The notes below the pieces were generated by a model. The model made no database searches. It was not told the origin of the DNA and worked only from the letters and a program-made list of their open reading frames with translations. Both the position numbers and the translations under genes were made by a program. A DNA stretch of 64,000 nt from Massilia violaceinigra (GTDB lineage Bacteria > Pseudomonadota > Gammaproteobacteria > Burkholderiales > Burkholderiaceae_D), in the NCBI RefSeq assembly GCF_002752675.1, contig NZ_CP024608.1, positions 6,138,001 to 6,202,000 on the forward strand, written 5' to 3'. This document shows, in pieces, positions 1-64,000 of the stretch; the stretch's first letter is position 1; each line of letters begins with the position of its first letter.

Positions 1-2320
1 TGCGCTGCGCGACCGGAATATGCTCGATCTGGTCCGGGTCGATCTGGCTGGCCGTGTCGCTCATGGCCTGGGTCACGAAGCGCTTGGGAATGCAGTAGAA
101 ATAGACCGGATGGCGCTTGAAGCATGCCTCGGCCACCGCCTGCGTGAAGCAGGCGTCGGGGATTTCGTAGGGCGCGAGATAGTCGTCCTCCCTGGCGATC
201 TGCGCCAGCATGAAGGGTTCGGTCCAGAACACGCTCCAACACTCGGTCACGCACTTGGCGGGCGGATCGCGCTCGATGGCGCCGCGGTCGTGGCGCGCGA
301 CGATTGCGGGCCAGTCGGCATCCTGGCCGTAGCGTTGTTCGGCATACGCGAACAGCGCGGCATCGACGCGGTAGCCGGGTATCGCATCGAGGGCGCATTT
401 GTACTGGCCGATCGCCAGTTCCAGCAAGGGGCGCGTCTTGTACATGCCCGGCAGGCAGTTGTCGAAGCCGTAGTCGTCGCCGTGGGCGATGGCGGCCGCG
501 ATCAGGTCGTCGTCGATCAGTTCCGGCGGCACTTCTTCCAGCCGGCGCGCGTGGGCAGTCACGCACGCCAGGCACAGGGCCTTGTTCACATGCTGCGGCG
601 GCACGCTGGCAATCGACTCGCCGCACTGCACCGCCCTGACACAAACGTCGAAGTCGACGATAGGGCCCGGTACATGCGCCAGCGCGAAGCCGTGCGTGCC
701 GGGACGGGCCAGCAGCATCAGCGCCTTGTCGATGAAGCGCGGCGGGATGTTCTCCAGCCAACCGGGCGACGACGCGATCAGGGTTTCGGCAATCTCGCGC
801 GTGAACGCGCTGTCGGGAAGATGTTTGGCGTAACCCAGCTTATCCGGCCCGCTGGCGCGCACCACTTCGCGGCACAAGGCGTCGGTGCGGTACTCGTCCG
901 GCACCCTTCCGAGCGAGGCCGATTCGACGTGCAGCATGTAATTGAGCCAGTACGCCTCGTCCCTGGCGGGCAAGCCGACGGCGCCGGCGTCGATCTGGTC
1001 CCAGTCGACGCGGTTGTCGGCGCAGTACAGGAAACCGGTGTCGCCATGGGTGTCGTAGGACACGGCGTAGCGTTTGTCGTAGCGGCAGGCCGCGGCGTGA
1101 TCGGCGTTTGCCTGTTCAAGTTCATTGCGCTGGAAATGCGCAAGGCCCTTGAGCCAGCGCGCCGATTCGAGGTGCCGATCGAGTTCCAGCGCCCGCTCCA
1201 GGTCGGCCATGGCGGCACCGACCTGGCCCGACAACAGATACGCTTCGGCGCGGTAGCAATATGCCTGCCCCGCTTCGCTTTCCTTGTACTCGGACTCCTG
1301 ATTGTGCTCGATCGACATGCTAGCCAGCTCGATCGCCAAGCCAAGCTGGCGCGTGTGAACCGCGCACAGGGCCGCGTGGTTCAGCGCCGGATTGACCATG
1401 CCGGTCTGCTCCTTCGGGAACAGCGCGGCGGCCTTGCGGTACACGCCCAGCGCCTGTTCCCATGCGCCCTCGCGCAGTAGCGCGTACGCCATGCCGAACC
1501 AGGCTTCGTAGTAGGCCGGCGCGATGGCGGCCGATTTTTTATGCAGCAGATAGGCGTCCCGATGGTCGTCCGCGGCCATGGCGGCCTGCGCGGCCTGGTG
1601 GAAGGGATAGCAGGCGATGTCGTAGCCATCCTTGAAAATGGTGCGTCCGCGCTTCAGTGCGGAGATGATGGACGGGCTATGCCATGAAAAGTCGTCCGAA
1701 CCGTCACGCACGACGTAGGCGACGAAGCGTTCGTCGAGCACATGCACCGCATCGTGCCACGAGAACACCGGATTGGGCAGGTCGAGGTTGGCGCAGTAGT
1801 CGCCGTCACCCAGAATGAAAATGACCGCGCCGGGGTTGAGTGTGAGCTGGTCGATCCGGTAAAACCAGGCGAACAGAAATTGCGTGTCGAGGCGCAGTGC
1901 GGGCGGGCGGCGCATGGCGCAATCGTCCTCCGCAAGCAGCCAGGCGGATTTGGCCACGACGCGGCCGCCGACCGCGTTGCTCTGCATGGCGTCGAGCCGG
2001 ATCGCGTCCATATACACGTCGCCGCTGACAAAGCCCACCTGGCCGAGCGGGTCGCCCCACCCCAGATCGCCGCCGCCATCGTCGATATGCAGGTCGCCGT
2101 CGACGACGATCCGGCTCCAGGCCTGGCCCCCGGCCGCCTCCAGCATCTGCTTGCCGATGCTGACATTGCCGGTAACGAGCAACCACGGCAAATCGCTATC
2201 GTCTTCGGGCGCGTCATCCTCATCGTCCTCGCTGGCACCGGGAAAGCGTTCGCGAAAACCGGCATGCGAGAGAAGCGTGTAGCCGTCCCACGTCGTCAAG
2301 GGAATGATGTTCTTTGTCAT
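1..2320 (-). CDS. Large TPR-containing protein, C-terminus beyond the window
   Basis: An uninterrupted minus-strand frame runs from an ATG at 2320 to the left edge (at least 773 codons), with the usual codon bias of this genome; the stop is not in the window. The first ~220 residues are acidic and glycine-rich (GDLHIDDGGGDLGWGD), with no family I recognise. Residues ~240-400 look like tetratricopeptide repeats, with helical pairs such as AAIAPAYYEAWFGMAYALL and ADLERALELD. After that come ~60-residue leucine/proline-rich units (IPPRFIDKALML) reminiscent of DUF4116 repeats. No signal peptide is seen, so it is probably a cytoplasmic scaffold. The ribosome site is weak. The biochemical role is unknown; TPR assignment is by pattern only. 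Confidence 0.75.
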   Translation of the reverse strand, partial: MTKNIIPLTTWDGYTLLSHAGFRERFPGASEDDEDDAPEDDSDLPWLLVTGNVSIGKQMLEAAGGQAWSRIVVDGDLHIDDGGGDLGWGDPLGQVGFVSGDVYMDAIRLDAMQSNAVGGRVVAKSAWLLAEDDCAMRRPPALRLDTQFLFAWFYRIDQLTLNPGAVIFILGDGDYCANLDLPNPVFSWHDAVHVLDERFVAYVVRDGSDDFSWHSPSIISALKRGRTIFKDGYDIACYPFHQAAQAAMAADDHRDAYLLHKKSAAIAPAYYEAWFGMAYALLREGAWEQALGVYRKAAALFPKEQTGMVNPALNHAALCAVHTRQLGLAIELASMSIEHNQESEYKESEAGQAYCYRAEAYLLSGQVGAAMADLERALELDRHLESARWLKGLAHFQRNELEQANADHAAACRYDKRYAVSYDTHGDTGFLYCADNRVDWDQIDAGAVGLPARDEAYWLNYMLHVESASLGRVPDEYRTDALCREVVRASGPDKLGYAKHLPDSAFTREIAETLIASSPGWLENIPPRFIDKALMLLARPGTHGFALAHVPGPIVDFDVCVRAVQCGESIASVPPQHVNKALCLACVTAHARRLEEVPPELIDDDLIAAAIAHGDDYGFDNCLPGMYKTRPLLELAIGQYKCALDAIPGYRVDAALFAYAEQRYGQDADWPAIVARHDRGAIERDPPAKCVTECWSVFWTEPFMLAQIAREDDYLAPYEIPDACFTQAVAEACFKRHPVYFYCIPKRFVTQAMSDTASQIDPDQIEHIPVAQR

Positions 2321-2483
2321 GGAAGCCTGAAAAGTGGACAGCGAGAGAAAGCAGGATATGTGAAGAACATTATTATAACGTTAACATCCCTTTCCTCCCG
2401 CAGGCGACCCCACCCATCCATTCGCCACGCAGCTTGCACGCGGTTACACTGTCTATCCCACCATCCATAACAAGGAGCCATCA

Positions 2484-2846
2484 ATGGCCATCGCCGCAAA
2501 AGTGTTGATCGGTTTGATTTTGCTGTTGCACGTGTACTTCGTCCTGCTCGAAACGGTTCTCTTCAAGACGCGCGGGCGCCGCGTGTTCGGCCTGACGGCC
2601 GAAAAAGCCGAGATCATGGCGCCCGCCATGTCCAACCAGGGCTGCTACAACGGTTTCCTGGTAGCGGCGCTGGCGGTCGGCCTGTTTCATCCCAATGCCG
2701 AGATCGCGCATGCCTTCGTGATGTACGGACTGGCCTGCATCATGGTGGCCGGCATCTGGGGTGCGCTGACGGTCAAGAAGACCATCCTGTTCTTCCAGAC
2801 CGTGCCCGCCGCGCTCGCGCTGGCCCTGGTCTATCTGTCGCACTGA
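2484..2846 (+). CDS. DUF1304 family small integral membrane protein
   Basis: A 120-residue hydrophobic protein with about four predicted membrane helices (near residues 5-24, 50-68, 75-92 and 98-117). The layout and the motif CYNGFLVAAL match the DUF1304 family, which has no established biochemical function. The start ATG follows an AAGGAG ribosome site. It is transcribed divergently from the TPR-type gene, and its stop is about 90 bp before the ArsR-type regulator, with a weak hairpin between. It could be cotranscribed with the regulator, but the palindromic operator candidate downstream of it suggests a separate promoter there. Confidence 0.8.
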   Translation: MAIAAKVLIGLILLLHVYFVLLETVLFKTRGRRVFGLTAEKAEIMAPAMSNQGCYNGFLVAALAVGLFHPNAEIAHAFVMYGLACIMVAGIWGALTVKKTILFFQTVPAALALALVYLSH

Positions 2847-2871
2847 GCCCCCGCAGTCCCTCGTTTTAGTC

Positions 2872-2892
2872 CCTGCCCAGCAGGAATTTTTT
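2872..2892 (+). terminator. Weak intrinsic terminator candidate
   Basis: A five-pair stem (CCTGC, loop CCA, GCAGG) is followed by AATTTTTT. It lies 25 bp after the DUF1304 stop and directly before the ArsR operator candidate. The stem is short, so termination may be partial. Confidence 0.35.
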
Positions 2893-2894
2893 AC

Positions 2895-2914
2895 ATATCG
2901 TAATATGACGATAT
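2895..2914. promoter_or_regulatory. Palindromic operator candidate of the ArsR-type regulator
   Basis: Two perfect 7-bp arms, ATATCGT and ACGATAT, are separated by six bases. ArsR/SmtB proteins typically bind AT-rich imperfect palindromes of this kind over their own promoter. It sits 20 bp before the ATG at 2935 and covers the alternative ATG at 2905, which is the reason to prefer the downstream start. Confidence 0.6.
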
Positions 2915-2934
2915 TAGATTCGGAAAAACCCGAT

Positions 2935-3231
2935 ATGCAAATCGACGCCATTCACAAGGCATTGGCCAACCCGATGCGCCGCCAGATTCTTGGCTGGCTC
3001 AAGGAACCGCATGTGCACTTCGCACATCAGGTACACAACCTCGACGTCGGGGTGTGCGCCGGCCTGATCGACGCGCGGACGGGGCTTGCGCAATCGACCG
3101 TATCGGCCCATCTGGCAGCGCTGCAGCGCGCCGGGCTGATTACCTCGCGCAAGGTAGGCCAGTGGATCTATTACAAGCGTAACGAGGAAGCCATCAAGGC
3201 TTTCCTCGACCATATGAACGAGGGACTTTAG
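2935..3231 (+). CDS. ArsR/SmtB-family winged-helix repressor
   Basis: A 98-residue winged-helix protein. It starts with the family's usual MQIDAIHKALANPMRRQIL helix and carries the recognition helix region AQSTVSAHLAALQRAGLI, followed by a beta-wing (GQWIYYKRNEE). No clear metal-binding ELCVCDL motif is present. A single cysteine near residue 39 (VCAGLID) could act as a redox or electrophile sensor, which would suit the Old Yellow Enzyme encoded 9 bp downstream. An in-frame ATG at 2905 would extend it by 10 residues but lies inside the operator palindrome. The likely role is autoregulated repression of itself and the oxidoreductase; the inducer is unknown. Confidence 0.8.
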   Translation: MQIDAIHKALANPMRRQILGWLKEPHVHFAHQVHNLDVGVCAGLIDARTGLAQSTVSAHLAALQRAGLITSRKVGQWIYYKRNEEAIKAFLDHMNEGL

Positions 3232-3240
3232 GAGTTAAGC

Positions 3241-4299
3241 ATGACGACATTATTCGACCCCATCACCATCGGCGATCTCACGCTGCAAAACCGCATCATT
3301 ATGGCGCCGCTGACGCGCGCCCGGGCCATCGGCGGCGGCCGCGTGCCGAACGCGCTCATGGCCGAGTACTACGTGCAGCGCGCCTCCGCCGGCCTGATCC
3401 TGAGCGAGGCGACCTCGGTCACGGCGCAGGGCGTGGGCTACGCCGACACGCCGGGCATCTGGTCCGACGAGCAGGTCGAAGGCTGGAAGCTGGTGACCGA
3501 CGCCGTGCACAAGGCCGGCGGCAAGATCATGCTGCAACTGTGGCACGTCGGCCGCATTTCCGACCCTGAACTGCTGGACGGCGACGCGCCGGTGGCGCCG
3601 AGCGCGATCGCGGCCAAGGGCCATGTCAGCCTGCTGCGCCCTTTGCGCGACTATCCGGTGCCGCGCGCGCTCGAGCTGGAAGAAATCCCGGGCATCGTGG
3701 CCGCTTACCGCAAGGGCGCCGAGAATGCCAAACTGGCCGGTTTCGATGGCGTGGAAGTGCACGGCGCCAACGGCTACCTGCTCGACCAGTTCCTGCAGGA
3801 CAGCACCAACCAGCGCACCGACATTTACGGCGGCCCGGTCGAAAACCGCGCCCGCCTGATGCTCGAGGTGACCGACGCTTGCATCGAGGTATGGGGCGCC
3901 GGTAAAGTGGGCATGCACCTGGCGCCACGGCGCGACGCGCACGACATGGGCGACTCCGATCCGAAGGCGACCTTCGGCTACGTGGCGCGCGAGCTGGGCA
4001 AACGCGGCATCGCGTTCATCTGCGCGCGCGAAGGCCTGGGCGAGGACCGTCTCGGTCCTTACCTGAAGCAGGAATTCGGCGGCGTGTACATCGCCAACGA
4101 AAAGCTGACCAAGGACAGCGCCGAACAGCTGGTGGCCGCCGGCGAAGCCGATGCCGTCGCCTTCGGCCAGTGGTTCATCGCCAACCCCGACCTGCCGCGC
4201 CGCCTGCAGCTCGACGCGCCGCTGAACCCGGTCCGCGCCGACAAGTTCTACGCCTCGAACGAAGAAGGCTACACCGACTACCCTGCCCTGCAGGCGTAA
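3241..4299 (+). CDS. Old Yellow Enzyme family alkene reductase (NemA/XenB-like)
   Basis: A 352-residue TIM-barrel flavoprotein that should use FMN and NAD(P)H to reduce electrophilic C=C bonds or nitro compounds in the cytoplasm. Family landmarks are the N-terminal NRIIMAPLTRAR, the WHVGRIS segment, and the active-site stretch VHGANGYLLDQFLQ, which carries the His-x-x-Asn substrate-anchoring pair and the proton-donor Tyr. The length is normal for the NemA group. The ATG follows an AGGAG site and lies 9 bp after the ArsR-type gene, so both probably form one electrophile-inducible operon. The 3' end abuts the convergent YceI gene with no spacer. The physiological substrate cannot be read from sequence. 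Confidence 0.92.
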   Translation: MTTLFDPITIGDLTLQNRIIMAPLTRARAIGGGRVPNALMAEYYVQRASAGLILSEATSVTAQGVGYADTPGIWSDEQVEGWKLVTDAVHKAGGKIMLQLWHVGRISDPELLDGDAPVAPSAIAAKGHVSLLRPLRDYPVPRALELEEIPGIVAAYRKGAENAKLAGFDGVEVHGANGYLLDQFLQDSTNQRTDIYGGPVENRARLMLEVTDACIEVWGAGKVGMHLAPRRDAHDMGDSDPKATFGYVARELGKRGIAFICAREGLGEDRLGPYLKQEFGGVYIANEKLTKDSAEQLVAAGEADAVAFGQWFIANPDLPRRLQLDAPLNPVRADKFYASNEEGYTDYPALQA

Positions 4300-4869
4300 T
4301 TACTCGGCCACGGCTTCCACCTGGATGCGCAGGTCGACATCCATCTTGAAGCCGTAATCCTTGCCGGCGGTCAGGCCGAATTCATCGCGCTTGAAGCTGC
4401 CGTAGGCATCCGCACCGCACATCTCGCGTTTGAGCATGGGGTGCTGGATGCATTTGAAGCTCTTGATCTGCAGATTGACCGGCCTGGTCACGCCGTGCAA
4501 GGTCAGTTCGCCCTGCAGCTGGGACGGCGCGCCATCCTTGAAGCCGGTCAGCTTGCCTTTGTAGCGCGCCGCGCCGAACTTCGCCACATCGAACAGATCC
4601 GGGCCGGCCGCCCATTTATTCAGTACCTCCTGGCCGAAGTCGATGCTGGCCGGGTCGATGCTGATATCGACCAGGCCGTAGCCGGCCGCCTTGTCCAGGG
4701 TGACCTTGCCCGAGTTGCTGTTGAATTTCCCGCGCCAGACGGACACGCCCATGTGGTCGGCCTCGAAGCTGGGGAACGTGTGGTCCGGATCGATCTTGTA
4801 AGTGACCGGCGCTGCCAGCGCGGCGCCGCTGACGCCGGCCAGCAGGAAAAAGAGAACGTGTTTTTTCAT
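4300..4869 (-). CDS. YceI-family periplasmic protein
   Basis: A 189-residue secreted protein with a Sec signal peptide (MKKHVLFFLLAGVSGAALA, cleavage near residue 19). The rest is a YceI lipocalin-like beta barrel: YKIDPDHTFPSFEADHMGVS at the start, then GELTLHGVTRPV and GADAYGSFKRDEFGL. YceI proteins bind isoprenoid-like lipids in a hydrophobic pocket; the exact ligand here is unknown. Two cysteines near residues 139 and 151 (FKCIQHP, REMCGAD) could form a disulphide. It converges with the alkene reductase with zero bases between stops and seems to be transcribed alone. Confidence 0.9.
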   Translation of the reverse strand: MKKHVLFFLLAGVSGAALAAPVTYKIDPDHTFPSFEADHMGVSVWRGKFNSNSGKVTLDKAAGYGLVDISIDPASIDFGQEVLNKWAAGPDLFDVAKFGAARYKGKLTGFKDGAPSQLQGELTLHGVTRPVNLQIKSFKCIQHPMLKREMCGADAYGSFKRDEFGLTAGKDYGFKMDVDLRIQVEAVAE

Positions 4870-4950
4870 GGTGAGTATCGGTTGATTCGCGTTGCGGGAG
4901 ATCCCGGAAACTGTCCTGACCGAGGCCTGACCCCGGTTAGGAAACGTTAG

Positions 4951-5472
4951 CTAAGCCTGCGCTGCTTTGACGACCGTCGCCAGGTATTTTTCGTATTCGT
5001 CGTACATGCCGCCAAAGCCCTGCTGCATGGAGGCATGGCCGGACTTGAACGTCTCGATTTCGATGGCGCTGGCGTTGACCGGCGTCGAATGCAAACTGAG
5101 CGTGGTCTTGCCGTCGGCCTCGGTCAGGGTGCTCGTGTTGAGCACTTCCAGCGGCCACGTCGGGCTCATCGCGTGATGGATGCGATTGCCCTGCGCATCG
5201 GCAAAGCCGTTGACGAACACGAGGCGCTCGGGCGGCGTGATCTCGCGGTAATCGAATTTTCCGTACATTTCCACGCCCGGTCCGAAACGCATGCAGTAAT
5301 GGAACACGCCGCCCGCCTGCGGCTCGTGGCGGATCACCTCGATGGTGCAGCCCTGCGGCCCCCACCATTTTTGCAGGTGTTCGGTGTCGATCATGGTCTT
5401 GAACACGAGTTCGCGCGGCGCGTTGAAGACCCGCGTCAGTACGAAATCGACGCTGGAATCAGGGTTGGTCAT
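4951..5472 (-). CDS. SRPBCC/AHSA1-family protein
   Basis: A 173-residue START-like (Bet v1-type) protein of the AHSA1 family. It has the usual beginning LTRVFNAPRELVFKTMIDTE followed by HLQKWWGPQGC and a C-terminal amphipathic helix (QQGFGGMYDEYEKYLATVV). Such proteins bind hydrophobic ligands; the role of bacterial AHSA1 proteins coupled to ArsR regulators is mostly unknown. The start ATG lies inside the end of the ArsR gene (14-bp overlap), so the two are translationally linked. The region just 3' carries CTGACCCCGGTTAGGAAA, a motif related to the repeat near 35,870. Confidence 0.88.
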   Translation of the reverse strand: MTNPDSSVDFVLTRVFNAPRELVFKTMIDTEHLQKWWGPQGCTIEVIRHEPQAGGVFHYCMRFGPGVEMYGKFDYREITPPERLVFVNGFADAQGNRIHHAMSPTWPLEVLNTSTLTEADGKTTLSLHSTPVNASAIEIETFKSGHASMQQGFGGMYDEYEKYLATVVKAAQA

Positions 5473-5806
5473 CGTGGTGCTCCTTTGCTTGCAGGTTGGT
5501 GAGATAGTCGTCGAGCCGGTCGAGGCTGCCCTCCCAGAACTGGCGGTAATGCGCCATCCAGTCGGCTGCCTCGCGCAGCGGTTGCGCGTCGAGTTTGCAG
5601 GGCCGCCATTGTGCCTGCCGTCCGCGGGTGATCAAGCCGGCACGCTCGAGTACCTTGAGGTGCTTGGTCACGGCCGGCAAACTCATCTGGAACGGAGCGG
5701 CCAGCGCGGTCACCGAGGCTTCCCCATCCGCCAGGCGGGCCAGGATGGCGCGCCGGGTCGGATCGGCCAGAGCCGCGAAGGTGGTGCTGAGATGGTCTTG
5801 CCGCAT
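5459..5806 (-). CDS. ArsR-family repressor paired with AHSA1 gene
   Basis: A 115-residue winged-helix regulator of the type that precedes AHSA1 genes. It has FAALADPTRRAILARLADG, a recognition helix in LPAVTKHLKVLERAGLI, and a C-terminal dimerisation helix (WMAHYRQFWEGSLDRLDDYL). It lacks obvious metal ligands. It is the first gene of a two-gene operon with the AHSA1 gene, whose start overlaps it by 14 bp. A perfect 12-bp palindrome lies 13 bp upstream and is a natural autorepression site. Confidence 0.88.
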   Translation of the reverse strand: MRQDHLSTTFAALADPTRRAILARLADGEASVTALAAPFQMSLPAVTKHLKVLERAGLITRGRQAQWRPCKLDAQPLREAADWMAHYRQFWEGSLDRLDDYLTNLQAKEHHDDQP

Positions 5807-5818
5807 ACTAAACCCGGT

Positions 5819-5830
5819 GGTTAATTAACC
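5819..5830. promoter_or_regulatory. 12-bp palindromic operator candidate (GGTTAATTAACC)
   Basis: A perfect palindrome, GGTTAATTAACC, sits 13 bp before the start of the ArsR/AHSA1 operon, where an ArsR dimer would block transcription or promoter clearance. The placement and symmetry are seen; binding is inferred. Confidence 0.55.
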
Positions 5831-5930
5831 TGACGGTAAATTATCAGCTGTTGAGGCGATCGTCAAGCGCCGCCCGTGAGGGCCGTCGCCGGCAGCCCGA
5901 GCGCCGTCGAAATTTTTTACTCCGGTAACT

Positions 5931-5958
5931 TTGACATTCCTGAAATCGTTGCTATAAT
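5931..5958 (+). promoter_or_regulatory. Sigma-70 promoter of tRNA-Arg
   Basis: A consensus -35 TTGACA (5931-5936) and consensus -10 TATAAT (5953-5958) are separated by 16 bp. Transcription would begin near 5965, about four bases before the mature tRNA. Confidence 0.9.
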
Positions 5959-5968
5959 CTTGTCTTTC

Positions 5969-6045
5969 GCGGCTGTAGCTCAGTTGGATAGAGTACTTGG
6001 CTACGAACCAAGGGGTCGTGGGTTCAATTCCTGCCAGCCGCACCA
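5969..6045 (+). tRNA. tRNA-Arg (anticodon ACG)
   Basis: A 77-base cloverleaf with encoded CCA. The acceptor stem is GCGGCTG (5969-5975) pairing with CAGCCGC (6035-6041), with discriminator A and CCA at 6043-6045. The D arm starts GCTCAGTTGG. The anticodon stem CTTGG/CCAAG encloses the loop CTACGAA with anticodon ACG at 6003-6005. The T loop is TTCAATT. The ACG wobble base is normally deaminated to inosine by TadA and reads CGU, CGC and CGA. Confidence 0.97.
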
Positions 6046-6060
6046 TTATTCGTAAGATCG

Positions 6061-6099
6061 AAGGCCTGAAGAGCAATCTTCAGGCCTTTTTTCTTTTTT
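6061..6099 (+). terminator. Intrinsic terminator after tRNA-Arg
   Basis: A perfect 12-bp stem, AAGGCCTGAAGA with TCTTCAGGCCTT, closes a GCAA tetraloop (6061-6088) and is followed by a long T-rich tract to about 6100. This is a classic rho-independent terminator starting 16 bp after the tRNA CCA. Confidence 0.93.
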
Positions 6100-6207
6100 T
6101 ACAACATTTTGTTGTAGTGTCACATTCTCTTACACTTTAGCCTCCGCGCGGATTCTGGCGTTTTACGCGAAGAAGCGCCCTCTTCCAAGGAATTAAACGC
6201 GTGTTAG

Positions 6208-6316
6208 TGTAGGTATTAACCTACAGATAATACGTTGGCTTGGTAATCTTTGTAAATATGCATTAGAATCGGACGCGCTCCCCTATGAAAATGTAAAAAT
6301 GGACTTATAGGGGAGC
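6208..6316 (+). promoter_or_regulatory. Two inverted repeats in the leader region of the FxDxF PEP-CTERM gene
   Basis: The ~370-bp stretch between the tRNA terminator and the gene at 6468 holds no gene that I can support. It contains TGTAGGT-ATTA-ACCTACA (6208-6225) and a second inverted repeat with arms GCTCCCCTAT (6277-6286) and ATAGGGGAGC (6307-6316) around a 20-base AT-rich loop. The first could be an operator; the second could fold in RNA or bind a regulator. Function is not known. Confidence 0.4.
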
Positions 6317-6467
6317 AATTAATTTGCCGGTGCAAGAATGCAGCGGCGTTGCGCGCACGTCGCGTCGTATCGCCGATGTTGAACGCGCCTTTGCTAGCAT
6401 TAAGCTCCCCGATTCTTGATAACCAGGCCGTCTTGCACGGCTGATTTTTTCTTACGAGGTAACACCT

Positions 6468-7016
6468 ATGAAACATATGAAATCCCTGATTGCTGCTGCT
6501 GTCCTGGCAACTGCAACGCTTGGTTCGTCCGCAGTCTTCGCTGCTGACATTTCCCATACCACGCAAGCGTTGCCTGTCATCGACAACAGCGCCAATTTCG
6601 GCAGCTCCTTCGCTCAGAACAACCAGAACAACACGTTCATGGACAAGTTCAGCTTTTCGGTCACCCGCGTGGCGCATGACTTCGACGCCATCGTGACCTC
6701 GTTCACGCGCAATGCCACGACCGGCATGGACGTCACCGGTCTGAGCTTGTTCAGCAACAACGGCACCCTGATCACCACCGGGTTCCAGGAAAGCACCGGC
6801 GCCACCGATATCTGGAGCCTGCGCGCGGACAGCCTGGGCCTGGGTAACTACTACCTGCAGGTCAGCGGCAAGATGGTTTCGGGCACCGCAGGCAGCTTCG
6901 GCGGCACCGTGATGCTGGCACCAGTACCAGAACCAGAAACCTACGGCATGATGCTGGCAGGCCTGGGCGTGGTCGGTTTCCTGGCCCGTCGTCGCAAGGC
7001 AGCCAAGCAAGCGTAA
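6468..7016 (+). CDS. FxDxF family PEP-CTERM surface protein
   Basis: A 182-residue exported protein. It has a signal peptide (cleavage after AVFA, near residue 26), the FxDxF-type motif FMDKF near residue 58, and a C-terminal PEP-CTERM sorting signal: VPEPETYGMMLAGLGVVGF followed by ARRRK. Exosortase/archaeosortase-type enzymes (EpsH family) recognise this tail during export in exopolysaccharide-producing Gram-negatives. The mature part has no cysteine and is of unknown function. The ATG follows GAGG with 8-bp spacing. It is monocistronic, between a structured leader and a strong terminator. Confidence 0.9.
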   Translation: MKHMKSLIAAAVLATATLGSSAVFAADISHTTQALPVIDNSANFGSSFAQNNQNNTFMDKFSFSVTRVAHDFDAIVTSFTRNATTGMDVTGLSLFSNNGTLITTGFQESTGATDIWSLRADSLGLGNYYLQVSGKMVSGTAGSFGGTVMLAPVPEPETYGMMLAGLGVVGFLARRRKAAKQA

Positions 7017-7033
7017 GTTGTTGCTTGTTGCAT

Positions 7034-7067
7034 AAAAAAACGGAAGCCTCGGCTTCCGTTTTTTTTC
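7034..7067. terminator. Bidirectional intrinsic terminator
   Basis: The stem ACGGAAGCC / GGCTTCCGT encloses a two-base TC gap. It is flanked by A7 on the left and T8 on the right, so it can end both the PEP-CTERM transcript (plus) and the hybrid kinase operon (minus), whose last stop is at 7084. Confidence 0.9.
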
Positions 7068-7083
7068 GTCCGAACAAAGCGCC

Positions 7084-8973
7084 CTACCCGCGCACTTTCT
7101 TGATCACGCTGCGGTTGCTCAGAATTTCCTCGATCTGCTCGAAGCGCACCGGCTTGACCATATGATGGTCGAACCCGGCCTCGAAGGCCAGCTGGCGATC
7201 CTTTTCCTGGCCCCAGCCGGTCACCGCGATCAGCAAGGTCATTTGCCCGCACGACAGGCGCCTGATACCGCGCGCCAGGTCGTAGCCCGACATTTGCGGC
7301 AGGCCAATATCGAGAAACGCATAATCGGGGCAAAAGCGCGCCGCCGCCGTCAGCGCATCGGGCCCGTTGTGGGTGATCACCACGCTGTGCCCCATGGCCG
7401 AGAGCAAGGCGCCGATGCTGTTGACGAAGTCGACGTTGTCGTCGGCCAGCAGGATCCGGTAGGTTTCCGAGGTCATGAAGGCGGCCGGGCTGGTCTTGGT
7501 CGGCATTTCCGGCTCGACCACGATCGGCAGGCGCACCACGAATTCGCTGCCGCGGTTGATGCCGGCGCTGTGCGCTTCGATGCTGCCGCCATGCAGTTCG
7601 ACCAGGCGGCGCGCCAGCGACAGGCCCACGCCCAGCCCCGCGTTGGTGCGCTCCAGGGTCGAATCGACCTGCACGAACATTTCGAACACGTGATTGAGCA
7701 TGTCGGGCGCGATGCCGATGCCGTTGTCGGCCACCTGGATCACCAGGTCGCGCTCTTCCACCCGCGCCGTCAGGCTGACCCGGCCGCCGCGGTTGGTGTA
7801 CTTGGCCGCATTATTGAGCAGGTTCGACAAAATCTGCGCCAGCCGCGTGGCGTCGCCATGCAGGAACACCGGCCGGTCGGGCAGATCGATGGCCAGCTCG
7901 TGGCCATGCAGCTCGATGTAGGAACGCACCACTTCGAGCGCATCGTTGACCACCGCCTTGAGTTCGACCCGGCCCATCTTGATGGCAAACTTGCCGGTAT
8001 TGATGCGCGACACGTCCAGCAAATCGTCCACCAGCCGGACCATCTGGCGCAGCTGGCGTTCCATGATATCGGTGGCGCGCTGGGTGGCCTGGGCGTCGCC
8101 GCTGCGGATGCGCAGGATGTCGAGCCCGGTGCGGATCGGCGCCAGCGGATTGCGCAGTTCGTGCGCCAGGGTCGCCAGGAACTCATCCTTGCGGCGGTCG
8201 GCCACCAGCAACGCTTCCTCGGCCCGGTGGCGCACCTGCATTTCGTGCTCCAGGGTCAGGTTGGCTTCCTGCAGGGCGTGCGAGCGGCGTCCGATTTCGG
8301 CCAGCATGTCGTTAAAGGCCGCCACCAGCACCCCGATTTCACCCGGGTTATTGCCCGGCACGCGCAGGCTGAAGTCGCGCCGCTGCATCACTTCGCGCGC
8401 CACGTTGGTCACCGCCAGCAGCGGACGCGTGATGCCCTGCTGCAGGCGCGACGCCACCAGGGCCGCGATCACCAGCGAAATGAGCAGCACGATGCCGAGG
8501 ATCGCCGCGTAATTGAGCATGCGCTCGACCAGGCCGAAACGCGCGCGCAGGTACACCGTGCCCAGCACTTCGCCATTGTCGACAATGTTGTGGTACACCA
8601 CCAGCTCGCCACGGTCGATGGTGTAGCCGGGCCGGCCCGGCTTGACCGGATACGCCGGCTCCAGCGTACCCTGGGTATAGGAGGCAAAGCGCACACCGCT
8701 GCTGGTGTACACCGCGCCCGACAGGATCTGCGGGCGCACCCTGAGCACGGCCAGGTTCTGCTGCGCGCTCCTGGCGTCGTTGAACGAGAGCGCCGGCGCG
8801 CTGACGCTGGCGATGATGTCGGCCTGGGTCATCAGGTCGTCGACCCAGTATCGCTGGAACGTCCGCAGGTCGTACAGCAGCATGGCGATCGAGGCCGACA
8901 GCAGCGCCACGAAAGTGGTCGAGACAGCCATGAGGATGAGTTTGCTACGGACGGAGCCGCTATCGTGTTGCAT
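7084..8973 (-). CDS. CHASE8-HAMP hybrid sensor histidine kinase
   Basis: A membrane hybrid kinase of 629 residues. A first TM helix (~11-33) is followed by a periplasmic CHASE8 domain (~40-150; AQADIIASVSAPALSFND-like start), a second TM helix (~157-177) and HAMP (~178-232). HisKA carries the phospho-acceptor in ATLAHELRNP (His ~271). HATPase has NLLNNAAKYTN and DNGIGI boxes, and a C-terminal receiver has phospho-Asp in FLDIGLP. The CHASE8 input is the type found in the diguanylate cyclase YfiN/TpbB, whose periplasmic partner is YfiR. Here the YfiR-like gene directly precedes it, and the ATG at 8973 overlaps that stop (TGATG), giving tight coupling. A GTG at 8976 is an alternative start. No DNA-binding output is encoded in this operon. 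Confidence 0.92.
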   Translation of the reverse strand: MQHDSGSVRSKLILMAVSTTFVALLSASIAMLLYDLRTFQRYWVDDLMTQADIIASVSAPALSFNDARSAQQNLAVLRVRPQILSGAVYTSSGVRFASYTQGTLEPAYPVKPGRPGYTIDRGELVVYHNIVDNGEVLGTVYLRARFGLVERMLNYAAILGIVLLISLVIAALVASRLQQGITRPLLAVTNVAREVMQRRDFSLRVPGNNPGEIGVLVAAFNDMLAEIGRRSHALQEANLTLEHEMQVRHRAEEALLVADRRKDEFLATLAHELRNPLAPIRTGLDILRIRSGDAQATQRATDIMERQLRQMVRLVDDLLDVSRINTGKFAIKMGRVELKAVVNDALEVVRSYIELHGHELAIDLPDRPVFLHGDATRLAQILSNLLNNAAKYTNRGGRVSLTARVEERDLVIQVADNGIGIAPDMLNHVFEMFVQVDSTLERTNAGLGVGLSLARRLVELHGGSIEAHSAGINRGSEFVVRLPIVVEPEMPTKTSPAAFMTSETYRILLADDNVDFVNSIGALLSAMGHSVVITHNGPDALTAAARFCPDYAFLDIGLPQMSGYDLARGIRRLSCGQMTLLIAVTGWGQEKDRQLAFEAGFDHHMVKPVRFEQIEEILSNRSVIKKVRG

Positions 8974-9566
8974 CACGGTGCTCCCTTGTGAACGTGATTG
9001 GCCACTGTCAGCAGGCGCGAACTGAGCTTGACGCTGTTCCGGTCGGCCGCTTCGAGCGAGACGTCGAAGCGCACGCGCTCTTCGACGATCCTGAAATTGA
9101 TAACACTGCCTTGCTGCAGCCCCTGCTGCGATTCGGTCACCACCAGGGTCGGCCCGGCGCCGATCGCGCGCAGCGCATGGCGCAGGCGCACCGGATCGTC
9201 GCCGCCGACGAACAGCAGATGCACCCCGGCCGGCGCATCCTGCTCGCGCAAGGTGCGCACCGCTACCGGCCGCCCCTGCACCACGCGACCGGCCACGATG
9301 CGGGCCAGGTCGGCCGCCAGGTCGTCGGCCCCGGTCACGCCGATCACCAGCGGCGCGGCGCCATCGGCGAAAGCCGCGGCCGGAAACTCCGCGTAGCCCA
9401 GGAACTTATACAGGAAAGCGGCCTTGATGCTGCGCTCGAGTGACGCGGCGCCGCCCGCCGGCAGGGCCGCCTGTGCTCCGGACAGGCCCGGCAGGGCGGC
9501 CAGGAAGCAGGCCGCCATGCCGCGCAACAGTGCGCGGCGCGGCGGAGGAGGTGCGCGGCCGGGCAT
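8973..9566 (-). CDS. YfiR-like periplasmic protein (DUF4154)
   Basis: A 197-residue exported protein with an arginine-rich start and hydrophobic signal segment (residues ~15-33, cleavage near SGAQA). The mature DUF4154/YfiR domain begins SLERSIKAAFLYKFLGYAEF and includes VHLLFVGGDD, VVTESQQGLQQGSVINF and a C-terminal SSRLLTVANHV. YfiR family proteins repress CHASE8-containing partners in the periplasm. The start ATG is 15 bp after the end of the TonB receptor gene and the stop overlaps the kinase start, so it is the middle gene of a three-gene operon. The usual YfiB lipoprotein is absent nearby. Confidence 0.88.
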   Translation of the reverse strand: MPGRAPPPPRRALLRGMAACFLAALPGLSGAQAALPAGGAASLERSIKAAFLYKFLGYAEFPAAAFADGAAPLVIGVTGADDLAADLARIVAGRVVQGRPVAVRTLREQDAPAGVHLLFVGGDDPVRLRHALRAIGAGPTLVVTESQQGLQQGSVINFRIVEERVRFDVSLEAADRNSVKLSSRLLTVANHVHKGAP

Positions 9567-9580
9567 GAGAGACGCCGCGC

Positions 9581-11500
9581 TCAAAACCGCGCGCTCAGCT
9601 GGAGCGACACGGCGCGCTCGATCGGGCGGCGCGTGGCGGCCGGCCCGAATTCGGCGTGCGAGCGATGCAGCAGATTGTGGCCGGCCAGCGCCACCTCCAC
9701 GTTCCGATGCGGCTGCCAGGCCATTCTCAGGTCGAGCTCGTAATAGGCCGGCACCAGCGGCTGCGGCAGCTGGCCGACCCGGCGCAGGGCCAGCTCGGCC
9801 TGCCACTGATCGGACAGCTCGTGCGACGATCGCAGCGACCAGTAGCTGGCCGGATCGTTGGTGCCGATGCCGGCCGCGGCAGAGACATCGCGGCTGCCGG
9901 CCACGAGGCCGGCGTCGATATCCTGCAGCACCATACCGGCCACCAGGCGCCAGCGCGGCGCGGCCTGCCAGCGGCTCCAGAACTCCAGTCCGCGCGTGTT
10001 CGCCTCGCCCATGTTGGCGAACTGGGCGCCCGGTACAGGGACGCCCGGTATAGGGGCGCCCGGCATAGGGGCGCGCGGCTCCAGGGTGCGCAAGCGGTCG
10101 TAATCGCTGGCGAACACGGTCAGCGAATACGAGACGCTGGGCAGCGGCTGGGCGCGAAAACCGGCTTCCAGCACGCGCACCGTTTCGGCGACAAAGTCCG
10201 GGCCGCCCTCGATGCTGTAGCCGCCGCGCGCGCTGCGCAGGTACATGTCGCGGTCCAGGCGGGACGGCGCGCGCACGCTGCGCGAGGCGGCCGCCCACAG
10301 CACGCTGGTCGGACTGGCGTTCCAGACCATGCGCATGCTGGGCAGCTTTTCCAAGCCGGTGTAGGTGTTGTGTTCCAGTTTGACTCCGATACTCATCCGC
10401 AAAGTACTGCTCAGTTGTATCTTATCTTGCGCGAACACATTCGCCCAGCGCAGATTCTTGTCCGCCGGGAAAAAAGCCAGCAAGCTGCCGCCGCTGACCC
10501 GGTCCCAGGCGTGGCGGTAGCCGCCGCCCCAGACCAGGCTGTGCGACGCGCCCAGACGCATGCCGTGCTGCATGTCGAGGTCGACCATGTCGAGCCGCTG
10601 CGACCCGGTGCCGGACTGGACCCGTTCGGTATGGTCGAGCGAGGCCTGGATGCGCCAGTCGCTGCCGCCGGCCAGGATGCCGCTGGCGCGTCCCAGCAGG
10701 TTGGCGCCGGTCGCGCGCGTTTCGCCGCCGCCGCGCCGGTGCAAGCTGCTGCGGTATGCATCGGCACTGAGGCTGGCGGCGCTCGTGCCGCTTTTCCAGT
10801 CGCTGCGAAAGCCGGCCTGGCGCCGCTCCAGGCCGCCGCCCGGCGCGTCCGCAAAGTCATCGATGTCGCTGGCCTTGACATACACGCGGTACAGGCCGCC
10901 GCCGTCGAGCTTGCCGCCCTGGCGCGCGGTCACGCCGCGCTCGCGCCGGCCGGCATCCAGCGACAGCAGCGCGCCCTGGCTGTTGGCGGCATTGCGGGTG
11001 ATGATGTTGATCACGCCGTTGACCGCGTTGGCGCCCCAGATGGTCGCGCCCGGCCCGCTGATGACTTCGATGCGTTCGATGTCTTCCATCACCACGTCCT
11101 GGGTGTCCCAGAACACGCCGGAAAACAGCGGCGAGTACACGCTGCGCCCGTCGATCATCACCAGCAGCTTGTTTTCGATGGTGGAGGCAAAGCCGCGCGC
11201 GGCGATCGCGTAGGTGCCGCCATCGCTGCGCGCCACCTGCAGATTGGGCGCCAGGCGCAGCGCTTCGGGCAGGCTGCGCGCGCCGGCGCGGGCGATGTCG
11301 GCGCCGGCGATCACATACAGCGACACCGGCGCATCGGCCAGGCGGGCCGGCTGGCGCGACACCGAGCTGACCACGATGTCGGAGAGCTGTTCCAGCGAAA
11401 AATCGAGCAGGGACGTCTGATCCACATTTGCACGCGCGCCGGCGCCATGCAACAGGCCCGCGCATGCGATGAATTGGATCAGAAATAGCTGTTTACGCAT
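9581..11500 (-). CDS. TonB-dependent outer-membrane receptor
   Basis: A 639-residue TonB-dependent receptor. A signal peptide (MRKQLFLIQFIACAGLLHGA) is followed by the plug domain (SVSRQPARLADAPVSLYVI, then PEALRLAPNLQVAR and VMIDGRSVYSPLFSGVFWD with WGANAVNGVINIIT) and a beta barrel ending in VSLQLSARF with the terminal Phe. No N-terminal STN signalling domain is seen, so it is not a FecA-type transducer by itself. A low-complexity PG repeat sits in a predicted outer loop. I start at the ATG at 11500, which begins the signal peptide; an upstream start at 11563 would prepend 21 non-signal residues. It heads the operon with the YfiR-like protein and CHASE8 kinase. The ligand is unknown. Confidence 0.9.
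   Translation of the reverse strand: MRKQLFLIQFIACAGLLHGAGARANVDQTSLLDFSLEQLSDIVVSSVSRQPARLADAPVSLYVIAGADIARAGARSLPEALRLAPNLQVARSDGGTYAIAARGFASTIENKLLVMIDGRSVYSPLFSGVFWDTQDVVMEDIERIEVISGPGATIWGANAVNGVINIITRNAANSQGALLSLDAGRRERGVTARQGGKLDGGGLYRVYVKASDIDDFADAPGGGLERRQAGFRSDWKSGTSAASLSADAYRSSLHRRGGGETRATGANLLGRASGILAGGSDWRIQASLDHTERVQSGTGSQRLDMVDLDMQHGMRLGASHSLVWGGGYRHAWDRVSGGSLLAFFPADKNLRWANVFAQDKIQLSSTLRMSIGVKLEHNTYTGLEKLPSMRMVWNASPTSVLWAAASRSVRAPSRLDRDMYLRSARGGYSIEGGPDFVAETVRVLEAGFRAQPLPSVSYSLTVFASDYDRLRTLEPRAPMPGAPIPGVPVPGAQFANMGEANTRGLEFWSRWQAAPRWRLVAGMVLQDIDAGLVAGSRDVSAAAGIGTNDPASYWSLRSSHELSDQWQAELALRRVGQLPQPLVPAYYELDLRMAWQPHRNVEVALAGHNLLHRSHAEFGPAATRRPIERAVSLQLSARF
10026..10070. repeat. 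Three 15-bp tandem units inside the TonB receptor gene
   Basis: Three near-identical units (gcgcccggtacaggg type) encode five-residue PG-rich repeats in the receptor (APMPGAPIPGVPVPG). Such in-frame repeats can vary in number without breaking the gene. Confidence 0.8.
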
Positions 11501-11684
11501 GCTTGCTATCGTAGAACATTTTCTGTCATGAACAAAGCAGCGCACGTTAACAGCTATTTGCAAGCGTTGGTTTATTGTTGGTCGTGGCAGTTTGCCTACA
11601 ACAAGTTGCGCCAGCGCGACGCAAAGCGCCTGCTAGACGCTAATGGCGTTATGTTAAGCCGTTTTCTAACCACAAACTTCAAAA

Positions 11685-11787
11685 CCGTCATTCCCGCGCC
11701 AAGGCGGCACTCGGCGGGAATCCAATTCCGTAGCGCAGTCACAGGCGGCTCGACGAACTTGGATTCCCGCCTGCGCGGGAATGACGG
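11685..11787. repeat. 103-bp REP-like inverted repeat
   Basis: Perfect 15-bp ends, CCGTCATTCCCGCGC and GCGCGGGAATGACGG, enclose a second inner pair (GGCGGGAATCCAA with TTGGATTCCCGCC), so the whole unit can fold into a long hairpin. It lies in the ~310-bp gap upstream of the TonB receptor gene. GTCATTCCCGC palindromes are common extragenic repeats in beta- and gammaproteobacteria. No transposase is attached. Confidence 0.8.
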
Positions 11788-11811
11788 AGCTTAAGTTAGC
11801 GGCATTACATG

Positions 11812-12039
11812 CTAGACGCCGAATTCGGCCGCGGCCTTGGCGGCCCACAAGGCTTCCTGATAGCTCGGGTAGGGAATGTCATAACTGTCGATCACCCCAT
11901 CCTCGCCGATGAAACTGGTCCACCAGCCGTCGGCCGCCGCAGCGATGGCGATATCGCCCGGCTTGCAATGCTCGCCGATGGCTTCATCCTGTGCGAGCAC
12001 GACGATGTTGACCTTCCTGTGCTTGACAATACTTGCCAT
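11812..12039 (-). CDS. Small conserved-type hypothetical protein
   Basis: A 75-residue soluble protein beginning MASIVKHRKVNIVVLAQDEA and ending YPSYQEALWAAKAAAEFGV. It is led by a strong AAGGAG site with seven bases to the ATG, which supports real translation. The composition is acidic with two adjacent tryptophans (DGWWTSFIGEDG). I recognise no domain. It stands alone, next to the REP-like hairpin. Confidence 0.65.
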   Translation of the reverse strand: MASIVKHRKVNIVVLAQDEAIGEHCKPGDIAIAAAADGWWTSFIGEDGVIDSYDIPYPSYQEALWAAKAAAEFGV

Positions 12040-12170
12040 GAATCACTCCTTGTTTATTATGAGCTATAAATAAAATAGATAACTGACATCACAAACATCA
12101 ATTAGATTTATTTTCCGCGGTGCAGCATACTGCATCTGTCTCCTCTATTCTCCTCCAAGAAAATAGATTC

Positions 12171-12198
12171 AGCCCGCTCTCTGAGCGGGCTTTTTTTT
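12171..12198 (+). terminator. Orphan intrinsic terminator (possible small RNA 3' end)
   Basis: The stem AGCCCGCTC / GAGCGGGCT (12171-12179 and 12183-12191) is followed by T8 reading on the plus strand. No plus-strand gene precedes it: the only gene to the left is on the minus strand. A short AT-rich region (12050-12120) lies upstream, so it may end a small RNA. Confidence 0.7.
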
Positions 12199-12292
12199 GC
12201 CTGGAGACTCGAACCGATCGACCATTCCTGCCCTTCCCAACAGCGCCCAAGGACCGGCACAGCGTGCCACCAGGCCCATCCTATTGGTAAAT

Positions 12293-12320
12293 TAGTGACG
12301 CTGGGCTAGTGACGCTGGGC
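12293..12320. repeat. 14-bp tandem duplication
   Basis: TAGTGACGCTGGGC occurs twice in direct succession. The surrounding gap (12199-12452) otherwise shows no gene that I can support. Confidence 0.7.
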
Positions 12321-12452
12321 GCGACGCGATCGACGCGCTCTCGCCAGGGTAGCCCTGCAAAAAGGCCGATTCCCGCCTGTTTGGTGTACGATTCGCTCAT
12401 GTTTTCGTTTCCACAACTTCGCATCGTCAATTTTTCATGAAACAGGCTTCTC

Positions 12453-13280
12453 ATGCACGAAACTGGTAACGCCGCCGGAGTGGCCAGCGCCGACTGGAGC
12501 ACCACCGAGCTGGGCGATCCGCTCGCCTGGCCCGGCACCCTGCGCCTGTGCGTCGACATCGTCCTCAATACCCCGCTGCCGATGCTGCTGCTGTGGGGTC
12601 CGCGCCGCATCGTGGTATTCAATAATGCCTACGCCGACCTGGCCGGTCCGCGCCACCCGCGCGCTCCGGGCGGCCGGGTTCCCGCGGTCTGGCCCGCCCC
12701 GCTCGCGGCCAGTGCGGCGGCGCTCGAACGCGCGCTCGGCGGCGACGTGGTCCGGCTCGAGCGCCAGCGCCTGAGCTTTTTGCGCAACAGCGCCATGGAA
12801 AGCGCCGACTACGACCTGTTCTACACTCCTGTGCGCGATGGCGGCGCGGTCGGCGGCGTGCTGTGCGCGGTGGCGCCGAGCGCGCCCCCGGCCAGCATGC
12901 CGGCGCCCGCCGACGGCTTGCGCATCCTGGTGGTCGAGGACAATCTGGACTCGCAATACCTGGTGGTCGAGATGCTGCGCGCCTTCGGCCACGAAGCCGA
13001 CGGCGTGGGCGACGCCGAAAACGCGCTGGCGCTGATGGCGCAGAACAGCTACAACGTGCTGTTCTCCGACGTCAGCCTGCCCGGCATGTCCGGGGTCGAC
13101 ATGGCGCGCGAAGCGCTGCGCCTGCAAGGCGGCCTGAACGTCATCTTCGCGTCCGGTTACGGCGATGCCCTGCTGCGCCACGTGGAGTTCGCCCACCAGT
13201 CGCTGCAAAAGCCCTATGAACTTGAACAGCTGCAAGCTGCACTCGCCGCAGTTTCCAAGCAGCTCGGTAGCGGAGTATGA
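12453..13280 (+). CDS. PAS-receiver protein lacking a kinase core
   Basis: A 275-residue protein. Residues ~10-145 form the PAS-like sensor that starts many hybrid kinases of this group (DWSTTELGDPLAWPGTLR, then LLLWGPRRIVVFNNAYADL). Residues ~155-270 form a receiver (LRILVVEDNLDSQYLVVEML, phospho-Asp in FSDVSLPGMSG, conserved Lys in LQKPYELEQL). The HisKA and HATPase domains that normally lie between are absent, with no frameshift visible. The ribosome site is weak. It precedes a MetE-like gene and a large hybrid kinase, which could phosphorylate it. It may be a single-step regulator or a kinase that lost its core. Confidence 0.8.
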   Translation: MHETGNAAGVASADWSTTELGDPLAWPGTLRLCVDIVLNTPLPMLLLWGPRRIVVFNNAYADLAGPRHPRAPGGRVPAVWPAPLAASAAALERALGGDVVRLERQRLSFLRNSAMESADYDLFYTPVRDGGAVGGVLCAVAPSAPPASMPAPADGLRILVVEDNLDSQYLVVEMLRAFGHEADGVGDAENALALMAQNSYNVLFSDVSLPGMSGVDMAREALRLQGGLNVIFASGYGDALLRHVEFAHQSLQKPYELEQLQAALAAVSKQLGSGV

Positions 13281-13409
13281 TCGGTTCAAGTGTGTGGTTC
13301 GATGCGGCGCCGGTCGGCTAGAATCGTCGTCGCGCCGCCCGCCGCAGTAGTGCGCAGGAGACGTCGCGGGGCTGTCCCCGCCCATTCCTTCACGATTGCC
13401 CAAAGCCAG

Positions 13410-14470
13410 ATGATGATTCCCACCGAGCCAATCGGCAGCATTCCGCGCCCCCCAGCCCTGATGGCCGCGGTCGAAAACGGCAACCTCAGCGACAGCGAGC
13501 TCGACGCGCTGTACGAGGACGCCGTGCGCGATACCGTCGCCCGCATGGAAGCGACCGGCTCGACCGTCATCAGCGATGGCGAGCAGCGCAAGTACCATAA
13601 CTTCCTGACCTACTGCGTGCACGGTTCGCACAATACCGCGCCGGACGGCTTCCAGATCCCGTTCGCTGACGGCCATATGCGCCGCATGCCGCGCCTGATG
13701 CGCGCTCCGTTCCACTACGAACGCTACGCCGACAGCTACCTGGCCGTGGCCCAGCGCTATGCCACGGTGGCGGTCAAGCAGGCCGTCATTTCGCCCTCGG
13801 CCCTGTCGCTCATGTACCCGCCCGAAGGTTTGCCCGGCTACTCGCGCGACCAGTTCATCGACGACCTGCTGGCCGAGCACGAAACCGAAATCCGGCGCTG
13901 CCTCGCGCAAGGGGCGCACAAGGTGCAGGTCGATTTCACCGAAGGCCGGCTGGCCGTCAAGCTCGACCCCAGCGGCGAGCTGCTGTCGAGCTTCATCGAC
14001 CTGAACAATCTGGCCCTGAACCGCTTTTCCAGCGCCGAACGCGCGCTGATCGGCGTGCATACCTGCCCCGGCGCCGACCGCGATTCGACCCACAGCCTCG
14101 ACGTCGACTACGCCGAGCTTCTGCCCAGCCTGTTTGAACTGCAGGTCGGCCATTTCTACATCGCGCTCGCGAGCGAACCGGACCCGGCGCGCGTACTGAA
14201 GATCATCGCCAGGCACCTCAAGCCCGGACAGCGCGTGTTCGTCGGCGTGATCGACCCCATCGATCCGGTCATCGAAACGCCGGAACTGGTGCGCGACCGG
14301 ATCCTGCATGCGGCCCGGTTCATCGCCCCCGGCCAGCTCGGCAGCACCGACGATTGCGGCTTTTCGCCGTTCTGCGACGACCGCTCGACCAGCCGCGACA
14401 CCGCCTTTGCCAAGATCGCCGCGCGCGTGGCCGGCACCGCGCTGGCCAGCGCCATTCTGCGGGAGCGTGC

Positions 14471-14474
<4 letters not shown>
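13410..14474 (+). CDS. MetE-like cobalamin-independent methionine synthase family protein
   Basis: A 354-residue protein corresponding to the catalytic C-terminal barrel of MetE-type methyltransferases, without the N-terminal half of canonical ~750-residue MetE. The start TEPIGSIPRPPAL and the zinc-site candidates His217 and Cys219 (GVHTCPG) plus Cys316 (DDCGFSPFC) match the family, whose zinc activates a thiol such as homocysteine. The methyl donor is unknown; short forms often use donors other than folate. I chose the ATG pair at 13410, where family similarity begins. The stop overlaps the GTG of the next kinase (GTGA), so it is coupled to a signalling gene, an odd context for a methyltransferase. 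Confidence 0.85.
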
Positions 14475-17461
<2,987 letters not shown>

Positions 17462-17596
17462 CATACAATGGGATTCCTACCGCCGCACGCGGCGCTGTCC
17501 TACAAGAAATGTTCGATACACTGTTACACTAGCAACACATTAAAATCGCGCGTGCGCTCTTTGCCGCACGCCCCTCCGCCTTGACCGAGACAACGC

Positions 17597-18577
17597 ATGC
17601 CAAGCCGAGAAGACATACTGAACGCAAAAATCCTCGTCGTCGATGATTCGTCAGACAATATCGAACTGATGGAAGAGATATTGCGCGAAGAAGGCTACAA
17701 CTGCGTCAGCTCGACCATGCTCCCGGAACAAGTCTGTCCGCTGCACCGCCAGCACTGCTACGACCTGATCCTGCTCGACCTGCAAATGCCCGGCATGAAC
17801 GGCTTCCAAGTCATGAAGGGCCTGAAGGAAATTGAACAGGGTGGCTATCTGCCGGTGCTGGCGCTCACGGCCCAGCCGAGTTTCAAGATCGCCGCGCTCG
17901 AAGCCGGCGCGCGCGACTTCATCAGCAAACCGTTCGACCTGCTCGAAGTACACAAGCGCATCCATAACATGCTGGAAGTGCGCCTGCTGTACAAGGAGCT
18001 GGCGCAGTACAGCAAGGCCCAGCAAGAGCTGGCGCTGCACGATCCGCTGACCGGGCTGCCGAACCGGCGCCTGCTGGAAGACCGCATCGAAACCACCTTG
18101 CAGCACGCCAACCGGAATCACCACAAGGCCGCGATCATGTATCTCGACCTCGATGGCTTCAAGGCGATCAACGATACCTATGGCCATTCCTACGGCGACG
18201 AGGTGCTCAAGATTGTGGCGCAGCGCCTGGTGGCATCCTCGCGCAAGGAAGATACCGTGGCGCGCCTGGGTGGCGACGAATTCATGGTGGTGCTGGGAGA
18301 AGTGTCGGGCCTGGCCGATGCGCACGGGCCGGCGGCCAAGCTGGTCGAGGCCGTGTCCGAACCGTTTTTCATCAACGACCTGACCTTGCGGCTGTCGACC
18401 AGTATCGGCATCAGCATCTATCCGGATGACGCCGAGACGGTGGAAGCGCTGATCAGCATTGCCGATTACGCGCTGTACGAGGCCAAGCGCGGCGGTAAAA
18501 ACCGCTTCTGCGCAACCTCGGCCACGCCAGCCGCACCGCTGGCGCAAGATGCGCTGGTCGTGGCGCCGCGGCGTTGA
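17597..18577 (+). CDS. Receiver-GGDEF diguanylate cyclase response regulator
   Basis: A 326-residue response regulator. The receiver (~10-125) has the acidic pair in LVVDDSS, phospho-Asp in ILLDLQMPGMNG and Lys in SKPFD. The GGDEF domain (~150-305) has DPLTGLPNR, LDLDGFKAIND and an intact ARLGGDEF active site. An inhibitory I-site is present: RKED lies five residues before GGDEF. It should make cyclic di-GMP under phosphorylation control with product feedback. No EAL domain is present. The likely upstream kinases are the hybrid kinases on either side. The 135-bp gap upstream separates it from the preceding operon. Confidence 0.92.
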   Translation: MPSREDILNAKILVVDDSSDNIELMEEILREEGYNCVSSTMLPEQVCPLHRQHCYDLILLDLQMPGMNGFQVMKGLKEIEQGGYLPVLALTAQPSFKIAALEAGARDFISKPFDLLEVHKRIHNMLEVRLLYKELAQYSKAQQELALHDPLTGLPNRRLLEDRIETTLQHANRNHHKAAIMYLDLDGFKAINDTYGHSYGDEVLKIVAQRLVASSRKEDTVARLGGDEFMVVLGEVSGLADAHGPAAKLVEAVSEPFFINDLTLRLSTSIGISIYPDDAETVEALISIADYALYEAKRGGKNRFCATSATPAAPLAQDALVVAPRR

Positions 18578-18599
18578 GATTGCATATTCATATGCAATC
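18578..18599. repeat. Perfect 10-bp inverted repeat after the diguanylate cyclase stop
   Basis: GATTGCATAT and ATATGCAATC are separated by two bases and begin directly after the TGA. There is no T-tract, so it is not a typical terminator; it may stabilise the 3' end or bind protein. Confidence 0.7.
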
Positions 18600-18627
18600 C
18601 CCAGGAAACCTCAGAGCCTGAAAAAAA

Positions 18628-18657
18628 CCGTCGTTCACGCGCAGGCGGGAACGACGG
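18628..18657. repeat. REP-like palindrome
   Basis: CCGTCGTTC and GAACGACGG flank ACGCGCAGGCGG. The core resembles the ends of the 103-bp repeat at 11,685 with an altered base pair, so it looks like a member of the same palindrome family. Confidence 0.65.
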
Positions 18658-18731
18658 CTTGGAACGACGGGTTCAGGTTACGAGCTACAAACCCGCACGA
18701 GGAAGGCGTCATGCCCTCCTCCGTGCCCTAA

Positions 18732-19145
<414 letters not shown>

Positions 19146-19306
19146 TTACCCTTTCAATGTGCCACGCCACGATGGTGGCGATGAACCGTGCCGCATAGAC
19201 TTGCCATTCGGCAGCGGTTGTCCTGATGTCACTATCGCATACGCCCCCACTCAAGTATGTGCGTTAGCGTACCTTGTATTCTGAATGCCACCTATCCGCT
19301 TGCTTT

Positions 19307-19335
19307 TTGACATTGGATTACCCGATTGATATGAT
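19307..19335 (+). promoter_or_regulatory. Near-consensus sigma-70 promoter of the REC-kinase-REC gene
   Basis: A consensus -35 TTGACA (19307-19312), 17-bp spacer and -10 TATGAT (19330-19335) predict a start near 19342. It lies downstream of the first possible ATG in that frame, which supports the GTG start at 19457. The rest of the 314-bp gap (19143-19456) shows nothing else that I can name. Confidence 0.8.
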
Positions 19336-19456
19336 GAACACCGCCCCCTCAAGACAGCCGCGTTCGCTATTACCAGGGGCAAATTTCCGGTTCTGCTATC
19401 CTGTCGGCAGTAATGCTCCAGACGTGCTTCAACCACCACCGCAGCGCAGGAATGAC

Positions 19457-21076
19457 GTGACAACAATAGAAAAACCGAAGATTCTCGTCGTTAACGATGA
19501 CCCGGCCAGCCTGCTTGCATTGACCAGTCTGCTGGACCAGTGGGCCGACGAATCGGGCTATTCCGTCCTGTCGGCCCGCTCGGGCCAGGAAGCCTTGCGC
19601 CAGGTCCTCCTGCATGACTTCGCCGTGATCCTTCTCGACGTCAACATGCCCGGCATGGATGGCTTTGAAACGGCCGAAGCCATCCATCAGCGCGCGCGCT
19701 CGGCCGACATTCCGATCATCTTCGTCACCGCCTTCCTGGCCGACGAAATCGACCGCCTGAAAGCCTACCAGCGCGGCGCCGCCGATTTCCTGTTCACCCC
19801 GGTCATCCCGCAGATCCTGCATGCCAAGGTCCAGGTGTTCGTGGCGCTGGCCACCAAGAACGAGGAACTCAAGCGCCAGACGCACAAGCTGAGCCAGCGC
19901 ACCACCGAGCTGACCGCCACCAACAAGCGCCTCACCCGCGAAATGGAAGAGCGCCAGGCGGCCGAAGCGAAAAGCCACGCCAAGGATGAATTCCTGGCCA
20001 TGCTCGGGCACGAACTGCGCAACCCGCTGAGCGCCATCAGCAGCGCCGCCTCGCTGATCGGCCTGCCGGGCGCGCCCGCCGACACCGTCGGCCGCGCCAA
20101 GCAGATCATCCAGCGCCAGAGCCAGCACCTCTCGCGCATCGTCGACGACCTGCTCGACCTGTCGCGTGCCATGTCCGGCAAGATCTTGCTCGACAAGCAA
20201 ACCCTGGACGTCTCCGCCCTCGTCTCCGCCTGCCTGGAAACGTTCAAGGCCACCGGCCGCACCGGCAATTACCTGGTCAATGTCGACATGGAACCGGGCT
20301 GGGTCGACGGCGACCCGACCCGCCTCGAACAGATCGCCACCAACCTGATCGACAACGCCCTCAAGTACACCCCGCCCGGCGGCACCATCGACATTGCGGT
20401 GACCGACAGCGGCCAGGAAATCGTGCTCGAAGTGCGCGATACGGGGGTGGGCATTTCGGCCGAACTGCTGCCCCATGTGTTCGACGTCTTCGTACAGGGC
20501 AGCATCACGCTCGACCGCGCGCAAGGCGGCCTGGGCATCGGCCTGGCCCTGGTGCGGCGCCTGGTCGAGCTGCACGGCGGCAAGGTTTCAGCCCACAGCG
20601 AGGGCGCCAGCGCCGGCTCCACCTTCGTCATCCGCCTGCCGCGCGCGGCTCCCGTGGCGCCAAGCGCCAGTCCGGCCCCGGCCGCCTTGCCGCTTGACAG
20701 CAAGCCCGCCATCCTGTTGATCGAAGACAACGACGACGGCCGCGAAATGATGGCCACCATGCTCGGCGCCTACGGCTACCCGGTGCGCCATGCGGCCGAC
20801 GGCGTGCAGGGCGTGCAGATGGCGCGCAGCTTCCTGCCCGACGTCGCCCTGGTCGACATCGGCCTGCCCGGCATCGATGGCTATGAAGTGGCACGCCGCC
20901 TGCGCCAGGGCAGCGACACCCGCCACATCAAGCTGATCGCGCTGACCGGCTACGGCCTGGCCGACGACCAGCGGCGCGTGCTCGAAGCGGGCTTCGACAA
21001 GCACCTCGTCAAGCCGGTCGACATCGCCCACCTGCTCGACGCCATCGGCCAGTGCGCGGCCACTGCGGCCGAATAA
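19457..21076 (+). CDS. Receiver-HisKA-HATPase-receiver hybrid kinase
   Basis: A 539-residue soluble kinase with receivers at both ends. Receiver 1 (~7-125) has VVNDDPASLL and phospho-Asp in ILLDVNMPGMDG. A coiled linker leads to HisKA with His185 in AMLGHELRNP and HATPase with NLIDNALKYT, DTGVGI and GLGIGLALV. Receiver 2 (~415-530) has LIEDNDDGREM and LVDIGLPGIDG. The architecture suits a node that takes phosphate or protein signals through receiver 1. The GTG start follows AGGA and lies ~115 bp after a strong promoter. It converges with the hemerythrin gene 25 bp away. Confidence 0.9.
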   Translation: MTTIEKPKILVVNDDPASLLALTSLLDQWADESGYSVLSARSGQEALRQVLLHDFAVILLDVNMPGMDGFETAEAIHQRARSADIPIIFVTAFLADEIDRLKAYQRGAADFLFTPVIPQILHAKVQVFVALATKNEELKRQTHKLSQRTTELTATNKRLTREMEERQAAEAKSHAKDEFLAMLGHELRNPLSAISSAASLIGLPGAPADTVGRAKQIIQRQSQHLSRIVDDLLDLSRAMSGKILLDKQTLDVSALVSACLETFKATGRTGNYLVNVDMEPGWVDGDPTRLEQIATNLIDNALKYTPPGGTIDIAVTDSGQEIVLEVRDTGVGISAELLPHVFDVFVQGSITLDRAQGGLGIGLALVRRLVELHGGKVSAHSEGASAGSTFVIRLPRAAPVAPSASPAPAALPLDSKPAILLIEDNDDGREMMATMLGAYGYPVRHAADGVQGVQMARSFLPDVALVDIGLPGIDGYEVARRLRQGSDTRHIKLIALTGYGLADDQRRVLEAGFDKHLVKPVDIAHLLDAIGQCAATAAE

Positions 21077-21101
21077 ATTCCGGCCAGGCGCGGCGGCAGC
21101 C

Positions 21102-21560
21102 CTACATGGTTGCCGCCACCTCATCCTCGCGCAGCGCCATTTCCTCGGCCAGGGCGGCCAGGTCCAGCTTGTTTTTCTTCGCCTTCGGAAACATTTCCTT
21201 CTCCTCTTCCTGGACGTGGTGCGCGATCTGTTCCGACAGCACCTTCACCTTGGCGTCGTACAGTTCGTCTTCCGGGTCCATTTCCTGCAGCTGCGCGATC
21301 AGGTCTTTCGCGCTGGCATGCTCGACGATGGCCTCATCGACCAGTTCTTCATTGTCGCCGCTGGCCTCGCGTACGGCCGGATAGAAAATCTCTTCCTCGA
21401 TCGTGGCGTGCAGGGTCAGCGCGGTGCAAATCTGGTCGGCAATCTTTTTCTTGCGGTCATTGTCGTCCTCGCCCAGTGCCTCGTACTGCTTGAACAATTC
21501 TTCCACCTCGCGATGATCCTCGGTCAGCATTGCGATGGCATCCTTCTTTGTCGTGTTCAT
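21102..21560 (-). CDS. Hemerythrin HHE domain protein
   Basis: A 152-residue four-helix protein with HHE iron ligands spread as expected: MLTEDHREVEELF, TLHATIEEEIFYP, VEHASAKDLI and IAHHVQEEEKEMFP. A non-haem di-iron site of this type can bind oxygen, NO or act in iron/oxidative-stress handling. The ATG follows GAGGGAG. It is a single-gene unit, divergent from the DesK/NarX-like kinase (166 bp between starts) and convergent with the upstream hybrid kinase. The exact role is unknown; an oxygen or peroxide sensing or scavenging role fits the oxygen-responsive theme of the window. Confidence 0.9.
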   Translation of the reverse strand: MNTTKKDAIAMLTEDHREVEELFKQYEALGEDDNDRKKKIADQICTALTLHATIEEEIFYPAVREASGDNEELVDEAIVEHASAKDLIAQLQEMDPEDELYDAKVKVLSEQIAHHVQEEEKEMFPKAKKNKLDLAALAEEMALREDEVAATM

Positions 21561-21726
21561 GGAAAACTCCCTCATCTGATGAAAAAAGTGGCAGACAACC
21601 GAAGCGCCAGATTGTCTAAAAAGCCGGGCCCCGTATGTGCGGCACTTCACCGTCCGGGCCCGCGCGACGCCGCGACAAGCGCGCGCAAGCTGTTGTATGA
21701 TTTGGGAAACATTCTTAGAGCCCAGC

Positions 21727-22461
21727 ATGACCTTACCGCCCTCCCCCCAGACCGACACCGGACCGGACCCCCAGCCTGACCGGCGCAGTGCCGACCTGAC
21801 CGAACTGCTCGGCCACCTGACGACTTGCTGGGATGACGAACGACGCCTGCTGGCGCGCAAGCTGCACGACAGCCTGGGCTCATCGATGACGGCCCTGACC
21901 ATGCACCTGGCCCTGCTGACCCAGCAACTGCCCAAGGAAAAGGCGCTGCAGGACCGCACCGCCCAGATGAAGCAGCTCCTGATGACCATCATCAACACCA
22001 ACCGCGACATGCAGTTATCGCTGTGGAACGATAAGCTGGAGTTTCTTGGAATTAAATCGGCCATTGCCGAGCTGGTCAGCGATTTCGGCAAGGAGCACCA
22101 CCTGGTGGCGCGCTGCAGCCTGCCCGACGACGATGAAACCTATCCGCGCGAGCATGGCGTGGCCCTGCTGCGCGCCCTGGAAGAAGGTTTGCGCAATATT
22201 GCCGCGCATGCGAGTGCGACCGAAATCGATGTCATTCTTGACGATGGCGGCGACGAGATCATGCTCACGGTGCGCGACAATGGCGTGGGACTGGGCGATC
22301 GCTCGGGCGAGTCGTCCGGCTGCCACGGACTGCGCCTGCTGCGCGAGCGGGCCGCCTATCTGGGTGGCGCGCTGTCGGTGATGCCGGCCCAGCAGCGCGG
22401 CACGGTCATGACCCTGACCCTGCCCAAGGCGCCGGTTCCGCAAACGGCCGTCAGCCGATGA
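21727..22461 (+). CDS. NarX/DegS-type (HisKA_3) sensor histidine kinase
   Basis: A 244-residue cytoplasmic kinase without sensor or membrane domain. The HisKA_3 dimerisation/phospho-acceptor helix contains His47 in ERRLLARKLHDSLGSS. HATPase has EEGLRNIAAHA, VRDNGVGLG and a G2-type HGLRLLRERA box. Such kinases pair with NarL/FixJ regulators, none of which is adjacent. The start at 21727 is the first ATG after the divergent promoter region; upstream in-frame starts lack support. The 3' end lies 91 bp from the first PEP-CTERM paralogue, and decayed copies of this gene's 3' end recur between the paralogues. Confidence 0.85.
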   Translation: MTLPPSPQTDTGPDPQPDRRSADLTELLGHLTTCWDDERRLLARKLHDSLGSSMTALTMHLALLTQQLPKEKALQDRTAQMKQLLMTIINTNRDMQLSLWNDKLEFLGIKSAIAELVSDFGKEHHLVARCSLPDDDETYPREHGVALLRALEEGLRNIAAHASATEIDVILDDGGDEIMLTVRDNGVGLGDRSGESSGCHGLRLLRERAAYLGGALSVMPAQQRGTVMTLTLPKAPVPQTAVSR

Positions 22462-22480
22462 TGCCGTCAATTTGAGACGT

Positions 22481-22507
22481 GTCATTTTCGCCAGTGGCGG
22501 GAATGAC
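22481..22507. repeat. REP-like hairpin between kinase and first PEP-CTERM paralogue
   Basis: GTCATTTTCGCC and GGCGGGAATGAC around AGT form a 12-pair stem with two G-U pairs. A diverged copy recurs at 23336, in the same relation to the second paralogue. Confidence 0.75.
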
Positions 22508-22552
22508 AGGAACCGATGTTTAAACGCGTTCTTTTTGCGGGCGATAACCCTG

Positions 22553-23140
22553 TTACGCCTTGCGCGAGCGCCGACGTTTCGCCGCACCGAGCAGTGCAAT
22601 GCCGGCGCCCATCATCAGCCAGGTTTGCGGTTCCGGAACGGCGCTGATGGCAAACTTGGTCTCAGGGGTAAAGTGATACGTGTACACGGCCCCTCCCTGC
22701 GACGACCAATCGTTTTCATACACGGAATAGAACGAGCCGCCAGCCCGGTACGAATGCGTCGTCCGCGACCACCCACTGCCGTATTGCCCATATTCAGTCA
22801 CACTATAGGTGTCGAAAGCCAGTGCGGAACCGGGCGTAAAGGACACGTTGCTCAATCCACAGCGGCGAGCGCCTGTGCAATTCATGAAGGAACTGCCGTC
22901 AATGGTAAAGGAGGTCACTTCATTGCCGGAAAAGGTCCCGTTATGATCCAGATCCTCGGCGTAGAAGCGTCCCTTGAGCACGCGGTCTGGATCGAAGTCA
23001 CCATATTGCGGATAGGGATTCATCTCGGTGGCGTAGGATGGCAGAAACCCCGAATACGCCCAGTCGAATCCCTGCACTTCGGCGTTAGCCGACAGCGCGC
23101 ACCCCATCAAAGCCAACCCACACATCATTTTCTGAATCAT
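22553..23140 (-). CDS. PEP-CTERM array protein, copy 1
   Basis: A 195-residue exported protein. A signal peptide (MIQKMMCGLALMGCALSANA) is followed by VQGFDWAYSGFLPSY, a ~120-residue beta-rich domain and a PEP-CTERM tail (AVPEPQTWLMMGAGIALLG, then KRRRSRK). Mature landmarks shared by all five copies are FTGxFxAEDxDxNGxFS-like acidic turns (LKGRFYAEDLDHNGTF), a CTGARRC cysteine pair and TPGSALAF. Two conserved cysteines in the signal segment (MCGLALMGC) are unusual. It should be sorted by exosortase to the envelope or matrix. Function is unknown. Its promoter keeps only half of the box found at the other copies. Confidence 0.88.
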   Translation of the reverse strand: MIQKMMCGLALMGCALSANAEVQGFDWAYSGFLPSYATEMNPYPQYGDFDPDRVLKGRFYAEDLDHNGTFSGNEVTSFTIDGSSFMNCTGARRCGLSNVSFTPGSALAFDTYSVTEYGQYGSGWSRTTHSYRAGGSFYSVYENDWSSQGGAVYTYHFTPETKFAISAVPEPQTWLMMGAGIALLGAAKRRRSRKA

Positions 23141-23259
23141 TGCGTCGCTCTTTCTTCAGTTATTTTACAAGTTGCAATATTATTATTGAACAACGGAGAC
23201 GTATTGACGTTTTTGCAGCAATGGTGCGGCAAGCCGGCAGAGGTAAGTTGCGGGAAGAA

Positions 23260-23335
23260 GGCTTGCACAATACGGCCACGCTCGCCGGCGCGACCGACAT
23301 CAACCTGAGCCGATACTACCGTTGGCTTGAGACGT
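23260..23335 (+). pseudogene. Decayed 3' end of the HisKA_3 kinase gene
   Basis: Between copies 1 and 2 the DNA aligns with the end of the kinase gene at 21727-22461 and its 3' flank, including shared GAGCCGAT-like and TTGAGACGTGTCATTTTCGC stretches in the same order and distance to the next PEP-CTERM gene. It has no intact frame. It is best read as duplication debris; its left boundary is approximate. Confidence 0.55.
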
Positions 23336-23362
23336 GTCATTTTCGCCACTGGCAGAAATGAC
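23336..23362. repeat. Second copy of the REP-like hairpin
   Basis: GTCATTTTCGCC-ACT-GGCAGAAATGAC matches the hairpin at 22481 with a few changes, and lies the same distance from a PEP-CTERM stop. It was probably copied together with the gene. Confidence 0.7.
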
Positions 23363-23408
23363 GGGGAGCCGACCTGTAAACGGGACCTTTGTTGCGGCGT
23401 CTGCCCGA

Positions 23409-23999
23409 TTATGCGTTACGGGAGCGGCGGCGTTTGGCCGCGCCGAGCAGCGCAATGCCGGCGCCCAGCATCAGCCAGGTTTGCGGTTCCGGAACAGCGC
23501 TGATGGCAAACTTGGTCTCGGACGTAAAGTTATGCCTGTAGACGGATCCTCCGTTCGGATTCCAATCGGTTTCGTACACAGAATAGAACGAATCGTTAGC
23601 GCGGTACGAATGCACCGTCTGTTCCCACCATCCGGTGCCCCATTGCCCGGTTTGAGTCACACTATAGGTGTCGAAATTCAACACGGAACCGGGCGTATAC
23701 GAAAAGCCGCTCATTCCACAGCGGACCGAGCCTGTGCAGTTCAAGAAGGAGTTACCGTAAATGGTAAAGGAGATCAGTTCAGAGCCGGAAAAAGTTCCGT
23801 TGTGATCCCGATCCTCGGCGTAAAAGCGTCCCTTGAGCACGTAGTCCGGATCGAAAGGGCCATATTGTGGCTGAGGGCTACTCGCGGTAGAGAAAACCGG
23901 CACAAATCCCGAGTAGGACCAGTCGAATCCCTGCACTTGGGCGTGACTCGACAGGGCGCACCCCATCAGTGCCAAACCACACATCATTTTCTTCATCAT
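23409..23999 (-). CDS. PEP-CTERM array protein, copy 2
   Basis: A 196-residue paralogue close to copy 1: signal MMKKMMCGLALMGCALSSHA, then VQGFDWSYSGFVPVF, LKGRFYAEDRDHNGTFSGSE, the CTGSVRC cysteine pair, TYSVTQTGQWGTGWW and SVYETDW, ending in AVPEPQTWLMLGAGIALLG plus KRRRSRN. I start at the second ATG of the cluster (23999) because the AGGG ribosome site overlaps the first one at 24005; the same arrangement recurs in copies 3 to 5. It is most similar to copy 1 in the C-terminal half, so the two probably separated recently. Confidence 0.88.
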   Translation of the reverse strand: MMKKMMCGLALMGCALSSHAQVQGFDWSYSGFVPVFSTASSPQPQYGPFDPDYVLKGRFYAEDRDHNGTFSGSELISFTIYGNSFLNCTGSVRCGMSGFSYTPGSVLNFDTYSVTQTGQWGTGWWEQTVHSYRANDSFYSVYETDWNPNGGSVYRHNFTSETKFAISAVPEPQTWLMLGAGIALLGAAKRRRSRNA

Positions 24000-24017
24000 T
24001 TCCATCCCTTGACATTT

Positions 24018-24042
24018 ATTTTACAAATAGAAATCGTATCAA
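24018..24042 (-). promoter_or_regulatory. Conserved upstream box of PEP-CTERM copy 2
   Basis: On the minus strand, TTGATA and TTTGTAAAAT lie about nine bases apart just before the gene. The same pair recurs at copies 3, 4 and 5. It is probably the promoter or a regulator site for the array. Confidence 0.5.
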
Positions 24043-24202
24043 TAAAAGAAAAGGCTGTAATGGCTTTTTTTGTAACATTGCAATGATGTGCGCGATGGAC
24101 AGCCACGCCGCCCCCCCATGTTGGTACAGGACGATAACGCGCAGGCGCGCTTCGCGCCGCCTGGGGCCTGCCGCATGGCGGCGCCAGGCGCGACTTGCTG
24201 TA

Positions 24203-24781
24203 TTACGCCTTGCGCGAGCGGCGTTTGGCCGCGCCGAGCAGCGCAATGCCCGCGCCCATCATCAGCCAGGTTTGCGGTTCCGGAACAGCGCTGATGGCAA
24301 ACTTGGTCTGGGCGGTGACGCCATAGTCTTGCACCCTCCCGACAGACCAGTCGCTTTCGTAGGAAGTATAGAAGCGGCGGCCTGCCTCGAATCCGCGCGA
24401 CGTACGCGACCAGCCCTCGCGCCATACGCCGTACTCGACGGAGTCGTAGGCGTAAAAGCTCAACGCGCCACCCGGCGTGAACGAAAACTCGCTCAGCCCA
24501 CAGCGGCGCACACCCGTGCAGTTCATGAACGATTCACCGTAAATGGTGAAGGAGGTCACTTCCGCGGCGGAAAACACGCCATTCAGATCGCGGTCCTCGG
24601 CGAAGAAACGCCCCTTGAGCACGTGGTCGGGATTGAATTCGCCATACTTGGGCTCAGGATTCGTCTCCGACCCCCACGACGGTAAAAATCCGGTATACGC
24701 CCAGTCGAAGCCCTGCACCTCGGCATGGCTCGACAGCGCGCATCCCATCAGTGCCAGCCCACACATCAGTTTCTTGATCAT
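24203..24781 (-). CDS. PEP-CTERM array protein, copy 3
   Basis: A 192-residue paralogue. Signal MIKKLMCGLALMGCALSSHA, then EVQGFDWAYTGFLPSWGSE, EFNPDHVLKGRFFAEDRDLN, CTGVRRC, FTPGGALSFYAYDSVEYGVW, and the tail AVPEPQTWLMMGAGIALLG with KRRSRK. Compared with copies 1 and 2 the region before the tail is shortened (SDWSVGRVQDYGVTAQTKFA). The start is the second ATG, after AGGGA. The right flank carries a stub of the NADH dehydrogenase 3' end joined to a kinase remnant. Confidence 0.88.
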   Translation of the reverse strand: MIKKLMCGLALMGCALSSHAEVQGFDWAYTGFLPSWGSETNPEPKYGEFNPDHVLKGRFFAEDRDLNGVFSAAEVTSFTIYGESFMNCTGVRRCGLSEFSFTPGGALSFYAYDSVEYGVWREGWSRTSRGFEAGRRFYTSYESDWSVGRVQDYGVTAQTKFAISAVPEPQTWLMMGAGIALLGAAKRRSRKA

Positions 24782-24801
24782 TTGCATCCCTCGTTTGATT
24801 G

Positions 24802-24827
24802 ATTTTACAAAATTGCAAGCGTATCAA
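24802..24827 (-). promoter_or_regulatory. Conserved upstream box of PEP-CTERM copy 3
   Basis: TTGATA and TTTTGTAAAAT on the minus strand, ten bases apart, about 20 bp before the start. It is the same layout as at copies 2, 4 and 5. Confidence 0.5.
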
Positions 24828-24881
24828 TAAAGCAAGGTGACTGCAATGGCTTTTCATGTGATAGTGCGACGCCCGTACGAC

Positions 24882-25077
24882 AGCGCTTCAGGGCAGCGTT
24901 AGCTGGGGCGGTGGCAGGGACGGCATCAGGCCGACATTGCGCGAGAACGACCTGGGGCCTGGGGAAGAACCGGGCGCACCGTCCGGCCGCCACGGCCTGC
25001 ACCTGCTGCGCGAGCGCGCCCGCGACTTGAGCGGGGCGCTGTCGGCGATGCCGGGCAGCCACGTGGCACGGCAATGA
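24882..25077 (+). pseudogene. Duplication scar: NADH dehydrogenase stub fused to kinase 3' remnant
   Basis: The first ~20 bp (CAGCGCTTCAGGGCAG) match the antisense 3' end of the gene at 26639-27937 and its flank. From about 24901 the plus strand reads as a decayed C-terminus of the HisKA_3 kinase: LREND in place of VRDNG, then SGRHGLHLLRERARDLSGAL in place of SGCHGLRLLRERAAYLGGAL, and AMPG for VMPA, ending at a TGA at 25075. The two pieces meet near 24900, marking a tandem-duplication breakpoint. No start or ATPase N-terminus remains. Confidence 0.75.
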
Positions 25078-25144
25078 CGCCCGGCCCGAGACGCGCCCGG
25101 CGGCAGGCAGGTCCGTTGACCTGCCCAGGAACGCAACTACCCGG

Positions 25145-25741
25145 TCACGCCTTGCGCGAGCGGCGCCGCTTTGCCGCGCCGAGCAGCGCAATGCCGGCAC
25201 CCATCATCAGCCAGGTTTGCGGCTCCGGAACGGCGCTGATGGCACTGATGGCAAACTTGGTCTCGGGTTTAAACACATAGCTGTACGAGCGCGCCCCGGA
25301 CATCGACCAATCGTTTTCGGTCACGGAATAGAATTCGGATCCAGTCCGGTACGAATTCGTATATCGCGACCACCCGCTGCCCCATTGCCCATATTCAGAG
25401 GTGTCAAAGGCATCGAAATTCAATACCGAACCGGGGGTATACGAAAACGTGGTCAGTCCGCAGCGTTCTGGCGCTTTGCAGTCCAGCTTGGATTGCCCGC
25501 CGATCGAAAAGGACGTCACTTCCGACAGTGAAAAACTGCCGTTCTTGTCGAGATCCTCGGCAAAGAAGCGCCCAGTGAACGTGGTGCTCGGATCAAAGTC
25601 GCCATCTTCTCCCCAAGGAGTCATCTCGCTGGACCAGTGCGGCGTAAAGCCCGAAAACGTCCAGTCGAATCCCTGCACCGCGGCCTGGCTCGACATCGCA
25701 CATCCCATCAACGCCAGCCCGCACATCAGTTTCTTCACCAT
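25145..25741 (-). CDS. PEP-CTERM array protein, copy 4
   Basis: A 198-residue paralogue and the most divergent in the middle: VKKLMCGLALMGCAMSSQA signal, AVQGFDWTFSGFTPHWSSE, TFTGRFFAEDLDKNGSFS, a cysteine pair written CKAPERC, and SGWSRYTNSYRTGSEFYSV. The tail is AVPEPQTWLMMGAGIALLG plus KRRRSRK. A nine-base tandem duplication just before the tail gives AISAISAVPEP. The second ATG (25741) is used as start, following AGGGA. Confidence 0.88.
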   Translation of the reverse strand: MVKKLMCGLALMGCAMSSQAAVQGFDWTFSGFTPHWSSEMTPWGEDGDFDPSTTFTGRFFAEDLDKNGSFSLSEVTSFSIGGQSKLDCKAPERCGLTTFSYTPGSVLNFDAFDTSEYGQWGSGWSRYTNSYRTGSEFYSVTENDWSMSGARSYSYVFKPETKFAISAISAVPEPQTWLMMGAGIALLGAAKRRRSRKA

Positions 25742-25763
25742 TTTCATCCCTATATCTACCGTT

Positions 25764-25789
25764 ATTTTACAAAGTTGTAATTATATCAA
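25764..25789 (-). promoter_or_regulatory. Conserved upstream box of PEP-CTERM copy 4
   Basis: TTGATA and TTTGTAAAAT on the minus strand with the same spacing as at copy 3. Confidence 0.5.
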
Positions 25790-25951
25790 TATAAGAGAAA
25801 AGATACAATGGCGCTTTTTTTAACAGCGGCGCGCTGCGCCGCCACGGCTTCAGCGCCGCTTCCCGTGAGGCGCTGGGCGCAACGACATCATGCCGGGACC
25901 TTGCGCGGCAACGGCAGGCGCTACCGGCGATGCCGGCCCGGCAAGACCCTG

Positions 25952-26530
25952 TCAAACCTTGCGCGAGCGGCGGCGTTTTACCGCACCGAGCAGCGCAATG
26001 CCGGCACCGAGCATCAGCCAGGTTTGCGGTTCCGGAACCGCGCTGATGGCAAATTTGGTCTGCTCGGTGATGTGATGGGAGTACCCGTCCGCGCCCGACC
26101 CGCTTTCGCGGTAGGTGTAGAAGCCTCTAGCTGTCCGGAAACCGCGCGTGGTGATGCTTCGTACGCCGTTGTCGTGCCGGTAGTCAACGGTGTCGAAGGC
26201 CGAAAAGGTCAACGCGCCACCAAGGGTGAACGAAAAATTGTCGACGAAACATGTGCGCTCACCCGTGCAGTCCATGAACGATTGACCGTCAATGGTAAAG
26301 GAAGTAAGTTCCGCGACCGAAAAAACGCCATTCTTATCGCGGTCGTCGGCGAGGAATCGGCCCTTGAGCACGAGATTGGGATCGAATTCGCCATACTCGG
26401 GCTGAGGATTGGACGACGACGAATACGATGGCAAGAAGCCGGTATACGACCAGTCGAATCCCTGTACTTCGGCCTGGCTCGACAGCGCGCATCCCATGAG
26501 CGCAAGTCCACACATCATTTTCTTGATCAT
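25952..26530 (-). CDS. PEP-CTERM array protein, copy 5
   Basis: A 192-residue paralogue: MIKKMMCGLALMGCALSSQA signal, EVQGFDWSYTGFLPSYSS, EFDPNLVLKGRFLADDRDKN, the pair CTGERTC followed by FVDNF instead of GLS, and TLGGALTFSAFDTVDY. The tail is AVPEPQTWLMLGAGIALLG plus KRRRSRK. It is the promoter-proximal end of the array and lies 108 bp from the stop of the NADH dehydrogenase-like gene on the same strand, so read-through from that gene is possible. Confidence 0.88.
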   Translation of the reverse strand: MIKKMMCGLALMGCALSSQAEVQGFDWSYTGFLPSYSSSSNPQPEYGEFDPNLVLKGRFLADDRDKNGVFSVAELTSFTIDGQSFMDCTGERTCFVDNFSFTLGGALTFSAFDTVDYRHDNGVRSITTRGFRTARGFYTYRESGSGADGYSHHITEQTKFAISAVPEPQTWLMLGAGIALLGAVKRRRSRKV

Positions 26531-26552
26531 TTGCATTCCTTTATTTTCAACG

Positions 26553-26578
26553 ATTTAACAAAGTTACAAACATATCAA
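26553..26578 (-). promoter_or_regulatory. Conserved upstream box of PEP-CTERM copy 5
   Basis: TTGATA and TTTGTTAAAT on the minus strand, one base off the version at the other copies. Confidence 0.45.
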
Positions 26579-26638
26579 CCAAACAATGGCGGCGCCATGG
26601 CTTTTCGCACAATGTTACGGGCGTTATGCCGCAGCGCT

Positions 26639-27937
26639 TCAGTGCAGCTTGACTTGAGGCGTGCTGCGCTTGATCAGGAAGCGCGCCAGCGCCAGCACGC
26701 CGGTCCGCACATGACCGAGCACGGCTGCGTGATGCATCAGGTGCAGGCTCACATACATCATGCGCGCAAAAAAGCCTTCGACGAACCAGCTCAAGCCCTT
26801 GAGCGAGCCCATCAGACTGCCCACGGTGGTGGTCTGGCCGAACGACACCAGCGAGCCGTAATCCTTGTATTCGTAGGGCTTCGTTTGCGGCGCCTTGCCG
26901 GCCTGCTGGCGCAGGAAAGTCGCGAGCAGATAGTCGGCCTGCTGGTGCGCTGCCTGCGCGCGCGGCGGCACCATCTTGCCCTCGGCATCGACGCAGGCGG
27001 CGCAGTCGCCCATGGCGTAGATGCCGGGCGCATCCTTCACGCGCAGGAAGCCGTCGACCTCGATCTGCCCGCCCTTGGCCAGCGGCAAGCCGAGCGTGGC
27101 CAGGAATTCCGGCGCGCGGATGCCGGCCGCCCACACGCACAGGTCGGACGGGTACACATTGCCGTTCTTGTCGGTCACCTGGCCGGGCGCGATGCCCGTC
27201 ACGCGGCATTCGTTGACCACCTTGATGCCGCGTTCGTGCAGCAGCTTGAGGGCCGCGCTGGACACCCTTTCGGGCAGCGGAGCGAGAATGCGCGGCGCGC
27301 CTTCGAGCAAGGTGATGCGCACGTCCTGCTGCGGTTTGAGGTGCTGGAAGCCGTAAGTGGTGTACACCGCGCTCGCTTCGCGCAGCTCGGCCGCCAGTTC
27401 GACGCCGGTGGCGCCGCCGCCGATGATGACGATATCGACCCCGGCCGCCGGCTCGACTGCCTTGCGCGCGTCGGCCCGGGCCAGCAGTTTGAGCAACTGC
27501 AGGCGGAAGCGCTCGGCGTCTTCGGTCGCGTTCAGGGAAATCGTGTATTCCTTGGCCCCGGGCACGCCGAAATAATTCGAGGTGCTGCCGACGGCGATCA
27601 CCAGCGAGCCGAACTCGAGCGTGCGCTCGGGCAGGACTTCCTCGTCCTGGGGCGTGCGGATGGGGCCGATGGTCAGGCGCCTGGCGGCGGCATCGAGTCC
27701 GGTCAGGGCGCCGTAGACGAAGCTGAAGCCGTTATCGTGGGCCAGCATCTGGTAGGACAAGCCTTCCTGGTGGATATCGAGGGTGCCGGCGGCGACTTCA
27801 TGCAGCGAGGGCTTCCAGATGTGCGACAAGCGGCTATCGACGAGAAAGACCTTGGACGGGCCCAGCTTGCGGCCCAGTTTGCTGGCCAGTTCCAGGCCGC
27901 CCGCCCCACCACCGACAATCACTATTTCGCCGCGCAA
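26639..27937 (-). CDS. Type II NADH dehydrogenase-like FAD oxidoreductase
   Basis: A 432-residue flavoprotein with two dinucleotide folds: the FAD motif IVGGGAGGLELASKLGRKLG at the N-terminus and the NAD motif IIGGGATGVELAAEL near residue 175, followed by the second FAD contact GIYAMGDCAAC near residue 310. The C-terminal hydrophobic, amphipathic region (WFVEGFFARMMYVSLHLMHH) anchors such enzymes on the inner membrane, where they pass electrons from NADH to quinone without pumping protons. The start is a TTG preceded by GGGAGG six bases upstream. Its 3' end served as a breakpoint for duplication of the neighbouring PEP-CTERM genes. Confidence 0.88.
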   Translation of the reverse strand: MRGEIVIVGGGAGGLELASKLGRKLGPSKVFLVDSRLSHIWKPSLHEVAAGTLDIHQEGLSYQMLAHDNGFSFVYGALTGLDAAARRLTIGPIRTPQDEEVLPERTLEFGSLVIAVGSTSNYFGVPGAKEYTISLNATEDAERFRLQLLKLLARADARKAVEPAAGVDIVIIGGGATGVELAAELREASAVYTTYGFQHLKPQQDVRITLLEGAPRILAPLPERVSSAALKLLHERGIKVVNECRVTGIAPGQVTDKNGNVYPSDLCVWAAGIRAPEFLATLGLPLAKGGQIEVDGFLRVKDAPGIYAMGDCAACVDAEGKMVPPRAQAAHQQADYLLATFLRQQAGKAPQTKPYEYKDYGSLVSFGQTTTVGSLMGSLKGLSWFVEGFFARMMYVSLHLMHHAAVLGHVRTGVLALARFLIKRSTPQVKLH

Positions 27938-28084
27938 GAGTACCTCCCTGGATTAATTGACACCGCCAGTTTACCGCGATCCGGCGTGGCATGCCCACGC
28001 GGCATGGCTGGTGACCGGCGCGTCGCAGAAAACCAGGCGCGTGCTGCTTGAGGCTCGGTGGCGCTTATTGAGGCTTATTGGTGC

Positions 28085-28573
28085 CTATTTGTGTTTGTCG
28101 TGCTTGTCGTGCTTACTGTGTTTCTCGTGCTTATCGTGCTTGTCATGTTTCTCGTGCTTGTCATGTTTCTCGTGCTTATCGCGCCCGTGACCATTGCCAT
28201 GCTCGCGCTCCTGCCCGTGCTCCCGCTCGCGCCCGCCGCCGCGCATCTCGCGGTAACGCGGCGCATAGGTATTGGTGTACCAGTCGTCGCGCACGAAATA
28301 CACCTGGCGTCCGCATGCGTCGTAGCGCGCGCAATGCTTGCTCCATTTTTTCATGTGCCCTGGCGGCACCCGCAAATACATCGGCTCCGGCGCCGCGCGC
28401 ACATGCCGTTCGACCAGCACCGGCTGCGTATAGACCACGGGCGGCCGACCGAAATCGCCCAGCTCGATGCGTCCGTAATACGCCGGTTGCCCGATATGGA
28501 TGCTGATATTGGTCTGGGCCTGCCCGGACAGGCTCGCGCCCAGCAGGACGGCGGCGATGATCACGCTTTTCAT
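28085..28573 (-). CDS. Secreted protein with His/Lys-rich repeat tail
   Basis: A 162-residue exported protein: signal MKSVIIAAVLLGASLSGQAQ, a ~90-residue domain (SIHIGQPAYYGRIELGDFG, then PPGHMKKWSKHCARYDACG with two cysteines and VYFVRDDWYTNTYAPRYRE) and a tail of about 45 residues built from KH-containing units (DKHEKH type, interspersed with DKH). The tail is highly charged and could bind Zn, Cu, Ni or polyanions. The globular part resembles small periplasmic proteins of unknown function in related bacteria. GAGG precedes the ATG. It stands alone. Confidence 0.8.
   Translation of the reverse strand: MKSVIIAAVLLGASLSGQAQTNISIHIGQPAYYGRIELGDFGRPPVVYTQPVLVERHVRAAPEPMYLRVPPGHMKKWSKHCARYDACGRQVYFVRDDWYTNTYAPRYREMRGGGREREHGQEREHGNGHGRDKHEKHDKHEKHDKHDKHEKHSKHDKHDKHK
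28088..28180. repeat. Short tandem codon repeats encoding the KH-rich tail
   Basis: Repeated 9- and 15-bp units (cttgtcgtg, tttctcgtg, cttatcgtg) encode KHD, KHE and KHS triplets on the minus strand. The reading frame is kept throughout, so repeat-number change would lengthen or shorten the tail without frameshift. Confidence 0.8.
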
Positions 28574-28707
28574 GGTTGCCTCGCAAAGAAAGTCAACGCG
28601 CCCGGCAGGCGCGCCGTCAGCCGCCGGCGCCGCGCGCCTTGCTGCTCACATCCATGAGTTTAACAAAAGCAACAGCCAGGTCGGTACGCAAACGCACACA
28701 GCCTGGC

Positions 28708-29478
28708 TCACATGGCCCGGAACAAGGCCATGAACGGCTGGCTCACGGCCAGCGTCTCGGGCCGGGTGCGCAGGCGCAGCACCCCGCGCCCGGTCTCGTC
28801 GCGCGCCACCGAGGCGATCGCCTTGAGGTTGACGATGGTCGAGCGGTGAATCTGGCGGAACATGGCCGGATCGAGCACCTCGAGCAGTTCGCGGATGGGT
28901 TTGCGCAGCAGCGCCTCGCCCTGGGCCGTCATCACCACCGTGTACTTGCTGTCGGCTTGAAAATACGCGACATCCTCGACCATGATCAGGCGCGTTTCCG
29001 CTCCCGTGCTGGCGGTCAGCCATACCAGCGGCTCCGGCCTGGCCGGCTGCGGCAGCGCGCGCCCCAGCTGGCGCAGCAGGGCCGCCAGCATGCCGGCGTC
29101 CGCGGTGCCGCTGGCCAGGCGCGCCTTGACCCGCTGCACCGTGGCGGCCAGGCGCGCCGGCGCCACCGGCTTGAGCAGGTAGTCGACCGCACCGCGCTCG
29201 AACGCATCGATCGCGTACTGGTCGTAGGCGGTCACGAACACCACTTGCGTGGCCGGGCTGACCTCGGCCAGCACGCCGGCCACGTCCAGCCCGCTCAGCC
29301 CCGGCATGCGGATGTCGAGGAATGCCACCTGCGGCTGGTGCGCGGCAATCGCTTCGAGCGCGCTGCCGCCATCGTCGCAGGCGGCCACGATGCGCAGCTC
29401 CGGCCAGGCGCTGGCGAGCAGCTGCACCAGCGCATCGCGCAGCAGCGGCTCATCTTCGGCAATGACGCAATCAGCCAT
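28708..29478 (-). CDS. LytTR-family response regulator
   Basis: A 256-residue regulator with an N-terminal receiver (CVIAEDEPLLRDALVQLL, phospho-Asp in AFLDIRMPGLSG, Lys in LLKPVAPARL) and a C-terminal LytTR DNA-binding domain (VEDVAYFQADSKYTVV, then FRQIHRSTIVNLKAI). LytTR regulators bind promoter direct repeats as dimers. The ATG lies inside the end of the LytS-type kinase gene (8-bp overlap), so the two make a coupled two-component system. The target genes are not indicated by the sequence. Confidence 0.92.
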   Translation of the reverse strand: MADCVIAEDEPLLRDALVQLLASAWPELRIVAACDDGGSALEAIAAHQPQVAFLDIRMPGLSGLDVAGVLAEVSPATQVVFVTAYDQYAIDAFERGAVDYLLKPVAPARLAATVQRVKARLASGTADAGMLAALLRQLGRALPQPARPEPLVWLTASTGAETRLIMVEDVAYFQADSKYTVVMTAQGEALLRKPIRELLEVLDPAMFRQIHRSTIVNLKAIASVARDETGRGVLRLRTRPETLAVSQPFMALFRAM

Positions 29479-30733
29479 GCAGCTTCTCCTCCACCAGTGC
29501 CGTGCCTGCGGCGCGGTACGGCACGCTGATCGTCGCCGCCACCCCGCACGGATAGTTCGACACGATGGTAAAGGCCGCGCCGCTGCCGTACGCCAGGCGC
29601 AGCCGCTCGCGCACATTGCGCAGGCCGATCCCGGTGCCGCCTCCTTCGGCGGAAAAGCCGCGTCCATCGTCGGCCACCGTCACTGTCAGCGCGCCGTCGT
29701 GCACGCGCGCGATGATCCATACCGTGCCGCCGCCCGGTTTCGGCTCCAATCCGTGCTTGATGGCGTTTTCGACCAGGGTCTGCAGCATCATGGCGGGAAA
29801 CGGCGCCCCGTGCAATGGCGCCGCCACCTCGACCTGCAGGCGCAGGCGCGGCCCCATGCGGATGGCCAGGATGTCGAGATAGGCGCGCACGCGCTCGAGT
29901 TCATGGCCCAGGGTCGCGAGCGCATCGTCGGTGCGCGGCAGCGAGTTGCGCAGGTAGGTGATCAGGTTGCCCAGCATCTCGTCGGCGCGGGCCGGATCGC
30001 TGCGGGTCAGCAATTGCGCATTGGCCAGCGTGTTGTATAGAAAATGCGGTTCGACCTGCGCATGCAGCAAGCTCAGCTTGGCGACGGTCAGTTCCTTCTC
30101 GGTCGCCGTCTGGATCGCCGCCGCCTGCTCGCTGCGGCGCCGCTCGGCCACCCGGCGCGCCACGGCGCGGCCGATGGCGTCGGCGTTTTCGAGGTTGGCG
30201 CCGGCGTCGAGCAGGAACCAGTCGGTCCAGGCCCACCGTTCCGGCTCGCAGATCAGGGTCACGCTGCCGGCGTCGCCGTTTGGCGTGACGGTGACGATGA
30301 CCTGGTTGCCGCTCGGCCCGCTGTGGCCGGTCATTTGAAACAGCAAGCCGCCGCGGTAAGGATGCAGATAACGGATCTTGGCGCGCACCTGCAGGCTGTC
30401 GCGCGCGCTGTCGACCTGCTCGGCGCCGGGCAATTCGCGGATCGCGGCATCGATGATGTCGAACGTCTCGCCGGCCTCGAACGGCACTTCGATCTGGCGC
30501 CGCTGGCGGCTGGCCAGGGTGCCGGGATTGACCTCGCCGGTGAGCAGGCGCACCCGCCGCACATGCGAAAACGCGGTCACCGCGGCCAATCCCGCCGCGC
30601 CCAGCACCAGCAGCAACAGGCCGCCACCGCTGTCGCGGTCGTGCAGCAGCGTTTGCGCCACCGTGATCGCCAGTATCGTATTGGCGATAGTCCACGCCAG
30701 GGTCACGCGGAAGATAAAAAAGAAACTCGTCAT
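29471..30733 (-). CDS. LytS/YehU-type membrane histidine kinase
   Basis: A 420-residue kinase. Two N-terminal membrane helices (~5-27 and ~35-58) are followed by a ~140-residue domain of unknown fold (VPFEAGETFDIIDAAIREL, WTDWFLLDAGANLENADAI). A His_kinase domain follows with the phospho-His in LHAQVEPHFLYNTLANAQLL, then HATPase (LQTLVENAIKHGLE, ADDGRGFS, GTGIGLRNVRERL). It lacks the multi-helix 5TM sensor of true LytS, so the signal enters through the cytoplasmic domain or the short loop. The ATG at 30733 is preferred to a TTG three codons upstream. Confidence 0.9.
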   Translation of the reverse strand: MTSFFFIFRVTLAWTIANTILAITVAQTLLHDRDSGGGLLLLVLGAAGLAAVTAFSHVRRVRLLTGEVNPGTLASRQRRQIEVPFEAGETFDIIDAAIRELPGAEQVDSARDSLQVRAKIRYLHPYRGGLLFQMTGHSGPSGNQVIVTVTPNGDAGSVTLICEPERWAWTDWFLLDAGANLENADAIGRAVARRVAERRRSEQAAAIQTATEKELTVAKLSLLHAQVEPHFLYNTLANAQLLTRSDPARADEMLGNLITYLRNSLPRTDDALATLGHELERVRAYLDILAIRMGPRLRLQVEVAAPLHGAPFPAMMLQTLVENAIKHGLEPKPGGGTVWIIARVHDGALTVTVADDGRGFSAEGGGTGIGLRNVRERLRLAYGSGAAFTIVSNYPCGVAATISVPYRAAGTALVEEKLHG

Positions 30734-31108
30734 TATGAGCAATTCCAGTCAGGGAGGGGTGAAACGACTATAGCAAGCGCTCCCTGGCGGGCGGGACCGA
30801 ATCCGACGAAACCGCGCCGGCGCCGACGAACGCCCGCTTTACGTGTCCGTTCGCCAGTGTTTGCGGAACGCAAGATAGCACACCGGACAAGCTTGTCTCA
30901 AGCCGCCCTATCTGTACCACCCACGCCACCACCGCGCGGCAATTGCGCAACATCCGCAAGCCAATCGGCACAGGGCTTTAGATGCATATCAAGCTTTGCT
31001 CCAAGGCGCGGCGGGCGCTGTTTTTCCATGAAAAATCGCAGGTACTATTCCCTTGCAGAAAGAGCTTCTGCAAAGAAAAACCCCAACCGAAGAAACTAAG
31101 GAGCTGGA
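30734..31108. other. 375-bp divergent intergenic region with one inverted repeat
   Basis: This gap separates the LytS kinase (minus) from the DUF4402 cluster (plus). I see no gene. The only clear structure is TTGCAGAA-AGAGC-TTCTGCAA at 31053-31073, 36 bp before the first DUF4402 start, plus an AAGGAG ribosome site. The repeat could be an operator or an attenuating hairpin. Confidence 0.55.
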
Positions 31109-31660
31109 ATGAACACAACGATCAAGCAGCAGCGCACCCTGTCCACCCTGGCCGTACTCGCCGTCGTCGCCGCCGGCCTGGGCCTGGGCGCGCCAGCGTA
31201 CGCCGCGCAAGCGACGGCCACCGCCGGCGGCACCGTGGTCACCCCGATCGCCGTCGTCGTCGGCACCAACCTGGCGTTCGGCACCTTTGCCGCCGCGGCC
31301 GGCGGCACCATCACCGTCAGCACCAGCGGCGTGCGCGCCGTCAGCGGCGTGGTGGCGATGGGCGCGTCGGCCACCTCGGCGGCCAAGTTCGACATCACGG
31401 GCGAGCCGGGCAGCACCTACGCCATCACCCACTCCGGCACGGCCGTGCTGACCAACACCGGCGGTGGCGGCGAAACGATGGCCCTGGCCAAATTCAGCGA
31501 CCTGACCGGCGCCAACGCCACCTCGGGCGATGTCTCCACCGGCACCCTGTCGGCCGGCGGCACCCAGTCGCTGTATGTGGGCGGCACCCTGACCGTGGCC
31601 GCCAACCAGGCTCCTGGCACCTATGCCGGCAATGTCATCGCCACCGTTGAATACAACTGA
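31109..31660 (+). CDS. DUF4402 pilin-like subunit 1
   Basis: A 183-residue exported protein. Its signal ends in APAYA (near residue 31), and the mature part is an alanine/threonine/glycine-rich beta-sandwich of the DUF4402 family (LAFGTFAAAAGGTITVS, KFDITGEPGSTYAI, GTQSLYVGGTLTVAANQAPG, ending TYAGNVIATVEYN). DUF4402 proteins are found beside chaperone genes and look like structural subunits that donate or accept beta-strands. It has no cysteine. The ATG follows AAGGAG. It heads a four-gene cluster and its end overlaps the second subunit gene. Confidence 0.85.
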   Translation: MNTTIKQQRTLSTLAVLAVVAAGLGLGAPAYAAQATATAGGTVVTPIAVVVGTNLAFGTFAAAAGGTITVSTSGVRAVSGVVAMGASATSAAKFDITGEPGSTYAITHSGTAVLTNTGGGGETMALAKFSDLTGANATSGDVSTGTLSAGGTQSLYVGGTLTVAANQAPGTYAGNVIATVEYN

Positions 31661-32141
31661 CGCGTGTCTGCGCTGCGCCCGCTTGCTGCGGCGCAGCGGC
31701 ACGCTCGGCGTGATTGCCTGCCTGCTGGCAGCCATGCCGGCGCGCGCCCAGCTGAAGGCGGTGGCCGCCGGCGATCTCGCCTTCGGCCGCTTCGCCGCCA
31801 TCTCCACCGGCTTTGTCAGCGTCGGCACGAACGGGGCAAGATCGTCCGGCGGCGGCGTGGTGCTGCTGACATCGGCGGGCGCGCCGGCCAGGTTCACCAT
31901 CAGCGACAAAAAGCCGGCCAACGCCAACCTGGTCTACATCGTCAGCCTGCCGGCCAGCGCCACCATCAGCAACGGCGCCTCAAGCATGACCCTGACCGAT
32001 TTCGTCAGCTCCCCGGCCGGCGGCGGCGTGCTCTCCGGCGGCACCCAGGTGCTCGCGGTCGGCGCCACGCTGCAGGTCGCGGCGGGCCAGAGACGCGGCA
32101 ACTACAACGGCAACTTCAACATCACCATCGAATATCAATAG
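31635..32141 (+). CDS. DUF4402 pilin-like subunit 2
   Basis: A ~168-residue exported protein with the same C-terminal signature as subunit 1 (GGTQVLAVGATLQVAAGQ, then GNYNGNFNITIEYQ) and the opening DLAFGRFAAISTGFVSVG. A signal segment lies at ~23-39, cleaving near ARAQ. The start is uncertain: ATGs at 31623 and 31635 both overlap subunit 1 and neither has a good ribosome site, so it may depend on translational coupling. It may be a minor or adaptor subunit, since it is shorter and less repetitive than subunit 1. Confidence 0.8.
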   Translation, partial: SSPPLNTTDACLRCARLLRRSGTLGVIACLLAAMPARAQLKAVAAGDLAFGRFAAISTGFVSVGTNGARSSGGGVVLLTSAGAPARFTISDKKPANANLVYIVSLPASATISNGASSMTLTDFVSSPAGGGVLSGGTQVLAVGATLQVAAGQRRGNYNGNFNITIEYQ

Positions 32142-32167
32142 CCGATCATCATCCCGCGAGGCCCATC

Positions 32168-33013
32168 ATGCACTCCACCTTCTCCTTCACGCGCACCGTA
32201 CGGCTGCTTACGGCAGCGATCCTGATGGCCGCCCTGCCCTTGCAGGCGCTGGCCGGCCTGATGCTCAACCCGACCCGCGTCGTATTCACCAAGAACCAGC
32301 GCGCCGCCCAGGTCGAACTGATCAACAGCGACAGCACGCCCGCCACCTACCGTATCAGCCTGGTCAACCGGCGCATGACCGAGAACGGCGAATTCACCGG
32401 CGCCGACACGGCCGGGCCGGACGACCGCTTCGCCGATACGATGCTGAGCTTCTCGCCGCGCCAGGTCACCCTGCTGCCCAGCACCGCGCAAGTGGTGCGC
32501 GTCATGCTGCGCAAACCGGCCACCCTGGCCGCCGGCGAATACCGCTCGCACCTGCACTTCGAAAAACTGGCCGACACCGGCGCCGCCAGCAGCGTGGAGA
32601 CGCAAGCAGCCAGCGCCCAGCAAATCGGAGTGGTCCTCAACACCCTGATCGGCGCCTCGATTCCCGTCATCGTGCGACACCAGACCGAGGGCGCCAGCGT
32701 CACCCTGAGCGCGCTCGACGTGCAGCGCGGCGCCAAGGGCGCGCAGCTGTCGTTCCAGATCGGGCGCAGCGGCGACAGCTCGGTGTACGGCGACGTCAGC
32801 GCCACCTTCGTGCCGCAGGGCGGCTCCGAGCAGGTGCTGGCCAAGGCCGCCGGCGTGGCCATCTACACCCCCAACCCCATGCGCAAGGCCAGCCTGAACC
32901 TGACCATGCCGCCCGGCGTGACGCTGGCGCGCGGCACCCTGCACCTACGCTTTCGCGAGCGTGCCGAAGCCGGCGGCGCCGTACTGGCCGAAGCCACGCT
33001 CGCCCTGCCCTGA
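32168..33013 (+). CDS. PapD-like periplasmic fimbrial chaperone
   Basis: A 281-residue exported protein: signal ending LPLQALA, then an N-terminal Ig-like PapD domain (LMLNPTRVVFTKNQRAAQVE, LINSDSTPATYRISLVNRR, PRQVTLLPSTAQVVRVMLR, AAGEYRSHLHFEKL) and a shorter second domain. Such chaperones bind pilin subunits and complete their fold by donor-strand complementation in the periplasm. It lies between the DUF4402 subunits and the usher-like gene, with 26 bp on each side. GAGG precedes the ATG. It lacks the usual long G1 hydrophobic run of classical PapD, consistent with an alternative chaperone clade. Confidence 0.85.
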   Translation: MHSTFSFTRTVRLLTAAILMAALPLQALAGLMLNPTRVVFTKNQRAAQVELINSDSTPATYRISLVNRRMTENGEFTGADTAGPDDRFADTMLSFSPRQVTLLPSTAQVVRVMLRKPATLAAGEYRSHLHFEKLADTGAASSVETQAASAQQIGVVLNTLIGASIPVIVRHQTEGASVTLSALDVQRGAKGAQLSFQIGRSGDSSVYGDVSATFVPQGGSEQVLAKAAGVAIYTPNPMRKASLNLTMPPGVTLARGTLHLRFRERAEAGGAVLAEATLALP

Positions 33014-33038
33014 CCGGTGCGCGGCCGAGCGCGTCGCC

Positions 33039-35636
33039 ATGCGCCCCCACCGCCTCTGCCTGCGCACCTGCCGGCTCTGCATGCTGCTGTTGCTGCCCGT
33101 GCTGGCACTGCTGGCGCCCGCGCGCGCGGCCGACGCCGACGGGCCCGACCTGGTGCTCGAAGTGCGGCTCGGCGAGCATCTGGTGTCCGACGCGCTGGGC
33201 GCCTACCAGCATGGCGACGACGTCTACCTGCCGCTCGGCGAACTGGCGCGCATGCTCACCATTGCGATCCGCACCGACGCGGCCGAGGGCCTGGCCAGCG
33301 GCTACATCCTCGACGAACAGCGCGGCTTCCGGCTCGACCTGGCGCAACGCCTCGTGATCGAAGGCGAGCGGCGCGCCACGTTCGACCCGGCGCGGGTAAA
33401 ACGCCAGGCCGACGACCTGTACGTCGCCAGCCGCCTGCTGGCCCAATGGCTGCCGGTCGACCTCGACATCGACATGGCCAGCCTGGTGCTGCGCGTGCGC
33501 GCGCGCGAAAAACTGCCGCTGCAGGCGCGCCTGGAACGCCAGTCGCGCGGCGGCACGGCGCAGCACCATGACGGCGGCCCGGCGAGCGTCTACGCGCGCC
33601 ACGACACCCCCTACGCCCTGGCCGGCATGCCCTTCATCGACCAGACCGTGGCCCTCGACGCGCGCCGCCGCGGCACCACGCTCGACTACACCGCCTACCT
33701 CACGGCCGACCTGGCGGGCATGGAGGCCGCGCTCTACCTCAACGCCGGCAAGGCTGCCGGCGGCGCCACCGCGCGCCTGACCCTGGCGCGCAACGATCCG
33801 GACGCCGGCCTGCTCGGCCCCCTGCGCGCGCGCACCCTGCAAATCGGCAGCGTGCTTGCGCCGGGCGTGGGCGACATCGCGCTGGCCAGCACCAACGGCA
33901 CCGGCGTGGCCGTCTCCAACCGCGCGCTCGGCCAGCCGGCGCGTACCGACCGCCACACGCTGCAAGGCGACCTGCCGCCCGGCTGGGATGTGGAACTGTA
34001 CTTCAACGACGCACTGATCGGCTTCCAGCAGGCGCGCCCCGATGGCCGCTACCGCTTCGACGACCAGCCGCTCATCTACGGCAGCAACGAATTTCGCCTG
34101 GTGTTCCATGGCCCGCTGGGGCAATTGCGCATCGAGCGCCACAGCTTCCTGATCGACCAGGCCGTGCTGGCCCCGGGCGCCGTCGCCTACAGCGCCAGCC
34201 TCCAGGGCGACCAGCGTGGCGGCGCGCGCGCACTGGTCCAGGCCGAAGTGGGCCTGGCGTCCCAGCTCAGCGCCAGCGGCGGGGTGGTGCGCCTGGCGCT
34301 GGACGGCCAGGACAAGCGCTACGCCAACCTCGGCCTGCACGGCTACTGGCGCGCCCTGCTGGTCGACGCCGCCCTGGCGCGCGCCGACGACGGCGGCAAG
34401 CTGGCCCGCATCGGCCTCAAGACCCGGGTCGGCGGCATGGCCCTCGGCGCCAGCCACGCGCGCCTGGACGGCTTTGTCAGCGAACTGTTTTTGCCGGGGG
34501 CCGACCCGCTGCGCAGCCGCGACGAACTGCGCCTGGACGGGCTGCTGCCCGGCGGCGGTCCGGTGCCCATGCCGCTGTCGCTACAGGTGCGGCGCGAGCG
34601 GCTGGTGTCCGGCGCCACCCGGCACGAAGCCGGCGCGCGCCTGTCGGCCTACCGCCAGGGCACGGCGGTGAGCGCCGGCGCGCTGTGGCGCGAAGTGGAC
34701 GGCGTGCGGCGTGCCGACGGCAGCGTGCAGGCCAGCCGGCGCGTGGCCGGCATCGGCGTGAGCGGGCAGCTGCAAGTGGCGATCGTGCCCGATGCCGCCG
34801 TCTCGGCGCTGGCGCTGGCGGCCGACAAATTCGTCGGCGACGGCTATCTCCTCAACGCCGCCGTTACCCGCACCTTCGCCGACCGGGAACTGCGCTGGAG
34901 CGCGTCCCTCAACAAGGGCGTCGGCAGCGTCGGCGTCGGCCTGAATGCGTTCTACACCAGCCGCGGCGACTACGGTGCCGGGGTGCAGCTGTTCATGGCG
35001 ATCGGCCAGGAACCGAGGAGCGGGCGCTGGCTGCACGACGCCGTGCCGATGGCGGCCACCGGTGCCGCCTCGGTGCGCGTCTTTCTCGACAAGAACCGCA
35101 ATGGCGTCATGGATGGCGACGACGAACCGATCAAGGGAGCCGGCTTCGCCGTCAACGGCGGCACCCACCTGGCGCGCAGCGGCGCCGACGGCGTGGTCTA
35201 CCTTAACCGCCTGCCGGCGCACCAGCACGTCGCCATCGCGGTCGATCCCGCCACGCTGGAAGACCCGCAATGGCAGGCGCGCGAACCGGGACGGCGGCTG
35301 GTGCCGCGCCCGGGCAAGGTCAGCCGGCTGGAAATCGCGATCGGCATCACCGGCGAAATCGACGGCACCACCTATCTGATGGGTGCGGGCGGCAAGCGCG
35401 GCATGGGCGACTTCGAGCTCGAACTGCTCGACCGGCGCGGCACGCTCGTGGGCAAGACCACCAGCACGGCCGATGGCTACTACGTGCTGGGCGGCGTGGC
35501 GCCGGGCGACTACCTGCTGCGCCTTGCCCCGGCCCAACTGGCCAGGCTTGGCCTGCAAGACAGCGGCATGCACCTGATCACCATCGACCCGGCCGGCAAC
35601 ATCGTCAACGGCAAAGACTTCCACGTCACCAAATAA
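33039..35636 (+). CDS. Usher-like outer-membrane protein
   Basis: An 865-residue protein with a signal (LLLLPVLALLAPARA). The N-terminal region (LVLEVRLGEHLVSDALGAYQ, VYLPLGELARML) resembles the periplasmic start of ushers. It is followed by a long beta-rich barrel region (TLQIGSVLAPGVGDIALAS, LPPGWDVELYFNDALIGFQ) and two C-terminal SdrD/carboxypeptidase-regulatory-like Ig modules (VRVFLDKNRNGVMDGDDEPI; ELLDRRGTLVGKTTSTADGY). In chaperone-usher systems this component secretes and polymerises subunits. The sequence is far from classical FimD/PapC, so usher is a context-supported inference. It ends the cluster. Confidence 0.75.
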   Translation: MRPHRLCLRTCRLCMLLLLPVLALLAPARAADADGPDLVLEVRLGEHLVSDALGAYQHGDDVYLPLGELARMLTIAIRTDAAEGLASGYILDEQRGFRLDLAQRLVIEGERRATFDPARVKRQADDLYVASRLLAQWLPVDLDIDMASLVLRVRAREKLPLQARLERQSRGGTAQHHDGGPASVYARHDTPYALAGMPFIDQTVALDARRRGTTLDYTAYLTADLAGMEAALYLNAGKAAGGATARLTLARNDPDAGLLGPLRARTLQIGSVLAPGVGDIALASTNGTGVAVSNRALGQPARTDRHTLQGDLPPGWDVELYFNDALIGFQQARPDGRYRFDDQPLIYGSNEFRLVFHGPLGQLRIERHSFLIDQAVLAPGAVAYSASLQGDQRGGARALVQAEVGLASQLSASGGVVRLALDGQDKRYANLGLHGYWRALLVDAALARADDGGKLARIGLKTRVGGMALGASHARLDGFVSELFLPGADPLRSRDELRLDGLLPGGGPVPMPLSLQVRRERLVSGATRHEAGARLSAYRQGTAVSAGALWREVDGVRRADGSVQASRRVAGIGVSGQLQVAIVPDAAVSALALAADKFVGDGYLLNAAVTRTFADRELRWSASLNKGVGSVGVGLNAFYTSRGDYGAGVQLFMAIGQEPRSGRWLHDAVPMAATGAASVRVFLDKNRNGVMDGDDEPIKGAGFAVNGGTHLARSGADGVVYLNRLPAHQHVAIAVDPATLEDPQWQAREPGRRLVPRPGKVSRLEIAIGITGEIDGTTYLMGAGGKRGMGDFELELLDRRGTLVGKTTSTADGYYVLGGVAPGDYLLRLAPAQLARLGLQDSGMHLITIDPAGNIVNGKDFHVTK

Positions 35637-35641
35637 TGCTC

Positions 35642-35878
35642 AACCGGGGTCAGAGCTCCGACTCGAAACATTTCCGTCCCCCCAAACCGGGGTCAGAGCT
35701 TTAATTAGCAACATTTAACAAATAACGCGCAAATCAATATCACCCCGGCTGTTTCTTTCTGACGGACTAGCGCTCCCGATGTCCGCCAAGCGGACGGGCG
35801 ATGGCGCTCAAGCCGGCCTCGGTCAGGCCAGCCTCCCAGGATTTAACAATGTTTCGAGTCAGAGCTCTGACCCCGGTT
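35642..35878. repeat. 237-bp element with 31-bp terminal inverted repeats
   Basis: The two ends (35642-35672 and 35848-35878) are inverted copies matching at 30 of 31 positions; each contains CCGGGGTCAGAGCTC and CTCGAAACATT parts. A third partial copy (AACCGGGGTCAGAGCT) lies at 35685-35700, and an inner hairpin GTCCGC-CAA-GCGGAC near 35,780. No coding frame fits. It resembles a MITE or a clustered REP array between two genes' 3' ends. Related short pieces occur near 4,930 and 35,895. Confidence 0.75.
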
Positions 35879-35910
35879 GTGGGGGGTGACTGGCCCCGAT
35901 TAGGAAAAGT

Positions 35911-37761
35911 TCAGGTCGCGGCGGGCTTGGATTGGTCGGCGATCCATTGGTCGATTATCTTGCCGAGCACGTCCAGCGGCACCGAGCCGTTCTTGAGGAT
36001 GACGTCGTGGAACGCCGGCAAGGTGAAGCGCTCGCCCAGCGCCAGCCGCGCTTTCTCGCGCAGTTCGAGGATGCGCAGCATGCCCAGCATGTAGGCGCAG
36101 GCCTGGCCCGGCCACACCACGTAGCGCTCCACCTCGGCCGCGCCAATGCCGTAGTCGATCGCTTGTTGGCGCGTCCAGCCCTTGCTGTGCAAGCCGGTGT
36201 CGACCACCAGCCGGCGCGCGCGGAACAGTTCCGAACCGAGCGCCCCCAGCAAACCCGGCACGTCGCCTTCGTACCAGCCCTGCTCCACCGCCAGCCGCTC
36301 GGTGTACAGCGCCCACCCTTCGGAGTGCGCGCTGCCGCCGCCAAAAATGCGCTGCCTGCGCCAGGCCGGCAGGCCGCTCAGTTCCTGCTGGATGGCGAGC
36401 TGGAAGTGGTGCCCCGGCACCGCTTCGTGATACGCCAGGCTGCGCATGCGGATCATGTCGAACGCCGGCCCGCGCAGCGGCACCCAGAAGATGCCGGGCA
36501 GGCTGCCGTCCGGCGCCGGCACGCTGTAGTGCGCCGAGGCGCTGCCCTCGGTCAGCGGCGGTTCGCGCCGCACCTCGACCGGCGCGCGCGGCTTGAGGTT
36601 GAACAGCCTGGCGCTGCGCTGTTCGGCGTCGCGCACCATGGCCGCGTAACCGGCCAGGATCGCCGCGCGCGGATCGGGTTCGGCCGCCGGCTGGAAGGTT
36701 TTGTCGAGCGCTTTCATGCGCGCGTCGATGCTGCCGTCGGTGAATCCCAGTTGGCGCAGGTGGCGGTCCATCTCGCCCTCGATGCGCGCCACTTCACGCA
36801 GGCCGATCGCGTGGATATGGGCCGCGTTCAGGGTGGTGCCGGTGAAGCTGGCCAGCGCATGGCTGTACGCGGCGGCGCCGTCGGGCAGGCGCGCAATGCC
36901 GGCGGCGTCGCCGGTCTTGGGGTGCAGCTCGGCCAGCAGCGCCTGGCTCCTGGCGTAGGCCGGCAGGACGCTCTTGCCGACGATGGCCGCCGCTTTGTCG
37001 ATGGCGGCGGCGCGCGCCGCCGGCGTCAGGTCGGCCAGGGCGGCGCTGCGCTCGGCCAGCGCGAGCACCAGCACGTTCTTGTCGGCGGCCGGCTTGAGGA
37101 AGGCGTCGACCTGCCCCTGCGCGCGTTCGAGGATGAAGCGCGGCGGCAGCAGGCCGCGCGCGGCGGCGGCGCGGGTGCGCGCGTTGGCCTGGTCCATGCG
37201 TTCGCCAATCTGCGCCAGGCGCGCCAGGTAGCTGTCGACATCGGCCGCGCGCCGCATCGGGTGCGCCGCGCTCATGAAGCTGACCAGCGCGATGTGGGTG
37301 CCGCCAAATTGCGAGAACACGAAGGCGTGGTCTTCGAAACGCTCGCCGGCCAGGTGGTTGGCCAGCGACCAGCGCATGGTCTCGGCCGACACGCGCTGGG
37401 TGCTGTCGAGGGACCCGGCCAGGAAGCGGTCGAGCCGCGCGACACCAGCCCTGGCCAGCGCCGCATACCTGGCGCGGTGCGCCACAGTGATGGGCGTGAG
37501 CTGGCGGTCCAGCGCTTGCTGTTCGGCGCCGCGGAAATACTGGTCGACCGTGGCGCGCTGGGGCGACAGCCGCACCCAGTCGGCGGCAAAGCCATCGGCC
37601 CATTTGTCGAAGGCGGCGTCGCGCTTGTCCACCGCGGCCGCGGCACCGGCACCGGCGCCAGGCGTGGCAGCGAGCACCGGCACGGCGGCGCCGCCAAGCG
37701 ACAAGGCCACCAGGGCGGCGATCAGACGGGGCGCGACGGCGCGCTGGAACGGGGTAGGCAT
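35911..37761 (-). CDS. DUF885 family peptidase-like protein
   Basis: A 616-residue exported protein. Its signal ends PVLAATP (near residue 32), and the rest is a long helical DUF885 domain. The zinc-site candidates are HEAVPGHHFQ near residue 440 and the downstream Glu in EGWALYTERLAVE, the pattern that links DUF885 to gluzincin metallocarboxypeptidases. It should hydrolyse peptides in the periplasm; the substrate is unknown. I start at 37761, where the signal peptide begins; longer upstream frames have no signal and poor codons. It is a single gene with a 319-bp divergent gap upstream. Confidence 0.85.
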   Translation of the reverse strand: MPTPFQRAVAPRLIAALVALSLGGAAVPVLAATPGAGAGAAAAVDKRDAAFDKWADGFAADWVRLSPQRATVDQYFRGAEQQALDRQLTPITVAHRARYAALARAGVARLDRFLAGSLDSTQRVSAETMRWSLANHLAGERFEDHAFVFSQFGGTHIALVSFMSAAHPMRRAADVDSYLARLAQIGERMDQANARTRAAAARGLLPPRFILERAQGQVDAFLKPAADKNVLVLALAERSAALADLTPAARAAAIDKAAAIVGKSVLPAYARSQALLAELHPKTGDAAGIARLPDGAAAYSHALASFTGTTLNAAHIHAIGLREVARIEGEMDRHLRQLGFTDGSIDARMKALDKTFQPAAEPDPRAAILAGYAAMVRDAEQRSARLFNLKPRAPVEVRREPPLTEGSASAHYSVPAPDGSLPGIFWVPLRGPAFDMIRMRSLAYHEAVPGHHFQLAIQQELSGLPAWRRQRIFGGGSAHSEGWALYTERLAVEQGWYEGDVPGLLGALGSELFRARRLVVDTGLHSKGWTRQQAIDYGIGAAEVERYVVWPGQACAYMLGMLRILELREKARLALGERFTLPAFHDVILKNGSVPLDVLGKIIDQWIADQSKPAAT

Positions 37762-38080
37762 GCGGGAATCTCCGGAAAATCGGTTGGTGGGGCGTGTTGC
37801 GGACGATCTGCAGCCGGCCGCCACAGAATTTATCATGGATCGGGCCCGGAAACCACCATCCCGGCACGCAACGGCGCCCGTCAATACAGGCGAAACGCCA
37901 TTCCCAGGCGATCCGCGCCGGGCCGGCCGGGCGACAAAAAACGACAATTGCTTACCTTTCGGGACTGGCTTGGCAGCCCCGACTGGAGTAGCATGGCGGG
38001 CCACGATGCCAGAGCATGTCGCCGGCGGCCTGAGCCGGTACAATGCCGCCATCCCCCAGTCATTCGTCAAAGGTCATTGC
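37762..38080. other. 319-bp divergent intergenic region
   Basis: It separates the DUF885 gene and the beta-barrel gene. I see no gene, strong promoter consensus or repeat in it. Confidence 0.5.
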
Positions 38081-38752
38081 ATGTACATCAAGAATACCGT
38101 CCTGGCGGCCGCCGCCCTGTTGCTGGCCGCCAGCGCGCAAGCCCAGATCGCCGTTACCGCAGAAGTCGGCACCACGGGCGTCGGCGCCCATCTGATTTTC
38201 CCAATGGAAAAAACGCTGAATGCCCGTTTCGGCGCCAGCTATTTCCAGTACAAGTACAACGATACCGCCAGCACCGTCCACTACACGATGAAGGCCAAGC
38301 TGCAAAACATCGACGTGCTGTTCGACTGGCACCTGATCGATAACAGCCCGTTCCGCCTGACCGGCGGCGTGGTGTACAACGGCAACAAGGTCAGCATGGT
38401 GGCGCGCCAGGATTCCAACGGCAACTACAACATCAACGGCAAGACTTACGCGGCGAGCCAGGTCGGCATCCTCAACGGCGGCATCGAGTACAACAAGGGC
38501 GCGCCCTACCTCGGCGTGGGCTGGGGCAATGCCTTGAGCACCGACAAGAAGTGGCAATTCAGCGCCGATGTGGGCGCTCTGTGGCAGGGCCATCCGAACG
38601 GCCGTCTGGTGCAGTCGGGCTGCACGGCCACCAGCGCCGCCTGCACCCAGCTGGCGCGCGACGTGGCGGTCGAGCGCGTGAAGATGGAAGCCGACGTCCA
38701 GGCCTACAAGGTGTATCCGGTGCTGCGCGCCGGCGTGAGCTACCGCTTCTGA
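38081..38752 (+). CDS. Outer-membrane beta-barrel protein
   Basis: A 223-residue protein with a signal (MYIKNTVLAAAALLLAASAQA) and an amphipathic beta-strand pattern. Examples are NARFGASYFQYKYNDTASTV, DVLFDWHLIDNSPFRLTGGV and QFSADVGALWQG, and it ends in AGVSYRF with the terminal Phe recognised by the BAM machinery. It is about the size for an eight-stranded barrel of the OmpA/OmpW class, but I cannot name the family. Two cysteines (SGCTATSAACTQ) may form a disulphide in a periplasmic turn or surface loop. It is monocistronic. Confidence 0.75.
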   Translation: MYIKNTVLAAAALLLAASAQAQIAVTAEVGTTGVGAHLIFPMEKTLNARFGASYFQYKYNDTASTVHYTMKAKLQNIDVLFDWHLIDNSPFRLTGGVVYNGNKVSMVARQDSNGNYNINGKTYAASQVGILNGGIEYNKGAPYLGVGWGNALSTDKKWQFSADVGALWQGHPNGRLVQSGCTATSAACTQLARDVAVERVKMEADVQAYKVYPVLRAGVSYRF

Positions 38753-38754
38753 CA

Positions 38755-38793
38755 GCGCGTCGCGATAGCGCGTCGCGATAGCGCGTTGCAATA
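38755..38793. repeat. Three 13-bp tandem units
   Basis: GCGCGTCGCGATA occurs twice exactly and once with two changes, directly after the beta-barrel gene stop. Confidence 0.8.
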
Positions 38794-38848
38794 GCGCGCC
38801 GTCCGGGCGTGGTTTTGGGTAGCATTGGCTTTTTAACAGGGGTGCGCC

Positions 38849-38980
38849 ATGAAACCACGCTTTCACCCGCTCGCGGCCCTTGCCGCCTGCTGCATGCTCG
38901 TGCTCTCCGTGGCCGCCTGCGGCGACAAGCACGAGCCGACCAAGCCGACCGTCTCGGCAGCTGTGAGCGCCACGCGCTAG
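38849..38980 (+). CDS. Very small lipoprotein (43 residues)
   Basis: The ATG at 38849 is preceded by CAGGGG with six bases to spare and begins [20 protein letters not shown], followed by [14 protein letters not shown] fits the lipobox, so the mature lipoprotein would be only about 20 residues ([20 protein letters not shown]). A Gly-Asp follows the lipidated Cys; in Enterobacteria Asp at +2 retains lipoproteins in the inner membrane. Tiny lipoproteins of this kind are often missed. Function is unknown. Confidence 0.7.
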
Positions 38981-39053
38981 GGGTTTTGCGCCCCGGCCGG
39001 CGCCGGACAGAGTAAACTACGCCCTTGTTCTTTTGCTGCAAGGTCGCTTCCCC

Positions 39054-40301
<1,248 letters not shown>

Positions 40302-40359
40302 GTAGCCGATCCCGGCACGCTCGTGCCACATCAAGCCTTGCTGGTAAGTCATTGATATC

Positions 40360-40704
40360 TTGAACGATCCGCCTCGCCGCGGACGGCCCCAACGCGCTGC
40401 CGGCCGCCTGCCGCCCTGGCCTTCTCCAACGGGCATGGAACGCCGCGCGCCAACCCATGTTCCTGCTGCCGCCTCGCCGCCCCGACGCGCCCCTCATCGG
40501 CGGCGCCGGCCCAACCGGGTGCGGTGGATGATCGCCGCGAACGCCCTCGCCGCGCTGCTGGTCGTGATCTGCGTGCCCGGGCTGGCGGCCGTGTTTCATT
40601 TCACGCCATTAAGTGCCGCACAACTGGTATCGGCGGGCGCTATTGGTCTTTCCCTTGTTCTTTGGTCGGCGCTGTTGGGACTTGCACAACGCCTGCGCAG
40701 ATAA
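40360..40704 (+). pseudogene. Two-helix fragment resembling the C-terminus of a P-type ATPase
   Basis: The last ~60 residues of a 114-codon frame starting at TTG 40360 (WMIAANALAALLVVICVPGL, then FHFTPLSAAQLVSAGAIGLS) look like the final two membrane helices of cation-transporting P-type ATPases (Cation_ATPase_C), where VPxLxxxFxxxPLS is typical. The first ~50 residues are arginine/proline-rich and match nothing. No pump domains are upstream, so this is probably a gene relic, though a small membrane protein cannot be excluded. It is upstream of fnr and ends 127 bp before it. Confidence 0.45.
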
Positions 40705-40831
40705 TGCAACGCCACCATGGCCATTCGGGCATCTGTACTGGGGAAAATGCCGCAGCTGCGCCGCTATTAGCCTGCCTGCCATGGTTCCACTGGGGTATCA
40801 TACGGCTCAAGCCACAAACCGTCAGACCCCT

Positions 40832-41599
40832 ATGCCCCAGCCTCTTCCATTCGTTCCCGCAGCCATTTTGAACGTCGCCGCGCTCAAGGCCAGCTGCGCG
40901 GGATGCAGCATGCACCAGCTGTGCCTGCCGATGGGACTCGAAAACGACGATATCACCCGACTCGACAACATCATCGGCAAGCGTCGCCGCGTCTTGCGCG
41001 ACGAGCGCCTGTACCAGATGGACGAGCCGTTCCGCAACCTGTACGCCATCCGCTTCGGCCACTTCAAGACCTACCAGGTCAATGCGGGCGGCGAGCAGCA
41101 GATCACGGGTTTCCAGATGGCCGGCGAACTGCTGGGCATGGACGCCATCAGCGGCGACCGCCACCATTGCGACGCGGTCGCGCTCGAAGACAGCGAAGTG
41201 TGCGAGATTCCATTCGAACGCCTGGAAGAACTGTTCGGCGAGGTGCCCACCCTGCTGCGCCATTTCCACCGCATCATGAGCCAGGAAATCACGCGCGAGC
41301 AAAATGTGATGCTGTTGCTGGGAAATATGCGGGCCGAGCAGCGCTTTGCGGTGTTCCTGGTCAACCTGTCGGCACGCTACGCGGCGCGCGGCTACTCGGC
41401 CACCAGTTTCCAGCTGCGCATGTCGCGCGAAGATATCGGCAACTACCTCGGCCTGACCATCGAAAGCATCAGCCGCCTGCTGTCGCGCTTCAAGAAACAG
41501 GGCTGGATCGGCGTCGACAAGCGCGAAATGACCCTGCTCGACCCGGCCATGCTCAAGGCGCTGGCCGCCGGCACCGAGCAGTGCAGCCCGATGGCGTAA
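40832..41599 (+). CDS. fnr: Oxygen-sensing transcription regulator FNR
   Basis: A 255-residue Crp/Fnr-family regulator with the four cysteines of an oxygen-labile [4Fe-4S] cluster: Cys22, Cys25 and Cys31 (CAGCSMHQLC) and Cys124 in LEDSEVCEIPFERLEEL. A cNMP-like effector domain and dimer helix are followed by a helix-turn-helix (MSREDIGNYLGLTIESISRL) whose ESISR recognition segment matches proteins that read TTGAT-N4-ATCAA. Four such boxes occur at 47,896-57,253 in front of ccoN, hemN, aer and the Pat-like gene. I chose the ATG at 40832, consistent with other FNRs. Confidence 0.95.
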   Translation: MPQPLPFVPAAILNVAALKASCAGCSMHQLCLPMGLENDDITRLDNIIGKRRRVLRDERLYQMDEPFRNLYAIRFGHFKTYQVNAGGEQQITGFQMAGELLGMDAISGDRHHCDAVALEDSEVCEIPFERLEELFGEVPTLLRHFHRIMSQEITREQNVMLLLGNMRAEQRFAVFLVNLSARYAARGYSATSFQLRMSREDIGNYLGLTIESISRLLSRFKKQGWIGVDKREMTLLDPAMLKALAAGTEQCSPMA

Positions 41600-41789
41600 G
41601 TCGCAACAAGCCTGCGGGAATCAGTTTTCCAACAGGCGATAATAATGTTCACAGGTAATTATCAGGACATAATTACGGGCTTTCCTCTTCCCCGCGCGCC
41701 ACATCCTGCTACCTGCCTTATCCTTCCGGCCTGTACGCCGCCGCGCACGCGTGAGGCAGCGCAAAGGCGGGGCATGGGCGCTCGCCACA

Positions 41790-42392
41790 ATGCGCGATGC
41801 CCGCCCTCACGACCTCGGATACCGCTCGCTGTTCGCCCACCCGGAACGGGTGCGCGAACTGGTCACGGATTTCACTTCCTTCAAGCTGCTCGATGAAGTC
41901 GCCCTGTCGGCCTTCGAGCGGGTGCTGGCGCTGCTGTTCCGGCTTGAACTTTCACTCTTGCCCGAGGTCTCAACAGACGTCTTGCCGGCGCTGACGACGT
42001 GGTTCAAGGAATCACCCCAGGCCAGCCTGCGGCGCTCGATTCAGGTATGGGTAAACGGTTTGCTGGCACGCGGAACCGGCAATTCGGAATTGTTTATGGT
42101 TGATAGCGCGGAGGAGGATGCCGACATGGGAGGCAAACTTGCAACGTGCGCCGAGCAGATCGAGGAGATCGGCTTTCAAAACGGGTGTGCGGAAGGTAAG
42201 GCGGAAGGACAAGTCATTGCCCTACGCGGGGCGCTGGGCAGCCTGTTGCGCAAGCGGTTCGGCGAATTGCCGGGGCCGGCAACGCAACGCATCGGTCAGG
42301 CCACTCAGGCAGAGCTTGAACAGTGGTTCGAGCGCAGCCTCAACGCGCCCAGCCTGCAGGCGGTGTTTGACGATGGCGCGGCATCCACTTGA
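41790..42392 (+). pseudogene. Internally deleted Rpn/YhgA-type nuclease-like gene
   Basis: A 200-residue open frame begins like Rpn (PDDEXK) nuclease/transposase-like proteins (HDLGYRSLFAHPERVRELVT) and ends with their usual C-terminal region (ALRGALGSLLRKRFGELPG, DUF4351-like). The ~150 residues between, which normally hold the nuclease active site, are missing. The frame jumps from FTSF straight to KLLDEVALSAF without a stop. It is therefore an in-frame deletion derivative without catalytic residues. It may be inert. It lies after fnr and converges with the ccoH-linked small gene. Confidence 0.65.
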
Positions 42393-42438
42393 CCCGAACT
42401 CTCTCGCGCTCCTTGGCACGGCGCACAAAATATCCAGG

Positions 42439-42672
42439 CTAAAACGGCGGATGCGGATCGTCCGGCACCACGACCAGATAGTAGGTCAGCATGCTGGCCA
42501 GCGCGCAAAAAGTCCAGAAGAAGAAAAAGCCGATGGTGTACGCCGCCATCGGCGAGAGCGTGATGTCGCCCACATGCAGCGCCTCGCGCGGATCGAACAG
42601 CGCAAAAAAGCAGCCTTCGGCCAGCATCGCCGCCAGGAAGGCGGGCCACAACACTTTCATCGCAAGTCGCAT
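42439..42672 (-). CDS. Small two-helix membrane protein at the end of the cco operon
   Basis: A 77-residue protein with two hydrophobic segments (VLWPAFLAAMLAEGCFFALF; AYTIGFFFFWTFCALASML). ATG 42672 follows GGGGGAG with five-base spacing; a GTG six bases upstream is an alternative. It starts 14 bp after ccoH and on the same strand, so it is probably the last gene of the ccoNOQPGH operon. Small membrane proteins of unknown role are common at this place in related bacteria. A part in oxidase assembly is inferred only from position. Confidence 0.7.
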   Translation of the reverse strand: MRLAMKVLWPAFLAAMLAEGCFFALFDPREALHVGDITLSPMAAYTIGFFFFWTFCALASMLTYYLVVVPDDPHPPF

Positions 42673-42686
42673 CTGCACTCCCCCGG

Positions 42687-43220
42687 TCAGTGAGCAAGGT
42701 CCGCAGCGTCGGCCTTGATCGCCAGCGCCTGCTCGCGCGGCCAGTGCCAGGCCGCAGCCAGACGCCAGTCACGCTTACCGCCTTCAACCACCACCTGCCA
42801 GCGCGCCCGTTCCAGCAGCGGCAACGCCACCGAAAAACGCCCAGCCGCATCCGGAATCACGTCCAGCTTGCGGTCCTTCTGCGGCTGGGTGGCGTGCGCC
42901 AGGTGGATGCTGAACGGCGCGCTCAAGGCCTGTCCGCCGCTGGTCAGGGTACCGGCCAGCCTTTCCGTGGCCGGATCATAGCGCGCGTCGAACCCCAGGC
43001 GCATGGCGCTGGCCACGCGGTCGCGCCGCAAGTCCTGGTTGATCGCCTTGCCCTTCGTGTAGTAGTCGTCGACCACCATCGCATCCTGGCCGCGGTAGGC
43101 GACGAAACCAAGGTTCACGCCGGCCACCACCACGATGGCGGGGCCGAGCATCAGGAGCCATGGCCAGCGGTGCTTGTACCACGGGCCGATGGAGGGAATC
43201 AGAGGTGAGGCGGTTTGCAT
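42687..43220 (-). CDS. ccoH: cbb3 oxidase assembly protein CcoH (FixH family)
   Basis: A 177-residue protein with a short N-terminus, one membrane helix (WPWLLMLGPAIVVVAGVNLG) and a periplasmic FixH domain (VDDYYTKGKAINQDLRRDR, then LDVIPDAAGRFSVALPL). FixH/CcoH is required for stable assembly of cbb3-type cytochrome oxidase. The ATG at 43220 follows GGAGACCCGC, a good ribosome site. It follows ccoG by 19 bp in the operon. Confidence 0.9.
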   Translation of the reverse strand: MQTASPLIPSIGPWYKHRWPWLLMLGPAIVVVAGVNLGFVAYRGQDAMVVDDYYTKGKAINQDLRRDRVASAMRLGFDARYDPATERLAGTLTSGGQALSAPFSIHLAHATQPQKDRKLDVIPDAAGRFSVALPLLERARWQVVVEGGKRDWRLAAAWHWPREQALAIKADAADLAH

Positions 43221-43239
43221 GCGGGTCTCCTTGTTTGCT

Positions 43240-44658
43240 TTATTTTGGCACGATGAACACGGCTTTTTCACGCACGCTGAGCGACGGGTCGTCCACCGCC
43301 GTCAGTTCGAACTCGATGTGGTTCGATCCGGGCGCCGCCGCGCCGCGCGCCGCCGCGCTGCGTTCGACCTGCACCCGCACCGGCACCGCGCGCGTGCTGG
43401 CGCCATCGAGCACGGCCTGGTCGGTCGTGGCCAGGCGCACCGAATCGATGCCCGACACCTTGATGCGGAAGGTATGCCCGGTTTCGGCGGTATTCATGAT
43501 CTGCAGGCGGTACACGTTTTCGATCATGCCGTCGCCCACTTCGCGCCCCATCGAGCCGCGGTCACGGATCACATCGAGCTTGAGCGGCGTGCGCAGCGCC
43601 AGCGCGGTGCCGAAACCGGCCACGATCAGCACCAGCAGCGCGGTGTAGATCAGCACCCGGGTGCGCAAGATGCGCTGGCCGATGCGCCTGGCCGACCACT
43701 TGTTGTCCATTGCGTTGTCGGTCGAGTAGCGAATCAGCCCGCGCGACAGGTCGATCTTGTCCATCACGCCGTTGCAGGCGTCCACGCATGCGGCGCAGCC
43801 GATGCATTCGTACTGCAAGCCCTTGCGGATGTCGATCCCGGTCGGGCACACCTGCACGCACATATTGCAGTCGATGCAATCGCCCTTCTTTTTCGCGTCC
43901 TGCGGCGTGGCCTTGGGATTGAGCGCGCCGCGCGGTTCGCCCCGTTCCTGGTCGTAGGTGACGATCAGGGTGTCCTTGTCGAACATGGCGCTCTGGAAGC
44001 GCGCGTACGGACACATATATTTGCACACCTGCTCGCGCAGCCAGCCGGCGTTGCCGTAGGTGGCGAACGCGTAGAAGCCGATCCAGAACCATTCCCACGG
44101 TCCCAGCGCAAAGGCGCCGATATTCGACAGGAGCGAACGCACCGGGGCAAAGTACGCCACGAAACTAAAGCCCGTAAACAGCGCCACCACACCCCAGGCC
44201 AGATGCTTGGCGGTTTTGCGTGCCAGCTTGTCGGCGGTCCAGGGCTGGCGGTCGAGGCGGATGCGGGCGCTGCGCGCGCCTTCGATTTTGCGCTCGATCC
44301 ACATGAAGATCTCGGTGTAGACCGTCTGCGGACAGGCAAAGCCGCACCACACCCGCCCCGCGATGGCGGTGACGAGAAACAGAAGGTAGGCGGCGATGAT
44401 CAGCAGCGCCGCCAGGTAGATGAAGTCCTGCGGCCACAACACCATGCCGAAGATGTAGAACTTGCGCGCCCCGAGGTCGAACAGGACGGCCTGGCGGCCG
44501 TTCCAGTTCAGCCAGGGCAAGCCGTAGAACACCAACTGGGTGATCCACACGCACGCCCAGCGCAAGCTGGCATAGCGCCCCTTCGCTTCGCGCGGATAGA
44601 TTTCCTCGCGCGCGGCATACATCCGGATCACAACCGGCTTGGCGGCGGCCTCTGTCAT
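43240..44658 (-). CDS. ccoG: cbb3 oxidase accessory ferredoxin-like protein CcoG
   Basis: A 472-residue membrane iron-sulphur protein. Five or so helices are interrupted by a polyferredoxin domain with two Cx2Cx2Cx3C clusters (CIDCNMCVQVCP and CIGCAACVDAC), plus earlier cysteine motifs (CGFACPQ; CKYMCPYARFQ). The C-terminal periplasmic Ig-like domain includes YRLQIMNTAETGHTFRI. CcoG (RdxA/FixG) reduces copper for cbb3 oxidase maturation. Its ATG overlaps the ccoP stop by four bases (ATGA). Confidence 0.94.
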   Translation of the reverse strand: MTEAAAKPVVIRMYAAREEIYPREAKGRYASLRWACVWITQLVFYGLPWLNWNGRQAVLFDLGARKFYIFGMVLWPQDFIYLAALLIIAAYLLFLVTAIAGRVWCGFACPQTVYTEIFMWIERKIEGARSARIRLDRQPWTADKLARKTAKHLAWGVVALFTGFSFVAYFAPVRSLLSNIGAFALGPWEWFWIGFYAFATYGNAGWLREQVCKYMCPYARFQSAMFDKDTLIVTYDQERGEPRGALNPKATPQDAKKKGDCIDCNMCVQVCPTGIDIRKGLQYECIGCAACVDACNGVMDKIDLSRGLIRYSTDNAMDNKWSARRIGQRILRTRVLIYTALLVLIVAGFGTALALRTPLKLDVIRDRGSMGREVGDGMIENVYRLQIMNTAETGHTFRIKVSGIDSVRLATTDQAVLDGASTRAVPVRVQVERSAAARGAAAPGSNHIEFELTAVDDPSLSVREKAVFIVPK

Positions 44659-45599
44659 TTTTGCGCCACCCCGGGCGCCGCCGCCAGGCTCGCCGGCGCC
44701 GGATCGTTGGACAGGCTCCATACATAGGCGGCCAGCACGTGGACCTTGGATTCGCCCAGGAACTCGTGGAAGGACGGCATGGTGTTGGTGCGGCCCTTGC
44801 GGATCGTTTCCATGATCGTCTCGGCGCTGCCGCCGTACAGCCAGACCTTGTCGGACAGGTTGGGCGCGCCCAGTGCCTGGTTGCCGACGCCGCCGGCGCC
44901 GTGGCAGGCGATGCAGGCGCCGAACTTCGTCTTGCCGAAGGAGACCTTGATCGGATCGGCGGTCAGCCCGGACAGGCTCTTGACGTAGTGCGCCACGTTC
45001 TCGATATCGGCTTCCGAGCCGACCGCCGCGCCCATCGGCGGCATCATGCCGTTACGGCCCTTCATGATGGTCGCCTTGATCACCGAAGGCTCGCCGCCGT
45101 ACAGCCAGTCCTTGTCGGTCAGGTCGGGATAGCCCTTGTTGCCGCGCGCGTCGGAGCCGTGGCACTGCGCGCAGTAGGTCAGGAACATGCGCTCGCCGAT
45201 CGCGTGCGCCTGCGGGTCGGCCGCCACCGCTTTCAGATCCTGGCTGGCGTATTTGGCGAACAGGGGACCGTAGTCGGCATCGGCCTTGACCAGTTCTTCC
45301 TGGTAGGCGCCGCTCGACTTCCAGCCCAATTTGCCGGCGTAGCTGCCCAGCCCCGGGTACAGCACCAGGTACACCAGCGCGAACACGATGGTGATGTAGA
45401 ACAGCCACATCCACCAGCGCGGCAGCGGCGTATTGAGTTCGGTCAGGTCTTCGTCCCACACGTGGCCGGTGGTGCCGTCGCTGCCCGGTTCGACCTTGTG
45501 GGTCGACTGGGACCACAGCAGCACGCCGCAGCCAAGGATTGCCAGCACCGTGATGACGATGATGTACAGGTCCCAGAAACCGCTGGTGAAATCAGCCAT
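44655..45599 (-). CDS. ccoP: cbb3 oxidase dihaem subunit CcoP
   Basis: A 314-residue subunit with two N-terminal membrane helices (DLYIIVITVLAILGCGVLLW; WWMWLFYITIVFALVYLVLY) and two class I c-type haem domains with CAQCH and CIACH, each followed by a Met ligand region (MMPPMGAAVG; TMPSFHEFLG). It passes electrons from cytochrome c to CcoO. The ATG at 45599 follows GGGGGAGAG and overlaps the end of ccoQ by eight bases. The tail is alanine-rich. Confidence 0.95.
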   Translation of the reverse strand: MADFTSGFWDLYIIVITVLAILGCGVLLWSQSTHKVEPGSDGTTGHVWDEDLTELNTPLPRWWMWLFYITIVFALVYLVLYPGLGSYAGKLGWKSSGAYQEELVKADADYGPLFAKYASQDLKAVAADPQAHAIGERMFLTYCAQCHGSDARGNKGYPDLTDKDWLYGGEPSVIKATIMKGRNGMMPPMGAAVGSEADIENVAHYVKSLSGLTADPIKVSFGKTKFGACIACHGAGGVGNQALGAPNLSDKVWLYGGSAETIMETIRKGRTNTMPSFHEFLGESKVHVLAAYVWSLSNDPAPASLAAAPGVAQK

Positions 45600-45774
45600 G
45601 ACCGCTCTCCCCCGCGTTGTCGCCGGCATCGCCCGCAAACGGCAGCGCCGCCTGCGTCTCGAAGTCCTTGCCGCCCTTGAGGACGAAGGTCCACAGCAAG
45701 ATGCCGAGGAAGGTGGTGAAGCTGATGACGGTCATGATGCTGCTCGCGCTGTCAAAAATATGTTCGATTGCCAT
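45592..45774 (-). CDS. ccoQ: cbb3 oxidase subunit CcoQ
   Basis: A 60-residue protein with a single membrane helix (MTVISFTTFLGILLWTFVLK) and a short polar tail (DFETQAALPFAGDAG). CcoQ stabilises the cbb3 complex and the link between CcoP and the core. It lies between ccoO and ccoP; one base separates it from ccoO's stop and its end overlaps the ccoP start. Confidence 0.9.
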   Translation of the reverse strand: MAIEHIFDSASSIMTVISFTTFLGILLWTFVLKGGKDFETQAALPFAGDAGDNAGESGHG

Positions 45775-45775
45775 G

Positions 45776-46390
45776 TCAGTTCCTCGTCTTGATCTGGATG
45801 CCGAGGCCCTGCAAATAGGCGATCAGGGCATCCTGCTCGGTCTTGTCGGCCAGCGTGGCCGGGGCCTGGGCGATGTCTTGTTCCGAGTACGGCGTCGACA
45901 GACGCTGCAGGGCGCGCATTTTCGGAATCACCTCGGCCGGCACCAGCCGGGTCTTGGCCAGCCACGGATAGCCGGGCATGTTTGACTCCGGCACCACGTC
46001 GCGCGGGTTGTCCAGGTGGGTGCGGTGCCATTCGTCGCTGTAGCGGCCACCGACGCGCGCCAGGTCGGGACCGGTGCGCTTGGAACCCCACTGGAACGGC
46101 CGGTCGTAGACGAATTCGCCGGCCACCGAGTAGTGGCCATAGCGCTCGGTCTCGGCGCGGAACGGACGGATCATCTGCGAGTGGCAGTTGTAGCAGCCTT
46201 CGCGCACGTAGATGTCGCGGCCCACCAGGCGCAGCGCCGAATACGGTTTCAGTCCGGCCACCGGCTCGGTGGTCGATTTCTGGAAGAACAGGGGAACGAT
46301 TTCCACCAGGCCGCCGAAGGAAACGACCAGTAAAACCAGTCCGATCAGCAGCCAGGGATTCTTCTCGATCAATTCATGTGAAAATTTCAT
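45776..46390 (-). CDS. ccoO: cbb3 oxidase monohaem subunit CcoO
   Basis: A 204-residue subunit with one N-terminal membrane helix ([20 protein letters not shown]), the haem c motif [12 protein letters not shown], the loop [20 protein letters not shown] and [18 protein letters not shown], all typical of CcoO/FixO. The axial Met lies in NMPGYPWL. Length is normal. It lies 14 bp after ccoN and before ccoQ. Confidence 0.95.
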
Positions 46391-46404
46391 TGCAAGCTCC
46401 GGAT

Positions 46405-47832
46405 TCAGGCGTGTGCAGGTAAAAGGGTGGGAATGCGCGCGTCTTCGCTGACGGTATTGCGCATCGTCCGGTACGTGTTATAGGCCATCAGCAGCATGCC
46501 GGTCAGGTACAGCAGGCCGCCGCCGACGCGGATCACGTAGTACGGATAGGTCGCCTTGACCCCTTCGACGAAGGTGTACGTCAAGGTGCCGTCGCTATTG
46601 ACCGCGCGCCACATCAGGCCCTGCATCACGCCGGCGATCCACATCGAGGAGATGTACAGCACGATGCCGATGGTCGCGACCCAGAAGTGGGTGTCGATCA
46701 GGCGCACGCTCCACATTTCCGTCTTGCCGGCCAGGCGCGGGATCAGGTAGTAGATCGAACCCATGGTGATGAATCCGACCCAGCCCAGGGCGCCGGCGTG
46801 CACGTGGGCGACGGTCCAGTCGGTGTAGTGCGACAGCGCGTTGATGGTCTTGATCGACATCATCGGGCCTTCGAAGGTGGCGATACCGTAGAACGACAGC
46901 GACACGATCAGGAATTTGAGGATCGGGTCCGAGCGCAGCTTGTGCCAGGCGCCCGACAGGGTCATGATCCCGTTGATCATTCCGCCCCACGATGGCGCCA
47001 ACAGGATCAGCGAGAACACCATGCCGATCGACTGGGTCCAGTCGGGCAGCGCGGTGTAGTGCAGGTGGTGCGGTCCCGCCCACATATAGGTGAAGATCAG
47101 GGCCCAGAAGTGGACGATCGACAGGCGGTACGAGTACACCGGGCGCTCGGCCTGTTTCGGAATGAAGTAGTAGACCATGCCCAGGTAGCCGGCGGTGAGG
47201 ATGAAGCCGACCGCATTGTGGCCGTACCACCATTGAATCATCGCGTCCTGCACGCCGGCGTAGGCCGAGTAGGACTTCCAGAACGAGGCCGGCATGACCG
47301 CGCCGTTGACGATGTGGAGAATCGCCACGGCCAGGATATACCCGCCGAAGAACCAGTTGGCCACGTAGATGTGCTTGACCTTGCGCTTGACGATGGTGCC
47401 GAAGAAGACGATCGCGTAGATCACCCAGACCACCGTGATCAGCAGCGCGATGGGCCATTCCAGCTCGGCGTATTCCTTGCCGCGCGTGAAACCCATCGGC
47501 AGCGTGATGGTGGCCAGCACCAGGATCGCCTGCCAGCCCCAGAAGGTCATCATCGACAGCGTGTCCGAGAACAGGCGCACCTGGCAGGTGCGCTGCACCA
47601 CCCAGTACGAGGTCGCAAACAAACCGTTGATGCCGAATGCGAAAATGACGGCGTTGGTATGCAGCGGACGCAGACGCCCGTAGCTTAACCAGGCGATGTC
47701 GAAATTGAGGGCCGGCCAGGCCAGCTGCGCGGCGATGAACACGCCGACCAGCATGCCGATCACGCCCCAAAAGACGGTGGCGATCGTGAAGTACCTGACG
47801 ATCTTGTTGTTGTAATTTAAAGCTCTGTCCAC
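46405..47832 (-). CDS. ccoN: cbb3 oxidase catalytic subunit CcoN
   Basis: A 475-residue haem-copper oxidase subunit with twelve or so helices and the conserved histidines for low-spin haem b and the haem b3-CuB centre ([50 protein letters not shown]). It reduces oxygen to water with high affinity, supporting respiration at low oxygen. The start is GTG 47832, preceded by AGGAGA; translation then reads [18 protein letters not shown]. Longer upstream starts are not supported. An FNR box and -10 element lie just upstream, and the gene begins the ccoNOQPGH operon. Confidence 0.96.
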
Positions 47833-47867
47833 AAAGGCTCTCCTGAGAATGCAACGATGACAGCAGA

Positions 47868-47873
47868 AGAGTA
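47868..47873 (-). promoter_or_regulatory. -10 element of the ccoN promoter
   Basis: TACTCT on the minus strand begins 22 bases after the FNR box, the spacing expected for class II FNR activation. The matches to TATAAT are limited, typical of activator-dependent promoters. Confidence 0.6.
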
Positions 47874-47895
47874 AATTTCTGGAGATCAAAAATCC

Positions 47896-47909
47896 TTGAT
47901 GTGAATCAA
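47896..47909. promoter_or_regulatory. FNR box upstream of ccoN (TTGATGTGAATCAA)
   Basis: A full match to TTGAT-N4-ATCAA, centred 70 bp before the ccoN GTG and 12 bp after the ccoS stop. It should let FNR activate the oxidase operon at low oxygen. Confidence 0.9.
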
Positions 47910-47920
47910 AAACGCCGGAA

Positions 47921-48097
47921 TCACGCAAGATCGTTGCGTGGCGCTTTCTCAACCGGCTCGTCGTCGTCGAGCAGGATGCGCATGCCGGGACCATCGAGGT
48001 CGTCGAACTGGCCGCTGTCGGCCGCGCCAAAAAACACCCACACCGCCAGCACGACGATGAAGACGCTCAGGGGGACCAATAGATACAAGGATTCCAT
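47921..48097 (-). CDS. ccoS: cbb3 oxidase maturation protein CcoS
   Basis: A 58-residue protein with one membrane helix at its start ([20 protein letters not shown]) and the signature [20 protein letters not shown], followed by an acidic cytoplasmic tail ([17 protein letters not shown]). CcoS is needed to insert haem and copper into cbb3 oxidase. Its ATG follows the ccoI stop with no gap, so it ends the hemN-to-ccoS operon. It is too short for many gene callers. Confidence 0.95.
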
Positions 48098-50503
48098 TCA
48101 ACCGGCTTTCATGCGCCGCAGGCGCAGGGCGTTAATGACGACCACCGCGGAACTGAGCGACATGCCCGCCGCCGACAGCCACGGATTGATCAGGCCAAAG
48201 GCGGCCGCGGGGATCGCCACGCAGTTGTAGATGCTGGCCCAGGCCAGGTTCTGGCGGATGATCCTGAGCGCGCGCGCCGCGCCGGTGGCGGCTTCGTCGA
48301 GCGCCGATAATCGGCTGGAGAGCAGCACGCAGTCGGCGCTCAGTTGCGCCAGCGCCGCCCCGCCGCCCATGGCGAACGACACATCGGCCGCGCGCAGCAC
48401 GGCGGCGTCGTTGATGCCGTCGCCAACCATCGCCACCACCGCACCCCGCGCCTGCAACTGCTTCACGAAAGCGAGCTTCTGCTCCGGCAGCTGCTGGCCG
48501 ATGGCGATATTGATACCGAGCGCCGCGCCGGTACGGCTGACAACACTCTGGTCGTCGCCGCTTAAAAGAATGACAGTCTGGCCACGCGCCTTGAAGCGGC
48601 GCACCACGTCAACCGCATCGGCGCGCAGCGCGTCGGCCAGTTCGAAGCGCGCCAGCACGATGCCGTTGGCACCCAGGTAGACGTTGCTGACGTCAGGCCC
48701 GGCCGCCGCTGGCGCGGCACCGGCGTAGCCGTCGCGCCCGAGGCGATAACGCACGCCGTCGATCACGCCTTCCACGCCCTGCCCCGCCTCGCTATGCAGC
48801 TCCCCGGCGTGCAGTTCCGCGCCAGGTGCCGCATTGCGGATCGCCAGCGCCAGCGGATGGGCGCTGCCCGCCTCCAGTGCCGCCGCCAGTTGCAGGCAAC
48901 GCTCCCGGTCAAGACTGGCCAGCGGCTCCACGTGGCGCAACAGCGGCCGGCCTTCGGTGAGGGTGCCGGTCTTGTCGAAAACGATATGGGTGGCGCGCTG
49001 CAGGGTTTCCAGCACGTGCGGCTGCACCACCAGCACGCCGCGCCGCACCAGCGCGTCGGTGGCGGCGGCCAGCGCGGTCGGCGTGGCCAGCGACAGCGCG
49101 CACGGGCACGACACCACCAGCACCGCAATGGCCACCTGCCAGGCGCGCGCCGGGTCGACCATCTGCCAGCCGACGAATACCGCCACCGTCAGCAGCAGCA
49201 AGCCCGCCACGAACCAGGCGGCCACCTTGTCGGCCCACTGCGCGATCTGCGGCTTGCCCTGGCCGGCTTTCTCCACCAGCTTGACCAGGCGCGCCAGCGT
49301 GCTGTCGCTGGCCACGCGGGTCACGCGCAGCACGATGGCCTGGGTGGTGTTAATCGCCCCGCCGGGCAGTTCGTCGCCCGGCACGCGCGCCTGGGCGCGG
49401 CTTTCGCCCGTTAACAGGGCCAGGTCGACATCCGACTGCCCTTCGAGGATGATGCCGTCGGCCGCGACCGCGCTGCCCGGTTCGACCAGGATCACATCGC
49501 CCTCGGCCAGGCTGGCGGCGGCGACCATGGTGGCCTGGCGCGAATCGGGCCAGGCGGCCAGGCGCTGCGCCGCCGCCGGCAAGGCGCGCTGCAGGTCTTC
49601 CAGTGCGCGCGCCGCTTTGCGGCGCGCCATCAGTTCGAGGTAGCGGCTGGCCAGCAGCAGGAAGATGAACATCGTCACCGAGTCGTAATACACTTCGCCG
49701 CTGCCGCGCAGGGTGGCCACGACGCTGGAGCCAAAAGCGGCGCCGATGCCGATGGCGACCGGCAGGTCCATGCCCGGCATGCGTGCGCGCAGGCTGGCCC
49801 ACGCGCCTTTGAAAAACGGCTGGGCCGAGTACAGCACGGCCGGAATGGTCAGCAGCAGCGAGGCCCACTGCATCAGGGCGGCCATCGGCGCGTCCATGGT
49901 GCCGTCTTCGGCAATGTAGGCCGGCAGCGCGTACATCATCACCTGCATCATCGACAGCCCGGCCACGAACAATTGGCGGAACTGCTTCTTGCGGTTGCGT
50001 TCGAGCTGGGCGCCATGCTGCGCCGCTTCGTACGGGTAGGCGGTGTAGCCGATGCCGCGCAAGGCCTGGACGATGTCGCTCGGCTTGCAGGCGGCGGCGT
50101 CCCACGTCATGTGCAGGCGCTCGGTGGCCACGTTGACCTGGGCCTCGCGCACGCCCGGCAGGCGCGCCAGGCGCCGTTCGATCAGCCACACGCAGGCGGC
50201 GCAGCGGATGCCGTCGAGCGAAAACACGCCTTCACGCCCCTCCCCCGCCGTGGCGGGAGCGGCGCTGTCGTACAGCGCCAGTTCGGGCGGCACCAGGTCG
50301 ACGCCCTCGGCCCGGTCGGCGAACACGCTGCGGGTGCGGTAGTAGTCGGCCAGGCCGCTGTCGACAATGCCTTGCGCGACCGCTTCGCAGCCAGGGCAGC
50401 ACATCGGACGCGGCTCGCCGTCGATGCGCACCGACCAGCTGGCGCCCAGCGCCACCGGCAGCCCGCAGTGGTAACAGGCGGCGCTGAATGGCTGCGCGCT
50501 CAA
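48098..50503 (-). CDS. ccoI: Copper-exporting P-type ATPase for cbb3 oxidase assembly, CcoI
   Basis: An 801-residue P1B ATPase. The N-terminus has a zinc-finger-like region (CYHCGLPV, CCPGCEAV) and a heavy-metal domain with RCAAC; then come eight helices, the actuator loop (LLTGESRAQARV), the CPC ion site in VSCPCALSLATP, the phosphorylation motif DKTGTLTEG and GDGINDA. It supplies copper to the oxidase. The start TTG (50503) is preceded by GGGAGG and overlaps the previous stop (TTGA), so I use it instead of a longer upstream frame. The gene is second to last in its operon. Confidence 0.93.
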   Translation of the reverse strand: MSAQPFSAACYHCGLPVALGASWSVRIDGEPRPMCCPGCEAVAQGIVDSGLADYYRTRSVFADRAEGVDLVPPELALYDSAAPATAGEGREGVFSLDGIRCAACVWLIERRLARLPGVREAQVNVATERLHMTWDAAACKPSDIVQALRGIGYTAYPYEAAQHGAQLERNRKKQFRQLFVAGLSMMQVMMYALPAYIAEDGTMDAPMAALMQWASLLLTIPAVLYSAQPFFKGAWASLRARMPGMDLPVAIGIGAAFGSSVVATLRGSGEVYYDSVTMFIFLLLASRYLELMARRKAARALEDLQRALPAAAQRLAAWPDSRQATMVAAASLAEGDVILVEPGSAVAADGIILEGQSDVDLALLTGESRAQARVPGDELPGGAINTTQAIVLRVTRVASDSTLARLVKLVEKAGQGKPQIAQWADKVAAWFVAGLLLLTVAVFVGWQMVDPARAWQVAIAVLVVSCPCALSLATPTALAAATDALVRRGVLVVQPHVLETLQRATHIVFDKTGTLTEGRPLLRHVEPLASLDRERCLQLAAALEAGSAHPLALAIRNAAPGAELHAGELHSEAGQGVEGVIDGVRYRLGRDGYAGAAPAAAGPDVSNVYLGANGIVLARFELADALRADAVDVVRRFKARGQTVILLSGDDQSVVSRTGAALGINIAIGQQLPEQKLAFVKQLQARGAVVAMVGDGINDAAVLRAADVSFAMGGGAALAQLSADCVLLSSRLSALDEAATGAARALRIIRQNLAWASIYNCVAIPAAAFGLINPWLSAAGMSLSSAVVVINALRLRRMKAG

Positions 50504-51255
50504 TGCACGCCTCCCGTGATGCACAGCGCGTCGAGCCAGCTGCCCTGGCCACCGGTGGCGGCGCGCACGAGGCCCAGCAGGCCGAATGCCAGCACGATCA
50601 AGCCGGCGCCGACGCGCACCGCGCGCGTTTGCAGCGCCGCGCGCAGGCGCTCGCCCGCCATGCCCATGGCCAGCAGCATCGGCAAGGTACCCAGGCCGAA
50701 GGCCAGCATGACAATCGCACCCTCGGCTTTGGTCCCGGTGAACATGGCCGTCATCAGCACGCTGTAGACCATCCCGCACGGCAGCCAGCCCCACAGTGCA
50801 CCCAGCGCCAGCATCTTGAGCGGACGATCGATCGGCACGATGAAGCGCATCAGGGGCCGCGCGCGCTGCCACAGGCCCTGCCCCAGCGCTTCCAGCTTCG
50901 CCAGGCCGCGCCAGGCGTCCATCAGGTACAGGCCGAGGATCACCAGCATCAGGTTGGCCAGCCAGTAGCCGCCCGCCTGCACGGCGGTCAGCCCGGCGAG
51001 GGTGCGCGCGCCGCCGGCAAGGCCGCCGGCCAGCGCGCCTGCCGTCATGTAGCTGGCGATGCGGCCGGTGTTATAAGCCAGTACGCGCGCCATGCCATCC
51101 GTTGCCGCGCGCTGTGTCATGACGGCCACCGGAAACGGCCGCGCCGCCACAGGCGCCGCCGAAAACGCGCTCACGATCCCGCCGCACATGCCGACGCAGT
51201 GGACGCTGCCGAGCAGGCCCACCATGAATACCGGGATCAGGTTCAATGCGCTCAC
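50500..51255 (-). CDS. TauE/SafE (DsbD_2)-like membrane protein of the cbb3 locus
   Basis: A 251-residue protein with six to seven membrane helices, opening with NLIPVFMVGLLGSVHCVGMC, a CxxxC-type pair (HCVGMCGG) and WGWLPCGMVYSVLMTAMF later. This DsbD_2-type family is often encoded with CcoI and is thought to help copper supply or thiol redox in oxidase assembly; the exact role is not settled. It starts at GTG 51255, ten bp after hemN, and its end overlaps the ccoI start by four bases. Confidence 0.85.
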   Translation of the reverse strand: MSALNLIPVFMVGLLGSVHCVGMCGGIVSAFSAAPVAARPFPVAVMTQRAATDGMARVLAYNTGRIASYMTAGALAGGLAGGARTLAGLTAVQAGGYWLANLMLVILGLYLMDAWRGLAKLEALGQGLWQRARPLMRFIVPIDRPLKMLALGALWGWLPCGMVYSVLMTAMFTGTKAEGAIVMLAFGLGTLPMLLAMGMAGERLRAALQTRAVRVGAGLIVLAFGLLGLVRAATGGQGSWLDALCITGGVH

Positions 51256-51265
51256 CCGTGCCCCA

Positions 51266-52696
51266 TCAGATCGTGCGCGAATATGAGGTCGACCCGCGTG
51301 GCGCCGGGGCGGCCTGCTGAAGATAGCGGTCGAACACCATGCACACGTTGCGGATCAGGAGGCGCCCTTTCGGCGTCACGCTCAGCCACTCGGGACCGAT
51401 GGTCACCAGGCCGTCGCTTTCCAGCACCTTGAGGCGTTCCAGTTCGGGCGCGAAGTAGGCGGCAAAGGCGATCGGGTAGCCCTGCTCGATGGACGGCATC
51501 GACAGCTCGAAATGGCACATCAGCGTCTGGATGATGGTGCGGCGCAGGGCGTCGTCCATGCCCAGGCGGATGCCGCGCGCGACCGGCAGCTCGTTCTTGT
51601 CGATCAGGTCATAGTAGGCGTCGAGCGTCTTGACGTTCTGGCTGTAGGTGGCCGCCACCGCGCTGATGGCCGACACGCCGCACGACACCAGGTCCATGTC
51701 GGCATGGGTCGAATAGCCCTGGAAGTTGCGGTGCAGCCGGCCCTGGCGCTGGGCCACGGCCAGGTCGTCGTCCGGCTTGGCGAAATGGTCCATGCCGATG
51801 TAGACATAACCGGCCTGCTCCAGCCGGCGGATGGCCAGGCCCAGCATGTCGAGCCGCTCGTCGGGACTCGGCATGTCCGCCTCGTTGATGCGGCGCTGCG
51901 GCTTGAACAGGTGCGGCATGTGGGCATAGTTATAGATGGCGATGCGGTCCGGATCGGCCTTGATCACCTTCTCGATGGTCTGCGCCATCGTAAACACGTT
52001 CTGCTTGGGCAGGCCGTAAATGAGGTCGATGCTCACCGAGCGAAAGCCCGCTTCGCGCGCCGCATCGATGACGGCCTGGGTTTCGGCCTCGGGCTGGATG
52101 CGGTTGACCGCCGCCTGCACCGCCGGATCGTAATCCTGCACGCCCAGGCTGACCCGGTTGAAGCCCTGGCGCCGCAGGCTGAGCACGCGCTCGCGCGAGA
52201 CCGTGCGCGGATCGATTTCGATCGAATACTCCCCCGTGCCGTCGGGGGCGAACTGGAACCAGCGGCGCAGGTGCTCCATCAGTTCTTCCATCTGGGCGTC
52301 GGTGAAGTAGGTCGGCGTGCCGCCGCCCAGGTGCAGCTGCTCGACCTGGTTCATGCCGGCGAACAGCCTGCCCTGCATTTCGATTTCGCGTTTCAGGTAG
52401 CCCAGGTAAGTCACCGCCTTGTCGTGGTTCTTGGTGACGATCTTGTTGCAGGCGCAGTAGTAGCACACCGATTCGCAGAACGGAATGTGCAGGTACAGCG
52501 AGAGCGGCTTGAGCGAGCCGCGCGTGCGCAGTCCGGCCACCGCCTGCAGGTAGTCGCGGTAGCCGAAGGCCTCGCTGAAACGGTCGGCGGTCGGATACGA
52601 GGTATAGCGCGGGCCGTTCTGGCTCAGTTTGCGGATCAGCGCGGCATCGAAATCGAGGGGACGCGGGTTGGCGATGGGGATAACGGTATGCGGCAT
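51266..52696 (-). CDS. hemN: Oxygen-independent coproporphyrinogen III oxidase HemN
   Basis: A 476-residue radical-SAM enzyme that converts coproporphyrinogen III to protoporphyrinogen IX without oxygen. The [4Fe-4S] motif is CESVCYYCAC (Cx3Cx2C and the extra HemN cysteine), preceded by LYLHIPF, with GGGTPTYF, IEIDPR and NRVSLGVQDYDPAVQAA following. ATG 52696 follows GGAG. It leads the operon with the TauE/SafE-like gene, ccoI and ccoS, supplying haem for the oxidase, and has its own FNR box 57 bp upstream. Confidence 0.95.
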   Translation of the reverse strand: MPHTVIPIANPRPLDFDAALIRKLSQNGPRYTSYPTADRFSEAFGYRDYLQAVAGLRTRGSLKPLSLYLHIPFCESVCYYCACNKIVTKNHDKAVTYLGYLKREIEMQGRLFAGMNQVEQLHLGGGTPTYFTDAQMEELMEHLRRWFQFAPDGTGEYSIEIDPRTVSRERVLSLRRQGFNRVSLGVQDYDPAVQAAVNRIQPEAETQAVIDAAREAGFRSVSIDLIYGLPKQNVFTMAQTIEKVIKADPDRIAIYNYAHMPHLFKPQRRINEADMPSPDERLDMLGLAIRRLEQAGYVYIGMDHFAKPDDDLAVAQRQGRLHRNFQGYSTHADMDLVSCGVSAISAVAATYSQNVKTLDAYYDLIDKNELPVARGIRLGMDDALRRTIIQTLMCHFELSMPSIEQGYPIAFAAYFAPELERLKVLESDGLVTIGPEWLSVTPKGRLLIRNVCMVFDRYLQQAAPAPRGSTSYSRTI

Positions 52697-52724
52697 GGTG
52701 GTAGGCTCCTGGCTATGGGGACCG

Positions 52725-52730
52725 AGTGTA
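52725..52730 (-). promoter_or_regulatory. -10 element of the hemN promoter
   Basis: TACACT on the minus strand, 22 bases from the FNR box. The same spacing occurs at ccoN, aer and the Pat-like gene. Confidence 0.6.
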
Positions 52731-52734
52731 GGGA

Positions 52735-54369
52735 TCAGGGCTCGCGAAATCCTTGACCTGCATCAAAAACGGCTGAGTCGGCCCGGCTTGGCCGATTCGC
52801 ACGCACGCCCCTCACCCGGCTCTCGCCACCGAACTTGAACACCGAGATCGCCTGCGCCAGTTGCCCGGCCTGTTCGGCCACGCTGGCGGCGGCGCCGGCC
52901 GATTCCTCGACCAGCGCGGCGTTCTGCCGGGTGATCCGGTCCAGCTGCGCCACCGCCTCGTTGACCTGGGCGATGCCGCTCTTTTGCTCCACGCTGGCGC
53001 GCGTGATGTCGCTCATGATGGTGGTGGCGCGCCGCACCGATTCGACCACGCCGGCCATGGTGCCGCCGGCTTCCTCGACCAGGCGGTCGCCGTTCCTGAC
53101 CTTGGCGACCGAGTCCTCGATCAGGTGCTTGATGTCGCTGGCGGCGGCCGCCGAGCGCTGGGCCAGCGCGCGCACCTCGCCCGCCACCACCGCGAAGCCG
53201 CGTCCCTGCTCGCCGGCGCGCGCCGCTTCCACCGCGGCGTTCAACGCCAGGATGTTGGTCTGGAAGGCGATCCCGTTAATCAAACTGATGATATCGACAA
53301 TCCTGGCAGCCGAATCACTGATCTGGCCCATCGTCGCGCCCACCTGGGCCACCGCCTGGCCGCCCTTGCCGGCGACGCTGGACGCCGACAGCACCAGCTG
53401 GTCGGCCTGCAGCGCGCGCTCGGCGTTGTCGCCCACGGTGACGGCGAACTGCTCCATGCTGGAGGCGGTTTGTTCCAGGCTGGACGCCTGCGACCCGGTG
53501 CGCGCGGCCAGATCGGCGTTGCCGGCCGCGATGTCGCGCGTGGCCGTGCCGATCGAAGCCACGTTGGTGCGCACGTCGCCGATGATGGCGCGCAGGTTGA
53601 GCGTCACCTGGCGCAGGCCGCGCAGCAGCTGGCCCATGTCGTCGGTGCGCTCGTTGGCGCAGGCGAACGACAGGTCGCCCCCGGCCAGCGCCTGCACCGC
53701 CTCGGCGGCCTGCCGCATCGGTACCACGATGGCGCGCCGCAGGGCCACCCAGCCGCCCAGCGCCAGCAGCGCGCCGAACGCGCCCAGGCCGGCCAGCATG
53801 ACGCTGCCGGACGCCGCGCCCAGGCCCGCTAGCAGCATCGCCAGAGACGCCATCAGGATGCCGATCCGAACGCCGATCGGCAGATGGAAGGCGGCGCGCA
53901 CGCGCGCGGCGATGCCGGTGCGCGCCGCGGCGCCGTCGACAATGGCCAGGCCATCGGCACGCCCTTCCTTGAAGCGCTGGTACAACTCGCCGGCGCCCTC
54001 GATCTGCGCGCGCGTGGGACGCGTGCGCACCGACATGAAGCCGGCCACCTGGCCGTTTTCCTTGACCGGGGTGACATTTGCCACCACCCAGTAAAAGTCG
54101 CCGTTCTTGCGCCGGTTTTTCACCACGCCGGTCCAGGGACGGCCTGCCTTCATGCTGCGCCAAAGGTCGGCGAAGGCGTCGGCCGGCATGTCGGGATGGC
54201 GCACCAGGTTATGCGGCTTGCCCAGCAATTCGTCCCCGGCGAAGCCGCTGACCTCGATGAAGGACGCATTGACGTAGGTGATGATGCCCTTGGTGTCCGT
54301 TTTCGAGACGATGGACTGGCCTTCGCGCAGCGCGTATTCGATCCCTGTCACCGGCAGATTATTGCGCAT
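52735..54369 (-). CDS. aer: Aerotaxis receptor Aer
   Basis: A 544-residue receptor. The N-terminal PAS domain is of the FAD-binding Aer type: [20 protein letters not shown], then [20 protein letters not shown] and [17 protein letters not shown], closely matching E. coli Aer. A membrane hairpin (~185-225), HAMP and a methyl-accepting signalling domain follow, with the invariant hairpin [20 protein letters not shown]. It senses oxygen or redox through FAD and steers swimming via CheA/CheW. ATG 54369 follows AGGAG. An FNR box lies 71 bp upstream. The tail codons overlap the hemN promoter and its FNR box. Confidence 0.92.
52753..52766. promoter_or_regulatory. FNR box upstream of hemN (TTGACCTGCATCAA)
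   Basis: One mismatch to TTGAT-N4-ATCAA. It lies in the last codons of aer, centred 63 bp before the hemN ATG. A -10 TACACT sits 22 bases further. Confidence 0.8.
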
Positions 54370-54411
54370 GGAGATACTCCTTTTGCCCTGAAGCATTAAT
54401 TCGACAGGGGG

Positions 54412-54417
54412 AGTCTA
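54412..54417 (-). promoter_or_regulatory. -10 element of the aer promoter
   Basis: TAGACT on the minus strand, 22 bases after the FNR box and 42 bp before the ATG. Confidence 0.6.
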
Positions 54418-54439
54418 GAGAGCTTGGTGACCGAAATCC

Positions 54440-54453
54440 TTGATTTGCATCAA
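54440..54453. promoter_or_regulatory. FNR box upstream of aer (TTGATTTGCATCAA)
   Basis: A full FNR consensus centred 77 bp before the aer ATG and 31 bp after the Pat-like gene's stop (54484). GGATTT follows the box on the minus strand, as at ccoN and hemN. Confidence 0.9.
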
Positions 54454-54483
54454 AAACGCCCGGGCGGCCGGGGTACCGGCAGT

Positions 54484-57174
54484 CTACAAGGGTAGCCGCA
54501 TATGCACCGAGCCATCTTCGGCCGCCTTGCTGATCTCGAACCCGAGCTTGCGCGCCAGTTTGGTGATGCGGGTGTTTTGCGGCAGCGCCTCGCCCACGAT
54601 CTCGCGCGTGCCGCGGCTGCGGCAGTAGGCGATCAGTTTTTCCATCAGCGCCCGGCCCAGTCCCTGCCCTTTCAGGTCGGAGCGCACCGTCACCGCGAAT
54701 TCGGCGGCGACGTTATCGGGGTCGCACACCACGCGCGCCACGCCGAGCGTTTCGTTCACCCCATCCGGCCCCGGGCGCGTGGCGATGAACGCCATCTCGC
54801 GGTCGTAGTCGATCTGGGTGAAGCGCGCCAGCTGCGAGGCATTGAGTTCGCGCACGCGCACGAACATGCGGTAGCGCACATCGTCGTCGCTCAGGGCATT
54901 GAAGAAGCTCACGTGGGCCGGGCCATCCTCGGGCTGGATGGGGCGCAGCAGCAGCGGCGCGCCCTGCCAGTCGATGCGCTCTTCCAGCTCGTGCGGATAG
55001 GGCCGGATCGCCAGCCGGTCCAGGGTGCTGGCCGACTGGCCGGCAATCGCCACCCGCATGCGCGCGTCGAGCGCCAGCGCGCCGTCGCTGTCGACCAGCA
55101 GCGGATTGATGTCCAGCTCCACCAGCTCGGGCAGGTCGGCCACCATGTGCGAAATGCGCATCAGGGTGGCGATGATGGCGTCCATGTTGGCGGGCGGGCG
55201 GTTGCGGTAGCCGGCCAGCAGCCTGGCCACGCGGGTGCGCGAAATCAGGTCGCGCGCCAGCACCACGTTCAGCGGCGGCAGCGCCACCGCATGGTCGGCC
55301 GTCACCTCCACCGCGATGCCGCCCTGCCCGAACAGGATCACGGGGCCGAACACCGGGTCGGTGGCCACGCCGATGATCAATTCGTGGGCTTCGGGACGGC
55401 GCGCCATCTGCTGCACCGAAAAGCCTTCCAGGCGCGCCTGCGGCTGCAGTTCGGCCAGGCGCTTGTTCATGCGCTGCGCCACCGCGCGCACCGCGTCGGC
55501 GTCTTCCAGGTCGAGCGCCACGCCGCCCATGTCGCTCTTGTGGGTGATGTCGGGCGAGAGGATCTTGAGCGCGACCGGAAAGCCGATCTCGCACGCCGCC
55601 GCCATCGCTTCCTCGACCGAGGCCGTGCTGCGCGTCTGCACCACGGCCACGCCGTAGGCGGCCAGCACCGCCTTGGTTTCCGGCTCGCTGAGCAAGGTGC
55701 GCCCGGCCGCCAGCGCGGCGCGCACCAGCGCGCGCGCCGAAGTCGGATCGGCCGCGCCATCGGCCACCGCGTCGTCGCAGGCGGCCGGCGGCACCTGCAT
55801 CAGCAGGTTCTGGTTGCGCCGGTACTGCACGATCTGCAGATAGGCGCTGACCGCTTCCTCCGGCGTGCCGAAGCTGGGAATGCCGGCCTCGGTGAAAATC
55901 GCGCGCGCTTCTGCCACGGCATCGCCGCCCAGCCAGCACGCCAGGATGTTGCGCGACGATGCCTTGGCCAGCGGCGCGATCGCGCGCGCGATGTCGGCAC
56001 TGGGCACGATCGCCGTCGGCGCGTGAATGAACAGGATGGCGTCGGCCTGCGGGTCCTGCAGCACGATGTTCAGGGCGTCGACGTAGCGCTGGGCCGGGGC
56101 GTCGCCGATGATGTCGACCGGGTTGGCGCCCGACCAGGTGGACGGCAGCACGGCGTCCAGCCTGGCGACGGTGTCCGGCGCGAGCTGCGCCATGCTGCCT
56201 TTGCCGCTCACCACGGCGTCGGTCGCCATCACGCCGGGGCCGCCGCCATTGGTGAGGATCACCAGGCGCTCGCCGAACAGCGGCCGCGCGTGCGCCAGCG
56301 TCGCCACGGCGGCGAACAGGTCTTCGGTAGTGAGCACGCGCAGCATGCCGGCGCGGCGGATGGCGGCGTCGTACACGTCGTCGGAGCCGGCCAGCGCGCC
56401 GGTGTGCGAGGCGGCAGCCTTGGCGCCCTCGGCCACCCGGCCCGCCTTGAGCACCAGGGTCGGTTTGCTGCGCGCGGCGGCGCGCGCGGCCGACATGAAC
56501 TTGCGCGCATGGCGCACGTCTTCCATGTACAGCAGGATGGCGCTGGTGTGCGGGTCGCTGGCCAGGTAGTCGAGCAGGTCGCCGAAATCGATGTCGGCGC
56601 TGTCGCCCAGCGAAATGAACTTGGAAAAGCCGATCCCGCGCGACTTGGCCCAATCGAGCACGCCCGTCACCAGCGCCCCCGATTGCGACACGAAGGCGAT
56701 TTTTCCGGGCAGCGCGCCGGTATGCGCGAAGCTGGCATTGAGGCCAATGCCAGGCACCAGCAGGCCGACGCAGTTCGGCCCCAGGAGGCGCAAGGTGTAG
56801 GGCCGGGCCGCGTCCAGCGCGGCCTGCCTGAGCGTGCGCCCCTGGCTGTCGTGCAGCGCGCTCAGGCCCGCGGTCAGGATGATGGCAGCGCGCGTGCCCG
56901 CTTCGCCCAGCTGGCGCACCAGGCCCGGCACGGTGGCCGGCGGCGTGCAGATGATGGCCAGGTCCGGCGCCGCGGGCAAGGCCGACACGCGCGCGTACAC
57001 GGGCAGCCCGGAGAGGGTGTCGTACTTGGGATTGACCGGATAGACCGCGCCGGTAAAGCCGCCCTCGATGACGTTGCGCAGCACGGTCGCGCCCACGCTG
57101 TTCGGGCGCGCCGAGGCGCCGATGATGGCCACCGACCGCGGTGCGAACAAGTGCTGCAGATTCCTGACGCTCAT
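54484..57174 (-). CDS. Pat-like ADP-forming acyl-CoA synthetase/GNAT acetyltransferase
   Basis: An 896-residue multidomain protein of the Pat/YfiQ (Pka) type. It has a CoA-binding domain (SVAIIGASARPNSVGATVLR; LLGPNCVGLLVP), a succinyl-CoA-ligase-like region (SQSGALVTGVLDWA with ASHTGALAGSDD), an ATP-grasp domain (GFPVALKILSPDITHKSDMG, then PVILFGQGGIAVEV) and a C-terminal GNAT acetyltransferase (VRSDLKGQGLGRALMEKLI). Related enzymes acetylate lysines, such as in acetyl-CoA synthetase, and can sense acyl-CoA. AAGGGAT precedes the ATG. An FNR box lies 66 bp upstream, tying it to low-oxygen control. Whether the ligase half is active is not clear: the phospho-His region was not verified. Confidence 0.87.
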   Translation of the reverse strand: MSVRNLQHLFAPRSVAIIGASARPNSVGATVLRNVIEGGFTGAVYPVNPKYDTLSGLPVYARVSALPAAPDLAIICTPPATVPGLVRQLGEAGTRAAIILTAGLSALHDSQGRTLRQAALDAARPYTLRLLGPNCVGLLVPGIGLNASFAHTGALPGKIAFVSQSGALVTGVLDWAKSRGIGFSKFISLGDSADIDFGDLLDYLASDPHTSAILLYMEDVRHARKFMSAARAAARSKPTLVLKAGRVAEGAKAAASHTGALAGSDDVYDAAIRRAGMLRVLTTEDLFAAVATLAHARPLFGERLVILTNGGGPGVMATDAVVSGKGSMAQLAPDTVARLDAVLPSTWSGANPVDIIGDAPAQRYVDALNIVLQDPQADAILFIHAPTAIVPSADIARAIAPLAKASSRNILACWLGGDAVAEARAIFTEAGIPSFGTPEEAVSAYLQIVQYRRNQNLLMQVPPAACDDAVADGAADPTSARALVRAALAAGRTLLSEPETKAVLAAYGVAVVQTRSTASVEEAMAAACEIGFPVALKILSPDITHKSDMGGVALDLEDADAVRAVAQRMNKRLAELQPQARLEGFSVQQMARRPEAHELIIGVATDPVFGPVILFGQGGIAVEVTADHAVALPPLNVVLARDLISRTRVARLLAGYRNRPPANMDAIIATLMRISHMVADLPELVELDINPLLVDSDGALALDARMRVAIAGQSASTLDRLAIRPYPHELEERIDWQGAPLLLRPIQPEDGPAHVSFFNALSDDDVRYRMFVRVRELNASQLARFTQIDYDREMAFIATRPGPDGVNETLGVARVVCDPDNVAAEFAVTVRSDLKGQGLGRALMEKLIAYCRSRGTREIVGEALPQNTRITKLARKLGFEISKAAEDGSVHMRLPL

Positions 57175-57211
57175 GGCGATCCCTTTTGATTGAGCCTGAC
57201 GATGGGCGCAC

Positions 57212-57217
57212 AGCGTA
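57212..57217 (-). promoter_or_regulatory. -10 element of the Pat-like gene promoter
   Basis: TACGCT on the minus strand, again 22 bases after the FNR box. No such element sits at that spacing on the plus strand toward the stress-protein gene. Confidence 0.55.
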
Positions 57218-57239
57218 GACGGCCACGCCGGGGCCGCGC

Positions 57240-57253
57240 TTGATGTGCATCAA
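57240..57253. promoter_or_regulatory. FNR box between the Pat-like gene and the USP gene (TTGATGTGCATCAA)
   Basis: A full FNR consensus centred 72 bp before the Pat-like ATG and 101 bp before the universal stress protein ATG. Spacing to a -10 favours the Pat-like gene, but divergent control of both is possible. Confidence 0.85.
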
Positions 57254-57347
57254 ATATAACAAAACAAAGGTTTGCGCAGGCCGAACAACGCTGGACTGCG
57301 GCCGTGGCAGGGCCTACGCTGAAGTTTCCAAGCCAACAGGAGCTGCC

Positions 57348-58178
57348 ATGCCGTACAAGACCATCCTCGTTCACGCCGATCATTCGCGCCACGCCGAAGC
57401 GCGCCTGCAGGCCGCCACCGCGGTGGCGGCGGACTGCAACGCCCATCTGGTGGGCGCGGCCATGAGCGGCGTCTCGCGCTATATCTACCAGGATGGCGGC
57501 ACGGACCTGATGCAGACGGTGCTGGCCACTCACATGGAAGAACTGAACCGGCGCGCCAACGCCGCCCTCGACCACTTCGAGCGGGTCGCCGCCGGCGCCG
57601 CCGTGCGCTCGTTCGAGCGGCGCCTGGTCGACGACGAACCGGGCGCCGCGCTGGCGCTGCAGGCGCGCTATGCCGACCTGGTGGTGATGAGCCAGTCCGA
57701 CCCGGACGATCCGGTCGCCCGCATGACGCCCGGCCTGCCCGAATACGTCATGCTGGCCAGCGCCCGCCCGGTGCTGGTGGTGCCGCACGCCGGCCGCTTT
57801 CCCGTCATCGGCAGCGAAGTGCTGGTGGCGTGGGACGCCAGCACCGCGGCCACACGCGCGCTGGCCAACGCCCTGCCGCTGCTCAAGCGCGCGCGCCGCG
57901 TCACGGTGGCGGTGTTCAATCCCGACGAAGCGCACGGCCAGCAGCCCGGCGCCGACATCGCCCTGTACCTGGCGCGCCACGCCATCAACGCCGAGGTCAT
58001 GGCCCAGCACACCAGCATCGATGTCGGCGAAGCGCTGCTGTCGCTGGCGGCCGATGTCGACGCCAACCTGATCGTCATGGGCTGCTATGGCCATGCGCGG
58101 GTGCGCGAACTGCTGCTGGGCGGGGTGACCGCCACCATCCTCAAGTCGATGACGGCGCCGGTGCTGATGTCGCACTAG
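57348..58178 (+). CDS. Tandem universal stress protein
   Basis: A 276-residue protein with two USP (adenine nucleotide alpha-hydrolase-like) domains: MPYKTILVHADHSRHAEARL at the start of the first and EVLVAWDASTAATRALANAL at the second. The second domain carries an ATP-binding type loop, MGCYGHARVRELLLGG, with the GxxGx9G pattern. USPs accumulate under stress and oxygen limitation. CAGGAG precedes the ATG. It lies divergent from the Pat-like gene across an FNR box. Its 3' end overlaps the convergent kinase gene by 38 bp. Confidence 0.88.
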   Translation: MPYKTILVHADHSRHAEARLQAATAVAADCNAHLVGAAMSGVSRYIYQDGGTDLMQTVLATHMEELNRRANAALDHFERVAAGAAVRSFERRLVDDEPGAALALQARYADLVVMSQSDPDDPVARMTPGLPEYVMLASARPVLVVPHAGRFPVIGSEVLVAWDASTAATRALANALPLLKRARRVTVAVFNPDEAHGQQPGADIALYLARHAINAEVMAQHTSIDVGEALLSLAADVDANLIVMGCYGHARVRELLLGGVTATILKSMTAPVLMSH

Positions 58179-61100
58179 CACCAGCGGCGGCATCCTGCTG
58201 CGCCAGCCACTCGCGGGCCGCGTCCACCGCCGCATCGAGTTCGCGCGCGGCGCACAGGAACAGGGCCGCGGTGTCGCCGGCCGGCTCGCCCTTGAGCGAC
58301 TGCTCCAGCTCCAGCGAGGCAGCCGCAAAGCGCTTGGCGCCGACGCTGCCGATCCCGCCGCGCAGCGAATGGAGCGCCATGGCCGCATCAAGGTCGCGCC
58401 CGGCGTCCCAGTGCACCCGCGCCTGGTCGAACTGATGGTGGCCCTCGCCCACCACGCGCCGCACCAGGCTGGCGACCGCCGCCAGGTGCTCCGGATTGCC
58501 TCTGGCGATCTCGATCAGTGGGCCGAGGCGCAGCACCGGCAAGGCAGGCGTCGCCGGCGCCGCCACCACCACCGCCGCTGCCGGCGCGCCCCCGCGCTCC
58601 AGCCCGGGCAGGTGGCGCACGATCGCCCTGAGCATCTCGTCGACCTCGATCGGCTTGGCGATGACGTCGTTCATGCCGGCGTCGGCGCAGGCGCGCCGCT
58701 CCGACTCGGTCACGCCGGCCGTCAATGCCAGCACCGGCAAGGTCAGGCGCAGGCCGGCGCGGATGCGGCGCGCCGCCGCGAAGCCATCCATCACCGGCAT
58801 CTGGATATCCATCAGCACCAGGTCGTAGGCGCCCGGATTGGCGGCCAGCCGCGCCAGCGCCAGCTGGCCGTTGCCGACGATGTCGAGGCGCGCGCCCACG
58901 CTCTCGAGAATGCCGCGCGCGACCACCTGGTTCAGTTCATTGTCTTCGGCCAGCAGCAGGCGCACGCCATCGAGGCGCACCGTGCTGCCGGCGCCGTGCA
59001 GGGCCGTCAGCGCGCCGGCCGGACGCGCCGCGGCCTGGGCGCGCTGCACCAGCACTTCGTGCACGGTATCGAACAGGCTCGACCCGGTCACCGGTTTGCT
59101 GAGGATGGCGTCGGCCTGGCCGGCGGCGCCGCTGTCCATCAGCTTGCCGCGCCCGTAGGCGTTGACCATCAGGGCGATCGGCAGGCGCGCGGCCGGCATG
59201 CGTTCGCGCAGCGCGCGCATGGTGGCCGCGCCGTCCATGTCGGGCATCTGCCAGTCGAGCAGCACCACGTCGTAGTGGCGCTGCACGGCGGCGGCGCGCG
59301 CCACCATCTCGAGCGCTTCGGCGCCCGAGCCGGCCACCTCGGCTTCCCAGCGCCAGCCGGCGATGGTCTTGGACAGGTAGTCGCGGCTGGTGGCATTGTC
59401 GTCCACCACCAGCAGGCGCAGGCTGCCCAGCGGCGCCTCGGGGGCGCTGGCGTCATCCTGGTCGGGCGCCACGCGCAGCGGCAGGCTGACGGTGAATTCG
59501 CTGCCGCGCCCCGCCGCGCTATCGAGTTCGATGGTCCCTTTCATCATTTCGGCCAGGTGCTTGGAAATGGTCAGCCCCAGGCCGGTGCCGCCGAAACGCC
59601 GCGTGGTCGACGAATCGCCCTGGGTGAACGGCGAAAACAGGCGCGCCTGCTGCGCTTGATCCATGCCGATGCCGGTGTCGCGCACGCGGATGCGCAGGGT
59701 CAGGCGGTCGTCCTCGCGCGCGCTGGCGTCGACCAGCACGCTCACTTCGCCGTGCTCGGTGAATTTGATGGCGTTGCCGGCCAGGTTGACCAGCACCTGC
59801 TGCAGGCGCAGCGCGTCGCCCACCAGCGCGCGCGGCACGTCCGGCTCGACCCCGATCGCCAGGTCCAGGTCCTTGTCGCCGGCCGACACGCTCATGATGT
59901 CGGCCACCGCCGCCAGCACGTCGCCCAGGTCGAAGCGCGCTTCGGCCAGTTCCATGCGCCCGCCTTCGATCTTGGAAAAGTCGAGGATGTCGTTCATGAT
60001 CCCCATCAGCGACTGGCCCGAGCTGCGGATCATGTCGAGGTATTTGCGCTGCTCGGGCTTGAGGTCCGTGTGCCCCAGCAGGTAGGTCATGCCGAGCACC
60101 GCGTTCATCGGGGTGCGCAGTTCGTGGCTCATGTTGGCCACGAATTCGCCCTTGGCGCGGCTGGCGGCCTGGGCGCGGTCGCGCTCGTGTTCGAGTTCGG
60201 TGGCGCGTGCCGCAATCTCGCCGGCCAGGCGGCGCCGCTCGCTGATGTCGCGCACGAACGCGTTGGCCACGTAGCCGTCGGCGGTATGGAAGGCGGCCAC
60301 CGACATTTCGATCGGGATTTCACGCCCGTCGCGGCACAGGGCGGTCACTTCGAGCCGGTTGTTGATGACCGGTCCGGTGCCGCTGCGGGTGAACTGCAGG
60401 AAGCCCGCTTCGTGGGCGGCGCGCTGGGCCGGCGGGATGATCAGTTCCGACAGGCGGCGGCCGATGGCCTCGGCCGCGCTCCATCCGAAGGTGCGCTCGG
60501 CCTCGGTATTCCAGTCGGTGATGCAGCCATCGACGCCGATCGCGATGAAGGCGTCGTTCGAGTTCTCCAGAATCACCTTGATGCGGCGCTGCTCGCGCAC
60601 CAGCTGGGCCAGCAGCGGACGCACCTGGATCAGCAGCATCGACGCGCCCAGCCCCACCAGCGCGATGAGCATGAGCATCAGGGTGTTGGCCTTGTTGCGC
60701 AGCGGCAGGTAGACGGTATCGAGGTTGCTCTTGACCACCACGCCCAGGCCGAACTCGCGGATCGGGGTGTAGGCGGCGAACACGGCCACGCCGCGCAGGT
60801 CGCGCGTGACCGTCACCCCCGTATTGCCCAGCAGCGCGTGATTGATCGGCAGGTTGACCTTGCCGTCGGGCTTGAGCATGGGAATGCGGAAGGTGTTCGG
60901 GTAAAAACGGGTGGGCGCGCACAGCGCATCCTTGCCGTCCAGGCTGCACAGCAGCACGTCGGACGAGGGACTGCTGGCGCGGATACCGGCCAGCAGGCGG
61001 TCCACGATCGGCAATTGCTGTTCGGCCAGCATGCGCCCGACCACGCGCCCGCCGTCGCGCACCTCGTTCTCGGTGGCCAGCACGTAGTGGCCGGGCCACA

Positions 61101-62175
61101 GCAGGCGGGCGCGCTGGCCGCCGGTGAGCAGCGGCTGCCCCGCACCCGTGCCAGGGTCGGTGAACACGCCGATGGAGGCGAGCACCCTGCCGTCGAGGCT
61201 CTCGAAACGCAGCGCGCTGATGCCGGCGTTCATGAAACTGCCGGCCGCCTGCAGCAGGGCGGCGCGCGCGGGGGCATCGTCGGCGCCGGCGGCCAGGCGC
61301 GCCACCGGCCCCGTGACCGGGGGCCGGCTGGCGATGGTGCGCGGGAACCACAGGCTGGTTTCGAGCGAGTTGCCGACGGTGGCGGCGCTGCTGACGGCCG
61401 ACAGGCGCATATTGTCGGCAATCGATTCTTCGTAGCTATCGCGCATGGCGGCAAAACCGGCCGCGCCGGCGCTCACGGCCACCAGCGCCACCACCGCGAT
61501 GGCGCGTGCGGTGATGCGGTTTTCCTTGTCCAGGACGTCGCCGCGCACGGTGACGGAATTGCGCAGCGACCACAGGCCCAGCCCCAGCACGCTCATCCCG
61601 ACGGCGGTGGGCGTGACCATGGCGTTGTAGGCGGCCATCCGGTACAGCACTTCGAGCTTGAGGAAGTAGCCGGCCAGGGCCGCCAGGCCGAGCCCGGTCA
61701 CGCCGGCCGCGCAGAAAGTCAGCAGGCCGGCCTGGCGCCGGCTGCGCCGCGGCAGGCGGATCAGGCGCAGGGCAATCCCGGCCAGCAGGAAGCCGATGCA
61801 GGTGTTCGGCGCCATGCGCCCGGGATGCGGGGTGCTGGCGGTGGGCGCGGTGGGCACGCGCACGAAGTCGATTCCCAGGTTCAGGCCGGTGATGTGCTCG
61901 ACCAGCACCAGCGCGGGCAGCACCAGCAGCAGCAGCGCACAGGCGTGCCACAGCGGCCCGTGCCAGCGCTTCGGGCGGACCCGCGGCAGCACCAGGCAGC
62001 AGCACACGCCGGCGGCGATGAACAGAATCGGGCTGTTGATGCCCATCTGGGCCGAACCGGGGATCAGGGTGCCGATGGTGTTGCTGTTGAAAATCCAGCG
62101 CACCGCCACAAGCGTGCCCAGCAGGCCGACAAACAGGCCGGCGGTTTGTTCGGCCGAGAAGACGAATTTTTTCAT
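58141..62175 (-). CDS. BarA-type tripartite hybrid sensor kinase with HPt
   Basis: A 1,344-residue membrane kinase. Several N-terminal helices (residues ~1-225) are followed by a further TM, a ~250-residue periplasmic sensor region (cache-like), a last TM ([20 protein letters not shown]) and PAS (~560-660). HisKA has His684 in [20 protein letters not shown], then HATPase ([26 protein letters not shown]). Two receivers follow ([19 protein letters not shown]), and HPt carries His1269 ([10 protein letters not shown]). The phosphorelay would pass His-Asp-His to a separate regulator. The ATG at 62175 is preferred over an upstream frame of 45 codons. The ribosome site is weak. Confidence 0.9.
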
Positions 62176-62336
62176 GGGGAAGCCAGGGTGCGGACTGGTA
62201 AAGGTTACCACAGGAAAATGAGCGTAGCCACCGGCTCCGAGCGTTGTATTCCAGCCACGCGTATTGATGAGATCGTACTGTCGAGCTTGGTGGTTGTCTC
62301 TGGGCATCACGCCGGCGCCGGAACCCGGTTAAACTG

Positions 62337-63239
62337 ATGCTTATGAACAATTCTCGAAAAGTCGCCGGCGTGGCCGGCATCGTCAGCGTGCTGTGGGTGG
62401 GCGTGACGGCGGCCATTGCCGCCAGCCAGCGCCGGCTGGTCTTCAATCCGACCGTCAAGCGCGAAGTCGACAATCCGCGCAGCAGCGGCCACCGCACGCG
62501 CGCCATCGTGCTGCGCGCGCGCGACGGCACCAAGCTGTCGGGCTGGCTGATGACGCCCCAGATTCCGGGTCCGCACCCGGCCGTGGTGTATTTCGGCGGC
62601 CGCTCGGAAGAAGTGTCCTGGGTGGTGCGCGATGCCGGCAAGCTGTTTCCCGGCATGGCAGTGCTGGCCGTCAATTATCGCGGTTACGGCAATTCGCATG
62701 GCGAGCCGGCCGAAGCCCACATGGTCGAAGATGGCCGCCTGCTGTTCGACTGGCTGGCCGAGCGCCCCCACGTCGATCCGCAGCGGGTGGCGGTGGTCGG
62801 GCGCAGCCTCGGTTCCGGGGTGGCGGTGCAGGTGGCGCTGGAGCGCCCGGCGCATTCGCTGGTGCTGATCACGCCCTACGATTCCATTCTGGCCATTGCC
62901 AAGCGCAAGTTCCGCGCGGTGCCGGTCGAGTACGTACTGCGCCACCGTTTCGAGTCGGTCAAGTACGCGTCCTCGCTGACCGCACCGACCTATGTGCTGC
63001 GCGCCGCCTTCGACGACATCGTGCCGCATTCGCATACCGACCTGCTGGTGGCCCAGCTGGGCAAGCTGCACCTGGACGAAACCGTGCCCGACTCGGACCA
63101 CATGAACATTCCCTACCTGGAAGCGACCCAGGAGCGCATCGCCGCGTTCCTGAGCACCCGATTTGCCCAGCCGATCGGGGACATTCCACTGGCTACCGCC
63201 CTGCCCGCGCAAGCCGTCAGCGCCGGCAAGACGCTGTAA
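62337..63239 (+). CDS. Alpha/beta hydrolase with N-terminal membrane anchor
   Basis: A 300-residue hydrolase. An N-terminal hydrophobic helix (VAGIVSVLWVGVTAAIAA) anchors or exports it. The nucleophile elbow is GRSLGSGVA (Ser157), the acid is in RAAFDDIVPH and the His in SDHMNIPYL. YRGYGNSHGEP precedes the nucleophile, as in the BEM46/ABHD13 group. Substrate is unknown. ATGs at 62337 and 62343 are both possible. It stands alone, between a divergent hybrid kinase and a convergent PEP-CTERM gene. Confidence 0.83.
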   Translation: MLMNNSRKVAGVAGIVSVLWVGVTAAIAASQRRLVFNPTVKREVDNPRSSGHRTRAIVLRARDGTKLSGWLMTPQIPGPHPAVVYFGGRSEEVSWVVRDAGKLFPGMAVLAVNYRGYGNSHGEPAEAHMVEDGRLLFDWLAERPHVDPQRVAVVGRSLGSGVAVQVALERPAHSLVLITPYDSILAIAKRKFRAVPVEYVLRHRFESVKYASSLTAPTYVLRAAFDDIVPHSHTDLLVAQLGKLHLDETVPDSDHMNIPYLEATQERIAAFLSTRFAQPIGDIPLATALPAQAVSAGKTL

Positions 63240-63251
63240 GGCGCGTCCGCT

Positions 63252-63863
63252 TCAGCGCTGGCGGCGCCGCGCCAGTACCAGTCCCAGCACCGCGGTCCCG
63301 GCCAGGGTCAGGGTCAGGCTGCCCGGTTCCGGCACCGGGCTGGGCGGAACGACATTTTCGAAGCGCAGATTGTCGAGCGCCAGCGCACCGTTGACGACCG
63401 GCAGGGTGCGAAACACCACGCGGTCGAAGCCGGACAAAAATTCGATGCCGATGAAGGACCCATCGATACCGTCGCCACCGGTGTCGAAGAAGGTGCTGCC
63501 GACCAGGGTATTGCCGAGGTAGGCGTCGACGAAGGTGTCATCCTCCGGATTGGTGCTCGCGTCCGCGCCGAGCCGCGTGATCACCGACGAAAACACGATG
63601 CTGCCGTCGATCTCGGGCGAGCCGTCGATGAACTTGATCGCCACCCGGCTCGGCGGCGCCGGCGAGGTCGCATACACGTCGAGGTCGAAATTGACGAAGG
63701 TCGCGCCGAGCGCCGCGTACTGGCTGCCGATCGGACCGGCAACGGCATCCTCGAAATCGATCAGGGTCGGTGCGGTGAAGCCGCCGGCGCCGATCACGCC
63801 GGCCTGCGCCGTTCCGGCCAGCAATAGCGCCGCGCAAGCCGCGGCGGTCATTTTACCTATCAT
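63252..63863 (-). CDS. PEP-CTERM surface protein near the right edge
   Basis: A 203-residue exported protein with a signal ending in GTAQA, a beta-rich body (PTLIDFEDAVAGPIGSQYAA; FVNFDLDVYATSP; DDTFVDAYLGNTLVGSTFFD) and a PEP-CTERM tail (SPVPEPGSLTLTLAGTAVLG, then ARRRQR). The body resembles secreted beta-sandwich proteins with many Asp/Gly turns, but I cannot name a domain. The sequence is unrelated to the five-copy array except for the sorting tail. It converges with the hydrolase gene (12-bp gap). The 137 bases from 63,864 to the right edge hold nothing I can name. Confidence 0.85.
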   Translation of the reverse strand: MIGKMTAAACAALLLAGTAQAGVIGAGGFTAPTLIDFEDAVAGPIGSQYAALGATFVNFDLDVYATSPAPPSRVAIKFIDGSPEIDGSIVFSSVITRLGADASTNPEDDTFVDAYLGNTLVGSTFFDTGGDGIDGSFIGIEFLSGFDRVVFRTLPVVNGALALDNLRFENVVPPSPVPEPGSLTLTLAGTAVLGLVLARRRQR

Positions 63864-64000
63864 ATATTCTCCTTATTCTGATGAGCAAACCTGTAACCAT
63901 GCGAAGCAATATGCGTACCCGCAACAAGTAGTCAATCTTTTCAGCGACTTAGCGCAACACAAACGGTTTCTCTTAGCTCGGCTGTAAAGAATGCCGACAT

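Follow-up and report, generated by a model that had tools for sequence, protein, structure and literature searches.

A head-to-tail array of five PEP-CTERM genes in Massilia violaceinigra with remnants of both neighbouring genes in its spacers

To our knowledge, no role has been established for most PEP-CTERM proteins. The substrates described by Haft et al. (2006; PMC1569441) combine an apparent signal peptide with the PEP motif, a C-terminal helix and a basic cluster; their genomes carry exosortases and many such genes, which occur as single genes with long upstream spacers, and expansion of the paralogues within single lineages is already described there in general terms. The genes of M. 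violaceinigra analysed here share these features, with a putative signal peptide. They differ in that their expansion runs head-to-tail at one locus with flank remnants and in that two Cys residues are conserved in the mature domain, whereas the proteins in that study are very low in Cys. In Aquincola tertiaricarbonis (PMC9850573), the PEP-CTERM protein PepA, which is exported as is predicted for the array products, takes part in floc formation; its overexpression in an rpoN1 mutant reduced the soluble exopolysaccharide and increased the bound form, the best experimental precedent for a matrix role that we have seen. The NCBIfam model floc_PepA gives the five copies 28.0–32.9 bits (cut-off 80), with matched stretches that end in the tail. 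Finally, the strand-loop-strand calcium sites of the Dx[DN]xDG type, as presented by Rigden et al. (2011; PMC3123361), resemble the array proteins in their loop residues and share with them the flanking strands (predicted here) and a presumed extracellular setting.

The window (the whole stretch of 64,000 nt that was analysed) carries at 22553–26536, on the minus strand, five intact side-by-side open reading frames, c1 to c5, whose products have 194–200 residues (Table 1). All five copies share, without a single change, the signal core CGLALMGCA, VQGFDW, AISAVPEPQTWLM, two Cys residues and, within the loop segment, the acids and the Gly. In the alignment of the five copies, c2 to c5 are 74, 72, 66 and 62% identical to c1, and a genome search with c1 retrieved the other four at E-values of 1.8e-98 to 8.6e-77, a likeness far beyond chance. 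A preliminary description of this DNA had proposed just such a five-copy minus-strand tandem array with a common signal, VQGFDW, acidic turn, Cys pair and tails, and the present data confirm it, each element being invariant or near-identical in the five copies. It ended the array at 26530, which is 6 nt inside c5 (start codon at 26534–26536). The copies are not decayed, as they would be if most were pseudogenes: none of the five has an internal stop codon and whole-gene dN/dS is 0.25–0.51 across all 10 pairs.

Table 1. Features of the array, its spacers and its flanks (positions in the window; NDH, label given in the present analysis to the NADH-dehydrogenase-like flanking gene)
Feature	Position	Strand	Basis or remark
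Histidine-kinase-like flanking gene (HisKA_3, HATPase_c)	21637..22461	+	convergent with array
c1, PEP-CTERM protein	22553..23140	-	195 aa; ORF, alignment, PF07589
Internal histidine-kinase stretch, remnant, c2-c1 spacer	23253..23301	+	49 nt, 78%
Last kinase codons and mostly its downstream flank, copied in c2-c1 spacer	23308..23397	+	90 columns, 78%
c2, PEP-CTERM protein	23409..24005	-	198 aa; ORF, alignment, PF07589
c3, PEP-CTERM protein	24203..24787	-	194 aa; ORF, alignment, PF07589
Segment before c3 resembling NDH-c5 spacer (c5 upstream region)	24801..24855	-	56 aligned columns, 77%
AT-rich upstream block of c3 (TTGATA..TTTGTAAAAT type)	24802..24827	-	motif comparison
NDH-like gene 3' end, remnant, c4-c3 spacer	24881..24910	-	30 nt, 80%, E 0.002
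Histidine-kinase 3' region, remnant, c4-c3 spacer	24909..25078	+	171 aligned columns, 73% nt identity, E 1.6e-24
c4, PEP-CTERM protein	25145..25747	-	200 aa; ORF, alignment, PF07589
AT-rich upstream block of c4	25764..25789	-	motif comparison
Short histidine-kinase-like piece, c5-c4 spacer, weak	25918..25943	+	26 nt, 85%, E 3.7e-4
c5, PEP-CTERM protein	25952..26536	-	194 aa; start codon 26534-26536; ORF, alignment, PF07589
AT-rich upstream block of c5	26553..26578	-	motif comparison
NADH-dehydrogenase-like flavoprotein flanking gene (Pyr_redox_2)	26639..27937	-	same strand as array

No Pfam or NCBIfam model exceeded its cut-off on the mature part of the five copies. The best model by E-value for all five, NF038129 (NCBIfam), which has a similar length of 194 positions, scores 39.8–43.4 bits, below its cut-off of 65, and its matches are confined to the C-terminal third of the copies, ending in the tail. 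The suggestion that a tandem array of this family had not been described also stands, in that we found no description of such an array or of the protein family among the literature matches listed. The family is wider than the array, since at least five dispersed relatives lie elsewhere in the same genome and members occur in at least 31 of 294 genomes of the taxonomic family, the present one included; these counts are lower bounds, as at most 13 (one survey) and 14 (294-genome survey) candidates were scored per genome. Fifty-six relatives were aligned, eight of which (P0013, P0020, P0021, P0033, P0034, P0036, P0052 and P0058) were dropped before the second model; both Cys residues are aligned in 53 of the 56. 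A search with c3 of 72,556 plasmid records gave no match at E 1e-5, and a contig search of named genomes matched 52 stretches, none coding for a relative; both sets may omit near relatives.

All five copies pass the cut-offs of PF07589 and TIGR02595, and the genome contains two exosortase genes (PF09721) that NCBIfam models identify as XrtA (348.2 bits; cut-off 208) and XrtB (410.6 bits; cut-off 275), together with 57 matches to PEP-CTERM-type genes; the tail was thus rightly recognized as exosortase-type. In the structure model of c1 it includes a C-terminal helix at 171–194, with a pLDDT of about 64–72. Where residues are identical in all five copies, codon differences are rarer in the tail (0.19) than elsewhere (about 0.38; permutation p 0.005) and rarer still, at 0.13 over just 6 codons, in the C-terminal half of the mature part. 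The motif VPEPQTWLM has the same codons in four copies and one different base in the fifth; 13 other tails of the genome, one of them in the window and 12 at other loci, use varying codons (all were found by the restricted motif V[PA]xPx[ST][WYL]xM). Gene conversion, recent ancestry or codon constraint may each account for this likeness, and conversion is inseparable from the other two because the C-terminal half has the lower value and the gene of a congeneric genome, G002, shares the array's VPEPQTWLM codons but for one difference.

The acidic turn pointed out in the preliminary description is real and conserved, and can now be specified as an EF-hand-type calcium-loop pattern: D-x-[DN]-x-[DN]-G-x-hydrophobic-x3-E is present in 54 of the 56 relatives, the other two being truncated proteins, and in 0 of 11,200 shuffled sequences. 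A strict PROSITE-like EF-hand pattern fits only 19 of the 56. Pfam EF-hand models had no match at E ≤ 1 in the five copies and weak ones among the relatives (EF-hand_5 in three, best E 0.25; EF-hand_7 in one, E 0.22). The family profile matched 36 PDB sequences, the best three of which (best E 1.8e-5) are calcium-binding proteins aligned at the loop segment. The turn appears to fit an EF-hand-type loop and, judged by these residues, would probably bind calcium. Structure models of c1 and c5 (mean pLDDT 86.6 and 86.8) place a strand (50–61) before the loop, a three-residue helical turn and a strand (75–80) after it; the loop is thereby predicted to sit between two beta-strands and not in the helix-loop-helix of an EF-hand. 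An alternation of conserved and variable residues along the strands was rejected, as the lag-2 value (0.11) is below that at lag 1 (0.14).

Remnants of the kinase gene lie in three of the four spacers (one of them weak) and a remnant of the NDH-like gene in one; no flank remnant was detectable in the c3-c2 spacer. The remnant of the kinase 3' region in the c4-c3 spacer retains 47% amino acid identity over 64 residues. Since the spacers hold pieces of both the kinase and the NDH-like gene, the duplicated unit reached from one neighbour into the other.

The same two neighbours bracket this spot in all 14 congeneric loci. One of these (G002) has an intact and a decayed copy, the latter without the PEP motif; another (G006) has a 122-nt scar in place of the gene; one contains an unrelated insert and 11 of the 14 have 4–82 nt without the gene. 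The G002 locus also has a kinase remnant, which scores 55 against G002's own kinase (a pair without shuffle control) and 28 against that of the window, with a shuffled maximum of 27. In the tree of the three flanking genes, G002 and G006 group together (support 93 and 98), and G002, G006 and G000 are separated from all others (100 and 99). In the paralogue tree (24 rows, including 16 of the 20 search hits; of the other four, three are copies in the window itself and P0022 was left out), c2, c3 and c4 each have as their partner an entry from a different strain or species. Most likely, the locus has undergone birth-and-death turnover on one branch, a history that rests on few genomes because a trace of the gene was seen in just two of the 14 congeneric loci.

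The AT-rich block TTGATA..TTTGTAAAAT, with up to three mismatches, occurs three times in the genome, always in the array, before c3, c4 and c5; c1 and c2 are preceded by related but gapped blocks. Its confinement to these positions led us to reject it as a promoter common to all PEP-CTERM genes, and we read it as a feature that the array probably holds by descent. Scans for sigma-70 promoters (2 vs 2.2) and terminators (5 vs 5.0) were at chance level. The sigma-54 signature reported by Haft et al. (2006) is not enriched in the window: TGGCAC-N5-TTGC with up to two mismatches was found 83 times where chance predicts 100, and two of these matches lie upstream of c3 and c5. Two PrsR-type regulators in the genome score above the cut-off. 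Since the sites are not enriched, control by the PrsK/PrsR sigma-54 system and co-regulation with the exosortase regulon are no more than possible.

We consider it reasonably probable that the array arose by birth-and-death expansion of a single exosortase substrate, a calcium-stabilised protein of the surface or matrix. The ancestor of the species and two close relatives would have had one PEP-CTERM gene between the NDH-like gene and the convergent kinase gene. Unequal exchange may then have doubled a unit that spanned the end of the NDH-like gene, the PEP-CTERM gene with its upstream segment and part of the kinase gene, and repeated rounds would have given five copies. The products would be exported by a Sec signal peptide, and the mature part, modelled as a beta-rich domain, would be held by a single disulfide and a single calcium site of the strand-loop-strand type. 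The C-terminal helix and basic cluster would hold the protein in the inner membrane until XrtA or XrtB released it to the surface or into a matrix of exopolysaccharide. The products are most likely exosortase-processed, calcium-stabilised surface or matrix proteins, the five copies of which may provide dosage and a modest diversification of one role.

An unlikely alternative is that the duplication was neutral or served dosage only, with recombination making copies, selection keeping most of them folding and nothing special in the number five. The decayed copy of G002, the scar in G006, the 11 loci without the gene and the adjacent pairs of members elsewhere in the wider family (genomes G010, G118, G213 with at least two pairs, and G021) would all be expected from such a process, but all five copies are intact despite pairwise dS of 0.46–1.04, a long time for unselected genes. 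A diversified surface coat, in which variation of the C-terminal half would let the cell vary its recognition by phages, predators or kin, is likewise improbable. A fast region does exist, confined to the C-terminal half of the mature domain: dN/dS is 0.15–0.48 in the N-terminal half of the mature domain, 0.54–1.05 in its C-terminal half and 0.00–0.17 in the tail (10 pairs). Over the gene as a whole selection is purifying; in the C-terminal half it comes close to neutrality. The coat would also accord with the persistence of paralogue groups across strains or species; however, the ratio does not clearly exceed 1 in any pair (its highest value, 1.05, occurs in one of the 10), G006 has lost the gene and G002 holds one intact copy. 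A reading of the divergence as selection for diversity is not supported, as relaxed constraint explains these ratios equally well. That the proteins are lipoproteins, lipid-anchored at the second Cys of CGLALMGC, is very improbable: the L-M-G-C, which we take to resemble a lipobox, is invariant in its Cys in the five copies, but of the 56 relatives 52 have a residue at that position, which is C in 25 of them, L in 19, S in seven and Y in one, the hydrophobic stretch ahead of it is short, and the Ala that closes a signal-peptidase-I-like A-x-A is invariant in all 52. Judged by eye, the N-terminus resembles a signal peptide in its basic start, its hydrophobic core and the A-x-A.

The expansion of one predicted exosortase substrate at this locus is gene-family turnover of a common sort, a lineage-specific expansion of PEP-CTERM paralogues, and its remnant-bearing spacers form a readable record of the making and loss of a tandem array in a bacterium. 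The locus would make a handy test bed, as it combines a single small domain and a predicted calcium site with five related copies, and relatives have one or none. A bolder reading, tentative and rather doubtful, is that the exosortase-released beta-domain family, with its strand-loop-strand calcium site, builds a calcium-dependent layer at the surface or in the matrix and that the array acts as a local engine, duplicating the domain and diversifying its faster-evolving half; if so, close Massilia-type species would differ in the layer that they present.

The five genes (c1 to c5, numbered from low to high coordinate) encode products of 194 to 200 residues with an invariant signal core, the opening VQGFDW, two cysteines at a spacing of six, the segment D-x-D-x-N-G-x-F-S-x-x-E and AISAVPEPQTWLM as the tail, the other four copies being 74, 72, 66 and 62% identical to c1. 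The preliminary description of a tandem array with a shared signal, VQGFDW, a cysteine pair and near-identical tails was therefore accurate. All five exceed the cut-offs of both PEP-CTERM tail models, PF07589 and TIGR02595; PEP-CTERM is the sole Pfam model matching any of them at E <= 1, and no NCBIfam model apart from the short TIGR02595 passes its cut-off. The VPEPQTWLM codons are identical in four copies and differ by one base in the fifth, while they vary in other PEP-CTERM genes of the genome; gene conversion among the array tails is possible.

Features of the array, its neighbours and its spacers
Feature	Location	Strand	Extent and similarity
PEP-CTERM gene	6468-7016	+	
Kinase gene (HisKA_3/HATPase_c)	21637-22461	+	
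Array c1 to c5	22553-26536	-	
NADH-dehydrogenase-like (NDH-like) flavoprotein gene	26639-27937	-	
Small ORF	28085-28573	-	
PEP-CTERM gene	63252-63863	-	
Kinase 3' region remnant	c4-c3 spacer		171 aligned columns, 73% identity, E 1.6e-24; 47% amino-acid identity over 64 residues
NDH-like gene end remnant	c4-c3 spacer, after kinase remnant		30 nt, E 0.002
Copy of NDH-like-gene-to-c5 segment	c4-c3 spacer		56 columns
Kinase end and flank	c2-c1 spacer		90 columns
Kinase-internal stretch	c2-c1 spacer		49 nt
Kinase-like piece, doubtful	c5-c4 spacer		26 nt

The array lies between the NDH-like gene, next to c5, and the convergent kinase gene, next to c1. Its spacers carry remnants of both (see table), with Smith-Waterman scores in the c4-c3 spacer of 116 and 49 against maxima of 36 and 31 in 50 shuffles; comparison of the c3-c2 spacer with the flanking genes gave no remnant. 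Given these remnants, the duplicated unit stretched from the NDH-like gene's end into the interior of the kinase gene, which puts the ancestral single gene between the two. The small ORF beyond the NDH-like gene has a signal-like start, a Lys-His-Asp repeat tail (KHDKHEKHDKH...) and no Pfam match at E 0.001; each of the 14 congeneric loci examined has a relative of it adjoining the NDH-like gene.

Among 17 genomes of the genus, including the host (G000), 15 have the kinase at E <= 1e-60, and the same spot is flanked by convergent NDH-like and kinase genes in 14/14 of the others. The order in G002 is NDH-like gene, decayed copy, kinase remnant, one intact gene and kinase. The decayed copy lacks its front and reads VAGPQ where others read VPEPQ; the decayed stretch scores 168 against the gene-plus-kinase region of the same genome (shuffled maximum 29), and for the kinase remnant the scores are 55 with G002's own kinase, a value without shuffle control, and only 28 with the window's kinase (shuffled maximum 27). 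Only 122 nt are left in G006: the first part matches c3 (40 versus a shuffled maximum of 24), c5 (31 versus 23) and the G002 gene (28 versus 24), but none of c1, c2 and c4; the second part has a match to the tail of every one of the six genes (48 to 53 versus at most 29 in shuffles). In G010, the gap (L064, 7376-8975) is taken up by unrelated ORFs over 1.6 kb; judged by eye, they resemble peptidase and secretion-protein fragments. The remaining 11 congeners have 4 to 82 nt at the spot, counted between the ends of the NDH-like and kinase matches, the latter covering less than the full kinase in those 11; in G004 and G013, where these gaps are longest, nothing scored above shuffles. In a tree built from three flanking genes, G002 joins G006 (support 93 and 98), and these two and G000 stand apart from the rest (100 and 99). 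The simplest history is a single gain before these three genomes split, with duplication, decay and loss coming later.

Each of c2, c3 and c4 pairs firmly, in the protein tree, with one entry from a 163,415-nt contig (100/100, 100/97 and 100/96); of the four entries on contigs of that length, two are named Massilia pseudoviolaceinigra, and the other two are presumed from the length to be the same. The c4 group also takes in an entry from a Telluria MAG, with lower support (92/86). By these pairings, the array copies separated before those lineages did. The front is missing from two entries of M. pseudoviolaceinigra (142 aa) and one of Massilia sp. P8910 (108 aa), seen as protein entries alone; broken genes or misplaced starts may account for this. 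Pairs of array copies have dS values of 0.46 to 1.04 and whole-gene dN/dS values of 0.25 to 0.51 (Nei-Gojobori, own implementation); by region, dN/dS in the mature part is 0.15-0.48 for the N-terminal and 0.54-1.05 for the C-terminal half, and in the tail 0.00-0.17. Thus, selection is purifying overall and looser in the C-terminal half, and the diversification proposed in the preliminary description is not proven to be selected.

The host genome (7.53 Mb) has 57 PF07589 matches, two exosortases (XrtA and XrtB by curated cut-offs, each with an EpsI part) and two PrsR-type regulators over their cut-off. Two loci far apart in it (L016 and L017, at 2252610 and 7436931) are 99.97% identical over the 3,231 nt fetched, in inverted orientation, and each contains an open frame for a PEP-CTERM protein of 257 residues. 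A profile built from ten mature domains of this genome, the array's five plus five dispersed ones, recovers the same ten members in it; the two other PEP-CTERM genes of the window went unreported at E 1e-9. Of 294 genomes sampled from the taxonomic family, at least 31, in at least 5 of 44 genera, have members at E <= 1e-9. Among the matches listed, adjacent pairs recur in G010, G118, G213 (two) and G021, and the window's five form the longest run. The array-specific type (profile of six mature domains, E <= 1e-14, same 294 genomes) was found, among the matches listed, only in G000 (at least five), G002 (at least two, one of the two at the array locus) and G010 (at least one, on a different contig from the equivalent locus).

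Both cysteines stand at aligned positions in 53/56 relatives, confirming the pair as conserved; P0056 and P0057 have two cysteines elsewhere and P0058 is truncated. Between residue 21 and the position 30 from the end, exactly two cysteines occur in 54 relatives and none in two short entries. A disulfide between them is likely. The acidic turn, D-x-[DN]-x-[DN]-G-x-hydrophobic-x3-E plus a hydrophobic residue, is likewise a family feature (54/56, the other two being truncated proteins); this pattern occurred in 0/11,200 shuffled sequences, and a stricter PROSITE-like EF-hand pattern in only 19/56 relatives. Compared with PDB sequences, the 56-relative profile had 36 matches with E <= 1, the lowest being 1.8e-5; the top three, aligned at the loop segment, are calcium-binding proteins, followed by recoverins, parvalbumins and calmodulins, some over longer stretches. 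AlphaFold models of the c1 and c5 products (mean pLDDT 86.6 and 86.8) show the loop connecting strand 50-61 with strand 75-80. According to PMC3123361, strand-loop-strand is one known setting of such calcium loops, which, EF-hand and calcium blade aside, occur mostly extracellularly. The turn fits a calcium loop, and the earlier observation can be refined to a predicted loop of the EF-hand type. It appears to resemble such loops in action, yet not to belong to the EF-hand family, because Pfam EF-hand models match few of the 56 relatives, and weakly, and because the modelled loop, alike in pattern, differs in having strands on both sides.

In titles and abstract starts of the open-licence literature on PEP-CTERM with exosortase, tandem, Massilia or EF-hand, neither array nor loop is described among the matches listed, and the match for exosortase with tandem duplication concerns an archaeal virus. 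The view of the family as undescribed holds to this extent and for Pfam and NCBIfam beyond the tail; rapid paralogous expansion of PEP-CTERM proteins within single lineages was already noted by Haft et al. (PMC1569441), so that the phenomenon is known and the array is a new, well-documented case. Among the experimentally tested precedents seen, the closest is the Aquincola protein PepA: when it was overexpressed in an rpoN1 mutant, soluble exopolysaccharide fell and bound exopolysaccharide rose (PMC9850573). By analogy, the array products may be small matrix or surface proteins, in which a beta-domain outside the cell would gain stability from the predicted calcium site and the disulfide.
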